A stretch of 38,295 nucleotides of DNA from an uncultured Bacilli bacterium (GTDB taxonomy: Bacteria > Bacillota_I > Bacilli_A > RFN20 > CAG-826): positions 1 through 38,295 of the forward strand of contig CALVHN010000009.1 of the NCBI GenBank assembly GCA_944327845.1, read 5' to 3'. The notes under the pieces are model-generated. The model was not told the DNA's origin. It saw only the letters and a list, made by a program, of their open reading frames with translations, and ran no database searches. The first letter of the stretch is position 1, and each line of letters begins with the position of its first letter. The position numbers and the translations under genes are program-made. Of the stretch, positions 1 to 38,295 are shown piece after piece.

Positions 1-197
1 TGCCGTGTTTAGGGGTGTGCAAGGGTGTGCAAAAAAAGGGTTGCCGTGTAATAGTGCACACCTGCCGTTTCAAAGTGGGCCCTAAAAATGGCGATTTTTC
101 ATTGAATTTTAGAGAATTCGGCTCCCACTATCACAACGGCGTAAATTTAAAAAGTGGCCATTTAAGCCTAAAATCAAAAAAAGTCTGCACACCCCTA
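1..197. mobile_element. Inverted-repeat-bounded segment, probable end of an IS element (IS21-like?)
   Basis: A 12-bp perfect inverted repeat, TAGGGGTGTGCA at 10-21 and TGCACACCCCTA at 186-197, encloses a segment visibly richer in G and C than the rest of the window. Inside are short repeated blocks: TGCCGT at 1, 42 and 63, a tandem GGGTGTGCA, and related blocks around 63-80 (GCCGTTTCAAAGTGGGCC) and, inverted, around 120-140. Multiple subterminal repeats of this kind are typical of IS21-family ends, downstream of istB; that assignment is from memory of the family and is inference. The frame at 15-209 is low-complexity and has no family resemblance, so no gene is called. The element may continue left of the window. 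Confidence 0.4.
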
Positions 198-236
198 GTC
201 ATCGACTAAGAATGTATCAGACATGTCGTTCTAATA

Positions 237-310
237 TGGCGGGGATGGAAGGAATCGGACCCACATCAACGGTTTTGGAGACCGCTGTTCTACCATTGAA
301 CTACATCCCC
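237..310 (-). tRNA. tRNA-Trp (CCA anticodon)
   Basis: On the minus strand a full cloverleaf can be folded: acceptor GGGGATG pairs with CATCCCC, discriminator G, and the CCA end is encoded (239-237). The anticodon arm CGGTCT-CCA-AAACCG gives CCA, which reads UGG only. This fits the UGG-only tryptophan usage of the genes here. The 3' end lies only about 40 bp from the inverted repeat at 186-197. Confidence 0.95.
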
Positions 311-340
311 GAATTTAAAGCACAAAAAAGTGCTTTAAAA

Positions 341-763
341 TTATAAACTTTTTAGTACTTTATTGACAAGTGCCATATCACATTTACCAGCATAATTAGT
401 TTTAAAATGTTTCATGACACTTGGAATAGATCTATCATCTAAAGAAAGAATTACTTCTTTAATTTCTTCTTCACTCATCATCTTAGGAACATAAGATTTA
501 ATAGTATTAATTTGAGCATCAATATCATTAACCTTATCCATTCTATTTAAGCTTAAAAAGTTCGATTTTTCTTCTTCTAATTCTTTTAATGTTTTATTAA
601 TTACTTGGATCAAATCAGCATCATTTAATTCTTTATTTTTAGCTTTAGCTTCATATCCTAAAATCATATATTTATTGATAACAACTGATAAAATAGCTCT
701 TTTATTTTCGTTCTTTTCTTTTAAAGCTAAAATATTTTCTTTTTTTAATTGATCAATTAACAT
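341..763 (-). CDS. yqeY: YqeY family protein (GatB/YqeY domain)
   Basis: A 140-residue all-helical protein matching the YqeY family, which is usually about 147 residues. The family shares the C-terminal tRNA-binding-type domain of GatB, the amidotransferase subunit, but stands alone here. Conserved features seen are the charged N-terminal helix with the K-R-A-I-L-S-x-V-x-N pattern near residues 21-31 and the SYVPKMMSEEEI stretch near 88-100. The start has a good Shine-Dalgarno (AAGGGGAA) directly after the terminator of the rubrerythrin operon, so it is either separately transcribed or reached by read-through. The role is uncertain; a link to tRNA amidation is suggested only by homology. Confidence 0.85.
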   Translation of the reverse strand: MLIDQLKKENILALKEKNENKRAILSVVINKYMILGYEAKAKNKELNDADLIQVINKTLKELEEEKSNFLSLNRMDKVNDIDAQINTIKSYVPKMMSEEEIKEVILSLDDRSIPSVMKHFKTNYAGKCDMALVNKVLKSL

Positions 764-784
764 AAATAAATTCCCCTTTTAAAA

Positions 785-821
785 AACTCCTACCATAAAT
801 ATTTTATCTTTGATAGGAGTT
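785..821 (-). terminator. Intrinsic terminator of the perR-rubredoxin-rubrerythrin operon
   Basis: On the minus strand AACTCCTATC pairs with GGTAGGAGTT (10 bp, one G-U) around a 17-nt loop, followed directly by a run of T. It sits between the rubrerythrin stop and the yqeY start. Confidence 0.8.
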
Positions 822-855
822 AAATTTAATAATAAATATAAATAATATTTAGTTA

Positions 856-1395
856 TTAATAATTCTTAGTATATAACTCAAAATATGCTTGTGGATGATT
901 ACAGCAAGGGCACATTTTTGGAGCTTTATCTCCTACAAAGATAAATCCACAGTTACGGCATTTCCAGACTGTCTTTTTATCTTCTTTAGCAAATACTTCA
1001 CCTTTTTCAATATTTGCTAATAATTCTTTATATCTATCTTCATGATGGTTTTCAATAGCAGCAACCATTCTAAATTTAGCAGCTAATTCTTTAAAACCTT
1101 CTTTATCTGCAGTTTCAGCAAATTCTTTATACATTGTAGTCCATTCATAGTTTTCACCTTCTGCAGCAGCTTTTAAATTATCCATAGTGTTGCCAATACC
1201 TTCAAGTTCTTTAAACCAAAGTTTAGCATGTTCTTTTTCATTATCTGCTGTTTCTAAAAAGATAGCACTAATTTGTTCATAGCCTTCTTTTTTAGCAACA
1301 CTAGCAAAATAAGTATATTTATTTCTAGCTTGAGATTCTCCAGCAAAAGCTGTTTGTAAATTCTTTTCAGTTTGTGTTCCAGTATATTTATTCAT
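856..1395 (-). CDS. rbr: Rubrerythrin
   Basis: Rubrerythrin, 179 residues, a cytoplasmic peroxide reductase of anaerobes. The N-terminal four-helix diiron domain shows the expected carboxylate and histidine motifs (ESQARNKY near residues 20-27, DNEKEH near 51-56, and [11 protein letters not shown] near 112-122). The C-terminal rubredoxin-type iron site has CRNCG near 145-149 and CPCCNHP near 162-168. Length and architecture are standard. It is the last gene of an operon behind perR and a tiny rubredoxin, 14 bp downstream of the latter. The site AAAGGAGAAA precedes the ATG. De-repression by peroxide through PerR is the likely control, from known biology of such operons. Confidence 0.95.
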
Positions 1396-1409
1396 AAATT
1401 TCTCCTTTA

Positions 1410-1526
1410 TTAATCCTTTTGTTCAACGATATTATCTGGTCCAGATGCACCACATACAGGGCAAACAGGATCATCTGAATCACTTTCAAATGTTACTCCA
1501 CAAAGTAAGCAATAATATTTTTTCAT
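1410..1526 (-). CDS. Minimal rubredoxin-like protein, 38 aa
   Basis: A 38-residue reading frame between perR and rubrerythrin that automatic callers tend to miss. It begins [13 protein letters not shown] and contains two zinc/iron knuckles, CLLCG near residues 6-10 and CPVCGAS near 22-28, as in rubredoxin. Classical rubredoxin is about 52 residues; here the loop between knuckles is only 12 residues, so it is a shortened form. A strong ribosome site (ATGGAGGAA) and a 14-bp gap to rubrerythrin support expression. Its likely role is electron donation to rubrerythrin or another peroxide reductase; a zinc-ribbon protein is the alternative. Confidence 0.8.
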
Positions 1527-1556
1527 AAATTCCTCCATCGATAAAGATTAAAATAA

Positions 1557-1937
1557 TTAACATCCTCTATGCTTTAAACAATCTTTACACACTCCATAGT
1601 ATACTTTAATTTCACTAAGATATAAATCCCCATCTTGATTAAGATAATTAATTTTATCATTATCTTTAACAAGATCTTTAATCTTAAAACATTCTTCACA
1701 AATAAAATGATCATGATTCTTAAGTTTAGCATCTTCATAAATTGAAGCTTTAAATTTAGTAGGAATCTTTCTTATTAAACCTTCATCTTCTAACACTTCT
1801 AAATTACGATAAATTGTCGCAACTGAGATATTATTTGATTTAAATTTAACGTGATCAATAATATCTTGCAAAGTTGAATGTTTTAAATCTTTAATTACTT
1901 CTAAAATTAAATTACGTTGTAATGTGTTTCTTTGCAT
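1557..1937 (-). CDS. perR: Fur-family repressor, PerR type
   Basis: A 126-residue Fur-family regulator. The N-terminal winged helix includes SVATIYRNLEVLEDEGLI near residues 38-55. The C-terminal half has the metal site NHDHFICEECFKI near 73-85 and two CxxC pairs (CEEC and CKDC) for structural zinc, as in PerR. Because it leads an operon with rubredoxin and rubrerythrin, a peroxide-sensing PerR is more likely than an iron or zinc regulator. The family is usually about 140-150 residues, so this one is slightly short. It has a weak AAGGA ribosome site and a strong promoter upstream. Confidence 0.85.
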   Translation of the reverse strand: MQRNTLQRNLILEVIKDLKHSTLQDIIDHVKFKSNNISVATIYRNLEVLEDEGLIRKIPTKFKASIYEDAKLKNHDHFICEECFKIKDLVKDNDKINYLNQDGDLYLSEIKVYYGVCKDCLKHRGC

Positions 1938-1994
1938 TAATGATAATTATTCCTTATTGATAAAAATTTTAAATAAGAAAAGATTTAATGTCAA
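1938..1994 (-). promoter_or_regulatory. perR operon promoter with PerR/Fur-box-like operator
   Basis: On the minus strand TTGACA (1994-1989), a 17-bp spacer and TAAAAT (1971-1966) form a near-consensus sigma-A promoter. Its -35 begins 3 bp past the stop of the upstream gene. Between the start site and the ATG lies GAATAATTATCATTA (1952-1938), which matches the 7-1-7 PerR box TTATAATNATTATAA at about 11 of 15 positions. Autoregulation by PerR is inferred. Confidence 0.55.
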
Positions 1995-1996
1995 GT

Positions 1997-3013
1997 TTAA
2001 CGATTAATAATTGAAAAATTAATTGTTTTATCTACTTCTTTTAATATTTTTAAGTTATCTTTAATTGCAAAATACATTTCTTTCGCGCTTAAGTTTTTAT
2101 TGTTATAAATCTTATTAATATTTAAATGATAGTTATTAACTCCAATTGCAATAAAATCTTCCTTAAATATCGCAACTACTCCATCTTTATAAATAGAATC
2201 TAATTTATTAAATAATTCGATAATTTCAGGAACAACAATATAAAAACCTTCTTCTTTGATCTTAGAATAAAAATTATATTTTTCATGAGCTTTAATTGAT
2301 TCAACCTCAAATAAATTATCTTTATCTAAAATAAAAGAAACTGGAGAGAAACAATTTTTAGTCCTAATTTCAACAACACCATCAATTTTCTTTTTTAATA
2401 ATGGAATTAAAATTAATGTTCCATCAAACATACGATTTATTGTTTCTTTATTTGCTGCACTAATAATTGATGCAGCACTTCCTAATAAAAACCCTGCTAA
2501 ACCCCCTTCAAATGTTGCTCCGATTGTTTGAGAAACATTTGTTACTAATGGATTAATTGTCTTTAAAGAAATAATCGATAACTTTAAATTATCTAAAATT
2601 GTTACGATTTGTTCATTAGCTACTTCTATATCTAAAGGAGAGATTCCGGTTTCTTTTAATAAAGTTTTATTTACTTTTGCATTTTTAGTAAATATAGCAT
2701 CACTTCCTAAAACTTCTTTAATTGCTTGAATAAGTAAAATATCTCGATATTTTTTATCTATTGTTCCATTAAAGATTAAAATAGAAGAAGCTAATAAGAA
2801 AAAAGTAAGCATCGCTCCAAAAACAACACATAAAAATCCACCAACTTTTACATCCTTATTTACAATTATTAAAAATATTCCTATTCCTAATAAAGCTAAA
2901 GAAATTATTAAAGATATAATATATAAGAATATCTTAATATATTTCATTCTTCTTACTTTTTTGTTATCTGGTAATTTATTTATTTCTTCTACTGTTAAAA
3001 ATTTATCTTCCAT
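1997..3013 (-). CDS. DUF3137-like membrane protein A
   Basis: A 338-residue membrane protein. A charged N-terminal segment is followed by two adjacent transmembrane helices (about 27-51 and 57-81) and a large cytoplasmic domain. That domain has a glycine-rich hydrophobic patch near 168-185 (FEGGLAGFLLGSAASII). Its C-terminal half shows the pattern I recall for DUF3137: MFDGTLILIPL near 195-205, a middle YNFYSK, and GVVAIFKEDFIAIGV. No enzyme motif is visible. It lies 2 bp downstream of a shorter relative with the same layout, so the two are almost surely co-transcribed and may form a hetero-oligomer. The function is unknown; the DUF assignment is from pattern memory. Confidence 0.7.
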   Translation of the reverse strand: MEDKFLTVEEINKLPDNKKVRRMKYIKIFLYIISLIISLALLGIGIFLIIVNKDVKVGGFLCVVFGAMLTFFLLASSILIFNGTIDKKYRDILLIQAIKEVLGSDAIFTKNAKVNKTLLKETGISPLDIEVANEQIVTILDNLKLSIISLKTINPLVTNVSQTIGATFEGGLAGFLLGSAASIISAANKETINRMFDGTLILIPLLKKKIDGVVEIRTKNCFSPVSFILDKDNLFEVESIKAHEKYNFYSKIKEEGFYIVVPEIIELFNKLDSIYKDGVVAIFKEDFIAIGVNNYHLNINKIYNNKNLSAKEMYFAIKDNLKILKEVDKTINFSIINR

Positions 3014-3015
3014 AA

Positions 3016-3996
3016 TTATTTATTAAAATAATCTAATAAGTTTCTAATAGGTAAATATTCTTTTTGAATATTAAGATATTTTTCACCTAATTTTAAGATT
3101 CTTTTAGTTTTTAGCATATCTTCAAAATTAAAGTAATTATCATACATTGCTAGATATAACTTATTATCATTAATTAAAAGGATAGTGCCTTTTTTATTTA
3201 TAGATATATCATTTAATAAATTAAGTATATCTTTTAGTTTATTTATATTTAAAGTTTTTACTTTAGAACTATAAAATATCTCAAATTTAGATAAAAAACC
3301 TTGCAATTCCTCATTATTTATTAAATTTTCTTCTTTATTTAATATTGATTTTGATATTGAATCTTTAATTTCTCTAATCTCAATTATTTCATTTTCAAAG
3401 CCATGTAAATTAAATTCAATAACCGATCCTTTAAAAGGAATATCCTGATTTGTTCTTTGATTTAATTGTCCTATTGAATTATCTTTACTATAAATATTTA
3501 AAGCATTATTAATTATTGAATTTCTTGATTCTTTTAAATTTGCTAAATTTACTTGATAGATTTTAATTAAATTATTTAAATATATAAATTTATAGTTATT
3601 TGAATAGAAAAGATCGACTTTTTGATTAAATATATTTGCTTTTTTTAAATATTCAGTATCTAATTCATTAGGGTTAATAATTGAAAATTCATTAAATCCT
3701 AATATTTCATTTTTTACTTGATACACATATCTTTTTTGTATTTTTTTACTTCGAGAATTTTGTAAAAAACATAAAATTAAAAATAATGCTCCACTAGTTA
3801 ATAATCCAATAGCAACGTAAAGTAAAATAAAATTACCTTTACTTCCTCCAACAATAAATAGCACTAAACTAGCAAATAAAGTAAAAAAGGAAAGCATCAT
3901 AAAAAAAGGTTTTAAATTAAAAAGTATTGGATTTTTTGAAAGTTTTTTTAATTCTTGTTCACTAAATTTTTGCTTAATATCTTTAGAAATTTTCAT
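3016..3996 (-). CDS. DUF3137-like membrane protein B
   Basis: First gene of a pair with the DUF3137-like protein downstream. A charged N-terminus is followed by two transmembrane helices (about 31-50 and 58-79, counted from the ATG) and a cytoplasmic domain with IPFKGSVIEFNLHGFE in the middle and GTILLINDNKLYLAMYD near the end. These correspond to the conserved strands of the downstream protein, so the two look like diverged paralogues. I take the ATG at 3996-3994 as start (326 aa); a TTG at 4005-4003 in frame is possible. There is no Shine-Dalgarno; a TATAAT box ends 10 bp before the ATG, so the leader must be very short. Confidence 0.65.
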   Translation of the reverse strand: MKISKDIKQKFSEQELKKLSKNPILFNLKPFFMMLSFFTLFASLVLFIVGGSKGNFILLYVAIGLLTSGALFLILCFLQNSRSKKIQKRYVYQVKNEILGFNEFSIINPNELDTEYLKKANIFNQKVDLFYSNNYKFIYLNNLIKIYQVNLANLKESRNSIINNALNIYSKDNSIGQLNQRTNQDIPFKGSVIEFNLHGFENEIIEIREIKDSISKSILNKEENLINNEELQGFLSKFEIFYSSKVKTLNINKLKDILNLLNDISINKKGTILLINDNKLYLAMYDNYFNFEDMLKTKRILKLGEKYLNIQKEYLPIRNLLDYFNK

Positions 3997-4006
3997 ATTT
4001 AACAAT

Positions 4007-4087
4007 ATTATAAAGTAAAATTTTTATTTATTAAAAGAATTTAAAAGTAATAAATCGTTTATCTTAAATAATGACTTATGATACAAT
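4007..4087. promoter_or_regulatory. Divergent promoter region between DUF3137-like B and the small membrane protein
   Basis: Leftward, a TATAAT box lies at 4012-4007, with no clear -35. Rightward, TTATCT (4059-4064), a 17-bp spacer and an extended -10, TGATACAAT (4079-4087), precede the small membrane protein gene. Both assignments rest on consensus match only. Confidence 0.45.
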
Positions 4088-4109
4088 CAAGTAAAGGAGA
4101 AATTCAATT

Positions 4110-4334
4110 ATGAAATGGTTCAATTCATGTTCAAGACTCGTCCAAATCATCTTACTTCTTATTCCATTTGTTAACTGGATAGTTGAAATTGTTGTAAGAT
4201 GGGATGCATTCTTGAAAAAACCTGGAGTTATTAAATTAGTCTTTGCAATTCTCGCAACCATATCATTAGGTATTTTAGGTTGGGTAGATTTAATTTGGTG
4301 CTTATTATTTAATCACCTTATTTTTGCAAAATAA
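4110..4334 (+). CDS. Small two-helix membrane protein
   Basis: A 74-residue protein with two predicted transmembrane helices (about 9-29 and 39-68) separated by a short loop containing RWDAFLKKPGV. The start is fixed by an excellent ribosome site (AAAGGAGAAA, 8 bp before ATG), it has its own promoter, and a strong terminator follows, so it is a real monocistronic gene. No known family is recognised. The opposite-strand frame over the same bases has no ribosome site. Confidence 0.75.
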   Translation: MKWFNSCSRLVQIILLLIPFVNWIVEIVVRWDAFLKKPGVIKLVFAILATISLGILGWVDLIWCLLFNHLIFAK

Positions 4335-4355
4335 AAAATACTCCAATAAAAAAAT

Positions 4356-4376
4356 GGCGGATCATAATAATCCGCC
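4356..4376. terminator. Bidirectional intrinsic terminator
   Basis: GGCGGAT pairs with ATCCGCC around a 7-nt loop, with a T run on the right and an A run on the left. It ends the rightward small membrane gene and the leftward glycosyltransferase operon, whose stop codon lies only 5 bp away. Confidence 0.85.
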
Positions 4377-4380
4377 TTTT

Positions 4381-5409
4381 TTATACATCAAATGGAACTA
4401 CTTTTTTTGCAAGCCACAATATGAAGCGATTAAATCCTCTTCCAAACGCTCCTGGCATGCATAAAAATGAGGAAATAGAAAAGTATCTTAATTTTTTATA
4501 TAGTTGTGGATGCTTTTCTTTTAAATCTTTTAAGAATAATTTGTAATTAGTTCTTGATTCTTTTTCTTTTGATAAACGAGTATATAAAACAGTAATGCAA
4601 AAGATTAAACGAATGTGATGGAATAATAATTTATAAAAATCTTTATTTGTTTTTTTAATGTTCATTGGATCAAAATAATCGTTCATTGATTTTGAACATA
4701 ATATATGATCTTTATATTTTTTAACACAATTTGCATATGAAACAGATTGGCCATCTCTCCCAATTAAATAGCAATAAAAATCACCATTTATATACATAAA
4801 TGTTTTAGTATGAACTAAGCAAGCATAAACAAAGTAATTATCTTCATAAGATGCATGTTTTGGTAAAACAACATTACTTTCTTTAATTACATCGAGTTTA
4901 AACATTGCTGAATGCAAAGTAATATTTTTTTGAATATCTTTAAAGTGAAAATCTTTGCAAGTTAAAATTTTATTTTCTTCAAAGATTGATTTATAGTTAA
5001 TTACTTTTTGTTTATTACCATAACCAACATAGTAAACATAATTTAAAATATATAAATCAGGTAATTCTTTTTCTTCTTGAATTGATTTTAATATTTTATT
5101 TAAAGCATCTAAATCAACCCAATCATCAGAATCTACTATTTTAAAATATTTTCCTTTAGCAACCTTTATTCCATCATTAATTGCATCACCATGTCCACCA
5201 TTTTCTTTATGAATTACACTGATGCAATCAGGATGTTCACTTTGATATTTATCTGCGATTTCACTAGTTTTATCTTTACTTCCATCATCAACAATTATAA
5301 TTTCAATTAAATTGTGATCTGCTTTTAATAAAGAATCTAAGCAGATATTCATATATGCCTCTGAGTTATAGCAAGGCACTAAAAAACTAATTAATATGTT
5401 TTTTTCCAT
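4381..5409 (-). CDS. Family 2 glycosyltransferase
   Basis: A 342-residue GT2 enzyme with a GT-A fold. Motifs in order: FLVPCYNSEAYM near residues 9-20, the nucleotide-binding VDDGSKDKT near 40-48, ENGGHGDAIN near 69-78, and the metal-binding DSDDW near 93-97. There is no clear membrane anchor, only a hydrophobic C-terminal stretch. It transfers a sugar from a nucleotide donor to an unknown acceptor, probably a glycolipid or surface glycan. It is 15 bp downstream of a GH3 gene and likely co-transcribed with it. Confidence 0.9.
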   Translation of the reverse strand: MEKNILISFLVPCYNSEAYMNICLDSLLKADHNLIEIIIVDDGSKDKTSEIADKYQSEHPDCISVIHKENGGHGDAINDGIKVAKGKYFKIVDSDDWVDLDALNKILKSIQEEKELPDLYILNYVYYVGYGNKQKVINYKSIFEENKILTCKDFHFKDIQKNITLHSAMFKLDVIKESNVVLPKHASYEDNYFVYACLVHTKTFMYINGDFYCYLIGRDGQSVSYANCVKKYKDHILCSKSMNDYFDPMNIKKTNKDFYKLLFHHIRLIFCITVLYTRLSKEKESRTNYKLFLKDLKEKHPQLYKKLRYFSISSFLCMPGAFGRGFNRFILWLAKKVVPFDV

Positions 5410-5424
5410 TACTTAATCTTTCCC

Positions 5425-7881
5425 TTATTTATTTGCTTCTAAAGCTTTCTTTTCTTCTTTATGACGTTTATTTTTGATATGTCCATATTTAATAAAGTGT
5501 CCTAAACCTTTAAAGAAATGTCCATTAAACATCATAATTAATCCATCTAATTGATCCCAAGAAATCATTCCACCAGTCATTCTAGATAATCCTCTCATAG
5601 GTTGATTTAATACGCCCATAATAAGAGTATTAGAAAGTGACCTTTGACCAATCTTTCTTAAGAATGAAATTGCAAAATTAATTGCTCCTGCGAAAAGTCT
5701 TCCAACCCAACGTTTAGAGTATCTTAATTCTCCAACCGTAGTATTATACTCAATAATCATACGATTTTTCTTATAAAATTTATAATTTCCATTAGGAATA
5801 TCTCTTCCAAGTAGCTTTTTAAATTCAATGTCATTAACGTCTTTTACATTTCCAGCATAATAACTTGGTAAATCTTCTTTAGTATAAGCAAATTCTTTAG
5901 CATCGCCTTCAATAGCTAAAGTATCACTTAATTGAATATCGTTAATATTTTTACCAACTTGAATTAAATATTCACCACTTTCAACTTCGAATTTATTTGT
6001 CTTAACATTAAAGAATCTAAAACTATATTCATCAAATTTAATAGTGACAGTTTTAGTTTCTCCTGGATTAAGTTCAACTTTCTTAAATCCTTTTAATTCC
6101 TTTTTAGCACGGAAAACATTAGATTTTGGAAGTGAAATATAAAGTTGAGCGACTTCTTTTGCTTTAATATTACCTGTGTTTTTAAGATCAAAACTAACTC
6201 CGTTTTTATCAACTTTTAAATTAGAATATTCAAATGTTGTATAAGATAAACCAAATCCAAATGGATAATCTAAATTAATATTATTGATATCGTAATATCT
6301 ATAACCAACAAAAATTCCTTCTCTATATTCTGCTGTTAATTTTGTTGAAGGGAAGTAATTATAAGTTCCAGTATCTTCATATTTATTTGGGATAGATTCA
6401 GATAATCTTCCAGAAGGAGAAACTTTACCAGTAATAATATCTAAAATAGCACTAGCTCCAGCTTGTCCGCTTAAATATGAATGAACTAAACCATCAACAT
6501 ATCCATCAATTGCTGAAATTTCAACAACACTGCCACAACTTAAAACAACAACAAGTTTTTTATTTAATTTAGCAAGTTCTTTAACTAAAACTACTTGATT
6601 TTCTGGTAAACGGATATTTTTACGGTCTAATCCTTCTGCTTCAGTAATTTCATCAAGGCCTAAATATAAAAGGCCAATATCAGCTTTATTTAATAATTCT
6701 TTTGCTTCTTCAAGCAATTTATTAGATTTTTTACCATAACGATCAAATCCTTTAGCAAAACCAACAAAATCTAAATCATAGTTTTTAATTTCTTCTAAAG
6801 TGTTTTCAAGTTTGGTTGGATTAACAATACTACTACCTGCGCCTTGATAACGAGGAGTCTTTGCAAAATCACCAATAATAGCAACTTTAGATTTTTCTTT
6901 TAAAGGTAAAACATTATCTTTATTTTTTAATAAAACTATTCCAGAAAGAGCACATTCTTTAGCTAATTTATGGTGTGCTTCTTTATCAAAGCTCTTTATA
7001 TTTTTTTCAAAAGCTTTTTGAGTATCAAAGATTAATGTAAGTAAAATATCAACGCATTCATCTAAAACACTTTCATCACATTTTCCTTCTTTAATAGCTT
7101 TAACAATATCTCTATCAGTTTCTCCATCAGTTGTAGGCATTTCAAGAGAGTTTAAAGCCTTTAAAGCTTCAACACGGTCATTATTTCCACCCCAATCGGT
7201 AACAACTAAACCATCAAAGCCCCACTCTTTTCTTAAAATATCAACTAATAATTTATTATTTTCGTTAGCATAAACACCATTAATTAAATTGTAAGATGAC
7301 ATAATTGCTTTAGGTTTTGCTTCTTTAACAGCAATTTCAAAAGCAGTTAAATAAATTTCTCTAAGTGTTCTTTCATCCATGACACTATCAAGAGTCATTC
7401 TTCTTTCTTCTTGTGAATTACATGCAAAGTGTTTAATACAACTTGCAATACCATTAGATTGAATACCTCTTACATAACCAGCAGTTATTTTACCAGCTAA
7501 ATATGGATCTTCACTAAAATATTCAAAGCATCTACCGCAACGTGGGTTTCTCTTAATATTTAATCCAGGTCCTAAAATAACACTGACATCCATTGAAACC
7601 GCTTCTTCTCCAAGTGCAGTTCCTAATTGTTCGCAAAGTTCAGTATCCCAAGAATTTGCCATTGTTACAGCGGTAGGAAAGCATGTTGCAGGTATTGAAG
7701 GATTTAAACCTAAATGGTCAGCAGCTGAAGCTTGTTTTCTTAAACCGTGAGGCCCATCAGATAAAAATATTGATGGAATACCATATTTATCAAGATTTTT
7801 AGTTTGCCAAAAATCTTTACCTGACATCAAAGATGCTTTTTCTTCAAGTGTCATTTGTTTAATTAAATTTTCATAATTCAT
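5425..7881 (-). CDS. GH3 family glycosidase, cytoplasmic (beta-glucosidase-like)
   Basis: An 818-residue glycoside hydrolase family 3 enzyme with the normal domain order: TIM barrel, alpha/beta sandwich, then a fibronectin-III-like domain ending near residue 650. Seen motifs are SDGPHGLR near 41-48, KHFACNSQEERR near 150-161 and the nucleophile Asp229 in LVVTDWGG. There is no signal peptide, so it acts inside the cell on imported oligosaccharides. The last 150 residues or so form an extra tail with a hydrophobic, glycine-rich stretch (around 730-780) and a very basic end. Substrate specificity within GH3 cannot be read from sequence. GGAGAAG precedes the ATG; two TATAAT-like boxes lie about 50 bp upstream. 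Confidence 0.92.
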   Translation of the reverse strand: MNYENLIKQMTLEEKASLMSGKDFWQTKNLDKYGIPSIFLSDGPHGLRKQASAADHLGLNPSIPATCFPTAVTMANSWDTELCEQLGTALGEEAVSMDVSVILGPGLNIKRNPRCGRCFEYFSEDPYLAGKITAGYVRGIQSNGIASCIKHFACNSQEERRMTLDSVMDERTLREIYLTAFEIAVKEAKPKAIMSSYNLINGVYANENNKLLVDILRKEWGFDGLVVTDWGGNNDRVEALKALNSLEMPTTDGETDRDIVKAIKEGKCDESVLDECVDILLTLIFDTQKAFEKNIKSFDKEAHHKLAKECALSGIVLLKNKDNVLPLKEKSKVAIIGDFAKTPRYQGAGSSIVNPTKLENTLEEIKNYDLDFVGFAKGFDRYGKKSNKLLEEAKELLNKADIGLLYLGLDEITEAEGLDRKNIRLPENQVVLVKELAKLNKKLVVVLSCGSVVEISAIDGYVDGLVHSYLSGQAGASAILDIITGKVSPSGRLSESIPNKYEDTGTYNYFPSTKLTAEYREGIFVGYRYYDINNINLDYPFGFGLSYTTFEYSNLKVDKNGVSFDLKNTGNIKAKEVAQLYISLPKSNVFRAKKELKGFKKVELNPGETKTVTIKFDEYSFRFFNVKTNKFEVESGEYLIQVGKNINDIQLSDTLAIEGDAKEFAYTKEDLPSYYAGNVKDVNDIEFKKLLGRDIPNGNYKFYKKNRMIIEYNTTVGELRYSKRWVGRLFAGAINFAISFLRKIGQRSLSNTLIMGVLNQPMRGLSRMTGGMISWDQLDGLIMMFNGHFFKGLGHFIKYGHIKNKRHKEEKKALEANK

Positions 7882-8040
7882 TTTGTCTTCTCCAATTAAA
7901 ATTGTTTAAAAAATTAATAAATAAAATAATTTCCTTTATTATAACATTATAATCTATTCTTAGTTATAAAATTTAAAGAGCAAAAAGAGAAAATACTATG
8001 TTTTTGAGTATGCAATTCAAAAAACTATATGTTTTCCCAG

Positions 8041-9534
8041 CTATTTTTCTATTTCATTTAATGTATCGGAAATAAATTTTGTTAAATCACTTGCTAAAAT
8101 TGAATTTTCGTTTAATTTTTCACAAGCAAGTTCAGAACATCTACCTAAAATATAACATCCAGCTGCACATTCGAATAAAGTGTCGTTTTCTTTCGTTAAA
8201 ACTCCAGAAATTATTCCACTTAAAACATCGCCACTACCACCTTTTGCTAAAGCTGGTGTGCCATTGACGTTTAAATATGTTTCATTTCCGTTTGTAATTA
8301 AAGTCACATTTGATTTTAAAACTAGATTAATATTGTATTTTTTAGCAAAAAACGTCGCAAAATCAACATATTTTTCGTTTATTTCGTCAATTGAAAGATT
8401 AATAAGACGCGAAAATTCCTTTAAGTGTGGAGTTAAAATTACTTCACATTTATGATTATTTAAAATATTTACACCATATTTTGCTAAGGAATTTAGACCA
8501 TCTGCATCTATTAATAATTTATTAGAATAGTTTTTTAATAAATAAAAAATAATTTTATAAACTTCTTCACTAACTCCTATTCCCATACCAATAGAAATAA
8601 CATCATAATGTAATATTTTCTTTATTTGTTCTTCGTTAAAAACGATGTTTCCATCGTTGTCATCGAAAAAATAATAAATATTTTCTAAGTTTTTTAAAGC
8701 ATATAAAGGGTGTAAAGATCTTGGAATTCCAATACAAGAATATCCACAACCTAACAATAAAGGACTTAAAGCATTAGCCGAAAGTAAAATTGCTCCATTT
8801 AAGTTTTTACTTCCTCCAATAAGCATAACTTTACCATAGTCACCTTTATTAGTATGTTTTTTTCTTTTAGGAAATAGATTCTTTATCTCTCTTTTTTCTA
8901 AAATCTTTGCAAATCCCAAATAATTTTCATTTTTTAGCTCAATATTAACTTTTATTAATTCATTATAAAAATCAATTCCTTCATTAAGAAAATGTCCAAA
9001 TTTATAATCGTTAATTGCAATTGTTAAATCAGAAAAAACTGCTGTGCCTAAAACTTTACCAGTGTTTGAGTCAATTCCACTATTAATATCTATTGAAATA
9101 ATAAACGATTGAGTTTGTGTATTGATCCAATCAATTAAATTTAAATATTCATCTTTAGGAATACTTTTTAATCCATAACCAAATATCGCATCAACTATAA
9201 CATCAAATTCAAAATCACTTGAAATTTTATTGTATATTTTACCTTTAAATTTATTTTTGTTAGTAAGGCAATCATTACTGTGACTACAATTTATATCTAA
9301 AATTGATACGTTATAACCATTTTCAAGCAAAAGTCGGCCAATAACATATCCATCTCCTCCGTTTCCGCCTTTTCCAACAACAATTAAAATGGATTTATTT
9401 TTACTGATTCGTTTTTGGATTATTTTAGCTACTTCTTTTCCAGCTCTTTCCATTAAAGCTAAAGAAAGTGTTCCTAAAGAAATCGTATAGTTATCACTAT
9501 CTTTAGCCTGTTTACTTGTTAATACATATTCCAT
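8041..9534 (-). CDS. nnr: Bifunctional NAD(P)H-hydrate repair enzyme (epimerase plus dehydratase)
   Basis: A 497-residue fusion of the YjeF-N epimerase domain (about 1-205; GKGGNGGDGY at 54-63) and the ADP/ATP-dependent NAD(P)H-hydrate dehydratase domain (about 215-497; DADGLNSL, LTPHLKEF and the nucleotide loop AKGGSGDVLSG). It repairs hydrated, inactive NADH and NADPH. The fusion is the usual bacterial form. It is the third gene after nfnA and nfnB, which make and use the same cofactors. No Shine-Dalgarno is visible; TATTAT ends 6 bp before the ATG, so a leaderless message is possible. Confidence 0.93.
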   Translation of the reverse strand: MEYVLTSKQAKDSDNYTISLGTLSLALMERAGKEVAKIIQKRISKNKSILIVVGKGGNGGDGYVIGRLLLENGYNVSILDINCSHSNDCLTNKNKFKGKIYNKISSDFEFDVIVDAIFGYGLKSIPKDEYLNLIDWINTQTQSFIISIDINSGIDSNTGKVLGTAVFSDLTIAINDYKFGHFLNEGIDFYNELIKVNIELKNENYLGFAKILEKREIKNLFPKRKKHTNKGDYGKVMLIGGSKNLNGAILLSANALSPLLLGCGYSCIGIPRSLHPLYALKNLENIYYFFDDNDGNIVFNEEQIKKILHYDVISIGMGIGVSEEVYKIIFYLLKNYSNKLLIDADGLNSLAKYGVNILNNHKCEVILTPHLKEFSRLINLSIDEINEKYVDFATFFAKKYNINLVLKSNVTLITNGNETYLNVNGTPALAKGGSGDVLSGIISGVLTKENDTLFECAAGCYILGRCSELACEKLNENSILASDLTKFISDTLNEIEK

Positions 9535-9564
9535 ATAAAAATAATAAATATTTAAAATTTTAGA

Positions 9565-9595
9565 TTAATTATCAAATGATTTATTTGATAATTAA
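9565..9595. repeat. Perfect 13-bp AT-rich inverted repeat between nfnB and nnr
   Basis: TTAATTATCAAAT and ATTTGATAATTAA flank a 5-bp centre. With only two G-C pairs per arm the hairpin is weak, so it could be an operator or a poor terminator ending nfnAB before nnr. Confidence 0.5.
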
Positions 9596-9619
9596 ATGGG
9601 ATTTTGCAGGGTTTTTATT

Positions 9620-11047
9620 TTATTTACTTAATTCTTCATCGATAGCTTTTGCAGCTTGTTTACCAGCACCCATAGCTAAAATAACAGTTGCTGCACCTGT
9701 AACTGCATCACCACCTGCATAAACATGATCTCTTGAAGTTAAACCAAATTCATTTCTTGTTAATATGCATCCATGATTATTTGTTTCTAAACCTTTTGTT
9801 GTTTGTTTAATTAATGGGTTAGGTGAAGTTCCAATAGAAATAATAATGCAATCAACATCTAAATAATCAAATTCATTAGTTCCAATAGGTCTTCTTCTTC
9901 CACTAGCATCAGGTTCTCCAAGTTCCATTTTTTCAATTTTTAATTTAGAAACAAGATGGGTTTCAGGATCTTCAATAATTTCAACTGGATTATTTAAAAG
10001 TTTAAATTCAATTCCTTCTTCCATAGCATGTTCAACTTCTTCTTTTCTAGCTGGAAGTTCTTCCAAACTTCTACGATAAACAATATATACTTTTTCAGCA
10101 CCTAATCTTAAAGCACATCTTGCTGCATCCATTGCAACATTGCCTCCACCAACAACAGCAACTCTTTTTGCTTTTTCAATAGGAGTATCAGAATTTTCAA
10201 GATAAGCTTTCATTAAATTAGTTCTTGTTAAATATTCATTAGCAGAATAAACACCTTTTAAATTTTCACCTTTTATTCCCATAAATCTTGGTAAACCTGC
10301 ACCACTTCCAATGAAAATTGCTTCAAAACCATATTCATCAATTAATTCATCAATGGATAAAACTTTACCAATAACCATATTTGTAACAACTTTAACACCA
10401 AGTTTTGTTAAACCATCAGCTTCTTTTTGAACGATACTTTTTGGAAGTCTAAATTCAGGAATACCATAAACTAAAACTCCTCCTGCCAAATGTAAAGCTT
10501 CAAAAATAGTGACATCATAACCTTTTTTAGCAAGATCACCTGCACAAGTAAGTCCACTTGGACCACTTCCAATAATTGCAACTTTATGTCCATTCTTTTT
10601 AATTTCTACATTTGTTTCATGAGCATGTGCATTATGATAATCAGCAACAAATCTTTCAAGTCTTCCAATTGCCACTGGTTCTTTTTTCTTTCCAGTTGCT
10701 TTATCAATACCTATTCCTCTAGTACATTTTCCTTCACATTGATTTTCTTGAGGACAAACTCGACCACAAACAGCAGGTAAAGATGATGATTCAGATATGA
10801 TTTCATAGGCTTTTTCAAAATTTCCTAAAGCTACTTCATGAATAAAATCAGGAATATTAATTGAAACAGGGCAATGAGCAACACAAGGTTTTGTAGGGCA
10901 ACCTAAGCATCTTTTAGCTTCATTTATTGCCATTTCTTCAGTATAACCTAAAGCGACTTCTTTAAAGTTTTTATTTCTTACATCAGGTTCTTGAGAAGGC
11001 ATTGGAGTTTTAAAAGGTTGCATGTTTGGTTTATATTCTTTATACAT
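9620..11047 (-). CDS. nfnB: NfnB: NADPH-binding subunit of ferredoxin:NADP oxidoreductase (GltD-like)
   Basis: A 475-residue flavoprotein of the glutamate synthase small subunit type. The N-terminus carries two 4Fe-4S motifs (CLGCPTKPCVAHC near residues 47-59 and CGRVCPQENQCEGKC near 94-108), followed by two Rossmann folds: FAD at AIIGSGPSGLTCAGDLA near 158-174, and NADP at VAVVGGGNVAMDAARCALR near 292-310. Because it sits 2 bp after an NfnA-like gene and no glutamate synthase large subunit is present, the pair is best read as NfnAB (also called SudAB), the electron-bifurcating transhydrogenase that couples NADH and reduced ferredoxin to NADPH. A sulfide dehydrogenase or orphan gltD role cannot be excluded. 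Confidence 0.87.
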   Translation of the reverse strand: MYKEYKPNMQPFKTPMPSQEPDVRNKNFKEVALGYTEEMAINEAKRCLGCPTKPCVAHCPVSINIPDFIHEVALGNFEKAYEIISESSSLPAVCGRVCPQENQCEGKCTRGIGIDKATGKKKEPVAIGRLERFVADYHNAHAHETNVEIKKNGHKVAIIGSGPSGLTCAGDLAKKGYDVTIFEALHLAGGVLVYGIPEFRLPKSIVQKEADGLTKLGVKVVTNMVIGKVLSIDELIDEYGFEAIFIGSGAGLPRFMGIKGENLKGVYSANEYLTRTNLMKAYLENSDTPIEKAKRVAVVGGGNVAMDAARCALRLGAEKVYIVYRRSLEELPARKEEVEHAMEEGIEFKLLNNPVEIIEDPETHLVSKLKIEKMELGEPDASGRRRPIGTNEFDYLDVDCIIISIGTSPNPLIKQTTKGLETNNHGCILTRNEFGLTSRDHVYAGGDAVTGAATVILAMGAGKQAAKAIDEELSK

Positions 11048-11049
11048 AA

Positions 11050-11895
11050 TTATTTAACCTCCTTTTTAAATAAATTACATTTAACTTCATCATAGGCTTT
11101 CTTTTCAAATGCTTTATACATTGTTCCTCTTTGCATTGCCTCATCAAAATCTACTTCATAAGCATTAAAATCTGGTCCATCTACACAAGCAAATTTTGTT
11201 TTTCCACCTACTGTAAGTCGGCAACATCCACACATACCTGTTCCATCAATCATAATTGGATTCATCGAACAGACACATTGTGGAACATTATATTTTTTAC
11301 AAACTTCGGTAACAAATTTCATCATAATAACAGGTCCAATTGAAATGACTTTATCAAACTTTTCTCCGCTTTTTAATAACTCTTCAAGAGGCAAGGTAAC
11401 AACGCCCTTTGTACCAATGCTTCCATCATCAGAACAAATAATAAATTTATCACTTGCTGATTTAAATTCGTCTTCTAAAATAACTAAATCTTTGTTTCTA
11501 AACCCAGCAATAGAAGTTACTTTTTTTCCTGCATCGTGGAATGCTTTAGCAATTGGATAAGCGATTGCAACACCTAATCCTCCACCAACTACGCAAACAT
11601 TTTCACCACTAATATCTGTAGGTTCTCCTAAAGGTCCGACAAAATCATGGGCATAATCGCCTTCTTCTAATTGATTTAATTTGAAGGTTGAAGCTCCAAC
11701 AATTTGGAAAATAATAGTTACTGTTCCTTTTTCTCTATCATAGCCTCCGATTGTTAAAGGAATTCTTTCACTATCTTCAAATGCTCTTACTATTATAAAT
11801 TGACCTGGATGAGCTTTTTTAGCAATTAAAGGTGCTTCAATTTCTAATAACGTTTCTGTTGGATTAAATACTTTTTTTCTAACTATTTTAAACAT
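11050..11895 (-). CDS. nfnA: NfnA: FAD/2Fe-2S subunit of ferredoxin:NADP oxidoreductase
   Basis: A 281-residue ferredoxin-NADP reductase-like subunit. The FAD domain has RIPLTIGGYD near residues 44-53, the NAD domain has VCVVGGGLGVAIAYPIAKAF near 100-119, and the C-terminal 2Fe-2S cysteines are in GMCGCCRLTV and KFACVDGPDF near 220-242. Length and order match NfnA/SudB. It is first in the nfnA-nfnB-nnr cluster, with AAGAGGTAA before the ATG. Together with NfnB it would balance ferredoxin, NADH and NADPH pools in an anaerobe. Confidence 0.88.
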   Translation of the reverse strand: MFKIVRKKVFNPTETLLEIEAPLIAKKAHPGQFIIVRAFEDSERIPLTIGGYDREKGTVTIIFQIVGASTFKLNQLEEGDYAHDFVGPLGEPTDISGENVCVVGGGLGVAIAYPIAKAFHDAGKKVTSIAGFRNKDLVILEDEFKSASDKFIICSDDGSIGTKGVVTLPLEELLKSGEKFDKVISIGPVIMMKFVTEVCKKYNVPQCVCSMNPIMIDGTGMCGCCRLTVGGKTKFACVDGPDFNAYEVDFDEAMQRGTMYKAFEKKAYDEVKCNLFKKEVK

Positions 11896-12139
11896 TTTGA
11901 TTACCTCTTTTTATTACTTATTAATTTTACTACTTACTAATAAATATTTAAAAAGAAAATCTAATTATTTTTTATTATAAAAAAATGGGTGTTAGCTAAA
12001 AAATAATGAAATATTCTCTCTCTTTGATAAAATATATAGTTGAAAATGGGTTTTACATATTAAAAAGTCTACTAAGCTTTCATTTAAATTAAATAAAATG
12101 AAATTTCTATAGTCTAATTTTATTTGGGAGGATCTATAT
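11896..12139. other. Intergenic region between divergent nfnA and GH2 genes
   Basis: AT-rich, 244 bp, and must hold the promoters of both genes. A strong ribosome site (TGGGAGGATC) serves the GH2 gene. An imperfect inverted repeat, TTTCATTT and AAATGAAA around 12079-12105, lies upstream of the GH2 gene and could be an operator. I see no convincing -35/-10 pair and no open frame of note. Confidence 0.4.
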
Positions 12140-14530
12140 ATGCAAATAATTTCTCTTAACAAAAATTGGCTCGTAAAGGAACTTGATTCAGATAATGATT
12201 ATCAAAAAGTTAATGTTCCTTATGATGCAATGATTTTTGAAAATACAAATGAAGATGCCGTAACTGGTAAAAATGGTTGTTGGATTGAAACCAAAGACTA
12301 TGAATTTCTCCATAATTTTACTGTAGATTCAAAATACCAAAACTCAAAAATATATCTTGAATTTGAAGGAATTTACCGCAATTCCCACGTATTTTTAAAT
12401 AATCAAGAGATTTCTTTTAGACCATATGGTTATACAAATTTTTATATTGATATAACCGATAAGATTAAATTTAATTATAAAAACACAATAAAAGTTATCG
12501 CCTATAATAAAGATCAGCCTAATAATAGATGGTATAGTGGTACTGGGATAATTAGACCTGTAAATTTATATCTTTTACTTCCTCAACATATTGAATTAAA
12601 CACTTTAAAAGTTTCAACAATAAATTATGAAACTCGAACAATTAAAGTTGAATTTAAAACAAATGCTAAAGGTAAAGTTAAAGTTGAAGTTTTAGATAAA
12701 GATATCATCATTTTAAGAGATGATATTGATTTAGAAAATACATCATTTGCTAAAGAATATTCTTTACCTGAACTCGATTTATGGGATACAGAAAATCCAA
12801 CTTTATATCAATTAAGAGTTACCTTTAAAGATGATGTTCAAACTACTAATTTTGGTATTAGACAAGTAGAATTAAATCTAGAAAAAGGTTTCTTATTAAA
12901 CGGAAAAAGAACAATTCTTTATGGAGGATGTATTCATTCTGAAAATGGAATGTTAGGAGCAATAACTCATCCTAGTATTGAAGAAAGAAAAGTTAAATTA
13001 TTAAAAAAAGCAGGATTTAATGCTTTAAGATGTGCACATAATCCAGCAAGTAAATATTTTTTAGATGCTTGTGATAAATATGGAATGCTTGTAATGGATG
13101 AATATGCTGATTGTTGGCTCATTCATAAAACAAAATATGATTATGTTAATTATTTAAAAGATTATTGGAAAGAAGATTTAAATGATTTAATTAATAAAGA
13201 TTTTAATCATCCATCAGTTATTTTATATTCTTTAGGTAATGAAGTTGGTGAATCAGCTTTAAAAAAAGGTTATGAATTAGTGAGTGAATTTGTCTCTTTT
13301 GTTAAAGAAAGAGATAATACTCGTCCAACTACTTGTGGAGTTAATTTATTCTATAATTTCTTAACCTCTATTGGTGTTGGTTTTTATAATGATGAAAAAG
13401 CTAAAAAAGAAGAACTTAAAAATAAGAAAAAGAAACATAAAGCTGTTGGAAGTGAGTTTTTTAATAACTTAACTAATGCATTGGGTGCACCAACTTTAAA
13501 ATTTGGAGCAAAATTCATTGGTTGTGATTTAGCAACTAAAGAAGTTTATTCTCGTGTTGATATTGCTGGGTATAATTATGGAATTTTAAGATATAAGCAG
13601 GACCTTAAAAAATATCCTAATAGATTTATTGTTGGAAGTGAAACTTTCTGTGCAGATGCTAACTTATTTAAAAAATTAGTTAATGATAATCCACGTATTA
13701 TTGGTGATTTTGTTTGGTCTGGAATGGATTATTTAGGTGAAGTTGGTGTTGGAAGCTGGGTTCATGAAGATCAAACTAAAGACTTTAGATTTGGAAAAGG
13801 TTGGTTAACTGCAGGTAGCGGAAGATTAGATATTTTAGGAAATCAGCTCCCTGAAATGGCATATATGAGAGTGTGTTATGGTTTAGATAAAATAAGAATA
13901 GGAGTAATCCCACCAAAATATTTAAAAATGAAACACTCCACTTCTAGTTGGAAATTTTCTCGTGCTATTGAATCTTATTCATTCTCAAAAGAAGAAATAA
14001 ATAAAGATTGTGAAGTTGAAGTATATTCTCAAGGTAAATTTGTATCGCTCTTTTTAAACAAAAAATTAATTAAAACAAAAAAAGTTAAAAAGAATGCAAA
14101 AACTACATTTAAAATTAAATATATCCCAGGAGAATTAGAAGCAATTTGTTATGATGAAAACGATAAGGAAATTGCAAAAACCTCTCTATTCTCAAGTATT
14201 TCTGAAACTTTATTAACATTAGAAGCTGAAAAGAAAGATGTTAAAGTTGGAGATTATATTTATCTTAATATTACTTTAGAAGATGAAAAACATAACTTAA
14301 AACCTATTGAAGATCTTGAATTTTCAATTAAAGTTGGTTCTCAAGGAAAGCTTGTTGCATTAGGCAATGCCTGTCCTTATCAACCAAATGGTTACCATAA
14401 TACTGAAACAAAAACATATTTTGGAAAAGCTCAAGCTATAGTTTTAGCTGAAGAAGAAGGTACGTTAACTATTTCAATAAAATCAAAAGATGAGAAACTA
14501 AAATCAAGTGTAAAAGTCAATGTTCATTAG
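12140..14530 (+). CDS. GH2 family glycosidase (beta-galactosidase-like)
   Basis: A 796-residue family 2 glycosidase. Order: jelly-roll sugar-binding domain (about 1-150), immunoglobulin-like domain (about 155-245), TIM barrel (about 250-590), then C-terminal beta domains. The acid/base is Glu368 in YSLGNEVGES and the nucleophile is Glu501 in VGSETFCAD. Also seen are YGGCIHSENG near 261-270 and LRCAHNPASKYFLDACD. There is no signal peptide, so it is cytoplasmic. Beta-galactosidase or beta-glucuronidase-type activity is possible; the C-terminal part resembles the many gut GH2 enzymes annotated as beta-galactosidase. trpS follows 37 bp downstream behind its own promoter. Confidence 0.9.
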   Translation: MQIISLNKNWLVKELDSDNDYQKVNVPYDAMIFENTNEDAVTGKNGCWIETKDYEFLHNFTVDSKYQNSKIYLEFEGIYRNSHVFLNNQEISFRPYGYTNFYIDITDKIKFNYKNTIKVIAYNKDQPNNRWYSGTGIIRPVNLYLLLPQHIELNTLKVSTINYETRTIKVEFKTNAKGKVKVEVLDKDIIILRDDIDLENTSFAKEYSLPELDLWDTENPTLYQLRVTFKDDVQTTNFGIRQVELNLEKGFLLNGKRTILYGGCIHSENGMLGAITHPSIEERKVKLLKKAGFNALRCAHNPASKYFLDACDKYGMLVMDEYADCWLIHKTKYDYVNYLKDYWKEDLNDLINKDFNHPSVILYSLGNEVGESALKKGYELVSEFVSFVKERDNTRPTTCGVNLFYNFLTSIGVGFYNDEKAKKEELKNKKKKHKAVGSEFFNNLTNALGAPTLKFGAKFIGCDLATKEVYSRVDIAGYNYGILRYKQDLKKYPNRFIVGSETFCADANLFKKLVNDNPRIIGDFVWSGMDYLGEVGVGSWVHEDQTKDFRFGKGWLTAGSGRLDILGNQLPEMAYMRVCYGLDKIRIGVIPPKYLKMKHSTSSWKFSRAIESYSFSKEEINKDCEVEVYSQGKFVSLFLNKKLIKTKKVKKNAKTTFKIKYIPGELEAICYDENDKEIAKTSLFSSISETLLTLEAEKKDVKVGDYIYLNITLEDEKHNLKPIEDLEFSIKVGSQGKLVALGNACPYQPNGYHNTETKTYFGKAQAIVLAEEEGTLTISIKSKDEKLKSSVKVNVH

Positions 14531-14558
14531 TTGACTAATATTCTTATTTATCTATAAT
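14531..14558 (+). promoter_or_regulatory. trpS promoter, start codon 9 bp past the -10
   Basis: TTGACT (14531-14536), a 16-bp spacer and TATAAT (14553-14558) are near consensus. Only 9 bp separate the -10 from the trpS ATG, so the predicted transcript has a leader of about 2-4 nt and no Shine-Dalgarno. No T-box leader can fit here. Confidence 0.7.
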
Positions 14559-14567
14559 TATTGAGTT

Positions 14568-15560
14568 ATGGAAAGAGTACTTAGTGGAATTAAACCTACT
14601 GGAAAATTAACTTTAGGTAATTATATTGGTGCGTTAAAAAACTTTAAAAATTATCAAGATAATTATGAAACTTTTATTTTTATTGCAGATTTACACGCTT
14701 TAACTATGCCAATAGATCCAGAAGAATTAAGACAAAATTCAATAGATATTGTCGCATTTTATTTAGCTGCAGGTTTAGATCCTGAAAAGACTACTATTTT
14801 TCTTCAATCTGATGTTCCTGCTCACTCTGAATTAAATACCATTATTCAAAACTATCATTATATGGGCGAACTTTCAAGAATGACACAATTTAAAGATAAA
14901 TCAAGAAAAATGAATAATTCTGCTATTGGATTAGGAATTTTTGCTTATCCTGTCTTAATGAGTGCTGATATTCTTTTATATAATAGCGATTATGTTCCAG
15001 TTGGTGAAGACCAAACGCAACATGTCGAATTAACTAGAGATTTTGTACATCGTTTTAATGAAAGATATAAAACTAATGTTTTTAAAATGCCAAAAGCAAT
15101 AACTCCTAAAGTTGGTGCAAGAATTATGTCTTTATCTGATCCTACTAAAAAAATGTCCAAATCAGATCCAAAAGGCGATATCTTTCTTAAAGATGATTTA
15201 AAAGTAATTCGTAAAAAAATTATGTCTGCAGTAACAGATTTAGACACAAATATTTATTATGATCCGGAAAATAAACCTGGAATTTCTAATTTATTAACAA
15301 TATATGCAGCATTAAGTGAAATTTCTATTGAAGAAGCTGAAGCTACATTTAAAGATTTACATCGTTATGGTGATTTTAAAAAAGCTGTTGCTGATAAAGT
15401 TATTGAGGTTTTAGAACCTTTTCAACAAAGATATAATGAAATTATAAAGAGTAATGTTATTAATGGCATTTTAAATGATGGTGCTAAAAAAGCTTCACTT
15501 GTTGCTAATAAAACTCTTTTAGAAGTTAAAAAAATTGTTGGTTTATATGTCCATGAGTAA
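14568..15560 (+). CDS. trpS: Tryptophanyl-tRNA synthetase
   Basis: A class I aminoacyl-tRNA synthetase, 330 residues, the usual bacterial TrpRS length. It charges tRNA-Trp with tryptophan. The HIGH-type signature is in TLGNYIGALKNF near residues 15-26 and KMSKS is at 195-199; GEDQTQHVELTRD near 146-158 is also typical. The start is supported by the family N-terminus and by the promoter, though no ribosome site is present. The next gene overlaps its last 8 bp (ATGAGTAA), implying coupled translation. Its cognate tRNA is at 237-310. Confidence 0.96.
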   Translation: MERVLSGIKPTGKLTLGNYIGALKNFKNYQDNYETFIFIADLHALTMPIDPEELRQNSIDIVAFYLAAGLDPEKTTIFLQSDVPAHSELNTIIQNYHYMGELSRMTQFKDKSRKMNNSAIGLGIFAYPVLMSADILLYNSDYVPVGEDQTQHVELTRDFVHRFNERYKTNVFKMPKAITPKVGARIMSLSDPTKKMSKSDPKGDIFLKDDLKVIRKKIMSAVTDLDTNIYYDPENKPGISNLLTIYAALSEISIEEAEATFKDLHRYGDFKKAVADKVIEVLEPFQQRYNEIIKSNVINGILNDGAKKASLVANKTLLEVKKIVGLYVHE

Positions 15561-16365
15561 AAATATTTTAATTTCATTAGATCTTGATGGAACTTTATTA
15601 AACGATAAAAAGAACATATCATTCATAACCAAAAATTATTTAAAAAAATTACAAAAGCAAGGATATATCATCACTTTTTCTACTGGAAGAAGTTTTAGAA
15701 ATGTTAAAAGATATGTTGAAGAATTAAATATTGAAAACTTACTTGTTTTAAATAATGGTTCTACTATCTATAATCCAAAAACAAACGAAAAAATTATTCA
15801 TGGAATAAAACTTGAATCATTAAAAGAAGCAGTTAAATTAATTACTTCTTTTTTTGATGGTTTTATTGTTGAAACCTTTGATTCAATTTACTATGACGAT
15901 AAACGTTATTTTGTTTTTGCTTTTGAAAATACTGAAAATATAAAACTTATTCAAGGCGATTATTCAATTGTTAATAATATAAATGATGAGCCTTTAACTT
16001 TTTTAGGAAGACTAAAAAAAGATGCAAATAAAGAAAAGCTTATAAATATTCTTCAACCATTTTTAAATGATTTTGATATTCGCTTTTGGCGGGATGCACC
16101 ATATTTTGAAATTGTTGCTAAAAATGTATCTAAAGCAAAAGGGATTCAAATATTAGCAACAAAATATAATATTACCGAAGAAAACATCATTGTTTTTGGA
16201 GATGCTGAAAACGATTTAGAAATGTTAGAAACATTTAAAAATTCATTTTTAATGAAAAACGGAAACAAAGAATTAGTTAAATATGCTACCTATGTCACAA
16301 AGAAAGATAATAATCATAATGGAATTTATCATTCTTTGCGACAAATATTAAAATTTATAAAATAA
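15553..16365 (+). CDS. Cof-type HAD-superfamily phosphatase
   Basis: A HAD phosphatase of the Cof/YidA (IIB) type, 270 residues from the ATG at 15553, which overlaps the trpS stop; an in-frame ATG at 15547 is possible. Motif I is SLDLDGTLL near residues 8-16, motif II FSTGRS, and motif IV FGDAENDLEMLE. A lysine-containing motif III is in SKAKGIQ. Such enzymes dephosphorylate sugar phosphates or flavin-type metabolites; the substrate cannot be told from sequence. It is translated with trpS. Confidence 0.9.
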   Translation: MSKNILISLDLDGTLLNDKKNISFITKNYLKKLQKQGYIITFSTGRSFRNVKRYVEELNIENLLVLNNGSTIYNPKTNEKIIHGIKLESLKEAVKLITSFFDGFIVETFDSIYYDDKRYFVFAFENTENIKLIQGDYSIVNNINDEPLTFLGRLKKDANKEKLINILQPFLNDFDIRFWRDAPYFEIVAKNVSKAKGIQILATKYNITEENIIVFGDAENDLEMLETFKNSFLMKNGNKELVKYATYVTKKDNNHNGIYHSLRQILKFIK

Positions 16366-16396
16366 TTGGGTTTTAGCAGGTTTTTTAAGATATTTT

Positions 16397-18118
16397 CTAG
16401 CCTTTTATATGATAATAATCTAAAAGAGCATGATAATATTCTTCGTTTTTATTTCCTAACTCTTCCTTATTTTTTCCTATAACTTCAGTATAGAATTTGC
16501 ATTTTGGTTCTGTTCCACTTGGTCTTACGCAAATGCTTGAACCGTCTTTAAAAATAAACTTAATTAAATCGCCTGTAGGCATATTAATTAATTTATAAGT
16601 TTCATTAGTAATAATATTTTTACCTTCTAATTTAAAATAGTTTTCAATATATTCAACATCATTTCCACATAATTTAGTAAATGGATGTTCTTCAAGTTCT
16701 TTCATGATGTTTTGCATCATTAAAGCACCATCACTTCCTTTAAAATAAATATTAAATAATTTTGCTTGATGATAACCATATCTATCTCCAAGTTCATTAT
16801 AAACATCGACTAAATTTTTACCTTGTTTATGATAGTATAAAGCCATCTCACAATACATTAAGATAGCTTGAATTCCATCTTTATCTCTAACAAAAGGCGC
16901 GATTAAGCATCCATAACTTTCTTCATATCCAAATAAGAAAGTTGGTCCATTACCTTCTTTTTCATAATGATGAATTCTTTCACCAATATATTTAAAACCT
17001 GTAAGGAATGACTCAGTACTAACTCCATATGAAGCAGCAATTTTTTTACCTAAAGAAGAAGTAACAACTGTATTATAAATTGCACCTTTTAAAGGTAAGT
17101 CATTTCTTTCTTTTCTTTGAGAAAGAATATAATCAATTAAAATTGCAGCAGATTCATTTCCTGTTAATAATGTATATTCACCATCTTTATTTTTACAGGC
17201 AAGTCCAACCCTATCTCCATCTGGATCAGTCATACAAATTAAATCTGCATCAATTTCTTTAGCAAGTTTAATTGGTTCAATAAATGATTTTGCTTCTTCA
17301 GGATTTGGAGATAATGTTCCTTTAAAATCAGGATCAGGCATACATTGAGATAAAACAGGATGGACATCATATCCACAGTCTTTAAATACTCTCATTGCAT
17401 TAACATAGCTTGTACCATGATTTGGAGTATAAACTATCTTAAAGTTTGTTTTTTCCATTTGTGGATTAAGTTGTATTTTTTCAACAAGTTTTACATAATC
17501 ATCATCAATTTTATTATCAAAAACATATGTTTTCCCGCTTATTTTATCAACTGGAACATTAACTTCTAATTCATTAGGTAAAGAATTGATGATTTCAATT
17601 AATCTTTTTGCTAAGTCAGGAACTAATTGGCAACCTGTTTCATCATATACTTTATATCCATTATATTCTTTAGGATTATGCGATGCAGTAATCATAATTC
17701 CACCACAACATTTTTGATATCTTACAGCAAAAGATAATTCAGGTGTAGGTCTTAAACTATCAAAAATATATGTATTAATTCCCATTTGATTTAAAATATT
17801 TGATGATAATAAAGTAAATTCACGGGAATAATGTCTATTATCATGAGAGATAGCAACACCCATTGTTTTAGCCTCAGGATATTTTTCAAGTAGGTATAAA
17901 CCAAAACCAATAGTTACTCTTTTAATAATATGATTATTCATTCTATTTGTTCCTGGACCTAAAATTCCTCTCATTCCTCCAGTTCCAAATTCAATATCCT
18001 TAAAGAAAGCATCATCTATTTCTTTTTGAGACATTGATTTTAATGTTTCTTTGTCTTCTTCACTAACATTAACGCTATTTAACCAACGATTATAATTATT
18101 TAATGTAATATTATCCAT
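16397..18118 (-). CDS. pgcA: Phosphoglucomutase / phosphomannomutase
   Basis: A 573-residue alpha-D-phosphohexomutase interconverting glucose 1-phosphate and glucose 6-phosphate. The phosphoserine is Ser146 in TASHNPKEYNGYKVY; the metal loop is MTDPDGDRVG; the sugar-binding loop is FGYEESYGC; the phosphate-binding loop is RPSGTEPKCKFY. Length fits the long Bacillus PgcA type. A strong TTGGAGGATT site precedes the ATG. It supplies hexose phosphate to glycolysis, and sugar nucleotides for glycosyltransferases. Confidence 0.94.
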   Translation of the reverse strand: MDNITLNNYNRWLNSVNVSEEDKETLKSMSQKEIDDAFFKDIEFGTGGMRGILGPGTNRMNNHIIKRVTIGFGLYLLEKYPEAKTMGVAISHDNRHYSREFTLLSSNILNQMGINTYIFDSLRPTPELSFAVRYQKCCGGIMITASHNPKEYNGYKVYDETGCQLVPDLAKRLIEIINSLPNELEVNVPVDKISGKTYVFDNKIDDDYVKLVEKIQLNPQMEKTNFKIVYTPNHGTSYVNAMRVFKDCGYDVHPVLSQCMPDPDFKGTLSPNPEEAKSFIEPIKLAKEIDADLICMTDPDGDRVGLACKNKDGEYTLLTGNESAAILIDYILSQRKERNDLPLKGAIYNTVVTSSLGKKIAASYGVSTESFLTGFKYIGERIHHYEKEGNGPTFLFGYEESYGCLIAPFVRDKDGIQAILMYCEMALYYHKQGKNLVDVYNELGDRYGYHQAKLFNIYFKGSDGALMMQNIMKELEEHPFTKLCGNDVEYIENYFKLEGKNIITNETYKLINMPTGDLIKFIFKDGSSICVRPSGTEPKCKFYTEVIGKNKEELGNKNEEYYHALLDYYHIKG

Positions 18119-18169
18119 AAATCCTCCAAAATTTATATCTATATTATAAACTTATTAAACTTGATTTTT

Positions 18170-19141
18170 TTAATATTTTAAATTTATTTTTTTAATTATT
18201 TCATTTTCTACTTTAGGAAGGTTAATTTTAAAAACTTTATTTGATAAATATTTAAAATCATCATCTAAATCATTAAATTTTAATTTATATGCACATAAGA
18301 ATTGGTTTGTATAATTAAATACTTTATCAAATTTTTTATTTAATTCAAAATCACCATATTTTGCATCACCAATTATTGGATGATTAATATAACTAAAATG
18401 AACTCTTAATTGATGAGTTCTTCCAGTAATTAAATTTGCTTCAATTAATGAATAGTCATTATTATTACTTATTACTTTATACTTAGTAATTGCTTCTTTG
18501 CTTAAAGGATTTTTAAAATCAACTTTTACTAATCCAGTTTCACTATTTTTAAATAAAGGAGCATTAATTATTCCTTCTTTTTCTACTTTGCCTTTAACAA
18601 GAAGAAGATAATATTTTTCAATTTTTGTTTTTTCTTTAAATAAATTCATAAAATAATGTGAAGCTTTTAAATTTTTAGCAAATAAGACAATTCCTGATGT
18701 ATTTCGATCTAATCGATGAACTGGAGAAGGGATAAAGGATTTTCCATCATTAAGATATTCTTTTTTATTATATAAATATGAAATTACTTTATTAGCTAAA
18801 GTTATTCTTTTTTCATTGTTATCACCATGAATTAAAATACCTTTAGGTTTATTTAAAATCAAAATATTTTCATTTTCATAAACGATATCTAAATCATTTT
18901 TAAAATTAATAATTTTACTCGGATTATTAAATTCATTTAATTGTTCATCAGTTATATATATCTTTAAAATATCCCCGTTTTTTAAAATATAATCTTGTTT
19001 AATCCATTTATTGTTGATTTTAATATCTTTTTCACGAAATTTTTTATAAATAAAAGATAAAGGTGCATTATTTAAATATTTTCGAATAAATTTATCCGCT
19101 CTTTGATTTTCATTAAGTTCAGTAATTTTTATTTCAATCAT
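18170..19141 (-). CDS. RluA-family 23S rRNA pseudouridine synthase
   Basis: A 323-residue pseudouridine synthase with an N-terminal S4 RNA-binding domain (about 1-65) and the RluA catalytic domain. The catalytic aspartate is in PVHRLDRNTSGIVLFAKN; GRTHQLRVHFSYINHPIIGD is the second conserved block. I start it at the ATG at 19141 (protein beginning MIEIKITELN). A longer frame to 19201 would run into tRNA-Ser. The site GAGAGGAGA lies about 14 nt before this ATG, longer than usual. Most similar in kind to RluC/RluD; the exact target uridine is unknown. Confidence 0.88.
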   Translation of the reverse strand: MIEIKITELNENQRADKFIRKYLNNAPLSFIYKKFREKDIKINNKWIKQDYILKNGDILKIYITDEQLNEFNNPSKIINFKNDLDIVYENENILILNKPKGILIHGDNNEKRITLANKVISYLYNKKEYLNDGKSFIPSPVHRLDRNTSGIVLFAKNLKASHYFMNLFKEKTKIEKYYLLLVKGKVEKEGIINAPLFKNSETGLVKVDFKNPLSKEAITKYKVISNNNDYSLIEANLITGRTHQLRVHFSYINHPIIGDAKYGDFELNKKFDKVFNYTNQFLCAYKLKFNDLDDDFKYLSNKVFKINLPKVENEIIKKINLKY

Positions 19142-19148
19142 AAATATA

Positions 19149-19177
19149 ATGACATCTCCTCTCAATATTGATATAAT
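19149..19177 (+). promoter_or_regulatory. tRNA-Ser promoter
   Basis: ATGACA (19149-19154), a 17-bp spacer and TATAAT (19172-19177) lie 10 bp before tRNA-Ser. The promoter overlaps the untranslated leader of the divergent RluA-family gene. Confidence 0.65.
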
Positions 19178-19187
19178 TTTATGCACT

Positions 19188-19276
19188 GGAGAAATACCCA
19201 AGTGGTTGAAGGGGCGGGCTTGGAAAGCTCGTAGGCTGTAAAAGGCGCGGGGGTTCGAACCCCCCTTTCTCCGCCA
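19188..19276 (+). tRNA. tRNA-Ser (GGA anticodon)
   Basis: Class II tRNA with a long variable arm. Acceptor GGAGAAA pairs with TTTCTCC, discriminator G, CCA encoded. The anticodon arm CGGGC-TTGGAAA-GCTCG gives GGA, reading UCC and UCU. Confidence 0.95.
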
Positions 19277-19288
19277 AATTAAAAATAT

Positions 19289-19304
19289 CCCCTCTAATCA
19301 GGGG
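19289..19304. terminator. Short bidirectional terminator shared by tRNA-Ser and the AlkD-like gene
   Basis: CCCCT pairs with AGGGG around a 6-nt loop, with TTTTT on the right and a T-rich tail on the minus strand. The stop codon of the leftward AlkD-like gene (19300-19298) lies inside the hairpin. Confidence 0.65.
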
Positions 19305-19972
19305 TTTTTATTTTGTTTTTTTCTTAACTCCCTTAATTTATTTTTATTTTCATCACTTACTCGAAATGAATCAATTGCTTTTTGAATACCTATTTTCTTG
19401 ATGCTTAATAAGTTTAAATTATTTAATAAAAAATTATAAGTTTGATCAAAATCATAAATTAAAAGATAAGATAAAACCCATCCTTCGGCCATATTAACAT
19501 AATATTCATCATCTTCCTTTAAAAGGTTAATAATCTTATCTGTTAAAGCATTATTCTTTGAATAATTTAACATTGATACATATCCGTATCGGCGGATAAA
19601 AAGATTTTTTGATTTAGTTAAATCCTCTAAAATTTTAAGACTTGGTTTATTTAATAATTGAAAAGTTGAATCAACAATTCCCCATGAATCAACGTATTTA
19701 ATATTATTTTTAATAAAAACTAGCTGTTTTCCAAGCTCTTTTTCTCTTTTTAAAGAAATATAAAAATATAAAAAAGTAACTTCATAAATTGAATTAAGAT
19801 CAAAATCAATAAAAGAAATATTAGAAAAAACCTTAGCAATATCTTTAATCTCTTTCATTTTAAGACCTAAAACATCTTTATTAGTCTTTAAAATATTTTT
19901 AGAAAATATTGCTCGTTTTTCGTTTTTATATTTACTTAAGTATGAGATAAACTCTTGATAAGAAACATCCAT
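19298..19972 (-). CDS. AlkD-like DNA alkylation repair protein (HEAT repeats)
   Basis: A 224-residue all-helical protein of the DNA alkylation repair (AlkD/AlkC-like) family, whose HEAT-like repeats bind DNA and release alkylated bases. Seen are LGLKMKEIKDIAKVF near residues 35-49, YVDSWGIVDSTFQLL near 92-106 with the conserved WxxxD, the arginines in KNLFIRRYGYVSMLNY near 122-137, and YYVNMAEGWVLSYLL near 157-171. The last codons and the UGA stop run into the terminator shared with tRNA-Ser. Catalytic activity is not proven, as some members only bind DNA. Confidence 0.82.
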   Translation of the reverse strand: MDVSYQEFISYLSKYKNEKRAIFSKNILKTNKDVLGLKMKEIKDIAKVFSNISFIDFDLNSIYEVTFLYFYISLKREKELGKQLVFIKNNIKYVDSWGIVDSTFQLLNKPSLKILEDLTKSKNLFIRRYGYVSMLNYSKNNALTDKIINLLKEDDEYYVNMAEGWVLSYLLIYDFDQTYNFLLNNLNLLSIKKIGIQKAIDSFRVSDENKNKLRELRKKQNKNP

Positions 19973-20011
19973 TTTTTATAAAATCCTTGTAAAACCTTAA
20001 TTATTTTTAAA

Positions 20012-20036
20012 AAACAGGTCTTTGTAAGACCTGTTT
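20012..20036 (-). terminator. Strong intrinsic terminator after the 20044-21384 gene pair
   Basis: AAACAGGTCTT and AAGACCTGTTT form an 11-bp perfect stem with a 3-nt loop. The minus strand continues with a T run. Confidence 0.85.
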
Positions 20037-20043
20037 ATTTAAT

Positions 20044-20484
20044 TTATTTTTTTTCTTCGCTTGTGCTATCAATTACGGTTGCAGTTGTATCAATCGTAAT
20101 ATTGTTTTCTTTTCTAGCTTCTTTAAAAGCAAGAATTCTTTCATTTTTTCTTAACTTCTTCTCTTTTTCTCTTTCTTCAACGTGAGATGAGATATTTAAT
20201 GAAAGAGCAACAACAACACTTCCTATTAATAATACGATTACACCAATCCATAAAAGATTAAGCCCAAATCCAACTGCGTTAGAGATTGCTTCATTTGCAT
20301 CTTTAAATACATTTATCGGAATAAAAACATATTCACCGATCATTCCAAAGATGATAAGAAGTAAACCACAAAGCATTGCACTAGCACCAATTACTAATAC
20401 AAATAATTGTCCTAATGTAAATCCGCCTTTATAGAAATGAATGTTTTTTTCTTTTTTTGTTAAATTAAGTTCTTTATTCTTCAT
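20044..20484 (-). CDS. Unrecognised two-helix membrane protein
   Basis: A 146-residue protein: charged N-terminus, two transmembrane helices (about 25-50 and 72-96) joined by an extracellular loop with KDANEAISNAVG, then a charged, probably coiled cytoplasmic tail of about 50 residues rich in K and E. No family is recognised. The ATG follows the stop of the upstream gene by 3 bp without its own ribosome site, so it is translationally coupled to that gene. A strong terminator follows, making a closed two-gene operon. A role as membrane anchor for the upstream soluble protein is an inference from this coupling. Confidence 0.7.
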   Translation of the reverse strand: MKNKELNLTKKEKNIHFYKGGFTLGQLFVLVIGASAMLCGLLLIIFGMIGEYVFIPINVFKDANEAISNAVGFGLNLLWIGVIVLLIGSVVVALSLNISSHVEEREKEKKLRKNERILAFKEARKENNITIDTTATVIDSTSEEKK

Positions 20485-20487
20485 TTA

Positions 20488-21384
20488 TTAAGCTTGTGTA
20501 TTGTTATTTGCTGCACCATTAGCTTCTCTTAATTTAGCAGCATCACTAATTAATTCATTTAATAAAGGTGGATAAACAACTTTATATTTATCTTCAGCGT
20601 CTTTAACAAAAGCAGAAATTTTAACATTGGCATCATTCATGCAATCTGCAAATGTTTTTCCTGTTGGGACTTGTCTTCTTCCGGACATAATTTCGACTGC
20701 ATGGAATAAAGCATCCATAGCATCGGTATAAATTGCATCATTTGCCATACAATCTCTTCTAACAAGATCAAGTAACATTGTTAATTTATTTAAATCTTGC
20801 TCAACAAAATTTGATTGTGGAGTTCTTTCTCCGTTTGATTCTCTTCTTAATTTTTGGAATTCATCAAATAATTTAAAAATTTCTCTGCTTAATGATAAGA
20901 AACCAACTGCTGTAAAGAATCTATTAGCAGCTAATCTTAAATCATATAATTTATTTAATTCGTCTTGTGGAAGAGAAGTTTCTGCTTGATGATCTCTAGC
21001 ATAATTAACATGAATATTAATAATGTTATTTAATTCACGATATGCAGGGATAACTTCTTCAAAGATTTTTACGTGTTGAGCATGGTCAACTCTTAATCCT
21101 TCATTAGCAACTTTAATAACGGTAGATTCATCAGAATATAAATCATGACCTAAAGTTTCTAATCTTTCTTTTAATTTTTTACCTGCATCGGTTTTTTCGT
21201 TTGTATTATTTTCAATAAAGTTTTTTAAAGGTGTGTTTAATTGAAGTTCATTAATAATTCCGTTCTTTTTATATTCATAAAATTTAACATCATATGAATC
21301 TCTTGGTAAGGTATACTCTAAAGTATCTCTAAGAAGAGAAGCATAATATACAAATGAAACAACAACTCTACTAATGTTTTGCAT
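20488..21384 (-). CDS. Unrecognised soluble helical protein
   Basis: A 298-residue protein predicted to be almost wholly helical, without signal peptide or membrane segment. It starts MQNISRVVVSFVYYASLLRD and has several charged helices (for example LNKLYDLRLAANRFF near 143-157 and EQDLNKLTMLLDLVRRDC near 194-211). It has a glycine/asparagine-rich C-terminus. There are no nucleotide-binding or catalytic motifs that I can see. The ribosome site AAAGGAGAT fixes the start. It is coupled to a small membrane protein downstream. Codon and base usage look native, not transferred. Confidence 0.7.
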   Translation of the reverse strand: MQNISRVVVSFVYYASLLRDTLEYTLPRDSYDVKFYEYKKNGIINELQLNTPLKNFIENNTNEKTDAGKKLKERLETLGHDLYSDESTVIKVANEGLRVDHAQHVKIFEEVIPAYRELNNIINIHVNYARDHQAETSLPQDELNKLYDLRLAANRFFTAVGFLSLSREIFKLFDEFQKLRRESNGERTPQSNFVEQDLNKLTMLLDLVRRDCMANDAIYTDAMDALFHAVEIMSGRRQVPTGKTFADCMNDANVKISAFVKDAEDKYKVVYPPLLNELISDAAKLREANGAANNNTQA

Positions 21385-21429
21385 AACTAATTTATATCTC
21401 CTTTTTACTAATTAAATATTTTACTATTT

Positions 21430-22257
21430 TTAATAAATATATCTAGATAAATCTTCAAAATTATCTAAAGTATATTTTGCATACTTTTTTACATTTTCTG
21501 GAGCGTGAGACATACAGAAACTATGTTCATGAAATGCTTTAAACATTGAAATATCATTTCCACTATCTCCAATAACATAAATATCATCCTTATTTATATT
21601 AAAATCCTCGCAAAGCTTTTCTAAAGTTAAAGCTTTTCCAGAACCTTTTCCAGTAATTTCAATAACATTTTTCGACCAATTTGCTTCAATATTTGAATAT
21701 TTTTCACGAATAATTTTATTGACGTTACTAGCTTTTTGTTTGTTTTTATTTCCTAGTCCAAAAAAGAGCATAATTTTAAAAATCCTGCCGTTTTCTAGCT
21801 CCTTTTCATAGGAAGACTCGGTAATATCTATTTTTTCTGCATAAATTTTTAATGATGAATAATATAATTTATAACCTAATCTTATTAATTTACTTTTATA
21901 TTTTAAGTGGATAAATAATCCGTTTGAAGTCATCAAAAATACACCAGGAAGCCCATACTCTGAACAGGCTTTAGCAATTAATTCTTTAGCATCAACATTA
22001 GGAATAGTAACTTCCTTAATTAATTTATTTTCATGAAAGACACAGGCACCATTAAAAGCAATAATGCTACAATCACGTCCAATTGTTTTACAAACCTTAT
22101 GCCCATAATCGACGCTTCTTCCAGTGACCAAAACAACTTTTCCACCTTTATCTATAAAAGATTGAAGAAAAAATAAGTTAGAATTACAAATCATGTTTTT
22201 ATGATCTTTTGGGTAAAATAATGTACCATCTAAATCGGTTGCAATAATTTTATTCAT
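21430..22257 (-). CDS. Cof-type HAD-superfamily phosphatase
   Basis: A 275-residue HAD IIB phosphatase. Motif I is IIATDLDGTLFYP near residues 4-16, motif II VTGRSVDYG near 45-53, and motif IV YVIGDSGNDISMFKAF near 228-243. Lys in GSGKALTLEKL is motif III. It is a paralogue of the genes at 15553 and, more distantly, 33176. The substrate is unknown, likely a phosphorylated sugar or cofactor. AAAGGTT precedes the ATG. Confidence 0.9.
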   Translation of the reverse strand: MNKIIATDLDGTLFYPKDHKNMICNSNLFFLQSFIDKGGKVVLVTGRSVDYGHKVCKTIGRDCSIIAFNGACVFHENKLIKEVTIPNVDAKELIAKACSEYGLPGVFLMTSNGLFIHLKYKSKLIRLGYKLYYSSLKIYAEKIDITESSYEKELENGRIFKIMLFFGLGNKNKQKASNVNKIIREKYSNIEANWSKNVIEITGKGSGKALTLEKLCEDFNINKDDIYVIGDSGNDISMFKAFHEHSFCMSHAPENVKKYAKYTLDNFEDLSRYIY

Positions 22258-22287
22258 AATATTAACCTTTAATATTTAAATCAAAAA

Positions 22288-22309
22288 AAGCTTGCCATAA
22301 AGCAAGCTT
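22288..22309 (-). terminator. Intrinsic terminator of hpf
   Basis: AAGCTTGC and GCAAGCTT pair around a 6-nt loop; the minus strand then runs into seven T. It lies between hpf and the HAD gene. Confidence 0.8.
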
Positions 22310-22340
22310 ATTTTATCGTAAAATGATTTAAATTTCAATT

Positions 22341-22907
22341 TTAGCCTAAATCAACCTTATTTTCGGCTTGAATTAAACCATAACCGCCGTCTTTTCTTTT
22401 ATAAACAACTGAAATTTTTTCATCATCAGTATCAAGATATAAATAAAAATCATGACCTAAAGATTCCATTTCAATAATTGCATCGTCAACAGTAATTGGT
22501 TTTAAATTATATGATTTAGTTTTAATGACTTCAGCTTCTTTTGTATCGTCCATTAAGTCTTGAATTTCTTGATAAATAATTGCTTTACCAATTCCTTCTC
22601 TTTCATGGCGTTTTAAGAGCTTAGTCTTTAACTTACGCATTTGACCTTCAAGTTTATCAATTGCAAGATCAACAGCAGCGTATAAGTCATCATTTTTAAC
22701 TTCTGCTCTAAAAATAGTATCTTTGGTATAAATAGTTATTTCAACTTTTGCACCTTTTGATCCATTTTTATAACTTCTAACAACGGCACGACAATCAACA
22801 TCTTCATTGGAGTTAAAATATTTAGTCATCCTCGACAATTTCTTTTGGATTGTTTCAGAAATGGCATCGGTTACTAAAATATTTTTGCCAACAATTTGGT
22901 ATTTCAT
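22341..22907 (-). CDS. hpf: Ribosome hibernation promoting factor, long form
   Basis: A 188-residue long-type HPF. The N-terminal S30AE domain (about 1-100; KYQIVGKNILVTDAI start, then KVEITIYTKDTIFRAEVKN near 54-72) sits in the ribosome decoding centre. The C-terminal dimerisation domain (about 128-188; VIKTKSYNLKPITVDDAI, then SLGHDFYLYLDTDDE) pairs two 70S ribosomes into inactive 100S dimers. Length matches Firmicutes homologues. AGGAGGAAC precedes the ATG. It has its own terminator. Confidence 0.95.
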   Translation of the reverse strand: MKYQIVGKNILVTDAISETIQKKLSRMTKYFNSNEDVDCRAVVRSYKNGSKGAKVEITIYTKDTIFRAEVKNDDLYAAVDLAIDKLEGQMRKLKTKLLKRHEREGIGKAIIYQEIQDLMDDTKEAEVIKTKSYNLKPITVDDAIIEMESLGHDFYLYLDTDDEKISVVYKRKDGGYGLIQAENKVDLG

Positions 22908-22988
22908 ATTATTGTTCCTCCTATTTCTTATTAATTAAATTATAAAATAGAAATGGAAAAATTAATATTATGATATTTATATTTTTTA

Positions 22989-24167
22989 TTACTCTGTATA
23001 TGTTTTAATTAATTGTTTAATAACTTCAACTTTATCAAGCTTTTCATATGGTAAATCAAGATCTGGTCTTCCAAAATGTCCATAATTGCTTAACTTATGA
23101 TATTCAAAAGTTGGTTTTCTTAAAGAGAAATTTTTGATAATTGCTCCAGGTCTTAAATCAAAGACTTCATTAATAATTTTTAAAATTAATTCGTCAGTAT
23201 ATTTGCTAGTTTTAAAGGTAGAAATATTAATAGATAAAGGTTCTGGTTTTCCAATTGCATAGGAAAGTTGAATTTCCAATCGATCAGCAATTCCAGCCGC
23301 AACAAGATTTTTAGCAATATAGCGAGCCATATATGCTGCAGTACGATCAACTTTAGATGGATCTTTTCCTGAAAAAGCTCCACCACCATGTCGAGCATAT
23401 CCTCCATAAGTATCAACTATTATTTTCCTTCCAGTTAATCCTGTATCTCCCATTGGTCCACCGATAACGAATTTTCCAGTAGGATTAATTAAATATTTAA
23501 AATCTGTATTTAAATTAAATGATTTGGCAACTTCTTGCATTATATTTTCATGAATAAATTTCTTAAATTCTTCCTCGTTATAATCTTCATCATGTTGAAT
23601 AGACATTAACATGTTATCAATTTTAGGATTTATTTTATTTGTATAATCAATTGTAACTTGAGATTTCATATCACAACGAGCATGCTTAAAAACACCTTCT
23701 TTTCGTAAATTAGTAGCAACTCGAACTAATTTATGGGCAATACTAATTGCAAGAGGCATATAGCCTTCTGTTTCATTTGAAGCATAACCAAACATAATCC
23801 CTTGATCGCCTGCTCCCTGAAGCAAATAATTGTTGTTTTTTACTCCTTGTCTAATATCAGGAGATTGAGCTTTAATTAAGTTTACAATTTTAACTGTTTT
23901 ATAATTAAAACCATACTCGTCTTTATCATAACCAATATCTTTTATTACATCTTTTGCAATCTTTTCAATATCAATCTTATCAATTGCTTTAGAAGTGATT
24001 TCTCCACCAATAATTAAAATATTAGTTGAAGCAAAACATTCACAAGCAACAAACGAATCTTCATCATATTTTAAGCATTCGTCTAATATAGCATCAGCTA
24101 TTTGATCGCAAATTTTATCAGGATGCCCTTCGCTAACGCTTTCAGAAGTAAATAAAATTTTTTCCAT
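22989..24167 (-). CDS. metK: S-adenosylmethionine synthetase
   Basis: A 392-residue methionine adenosyltransferase making SAM from ATP and methionine. Signatures are SVSEGHPDKICDQIADAI near residues 10-27, GAGDQGIMFGYA near 117-128 and the phosphate loop RHGGGAFSGKDPSKVDR near 260-276. Length and sequence are standard. AAGGAGAAT precedes the ATG. It is controlled by an upstream SAM-type riboswitch and terminator, which lets the product shut off its own gene. Confidence 0.97.
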   Translation of the reverse strand: MEKILFTSESVSEGHPDKICDQIADAILDECLKYDEDSFVACECFASTNILIIGGEITSKAIDKIDIEKIAKDVIKDIGYDKDEYGFNYKTVKIVNLIKAQSPDIRQGVKNNNYLLQGAGDQGIMFGYASNETEGYMPLAISIAHKLVRVATNLRKEGVFKHARCDMKSQVTIDYTNKINPKIDNMLMSIQHDEDYNEEEFKKFIHENIMQEVAKSFNLNTDFKYLINPTGKFVIGGPMGDTGLTGRKIIVDTYGGYARHGGGAFSGKDPSKVDRTAAYMARYIAKNLVAAGIADRLEIQLSYAIGKPEPLSINISTFKTSKYTDELILKIINEVFDLRPGAIIKNFSLRKPTFEYHKLSNYGHFGRPDLDLPYEKLDKVEVIKQLIKTYTE

Positions 24168-24222
24168 AAATTCTCCTTATTTTTCTAAAAAACATTGCTA
24201 ATCTATATTTTTATATAAAAAA

Positions 24223-24245
24223 GCCTTCCACATTTTATGGAAGGC
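24223..24245 (-). terminator. Regulatory terminator of the metK leader
   Basis: GCCTTCCA and TGGAAGGC pair around 7 nt, followed on the minus strand by TTTTTT. It lies between aptamer and metK. A competing antiterminator is possible: TATGTGAAG (24261-24253) can pair with CTTCCATA (24243-24236), 8 bp with one bulged U, consuming the terminator 5' arm. The antiterminator is inference. Confidence 0.85.
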
Positions 24246-24262
24246 ATTTATTCTTCACATAG

Positions 24263-24362
24263 CTTATCGTTCAAAGTGTGGACACTTTGCTATTAGAAGC
24301 ACTTACTTTTAAAAAGAGTTGCTACCGTATTTTTTCACTAATATTATACGGTTCTTGATAAG
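24263..24362 (-). ncRNA. SAM-clan riboswitch (SAM-I-like, P2 without kink-turn) upstream of metK
   Basis: On the minus strand the RNA folds like a SAM-I aptamer. P1 is CTTATC (24362-24357) with GATAAG (24268-24263). Joining AAGA follows, as in the conserved AUCAAGA. P2 is ACCGTAT/ATACGGT (24352-24346 and 24330-24324), then the conserved GCAAC (24322-24318), a weak P3 (about 24301-24319), GTGCT, and P4 CAAAGTG/CACTTTG (24289-24283 and 24278-24272). The P2 loop TATTAG (24343-24338) is fully complementary to CTAATA (24296-24291) in the P3-P4 joint, the place of the SAM-I pseudoknot. The kink-turn GGAGGGA motif of P2 is missing. Ligand SAM is inferred from this core and from metK. Confidence 0.8.
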
Positions 24363-24369
24363 TGTAATA

Positions 24370-24398
24370 AGTCTATCTTAAAAATTAATCTAAATCAA
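24370..24398 (-). promoter_or_regulatory. metK promoter
   Basis: TTGATT (24398-24393), a 17-bp spacer and TAGACT (24375-24370). The predicted start, near 24363-24365, falls directly at the first base of the riboswitch P1, which supports both calls. Confidence 0.6.
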
Positions 24399-24400
24399 CT

Positions 24401-24658
24401 TTAATTAATAAATGGTTCAATTGCAGTAGCAATTTGATCAGGGCAAGAGGTATTTTTAAAACCACATTTTATTCCTTTTAATTTAGAATAAACATCTTTT
24501 AAATTCATTCCAATAATAAGTGATTTAATGCCTTTTAAATTACCATTACATCCACCAATTATTTCAAAATCGGTAATTATATTTGTTTCATCATCATATT
24601 TTATAGTTAACGATCTTGAACAAGTTCCAACGCAATCATGTTTAATTTCTTTAATCAC
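24401..24658 (-). CDS. TSCPD-domain protein
   Basis: An 85-residue protein of the small stand-alone TSCPD family, named after the C-terminal motif; here NTSCPDQIATAI near residues 69-80. Conserved cysteines also occur in HDCVGTCSRS near 8-17 and GGCNGNLKGI near 35-44, suggesting a metal or nucleotide-linked site as in the end domain of some ribonucleotide reductases. Start codon is GTG, overlapping the pduL stop by one base (TAGTG), so the two are translationally coupled. Function unknown. Confidence 0.85.
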   Translation of the reverse strand: MIKEIKHDCVGTCSRSLTIKYDDETNIITDFEIIGGCNGNLKGIKSLIIGMNLKDVYSKLKGIKCGFKNTSCPDQIATAIEPFIN

Positions 24659-25239
24659 TATTTAACTATTTCTCCGTAAACTTCACCAAATGCATTTGAT
24701 GCATTTGATTCATCAGTATCAATATGCATAGCAAGAGAAAATTTAGGAGAGACTCTAATTACAGTATCACCAAATATTGTTTCTCTTCCTGTTCCACTAA
24801 TTTTAACTTTAACAATATCACCATTTTTTACATTAAAAGCTTCTGCATCAGCTGGTGTCATATGAATATGTCTTTTTGCCACAATACAGCCTTCTTCTAA
24901 GTTTAATTCTTTACCATTTAATGGATTAACAATTTTAATACCTGCTGATCCTTTTATGTCTCCACTTTCTCTAATAGGAGCTTTAACTCCTAAAGTTCTT
25001 GCATCAGTTGCACTAACTTCAACTTGACATGCATTTCTTACTGGCCCAAGAATTGAAACCCCTTTAATAGTATTTTTTGGCCCAACAAGATCGAGCTTAG
25101 TTGTAGAAGCAAATTGACCAGGTTGAGAAAGCATTTTTTTAACTTCTAATTTAAATCCTTCACCCATTAAATATTCAAGAGCTTCTTCGGTAACATGAAT
25201 ATGTCTAGCACTTGTTTCAACTAAAATTTTATTTTCCAT
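24658..25239 (-). CDS. pduL: Phosphate acyltransferase, PduL type
   Basis: A 193-residue PduL-family phosphotransacylase, which converts acyl-CoA (acetyl or propanoyl) and phosphate to acyl phosphate, feeding ATP formation by an acyl kinase. The zinc-binding histidines are in ARHIHVTEEAL near residues 11-21 and KRHIHMTPADAEAF near 122-135; SILGPVRNACQVEVSATDAR lies between the two tandem barrels. There is no N-terminal encapsulation peptide and no shell genes nearby, so it is a cytoplasmic housekeeping form replacing Pta. AAGGAGAAT precedes the ATG. Confidence 0.92.
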   Translation of the reverse strand: MENKILVETSARHIHVTEEALEYLMGEGFKLEVKKMLSQPGQFASTTKLDLVGPKNTIKGVSILGPVRNACQVEVSATDARTLGVKAPIRESGDIKGSAGIKIVNPLNGKELNLEEGCIVAKRHIHMTPADAEAFNVKNGDIVKVKISGTGRETIFGDTVIRVSPKFSLAMHIDTDESNASNAFGEVYGEIVK

Positions 25240-25362
25240 AAAATTAATATTCTCCTTTTTCTTTTATTATTCTATTACTTTTTATAATTAAGTGGTAGCA
25301 AGAATAAATTAGAAAAAATATAATTTTTAAAAAATATAATGATTTTGAATGTTTTTTTATTA

Positions 25363-25390
25363 AAAATGCCTATTTTTCAATAGGCATTTT
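25363..25390. terminator. Intrinsic terminator of the esterase gene
   Basis: AAAATGCCTATT and AATAGGCATTTT form a 12-bp perfect stem with a 4-nt loop. T-rich tails exist on both strands; the leftward esterase gene, ending at 25401, is the main user. Confidence 0.85.
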
Positions 25391-25400
25391 CTTTTAATAT

Positions 25401-27599
25401 TTATTTAGAATGTTTAGCAATCCATCCCCATAAATTAACTACATTTCCTTCATAAGTAACTTTTTCTGTAGAAGGAGCTTTAATGTTACTTGGATCAGCT
25501 TGATCTAATGCACATTCATCTTTTAATGTATATATCCATGAATAATGTCCCATATATGGAACTTCTTTTCCACTATCATCACCAACAACTTTTTCAAAAA
25601 GTGAATAATGAACATCGCTTGCTCCAGCTGTCATTAATCTTGCATATGTAGCGTTTGTATATTTTGCTGGATCAACGGTTGTGTCATTAGCTGCTGCTGT
25701 AAACCAAATTGAAGAATCTTTTAATAAAGCAATATCTTCTTCAGTAATACTAGTATCAGGTTTAGCTTCACATACTGGATAATAAGCAGCAAAATAATCG
25801 TTATAATTAAGTGCCATATTCATGGTCATATATCCACCATTACTGCAACCACCTAAATAAATTCTATTTTCATCGATATCACCATTACCAGTAACATATT
25901 TTTTAATAGTTTCCATTAAAACTTCGGTATAAATAGAATCATTCATTCCATCACCTTGTCCACCTTTACCATTATCCATCCAGAAGGTAGGAGTTTGAAC
26001 AGCTAAGACATAAGCTCCCTTTAATGTATCAGTTTTAAAATATGATTGAATTTTATCTTCACCTAAATTAGTTACATCATTTCCAAGTAATGCAATATCA
26101 ACATCAGTTCCACCTTCTCCTGCTCCATGAAGCCAAATAATTAATGGATTTTTACCACCATCTTCTTTTAAAGCGGTTGTTTCAAAAGCTTTATAAGTTA
26201 ATGTTTGATTATTTAAAGTATAAGATTTTTGTTCACCCCAATTTTCTAAGCATGGGATTTCTCTTTCTTCTTTACTAGGAGTATTAATAGTTAAAATAGC
26301 TTCTTTTCCATTATAAGTTGTATCTCCTACTGTAATAGTTTTATTGCTATTTAATCTAATTTCATAAGTGTAGTCTTTTGCCCAGCTATTTTTACTTGTC
26401 GTCATATCATAATAAAATGGGTTACAACCATTATAGCTAGTCATTATATTTCCCCACCACTCTTGTGAAGTGACATTAAGTTCTAAATCAAATCCAATTT
26501 TACTTCCTTTAGTTAAAGATTCATCTTTTTCATTATTTTCATCTACTAAATAAATATCATTAACTTTTCTTGATCCACCATTATTTCCTTTAGCACTAAC
26601 ACTAAATAAATCATTTGATAAATCATTTGCTTTAACATTATTTCCTTCACCAAGATCAGCAACTATTTTATAAACACCAGGTCCCCATTCATAACCATTA
26701 ACAAAATAAGTATATGTACCTAAACTAACTTTTTCAGGTTGTTTAGCTTCAGTTTGTTTAATTCCTAAATCACCATATACTTTAATACAGTCCATATTAG
26801 GTCCTTGAGAAGCAATAGTTGTTACTATAATTGTATTTGCCCCTTCTTTAACACTCACATCATTTACTTTAAATTCACTCCAATTAGTAAAATTCATCGG
26901 TTGATCAGAACCTGGAAGTTTATAACCATCTAAGGTTAATGGAGTATCATTTACCTTTATTGTAATAACATCTTTAACTGTCATTGGTGACATTGTCATG
27001 TTATTCATAAAATCCATTGCAGTTGAGGCCATAACAAATCCAAGATCAACTGTACCAGCACTTGTTGCAGTAAATTCAATTGTTGTAGAAACGCCTTGTG
27101 ATTGATAACCAATTGATTTTCCACCGCTTGATCCTTCACTGCTTTCAATAGGACTTTCTACAACTGTTCCTCCACTACTCCATGATCCATTTGGATTATA
27201 GAAACTTCCTTTTTCAAATTCTAAAACTGCGTCTGGTTCAACAACTGGAACAGCAACGACAGTAATTTCAATAGTTCCTGCTTGATAATTTGCTTTTCTT
27301 GCTTTAATTGTTGCTTTACCTGGAGCAATACCAGTTACTGTTCCATCATCATCAACGGAAACATATTTGTTCCCATCACCTTCAAGAACAAATTCACAAT
27401 CTGTTACTTCTTTTCCTTCAGATGTAACACTAACTTTAGTTGTTTCGCCAACATAAATTGAGCTACTTTCTAAAGATAATACTAATTTTGGATTAGTTAC
27501 TGTTTCTTCACTATCACCACATGATACGACACTTAATGTTAATCCTCCAAATATTAAAGCAGAGGCAGCCATTATTGATATAATTTTTCTCTTTTTCAT
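25401..27599 (-). CDS. Surface lipoprotein with Big2, carbohydrate-binding and CE1-like esterase domains
   Basis: A 732-residue lipoprotein. A signal peptide ends in LSVVSC with Cys27 as the lipidated residue. A Big_2 domain follows (about 38-115; SIYVGETTKVSV and GTVTGIAPGKATIKA), then a CBM6/35-like beta-sandwich (about 120-275; NGSWSSGG, KSIGYQSQG, CIKVYGDLG), a linker domain (about 285-440), and an alpha/beta-hydrolase of the feruloyl esterase or PHB-depolymerase type. Its catalytic triad is probably Ser586 in GGCSNGGYM, Asp639 in NDTTVDP and His685 in MGHYSW. It would remove acyl or feruloyl groups from plant polysaccharide at the cell surface. It lies just downstream of a membrane-anchored GH3, behind a hairpin. 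Confidence 0.85.
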   Translation of the reverse strand: MKKRKIISIMAASALIFGGLTLSVVSCGDSEETVTNPKLVLSLESSSIYVGETTKVSVTSEGKEVTDCEFVLEGDGNKYVSVDDDGTVTGIAPGKATIKARKANYQAGTIEITVVAVPVVEPDAVLEFEKGSFYNPNGSWSSGGTVVESPIESSEGSSGGKSIGYQSQGVSTTIEFTATSAGTVDLGFVMASTAMDFMNNMTMSPMTVKDVITIKVNDTPLTLDGYKLPGSDQPMNFTNWSEFKVNDVSVKEGANTIIVTTIASQGPNMDCIKVYGDLGIKQTEAKQPEKVSLGTYTYFVNGYEWGPGVYKIVADLGEGNNVKANDLSNDLFSVSAKGNNGGSRKVNDIYLVDENNEKDESLTKGSKIGFDLELNVTSQEWWGNIMTSYNGCNPFYYDMTTSKNSWAKDYTYEIRLNSNKTITVGDTTYNGKEAILTINTPSKEEREIPCLENWGEQKSYTLNNQTLTYKAFETTALKEDGGKNPLIIWLHGAGEGGTDVDIALLGNDVTNLGEDKIQSYFKTDTLKGAYVLAVQTPTFWMDNGKGGQGDGMNDSIYTEVLMETIKKYVTGNGDIDENRIYLGGCSNGGYMTMNMALNYNDYFAAYYPVCEAKPDTSITEEDIALLKDSSIWFTAAANDTTVDPAKYTNATYARLMTAGASDVHYSLFEKVVGDDSGKEVPYMGHYSWIYTLKDECALDQADPSNIKAPSTEKVTYEGNVVNLWGWIAKHSK

Positions 27600-27627
27600 A
27601 TATTATTATTCTCCTTAATTTTATTAA

Positions 27628-27657
27628 AACGAGGATTTATATTTCAAAATCCTCGTT
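27628..27657 (-). terminator. Hairpin between the anchored GH3 and the esterase
   Basis: AACGAGGATTT and AAATCCTCGTT form an 11-bp stem with an 8-nt loop, but only a short, interrupted T tract follows on the minus strand. It may be a leaky terminator or an mRNA-end protector setting the ratio of the two products. Confidence 0.6.
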
Positions 27658-27671
27658 AAAACATATTATTT

Positions 27672-30548
27672 TTATTTTTCTTCAGTTGTTGAGGTTGTTG
27701 AATCTTCTTTTTTAAATTTGAAAACCTTGTAAACTACAAAGCCAGCCCATCCAAGAACAAGAAGCCATAAAACTACATCAACAGGAATAAACCAATATAA
27801 CCAATCTTCGTTTAATTCAACATTTCTTGATTTAGCATTAGCAACTGCATAAAGAATATTATGGCAAGCACGTCTTGCGGCAATTTGAGAAGTTGCAGAG
27901 GTTAAATTTGGTTTTTTACCTAAAGCAACAAATCCTGTTAACCATAAATCATTACCAGCTCTAAGACCTTGGTTAGGATCCATAAATACTTGGAAACTCA
28001 TATAATAGTCAGTAATAACACAACCTTGGAAACCCCATTCATTTCTTAATACTTCAGTAAGTAATGCATAGCTTGCACCCGCCCAAGTTGTACCAATTCT
28101 ATTAAATGCAGACATTATACATCTTGTTTTACCTTCTTCAACAGTGATTTGGAATGGTTTAAGATATATTTCTCTTAAAGCTTGTTCATCTAAATATGTG
28201 AATAAACCATATCTTTGAGTTTCTTGATCATTAACTGCAAAGTGTTTTACATAACAATTAAGACCTTCGTTTTGAGCACCGATAACAAAATAAGCACCCA
28301 TTTTACCACTTAATAATGGATCTTCTGAATAATATTCAAAGTTTCTTCCTCCATAAGGATTACGGTGAATATTAACAGCAGGAGCATATAATCCTGTGAC
28401 ACCTAAATTTTGAGCTTCTAAACCAAATGCTTGACCTTCTTTTTGAGCTAATTCTTTATTCCAAGTAGAACCAACAACAATTTCTGAAGGATAAGACATT
28501 GCTTGAAGTTTTTCGATAGAAACATTAGAGAAGTTAAATCCTTGAGGACCATCAAGATCTCTATTTAAACCTTTATTAATACTTTCAACAGCTTGGGTTT
28601 GATAACCACCTTCAGCGATTAAAGTAGCCATTTCATCTACTGTTAATTGATTGAGTAATTCATCCCATAATGGATCATCATAATCTAAACCAGCCATATC
28701 TTCTAAATATAAACCACGTTTAGCAATTGTTTCATTACCATTATCATCAATTTCAGTTTCATAAACGACATTGCCTTCTTCATCATAAACAATGTCACCA
28801 TTTTCATCTCTTTTTTCAGCATCAACATAAGTTGTGATAGTTCCTGTTGTTGGATATTTATCATCTTCGTTATCAATGATATCTGTTTGATGAGCAATAG
28901 CATCTTTTACTTTTTGAGAAGCTTCTCTAGCTTGTCTATCTTTTGAAGGGAAATTACTAGTAAAGTTATCTTCTCTTGTTAAATATGTTGTACTTCCATC
29001 TGTTAAAGCATCATCAAATCTATTTTCTACTTTATATTCAGTAACTTTAGAAGTATCAAAATATCTTGTTTCATTAACTTTATAAGTTAAGGTTTCAACA
29101 CCTTCTTTAACATTATGTGCATCTGTTGAAACACTAAATACATAATCACCTGCTTCAAGTTCATAACCATTATGACCATTATCATTAGCATCATCAAAAT
29201 CATAAGAAGCTAAGTCTCTTGTATCAAATGTTAAAGTAACGGTTTCAGATTGTCCTGGTTCAAGAAGGGTTGTTTTTTCAAAAGCAACTAAGTTTTTATG
29301 TGCTTTTTCAATACCACCAGCTGTATAAGGTGGAGTAACATAAAGCTCAACAACATCTTTACCGGCTTTATTGCCTTCATTAGTAACTTTTACATCGATA
29401 CTAATAGTTTCATCATTAAAATTATTGCCAACTACTTCCCAAGTGAAATCTGTATATGATAAACCATATCCAAATGGATATTGAACTGCTTTTTTATAAC
29501 CTTCTTCATCATTTGCATATTTGGTTTCATAATATCTATAGCCAACATAGATTCCTTCTTGGTAATCAACATAATATCCTTCACCACCAGTATATCGTTT
29601 AGTATAAATTGTATTTGCGTTCCAATATGCTGGGGAGCTTTTTGTATCATATGCCCAAGTATCAACAAGTCTTCCACTTGGATTAACTGCACCTCTTAAT
29701 ACTTTTCCTACTTCTGATAATCCATAAGCACCTGGATGCCCAATCCAAAGTACTGAATCAATATTTTTGTTATCTAAAACTGATAATTCCATAGGATTTG
29801 CAACATTTAAGCAAACAATTACTTTCTCAAAGTTTTCTCCTACCCAATTAACTAATTCGATTTCTTCTTCTGATAATTCAAGATAATCAGCTTCAACACC
29901 TGTTCCACTATGATCTTTTTGATCACCTGGTTCACCAGTAGGGATATCCATACCTTCACCACCAGTTCTTCCGATATTAACAATAGCTGTATCAGAGTAA
30001 GCTTTATAATCTGCTAAATTTGCTTCATATAATGATAAATCAATTGTTGGTCTTGCAGGGAAAAAAGTATTTCCTAATGGATTACCAACATCTGTATCAG
30101 CTTCATCTAAATGTTCGGTCATTAAATCGATAATATCTTGATTATATTTAATATGAGCACCTTCATATGATGATAAATATGTTTCAGCATCATCAACACT
30201 ACTTGCACCAGATCCTGATCCACCATATTGAATGTTAATTGTATTGATTCCAAAGACATTAACATTTACATCTTGAGTTAAATTTTCACTATTTAATGGT
30301 AATACATTGTTTTCATTTTTAAGTAATACCATACCTTCGTCCATAATTTGATCAACGACTTCACCAGCGTTCTTATACGAATCGCTTGTCGATACATCTT
30401 CATTACTTTGAAGTCCTGAACCACCAAGATAAGTAGTAATTAATTGTCTTACTGGTGTGCCTAGCGCAACAATATTAAGAGCTAATAAAATAATTGCGCT
30501 TAAACCAATTCCAATGGAATTGCCAATTATAAATTTTTTATGCTTCAT
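27672..30548 (-). CDS. Membrane-anchored GH3 glycosidase with permuted domain order
   Basis: A 958-residue GH3 enzyme whose halves are swapped. An N-terminal transmembrane helix (about 9-30) is followed by the alpha/beta sandwich (about 55-350), a fibronectin-III-like domain (about 360-480), a linker, and the TIM barrel (about 640-900). Barrel motifs are NRDLDGPQGF, KHFAVNDQETQR and the nucleophile Asp847 in CVITDYYMS. A second transmembrane helix (about 916-943) and a basic tail end the protein. Charges place both ends in the cytoplasm and the enzyme outside. Reversed GH3 enzymes are known (for example in Ruminococcus and Butyrivibrio). AAAGGAGGAT precedes the ATG; cre and LytTR-like sites lie upstream. 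Confidence 0.9.
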   Translation of the reverse strand: MKHKKFIIGNSIGIGLSAIILLALNIVALGTPVRQLITTYLGGSGLQSNEDVSTSDSYKNAGEVVDQIMDEGMVLLKNENNVLPLNSENLTQDVNVNVFGINTINIQYGGSGSGASSVDDAETYLSSYEGAHIKYNQDIIDLMTEHLDEADTDVGNPLGNTFFPARPTIDLSLYEANLADYKAYSDTAIVNIGRTGGEGMDIPTGEPGDQKDHSGTGVEADYLELSEEEIELVNWVGENFEKVIVCLNVANPMELSVLDNKNIDSVLWIGHPGAYGLSEVGKVLRGAVNPSGRLVDTWAYDTKSSPAYWNANTIYTKRYTGGEGYYVDYQEGIYVGYRYYETKYANDEEGYKKAVQYPFGYGLSYTDFTWEVVGNNFNDETISIDVKVTNEGNKAGKDVVELYVTPPYTAGGIEKAHKNLVAFEKTTLLEPGQSETVTLTFDTRDLASYDFDDANDNGHNGYELEAGDYVFSVSTDAHNVKEGVETLTYKVNETRYFDTSKVTEYKVENRFDDALTDGSTTYLTREDNFTSNFPSKDRQAREASQKVKDAIAHQTDIIDNEDDKYPTTGTITTYVDAEKRDENGDIVYDEEGNVVYETEIDDNGNETIAKRGLYLEDMAGLDYDDPLWDELLNQLTVDEMATLIAEGGYQTQAVESINKGLNRDLDGPQGFNFSNVSIEKLQAMSYPSEIVVGSTWNKELAQKEGQAFGLEAQNLGVTGLYAPAVNIHRNPYGGRNFEYYSEDPLLSGKMGAYFVIGAQNEGLNCYVKHFAVNDQETQRYGLFTYLDEQALREIYLKPFQITVEEGKTRCIMSAFNRIGTTWAGASYALLTEVLRNEWGFQGCVITDYYMSFQVFMDPNQGLRAGNDLWLTGFVALGKKPNLTSATSQIAARRACHNILYAVANAKSRNVELNEDWLYWFIPVDVVLWLLVLGWAGFVVYKVFKFKKEDSTTSTTEEK

Positions 30549-30602
30549 AAAATCCTCCTTTAATTAAGCATTACAAGTATATTAAAAAATCTATAATTCA
30601 AA

Positions 30603-30616
30603 TGTAAGCGCTTACA
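30603..30616. promoter_or_regulatory. cre (CcpA/LacI-type operator) upstream of the anchored GH3
   Basis: TGTAAGCGCTTACA is a perfect 14-bp palindrome matching the catabolite-responsive element consensus TGWAANCGNTNWCA. It lies 55 bp before the GH3 start codon, where it would overlap the -35 region of a promoter with TATACT at 30581-30576. Catabolite repression is the likely meaning; a dedicated LacI-family repressor is the alternative, and neither regulator gene is in the window. Confidence 0.8.
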
Positions 30617-30646
30617 CATAACTTAATGTTTTAAACACATAACCTT
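30617..30646 (-). promoter_or_regulatory. Tandem LytTR-type binding sites upstream of the anchored GH3
   Basis: On the minus strand AAGGTTATG (30646-30638) and TAAGTTATG (30625-30617) are separated by exactly 12 bp, the geometry of LytTR/AgrA sites (consensus WMMGTTNRK, N12, repeat). They match at about 7 and 8 of 9 positions and share an exact GTTATGTG core. The next gene upstream encodes a kinase, and the one beyond a LytTR regulator. The site abuts the cre. It would span about -48 to -77 if TATACT (30581-30576) is the -10. Confidence 0.6.
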
Positions 30647-30672
30647 AAATTATTGGTTATTATAGATAAAAA

Positions 30673-32004
30673 TTATTTATCAATTGGAACAATTATTTTT
30701 AAATAAAAGTGATCATCTATTTTTTCAAATTTAACTTTTCCATTATGTTTTTTAATTGTAAGAACAATACTTTTTGTGCCATATCCATGATTTGATTTAT
30801 TTTCTAATTTAGTTGTTAAAATTGAATTATTTACAATTGAAACATCATTAATTGTTGGATTAGATTCTTCTATATAAAGAAAGTTAGCTTTATTTTTAAT
30901 TATTAAATTTATATATCTTTTATTTTTATCTTCAATATTTAATAAAGCTTCAATTGCATTATCAAAAATATTTGTAAATAAAGATATTATTTCATTTTCA
31001 TTAAATACTTTATTTAAAAGTTCGCCATCTGCCATAATGCTTACTTTAATATCATATTTATTAAAAATAATAGCTTTTGAGGTTAAAACTCCGTTTAAAA
31101 AATCATTATTTGTATCATAACTTTCTTCATATAAAGATATTGCTTTTGTAATGCTATCAATATCGTCTTCACTCATCATTTTATTTTTATTATCATTCAT
31201 TATTTTTTTAAGGTCGTGAATTTTAATATTAATAAATTCAACTGCTTCTTTTGATGTATGATATTGATTTAAAATATCTTTATAAAACATATTCATTTTA
31301 AGTGCATCATCTCTTCTTTTATTACTTGCAAATGTGCCGATAATTAACATAATGATAAAAATACAGAAAATTATACAAAAGATGGAAATAACAACTCTTA
31401 AAATTACATCAAAATAAATAACTGGAGATTTTAAAACGTATGTGTAAAGAACAATAACTACTAATAAAGTAAATATTGAAAAACCTAAGGACATTTGTGA
31501 CGAAATACTATATTTGTAGTTTTTCTTAAAAAATCTCTGCAAAATAAGGCTAATTTCTAAATTTAATATAAATTGAAGACCTAAGAAAATATAATTTAAA
31601 TATATAAGAGGAAAGCTTGATGCAAGTATTATATTAATAATTCGAGTATTAAGTATCCAACTTTCAGCTAAAAGGAAAGATAATTGATAAGAAATATGTT
31701 GAACACAATAACTTATTGTTAAAACAATAATTGCTTCTTTTATTTTGTAGTTAAAAGTAAAAATATAAGAAACTGTTAAACAGATAAACATTACTAAATA
31801 AATCACAAGATTTGTTAAATAATTCCAATTATATTTTTGAGCTAAAAGGAAAAATAAATAGGAAATTACTAACGATATTCCAATTGATAATATTGCTCTT
31901 AAATACCAAAACTTTCTTACATTTTTTAAATTATAGGTAAAAAACAAAGACCCTGTAATCATTTGAATAAAGAAATGTAAAACTATTGTTGAATATAATT
32001 CCAT
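30673..32004 (-). CDS. AgrC-like sensor histidine kinase
   Basis: A 443-residue membrane kinase of the HPK10/AgrC type. The first 230 residues or so hold six or more transmembrane helices. A dimerisation helix region follows (FINIKIHDLKKIMNDNKNK near residues 258-276, with the probable phosphoacceptor His in IHDLKK), then a GHKL ATPase domain with the N box FTNIFDNAIEALLNIED near 342-358 and a glycine box NHGYGTKSI. It starts 9 bp after the response regulator stop, without a clear ribosome site. The partner LytTR protein is directly upstream. No AgrD/AgrB peptide genes are near, so the signal is unknown. Confidence 0.88.
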   Translation of the reverse strand: MELYSTIVLHFFIQMITGSLFFTYNLKNVRKFWYLRAILSIGISLVISYLFFLLAQKYNWNYLTNLVIYLVMFICLTVSYIFTFNYKIKEAIIVLTISYCVQHISYQLSFLLAESWILNTRIINIILASSFPLIYLNYIFLGLQFILNLEISLILQRFFKKNYKYSISSQMSLGFSIFTLLVVIVLYTYVLKSPVIYFDVILRVVISIFCIIFCIFIIMLIIGTFASNKRRDDALKMNMFYKDILNQYHTSKEAVEFINIKIHDLKKIMNDNKNKMMSEDDIDSITKAISLYEESYDTNNDFLNGVLTSKAIIFNKYDIKVSIMADGELLNKVFNENEIISLFTNIFDNAIEALLNIEDKNKRYINLIIKNKANFLYIEESNPTINDVSIVNNSILTTKLENKSNHGYGTKSIVLTIKKHNGKVKFEKIDDHFYLKIIVPIDK

Positions 32005-32013
32005 ATTTACTAA

Positions 32014-32739
32014 TTAGTTATTATTCCTCATCAAATAATCCATAAATTTTTTTATAAATTCTTTTCTTCGAGGGTGAGATATTTGTAGTTTTTCTTTCCC
32101 AATTAAACACTCATATTTACTGATACCATCGATATATTTAAAATTTACAAGATAACAATAATTGCATCTTTCAAAGGTATCACTATTTATTTTTTTCTCG
32201 ATTTCTTTTAATGTACCATTAGTTTCTATTACTTCATTTGTTAAATGTAATTTTATTGAATGAGTAACAACTTCAACATATAAAATATCATTTATATTAA
32301 TTTTTCTTAAATTATTATTTGTATAGACAAAAATATATTTTATATCTTTACTTTCAAGTATTCTTATTGCTTTTTTTAAAGTTATTTTTATTTGTTCATA
32401 ATTAACTGGTTTAATTAAAAAATTGATCGCATCAACTTCATATCCTTTATTAGCTAATTTACCTAGATTTGAGATAAAAATTATTACAACATCTTTATCG
32501 ATATTTCTTATTCTATGAGATAATTCTATTCCATCAATTGACGAGATTAAATCAATATCAACAAATAATATATCATATTGAAAGGTATATTTTTCAATAA
32601 AAATATTAGGGTTTTGAAAGGATAATACATCAAAAGAGAGATTGTTTTCCTTTTCAAAGTTACTTAATAATGCGATTAACAAATTTGCTTCTTCTTTGTT
32701 ATCTTCAATAATACCTATCTTGTACTTATTTCTTTCCAT
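32014..32739 (-). CDS. LytTR-family response regulator (AgrA-like)
   Basis: A 241-residue response regulator. The receiver domain (about 5-125) has the acidic pair in GIIEDNKEE, the phosphoacceptor Asp61 in ILFVDIDL, and Lys in FLIKPVNYEQ. The LytTR DNA-binding domain (about 140-238) shows INDILYVEVVTHSIKLHL and FERCNYCYLVNFKYIDGI. It is first of the two-component operon. No Shine-Dalgarno is visible; an AT-only leader of ATATAAAAA repeats precedes the ATG. The nearest likely target is the GH3 promoter at 30.6 kb, which has fitting sites. Confidence 0.92.
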   Translation of the reverse strand: MERNKYKIGIIEDNKEEANLLIALLSNFEKENNLSFDVLSFQNPNIFIEKYTFQYDILFVDIDLISSIDGIELSHRIRNIDKDVVIIFISNLGKLANKGYEVDAINFLIKPVNYEQIKITLKKAIRILESKDIKYIFVYTNNNLRKININDILYVEVVTHSIKLHLTNEVIETNGTLKEIEKKINSDTFERCNYCYLVNFKYIDGISKYECLIGKEKLQISHPRRKEFIKKFMDYLMRNNN

Positions 32740-32831
32740 ATTTTTATATTTTTTATATTTTTGGTATAAAGTATTTTATATAAAAACTTAATCTTTATTT
32801 TACTAAAATAATTTATTATAATAAAAAGCCT

Positions 32832-32916
32832 GCGAGAATGGCGGAACAGGTAGACGCGCACGTTTAAGGGGCGTGTGGGGTGACTCATACGGGTTCGATT
32901 CCCGTTTCTCGCACCA
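32832..32916 (+). tRNA. tRNA-Leu (AAG anticodon)
   Basis: Class II tRNA: acceptor GCGAGAA pairs with TTCTCGC, discriminator A, CCA encoded, T arm ACGGG-TTCGATT-CCCGT. The anticodon arm CACGT-TTAAGGG-GCGTG places T33 before AAG, so A34 is the wobble base. A TATAAT box lies at 32817-32822, 9 bp before the gene. Confidence 0.9.
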
Positions 32917-32927
32917 ATAAAAACATT

Positions 32928-32949
32928 ACCTCCAAAAAGCTTTGGAGGT
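32928..32949 (+). terminator. Intrinsic terminator of tRNA-Leu(AAG)
   Basis: ACCTCCAAA and TTTGGAGGT form a 9-bp stem with a 4-nt loop, followed by TTTTATTTTTT. Confidence 0.9.
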
Positions 32950-33146
32950 TTTTATTTTTTTAATCCTATTAAAAATTATCATACTTCACTCAAAACTTAT
33001 ATCTTGCATGTTTATCTAATAATAGATTTTTTAAAAATTTTATATTTTTTACGTTTTACAAGGTTTTTTAAAATTTTAATAATTTTTAACCTTTAAAAAA
33101 TCATTAGCCTTACATATTTTTTGATAATGAATAAATACTAATTTAA

Positions 33147-33155
33147 TGCTAAAAT
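33147..33155 (+). promoter_or_regulatory. Extended -10 of the HAD-ispD-S1-pgi operon
   Basis: TGCTAAAAT is an extended -10 with no good -35 at the expected place. It lies 20 bp before the operon's first ATG. The 180 bp upstream (32965-33146) are AT-rich with no gene that I can see. Confidence 0.45.
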
Positions 33156-33175
33156 ATTACTAAACGAGGTAAAAA

Positions 33176-34015
33176 ATGGCTAAAGAAACTATTGCTGCAA
33201 TTATGTATGATTTCGACCGAACATTAGCAATTGAGGATATGCAAAACTATTCTTTTATTCCTAATGTTGGATATACTCCTGAAGAATTTTGGAAAAGAAC
33301 TGAAAAATTTTGTAAAAAATATAATATGGATAAGATTTTGGGTTATCTATATATGATGATTCTTACTTGCAAAGAAAAAAATATTCCTTTAACAAAAGAA
33401 TATCTAAATTCATTAGGAAAAGATGTTAAATTTTATGATGGTGTCTATTCTTGGTTTAGAAGAATCAATGATTATGGAAAAGAAAAAAATATAAAAATTG
33501 AACATTATATTATTACAAGTGGCAATAGAGAGATTGTTCTTGGTACCCCTATTGCAAAAGAATTTAAGGAAATATTTGGTTGCGAATATCTTTATGATTC
33601 TGAAACAAATAATGCTTTTTGGCCAAAAACCATGGTAAATTATACTCAAAAAACTCAGTATGTGTTCCGTATTTCAAAAGGTGCAACTGATATTAATGAC
33701 GATCGTGAAATTAATGAAAAAACAATTAATAGACGAATTAATTATCAAAATATGATTTATATTGGTGATGGTTTAACTGATGTTCCATGCATGATTGTTG
33801 TTAAACAAAATGGAGGTCATTCAATTGCAGTTTATCCAAAAGGAAAAAGAGATAAGGTTTCTTCGCTATTTGAAGATGGAAGAGTCGATTATATTTCAAA
33901 AGCTGATTATTCAATTAATGGCGACTTAGAAAAAATTGTTAAATTAATAATTGATTCAATCTCAATTAATGAAAAATTAAATTTCAAAAAAGAGAGGCTA
34001 ATTAATCAATTATGA
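33176..34015 (+). CDS. HAD-superfamily phosphatase
   Basis: A 279-residue HAD hydrolase. Motif I is MYDFDRTLA near residues 9-17 (the Asp pair with R in place of the common G), motif II IITSGNRE near 112-119, and motif IV MIYIGDGLTDVPCM near 196-209. It has a helical cap near 25-90, so it is closer to the HAD IB-type phosphatases (SerB-like) than to Cof proteins. Substrate unknown. It leads a four-gene operon in which each gene overlaps the next by a few bases; its stop overlaps the next start as ATGA. ACGAGGT precedes the ATG. Confidence 0.85.
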   Translation: MAKETIAAIMYDFDRTLAIEDMQNYSFIPNVGYTPEEFWKRTEKFCKKYNMDKILGYLYMMILTCKEKNIPLTKEYLNSLGKDVKFYDGVYSWFRRINDYGKEKNIKIEHYIITSGNREIVLGTPIAKEFKEIFGCEYLYDSETNNAFWPKTMVNYTQKTQYVFRISKGATDINDDREINEKTINRRINYQNMIYIGDGLTDVPCMIVVKQNGGHSIAVYPKGKRDKVSSLFEDGRVDYISKADYSINGDLEKIVKLIIDSISINEKLNFKKERLINQL

Positions 34016-34713
34016 TTACTGCTATTCTCTTATTAGCTGGAAATAGTGAAAGATTAGGTTTAAAAGATACTTTTAAACAATTTATTCAAATTAACAATAA
34101 GGAATTGTACTTATTTGCATTAGAAGAATTAATAAAAAACAATAACATAGATAATGTTTTACTAGTTTATAAAAGCGAACATTTTGATTTAATTAAAAAT
34201 TCTTTAGCTAAAATTAAAATAACAAAACCAATCTATTTAGTTTGTGGAGGAAAAACACGCCAATTATCTGTTTTTAATGCTTTAAACTATATAAATAACT
34301 GCTTACATTCTGAATATGTTTTAATTCATGATGCTGCAAGGCCAGGACTCAGCCAAAAAATTATTAATGAAAATATTGAAGGTTTAAAAATATTTGATGC
34401 AACAACTACTATATTAAAAATTCATGACAGCATCGCAGGTTTTAACGATTTAGAAAAATTTATCTATCTAGATAGAAATAAAACTTTCTTAATTCAAACT
34501 CCACAATGTTTTAAATTTGAAATAATTTTTAATCAACATATCAAGGCTTATAATAACAATAAATTTGACTATTCAGATGATATTCAAATCTTTAATGATT
34601 ATCCAAATGTAAAATTTATTGAAGGTAATGTATTTAATTTAAAAATCACTACTCTAAATGATTTAGAACTACTAAAATATTATTTGGTAAATAAGGATAA
34701 CTATGAATTTTGA
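34012..34713 (+). CDS. ispD: IspD-like cytidylyltransferase
   Basis: A 233-residue nucleotidyltransferase of the IspD/TarI family. The CTP-binding signature is AILLLAGNSERLGLKDTFKQF near residues 4-24, changed from the usual AGGKGxRMG; VCGGKTRQLSVFNAL near 80-94 and VLIHDAARPGLS near 105-116 are conserved. It probably makes 4-diphosphocytidyl-methylerythritol for isoprenoids, but the family also includes ribitol- and glycerol-type cytidylyltransferases and no other MEP gene is here to decide. It overlaps both neighbours. Confidence 0.75.
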   Translation: MITAILLLAGNSERLGLKDTFKQFIQINNKELYLFALEELIKNNNIDNVLLVYKSEHFDLIKNSLAKIKITKPIYLVCGGKTRQLSVFNALNYINNCLHSEYVLIHDAARPGLSQKIINENIEGLKIFDATTTILKIHDSIAGFNDLEKFIYLDRNKTFLIQTPQCFKFEIIFNQHIKAYNNNKFDYSDDIQIFNDYPNVKFIEGNVFNLKITTLNDLELLKYYLVNKDNYEF

Positions 34714-35083
34714 TATTAAATACAAAGAAAAAGATGTTGTTGAAGGGCTAGTGATGGGAATAAAAAATTATGGGGTGTTCCTTAGTTTTGAAGCTGGATA
34801 TATTGGACTTCTTCATATAAGTGAAATTTCTCATGACTATATTTCAAATATTTATTCTTTGTTTGAAATTGGTGAAAAATTTCCAGTAATTATTCAATCA
34901 ATCGATCATAAAAATAAATTTTTAAAATTATCAATAAAAGATTTACCTGAAAGTTTAAAAATAATTAAAAACGAAAGTTCATCTAGAAAAATTATTTCTT
35001 ATATTAATGATATTGATTTTTCAAAATTAAAAATTAAACTACCACAGATGATTAAAAAAGAATTAGAGAGGATTAATATATGA
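34703..35083 (+). CDS. S1-domain RNA-binding protein (YugI/CvfD-like)
   Basis: A 126-residue protein with one N-terminal S1 domain (about 8-80): VVEGLVMGIKNYGVFLSF, GYIGLLHISEIS and KFLKLSIKDL are the classical strands. The rest is a short charged tail. This resembles Gsp13/YugI/CvfD, small S1 proteins that act as post-transcriptional or stress regulators in Firmicutes, and yugI also lies near pgi in Bacillus. It overlaps ispD by 11 bp and pgi by 4 bp (ATGA). Confidence 0.88.
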   Translation: MNFDIKYKEKDVVEGLVMGIKNYGVFLSFEAGYIGLLHISEISHDYISNIYSLFEIGEKFPVIIQSIDHKNKFLKLSIKDLPESLKIIKNESSSRKIISYINDIDFSKLKIKLPQMIKKELERINI

Positions 35084-36369
35084 GTATAAAAGTAAGTTTT
35101 GATTACATTCAACCAGAAATGAAGGTTAATTTTGATGATTTTGTCGATAAAGTAAAAGATATCGATAAAATGATTAATGACCGTTCAGGTCTTGGTTCTT
35201 ATTATCTTGGTTGGCTTGATTATGCTAATAAAATTAGTAAAGATGAAATCGATCAAATAATCAATAAAGCCAACGAATTTAGAAAAAATTATGACACTCT
35301 TGTTCTTTGTGGAATTGGTGGATCATATTTAGGAGCTAAAGCGGCAGTTGATGCTTTAAGAGGATTTAAAAATAAAGATAAAATGGAAATTATTTATTTT
35401 GGAAATATCCTTGATCCTAATTATATCTATGAAGTTTATGAATATTTAAAAACTAGAAATTATTGTATTTGTGTCGTTTCAAAATCTGGAAGTACTACTG
35501 AAACTTCTGTTTGTTTTAGATTAATTCGAGATTTATTAGAGAAAAAGGTTGGTAAAGAAAAAGCAGCAAAAGCAATTGTCTCAATAACAGATAAAACTAA
35601 AGGTTCATTAAGAAAATTATCTGATTTAAATAAATATTCAACATTTGATTTACCTGATAATATCGGTGGACGTTTCTCTGTCATTACTCCTGTTGGCTTA
35701 TTCCCTCTTGCTTGTTGTGGGATTGATATAAAAGAATTACTTAATGGTATAAAAGCAGGAATGAAAGAATATTCTTCTAATAACATTTATGAAAACCAAG
35801 CTTATCAATATGCTTTAGAAAGAATTTATCTTTATAACAAAGGATATAAAGTTGAAATGCTTGCAACATATGAAAATAGACTTAATTATTTTAAAGAATG
35901 GTGGAAGCAACTTTATGATGAATCTGAAGGAAAAGATGGAAAAGCTGTTTTAACTACATCTGCTACTTTTACTACTGATTTACATTCATTAGGACAATTT
36001 ATTCAAGAAGGGAATAAAATGTTCTATGAAACAATTTTATATATTGAAGAACCTACTCATGATATGGTTGTCCCTCACGATAATGAAGATTATGATGGCT
36101 TAAATTATCTTGAAGGTAAGAAAATTTCTTGGATTAATGAAAAAGCATATCTTGGAACTTTGATGGCTCACTATCAAATAGCAAACAACCCAAATATAAC
36201 AATCACAGTTTCTAAATTAGATACTTTTGAATTAGGAAGATTATTCTTCTTCTTTATGAAAGCTTGTGCAATGAGCGGATACTTACTTGGAGTTAATCCA
36301 TTTAATCAACCAGGTGTCGAAGTTTATAAAAAGAACATGTTCAAATTACTTGGAAAGCCTGGATATTAA
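35080..36369 (+). CDS. pgi: Glucose-6-phosphate isomerase
   Basis: A 429-residue phosphoglucose isomerase of the short Firmicutes type. Sugar-phosphate binding motifs are LCGIGGSYLGAKAAVDAL near residues 75-92 and VVSKSGSTTETSVCFRL near 131-147; the family signatures are DNIGGRFSVITPVGL near 196-210 and the C-terminal NPFNQPGVEVYKKNMF near 405-420. It interconverts glucose 6-phosphate and fructose 6-phosphate. It ends the operon; no hairpin terminator is evident before the tRNA promoter. Confidence 0.97.
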   Translation: MSIKVSFDYIQPEMKVNFDDFVDKVKDIDKMINDRSGLGSYYLGWLDYANKISKDEIDQIINKANEFRKNYDTLVLCGIGGSYLGAKAAVDALRGFKNKDKMEIIYFGNILDPNYIYEVYEYLKTRNYCICVVSKSGSTTETSVCFRLIRDLLEKKVGKEKAAKAIVSITDKTKGSLRKLSDLNKYSTFDLPDNIGGRFSVITPVGLFPLACCGIDIKELLNGIKAGMKEYSSNNIYENQAYQYALERIYLYNKGYKVEMLATYENRLNYFKEWWKQLYDESEGKDGKAVLTTSATFTTDLHSLGQFIQEGNKMFYETILYIEEPTHDMVVPHDNEDYDGLNYLEGKKISWINEKAYLGTLMAHYQIANNPNITITVSKLDTFELGRLFFFFMKACAMSGYLLGVNPFNQPGVEVYKKNMFKLLGKPGY

Positions 36370-36389
36370 TATCACTTTTTAAAAAAACA

Positions 36390-36419
36390 TTGACTTAAAT
36401 CTTTATTCTTTGATATATT
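36390..36419 (+). promoter_or_regulatory. Promoter of the Val-Tyr-Gln-Lys-Leu tRNA operon
   Basis: TTGACT (36390-36395), an 18-bp spacer and TATATT (36414-36419). The short leader to tRNA-Val contains a CACG/CGTG mini-hairpin around 36427-36439, probably removed on processing. Confidence 0.65.
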
Positions 36420-36451
36420 ATTTAGGCACGCTAAACGTGTGAGTTAATCTT

Positions 36452-36527
36452 GGATGTTTAGCTCAGTTGGGAGAGCATCGCCTTTACACGGCGGAGGTCA
36501 GAGGTTCGAGCCCTCTAACATCCACCA
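36452..36527 (+). tRNA. tRNA-Val (TAC anticodon)
   Basis: Acceptor GGATGTT pairs with AACATCC, discriminator A, CCA encoded. Anticodon loop TTTACAC gives TAC. First of five tandem tRNAs. Confidence 0.95.
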
Positions 36528-36540
36528 AGTATAGTGAGAT

Positions 36541-36624
36541 GGAGGGGTAGCGAAGTGGCTAAACGCGGTAGACTGTAAATCTATTCCTTCGGGTTCGGCA
36601 GTTCGAATCTGCCCCCCTCCACCA
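36541..36624 (+). tRNA. tRNA-Tyr (GTA anticodon)
   Basis: Class II tRNA. Acceptor GGAGGGG pairs with CCCCTCC, discriminator A, CCA encoded. Anticodon arm AGACT-GTA-AATCT; variable arm with a CCTTCGGG hairpin. Confidence 0.95.
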
Positions 36625-36635
36625 TTGCCTTTCAT

Positions 36636-36710
36636 TGGGATGTAGCCAAGTGGCAAGGCAACAGACTTTGACTCTGTCACGCGCTGGTTCGAATCCAGCC
36701 ATCCCAGCCA
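36636..36710 (+). tRNA. tRNA-Gln (TTG anticodon)
   Basis: Acceptor TGGGATG pairs with CATCCCA, discriminator G, CCA encoded. Anticodon arm CAGAC-TTTGACT-CTG gives TTG. Confidence 0.93.
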
Positions 36711-36716
36711 ACATTT

Positions 36717-36792
36717 GATCCACTAGCTCAGTCGGTAGAGCACTTGACTTTTAATCAAGGGGTCTGGAGTTCGAATCTCCAGTGGATCACCA
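36717..36792 (+). tRNA. tRNA-Lys (TTT anticodon)
   Basis: Acceptor GATCCAC pairs with GTGGATC, discriminator A, CCA encoded. Anticodon arm CTTGA-CTTTTAA-TCAAG gives TTT. Confidence 0.95.
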
Positions 36793-36800
36793 CTTATCTT

Positions 36801-36887
36801 GCTCGAGTGGCGGAACAGGTAGACGCGAAGGACTTAAAATCCTTTGGTAGCAATACCGTACCGGTTCGATTCCGATCTCGAGCACCA
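36801..36887 (+). tRNA. tRNA-Leu (TAA anticodon)
   Basis: Class II tRNA. Acceptor GCTCGAG pairs with CTCGAGC, discriminator A, CCA encoded. Anticodon arm AAGGA-CTTAAAA-TCCTT gives TAA; variable arm GGTA/TACC. The T stem ACCGG/CCGAT holds one C-A mismatch at its second pair. Confidence 0.93.
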
Positions 36888-36899
36888 TAAAGAAAGCAT

Positions 36900-36933
36900 A
36901 GGTTTGATACGCTAGAAATGGCTAATCAAACCT
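36900..36933 (+). terminator. Terminator of the tRNA operon
   Basis: AGGTTTGAT and ATCAAACCT form a 9-bp stem with a 16-nt loop, followed by seven T. Confidence 0.85.
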
Positions 36934-36940
36934 TTTTTTG

Positions 36941-37205
36941 AACCAAAATTATAAAAATTTAGCAGTTATTTAACATAAATTGAGCATAAGCGACTTACCA
37001 TCTGTTCTCTAACAATGAAGTTTTAGCTTGTGATTTTGAACTAAAAACTTTTTATAGCATAATAAATTTTTTGTCGCACAAAAAACTTTTTTTCTTTTTT
37101 GAGAAAAAATCTTGCAATTAAGAGGGTTTCAATCAAAAATAATTTTTTATTGATAAATTTCAATTTATTCATCAACCATCATTGTTTTATATTATGTAAT
37201 ATAAT
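36941..37205. other. Gene-free AT-rich stretch between the tRNA operon and the AlbA_2 gene
   Basis: No open frame or RNA gene is supported here. One imperfect hairpin, AGTTTTAG and CTAAAAACT (about 37019-37051), is followed by TTTTTATAG and could be a weak terminator. Long A and T runs make up most of the rest. Confidence 0.4.
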
Positions 37206-37209
37206 TTAA

Positions 37210-37260
37210 TGTAACATTTCACTTGTTTTATTGTAACAAAAATGTTATGATAAAGTTACA
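37210..37260 (+). promoter_or_regulatory. Promoter of the AlbA_2 gene with three TGTAAC/GTTACA motifs
   Basis: TTGTTT (37223-37228), a 17-bp spacer and TATGAT (37246-37251) form a plausible promoter. TGTAAC occurs at 37210-37215 and 37232-37237, and its complement GTTACA at 37255-37260, spaced 22 and 23 bp, so all on one helix face. TAACATTT and AAATGTTA also form an 8-bp inverted repeat across the promoter. Operator function is inferred. Confidence 0.5.
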
Positions 37261-37275
37261 AAAAAGAGATATATT

Positions 37276-38295
37276 ATGGTTGAAAAACGTGAAAATGAAA
37301 AACTCGAATTTAAGAAATCCACTAGTGAATTAAAACAAGCTATTATATCATTATCTTCAATGTTAAATAAAAATAATTACGGTTTATTATACTTTGGAGT
37401 AAATAATGAAGGCGAAATTGTAGGACAACAAATCGGAAAAGATACGACCAAAGATATTTCTGTACAAATAAAAAATAACATTAGACCTGTTATAAATCCT
37501 TCTATTAATATTATCGAAGTTGGAAGTAAACAAATTATAAAAGTAGAAGTATATGGAGATGATACTCCTTATTCAGCATATGGACGATATTATATAAGAT
37601 CTGACGATGAAGATTTATTAATGAGTAATTCTCAATTAGAAAACTTCTTTATAAACAAAAATATTGATTATTCAAAATGGGAAAATGAATTAACTCCTTA
37701 TGGTATAGAAGTCATTGATGAAGATTTATTGATTAATTACATAAATAAAGGTAATGAAGTAGGAAGAATTTCTTTTATCTATAAGGATACAAAAGATACC
37801 CTAATAAAATTAGGATTATTAAAAAATGATAAACTTAATAATGCTGGATTATATTTGTTTTCTAATTTGAAACCTTGGACATTAAAGTTAGCAATCTATC
37901 CAACCGATGAGAGAATATCATTTATTGACAATCAAATATTTAAAGGTAATATTTTAGAATGTATTGAAAAAGCATACAGATATATAATCGAAAATACACG
38001 ATGGCAGGCAGAAATTAGAGGTTTGGAAAGAGTTGAAAAACCAGAAATACCTTTAGAAGCTATAAGAGAAATTATAGTTAATAGCTTTGCACATATGAGA
38101 GTTAATAACAGTTCTTTTAGCGAAATTTATATTACACCTACTAAGATTCATGTGTACAATCCTGGATTTTTAGTAAAAGGAAAAACTCCAGAAGATTTTG
38201 CAGATGGTTCAAATGGGCCAATCGCAAGAAATCCACTAATAAATACTGTTTTGTATCTTAATAAGACTATTGATTCTTTTGGAACTGGTTTTGGT
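37276..38295 (+). CDS. AlbA_2/Schlafen-type putative DNA-binding ATPase-like protein (3' end cut by the window)
   Basis: The first 340 codons of a gene that runs off the right edge. The N-terminal AlbA_2 domain (about 1-120) shows ENEKLEFKKSTSELKQAI near residues 6-23, GLLYFGVNNEGEIVGQQIG near 36-54 and YIRSDDEDLLMS near 97-108. A helical middle leads to an HATPase_c_4-like region (about 250-340) with IPLEAIREIIVNSFAHM and the glycine-rich SFGTGFG at the edge. Such proteins are annotated as transcriptional regulators or ATP-binding proteins, often near mobile or defence genes; their role is poorly known. The ATG at 37276 follows a weak AAAGAG site. Confidence 0.85.
   Translation, partial: MVEKRENEKLEFKKSTSELKQAIISLSSMLNKNNYGLLYFGVNNEGEIVGQQIGKDTTKDISVQIKNNIRPVINPSINIIEVGSKQIIKVEVYGDDTPYSAYGRYYIRSDDEDLLMSNSQLENFFINKNIDYSKWENELTPYGIEVIDEDLLINYINKGNEVGRISFIYKDTKDTLIKLGLLKNDKLNNAGLYLFSNLKPWTLKLAIYPTDERISFIDNQIFKGNILECIEKAYRYIIENTRWQAEIRGLERVEKPEIPLEAIREIIVNSFAHMRVNNSSFSEIYITPTKIHVYNPGFLVKGKTPEDFADGSNGPIARNPLINTVLYLNKTIDSFGTGFG

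Follow-up and report, generated by a model that had tools for sequence, protein, structure and literature searches.

A SAM-I-type metK leader without a P2 kink-turn in uncultured gut Bacilli and a candidate switch through P4

Introduction

The leader of metK in an uncultured Bacilli bacterium raises the question of how a SAM-I-type aptamer would be built, and how it would switch, without the kink-turn in P2, the textbook bend needed for forming the SAM-I ligand pocket. The kink-turn has been described as conserved in SAM-I aptamers (review, PMC2258182), and in the SAM-I riboswitch of T. tengcongensis the kink-turn mutation A1nC abolishes SAM binding (PMC5061560); an aptamer without a kink-turn might therefore have low affinity, or depend on a different ligand or on a partner. 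An earlier note on this locus described a SAM-clan RNA with a plain P2 and an intact pseudoknot, and suggested that it might be a minimal or intermediate form of the clan. Here, we ask to which class this RNA belongs, whether its kink-turn is lost or replaced, and how it may control metK.

Results

A leader bounded by a promoter and a terminator precedes metK

The window, that is, the whole 38,295-nt stretch of DNA analysed, carries metK, encoding methionine adenosyltransferase, on the minus strand at 22989–24167 (TIGR01034, 541 bits versus a cut-off of 309), and all other features of the window described here are on the same strand. Read in this direction, the leader consists of the promoter pair followed by CACUUAUC AAGA ACCGUAU AAUAUUAGUGAAAAA AUACGGU AGCAACUCU...AGUAAGUGCU UCUAAUA GCAAAGUGUCCACACUUUGAAC GAUAAG, a linker and a terminator. 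The promoter (24370–24398) comprises a −35 element TTGATT (24398–24393), a 17-nt spacer and a −10 element TAGACT (24375–24370), which ends 7 nt 5' of the first paired base of P1 (C at 24362). It is weak, with a consensus score of 8/12; three congeners (L038, L042 and L044) score 9–10/12 with TATAAT at an equal distance, relatives have TTGAAT-17-TATAAT at the same position, and a score of at least 9 was reached in 39 of 80 leaders compared with 5 of 80 shuffled ones. The intrinsic terminator (24223–24245) has a 10-bp stem formed by a 5' arm (T5, 24245–24236) and a 3' arm (T3, 24232–24223) around a loop at 24235–24233, with a U6 tract directly after the stem (24217–24222); the number of terminator-like sites expected by chance is 0.3. 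Promoter and terminator thus lie where the earlier note had placed them, and the interval 24223–24398 runs from promoter through terminator, with the aptamer proper at 24364–24263. The 3' end of a gene for a small TSCPD-domain protein (TIGR03905; 24401–24658) lies just upstream of the metK promoter, and similar-looking genes precede metK in several relatives.

Standard annotation hardly detects this element. The SAM-I model RF00162 matched the locus at 24364–24261 with 44.9 bits versus a cut-off of 44.4, with the full model aligned and under permissive filters only; the default Rfam scan of the window listed no SAM family, the whole-genome search with RF00162 gave no match, and 3 of 38 family leaders tested reached the cut-off. 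Weak matches to ncr1575, Phe_leader and other Rfam families, which stayed below the respective cut-offs and owed their score to the terminator hairpin, were rejected. A covariance model built from 26 leaders (R1) scored 108.3 bits at 24364–24263 in the window and matched 163 of the family's 196 genomes, among them 103 of the 116 of good quality, and 31 of its 35 genera. In the order, 194 of 279 genomes had R1 matches, those in other families being mostly to ordinary SAM-I, and a signature scan of named genomes matched almost exclusively uncultured gut Bacilli. metK was present in 58 of 59 relatives, and the element was found upstream of it in 28 of 30 loci fetched; of the other two, one is truncated by the end of its contig and one, which belongs to a different family within the order, lacks the element. 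Wherever leaders of the genus and family were read, they lie directly upstream of metK.

Additional metK-like genes, with about 41–49% identity to the window MetK, were found in genomes G015, G025, G036, G048 and G054 (loci L072–L075 and L002), and some of them have a DNA adenine methylase-like gene as a neighbour. The picture suggests SAM synthetases borne by phages or mobile elements.

The aptamer has the SAM-I fold and a covarying pseudoknot

The aptamer (24263–24364) contains P1–P4 in the SAM-I order. P1 pairs CUUAUC (24357–24362) with GAUAAG (24263–24268), and its 5' strand is followed by AAGA in J1/2 (24353–24356), which is the SAM-pocket strand in SAM-I, fits the RF00162 consensus and is conserved among relatives. 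P2 (24324–24352) is a 7-bp hairpin, ACCGUAU-[15-nt loop]-AUACGGU, without an internal loop or kink-turn. Its loop holds the 5' strand of the pseudoknot, UAUUAG (24338–24343), and between this strand and the P2 3' strand the alignment of leaders has a conserved UGAAAAA (24331–24337), possibly a remnant of the UGA strand of a kink-turn. P3 (24298–24323) carries the core words GCAAC and GUGC, as placed by the RF00162 alignment; J3/4 holds the 3' strand of the pseudoknot, CUAAUA (24291–24296), and P4 is the hairpin CAAAGUGUCCACACUUUG (24272–24289).

The leader folds more stably than expected (z = −4.9; 0 of 200 shuffles as stable). Among 83 leaders of relatives, in an alignment that was fitted to the structure and is biased in its favour, standard pairs occupied 98.2% of pair cells versus 79.4% in shuffles, double-sided changes occurred at 21 of 27 pairs, and the covariation score was matched by 0 of 500 shuffles. 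Slid controls, which were 27–41% paired, and the unfitted first MAFFT alignment, in which P2 was 94.5% and P4 98% paired, are both consistent with this result. In the same leaders all pairs of P2 (7/7) and P4 (6/6) covary; P1 changed on both sides at five of six pairs, with the pocket-proximal U-A invariant (83/83) and the A-U kept in 80/83, and the P3 pocket pairs, five core pairs in all 83 leaders, are invariant. A further pairing, of GUGA in the P2 loop with CACUUA on the 5' side of P1, is feasible in some members of the genus and was rejected; many congeners have AACUUAUC without CAC.

In the window, UAUUAG (24343–24338) and CUAAUA (24296–24291) form a perfect 6-bp pseudoknot. We scored this pairing without an alignment, as the best complementarity between P2 loop and J3/4 with partners swapped between species as the control: for 78 distinct leaders, own partners scored 13.56 versus 9.98 across species (sd 0.25; maximum of 200 shuffles 10.67). 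The pairs are divergent and include, besides UAUUAG/CUAAUA, GUUAAG/CUUAAC, AGAGAA/UUCUCU, AUUGGC/GCCAAU and GAGGGC/GCCCUC. Judged by these complementarities, the P2-loop/J3-4 pseudoknot is real. The order of P1–P4, the AAGA and GCAAC core words, the SAM-I-type P4 and the intact pseudoknot, all read from a single sequence in the earlier note, are borne out, and the covariation that it proposed to look for in relatives was found for P1, P2 and the pseudoknot alike.

P4 and the linker have alternative partners in the terminator

The linker UAUGUGAAG (24253–24261) is complementary to the terminator 5' arm CUUCCAUA over 8 bp with one bulge, a pairing found in predicted folds of truncated transcripts and a constrained fold and also by covariation. 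In addition, UCCACA in P4 (24277–24282), the proposed switching strand, is complementary to the terminator 3' arm. Between the loop and 3' arm of P4 and the loop and 3' arm of the terminator, own complementarity was 15.28 versus 12.85 across species (sd 0.25; 74 leaders). When each of 28 genera was represented by a single leader, which reduces but does not abolish the shared ancestry that the shuffles remove incompletely, the values were 14.41 versus 12.18 for P4 × T3 (median z 5.4) and 14.26 versus 11.86 for linker plus P1 3' end × T5 (z 5.7), while the mismatched controls gave z −0.1 (P4 × T5) and z 1.5 (linker × T3). Compensatory P4/T3 pairs include CCCAGAA/UUCUGGG (L133, L145–L147), CCCAUAAC/GUUAUGGG (L136), CCACG/CGUGG (L032, L150), CCCACC/GGUGGG and CCCACU/AGUGGG (L127), and some of the P4-matching bases sit in the terminator loop, that is, outside the constraint of the terminator stem. 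Because the T3 bases paired by P4 belong to the terminator stem, P4 × T3 and the terminator are mutually exclusive, and the simplest reading of the sequences is that P4 × T3 would be an antiterminator. In constrained folds of the window at equilibrium, the P4-captured antiterminator has −10.4 and P4 plus terminator −21.1 kcal/mol; with the terminator ahead by about 11 kcal/mol, the P4 antiterminator, if correct, must act kinetically. The earlier note had proposed a terminator with a possible antiterminator; the terminator is present, whereas the antiterminator was left vague, and the evidence favours P4 × T3 plus linker × T5.

How would SAM be coupled to these pairings? In classical switching, the P1 3' side and the linker would compete for the terminator 5' arm, and P4 × T3 would be secondary or otherwise used. 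P1 sequestering the switching strand has been described for SAM-I (PMC3656099), antiterminators with the P1 3' strand were seen in the outgroup leaders L006, L020 and L001, and the linker × T5 covariation is as strong as that of P4 × T3. Outgroups had the higher absolute linker × T5 complementarity (16.04 versus 14.46), which in several leaders includes the P1 3' strand, and the P4 × T3 signal was not found in them (10.62 versus 10.48). However, the P4 × T3 covariation is specific to the family and includes terminator-loop bases, and the P1 3' strand alone is barely more complementary to T5 than across species (9.59 versus 8.91). Moreover, the linker–T5 helix of the window leaves P1 intact, the two coexisting in predicted truncated-transcript intermediates; because this helix is compatible with P1, SAM coupling would have to run through P4. 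For these reasons we consider purely classical switching unlikely, albeit the most serious competitor, and favour P4 as the place of SAM readout, a reading that leans on the predicted folds.

Of note, P4 has nearly vanished in four family members (L120, L121, L142 and L143), in which J3/4 runs into P1 via UCGCCUCCAAUGAC, and P4–terminator switching is therefore inapplicable to them as described here.

The kink-turn is absent from P2 throughout the family

P2 is a single hairpin in all 80 parsed family leaders. None of them has, clear of the pseudoknot strand, an inner helix of the kink-turn type flanked by GA/GA, in agreement with the absence of the kink-turn noted earlier for the window. In 31 of the 80, a helix of 3–5 bp is possible inside the P2 loop; it overlaps the pseudoknot strand, is unconserved and has no GA/GA flanks. 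A second kinked helix inside P2, being unconserved in the 80 leaders, was rejected. Among outgroup metK leaders, L003, L005 and L290 have kept an inner helix with GA...GAUGA, and L006, L007, L009, L013 and L287 have degraded versions of the kink-turn, so that stages of kink-turn decay are visible. In f20, another family of the class that is possibly Erysipelotrichales-like, the P2 internal loops (GUUUUAAA strand) of some metK leaders (L287, L294 and L288) misfit the canonical kink-turn. With such loops outside the canonical form, sequence comparison suggests that decay may have occurred more than once.

We also considered that the kink-turn has been replaced rather than lost, with an unrecognised, non-canonical bend motif in P2. 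Conservation of the UGAAAAA strand extends from the genus to many other genera; in the lysine riboswitch and RNase P, kink-turns are substituted by other kinked elements, and SAM-I functions with a pk-turn (PMC4316175). The lysine riboswitch offers a parallel in that most members of the class have the kink-turn and some lack it (PMC2258182, PMC4316175), but it has another aptamer and ligand and a different kink as the replacement. P2 of the family, however, has no kinkable second helix, and such inner helices as can form are weak, lack conservation and share bases with the pseudoknot strand, making a replacement improbable and outright loss the preferred reading.

An inability of the cells to use kink-turns is an unlikely cause of the loss, as SAM-I elements with a kink-turn occur in some of these very genomes. 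L7Ae/YbxF-type kink-turn-binding proteins (PF01248) were found above the cut-off in none of 26 genomes of the window's genus; a match or borderline match was present in three of nine other family members and in more than half of 24 genomes from the order's other families. The absence of these proteins might be related to kink-turn loss, an association that is suggestive only.

SAM is the expected ligand

Because the pocket words match SAM-I, the gene is metK, and spermidine variants alter the pocket, SAM is the ligand to be expected from the sequence. The identification of the leader as a SAM-clan RNA on metK agrees with the RF00162 alignment of the pocket words and the TIGR01034 match. Kink-turn loss is a large structural change, and a SAM-I-derived aptamer with a changed ligand (SAH, spermidine or another) has a precedent: spermidine riboswitches are reported to have a SAM-I-derived architecture, to act as transcriptional off-switches and to include one example upstream of a metK (PMC10853860). 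As described there, they alter the nucleotides of the SAM pocket and have a polyamine gene context; by comparison with this description, the window RNA keeps both the pocket and the metK context. In the family, AAGA, GCAAC, GUGC and the P1 A-U and U-A pairs (80/83 and 83/83) are conserved, and every leader read has metK as its target. A changed ligand is thus very unlikely.

The RNA probably belongs to a derived SAM-I lineage

Of the three models that the earlier note had suggested running, RF00162 alone matches the locus, and does so with permissive filters; RF00634 (SAM-IV, cut-off 38) and RF01725 (SAM-I/IV, cut-off 41.1) gave no locus match in eight family genomes. Membership in SAM-IV or SAM-I/IV, or a position between those and SAM-I, is hardly credible: the P2 internal loop is also absent from SAM-I/IV variants (PMC2864571), but neither model matches, P4 has its SAM-I position between P3 and P1, the 3' P5/P3-loop pseudoknot arrangement was not seen, and the nearest outgroups are SAM-I. 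SAM-IV shares the SAM core of the clan with the window RNA. In the SAM-I/IV crystal sequence, P2 is capped by GAGA and the pseudoknot strand is absent from that loop (PMC5393176), whereas it lies in the P2 loop of the window RNA; the SAM-I/IV solution is therefore a different one. Because its closest relatives from other families are SAM-I RNAs of the ordinary kind, in which the kink-turn is either canonical or degraded, we conclude that the RNA represents a derived SAM-I lineage, and the suggestion of an intermediate form of the clan is not upheld.

The order also contains what are in effect mirror-image elements, which match RF00162, keep a canonical kink-turn and the pseudoknot and have no P4 hairpin (CCAUAAAGAG...GGGACAAGCCC...GUGCUAAAGCUUG..AUGAUGG). 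They were found in L002 (1501–1583), L008 (1501–1609), L012, L014–L019 and L022–L025, some in the same genomes (e.g. G002, G004, G008 and G015), and lie upstream of either small genes of unknown function or a second gene of the metK type; their signature is also present in four IMG/VR viral contigs.

Discussion

The window RNA shares with SAM-I (S box, RF00162) the P1–P4 four-way junction, the P2-loop/J3-4 pseudoknot, the pocket words, the metK target and the terminator. It differs in that P2 is one short hairpin without a kink-turn and the P4 loop is complementary to the terminator. Because it departs from SAM-I in one structural feature, the kink-turn, and agrees in the others, we call it a new variant; the best reading is a structural variant that is new within the known SAM-I class rather than a clan intermediate. 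Full-text literature searches, the coverage of which excludes key subscription papers, returned no prior description of a kink-turn-free SAM-I. Taken as a whole, we consider it probable that the RNA descends from SAM-I, lost the kink-turn of P2 in its own lineage and controls metK by premature termination, with P4 partly replacing P1 in switching.

We infer that SAM is the ligand, that the switch is an off-switch and that P4 is its switching element. With SAM bound, P1–P4 and the pseudoknot would be closed and P4 folded, the terminator 3' arm would pair with its own 5' arm, and transcription would stop. When SAM is scarce, the linker would hold the terminator 5' arm while the opened loop and 3' arm of P4 would capture the terminator 3' arm, and metK would be transcribed. 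In this aptamer, the loop of a short and straight P2 itself holds the pseudoknot strand, with a flexible UGAAAAA-like strand after it, an arrangement that would replace the bending of a long P2. That the whole family docks its pseudoknot from a straight, kink-turn-free P2 and has moved the switching strand from P1 to P4, with the signal lying in whether P4 or the terminator 5' arm captures the 3' arm, is a more tentative proposition, to which we give slightly less than even confidence.

A natural version of SAM-I without the kink-turn, retained across a bacterial family and with an intact pocket and pseudoknot, would allow the purpose of the bend, and the ways in which an RNA can manage without it, to be tested directly, and the degraded kink-turns in nearby families make the loss traceable step by step. 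The lineage has apparently rewired its own switch through P4. Because standard Rfam annotation misses nearly all members, metK of these gut bacteria is probably annotated as SAM-controlled less often than it should be.
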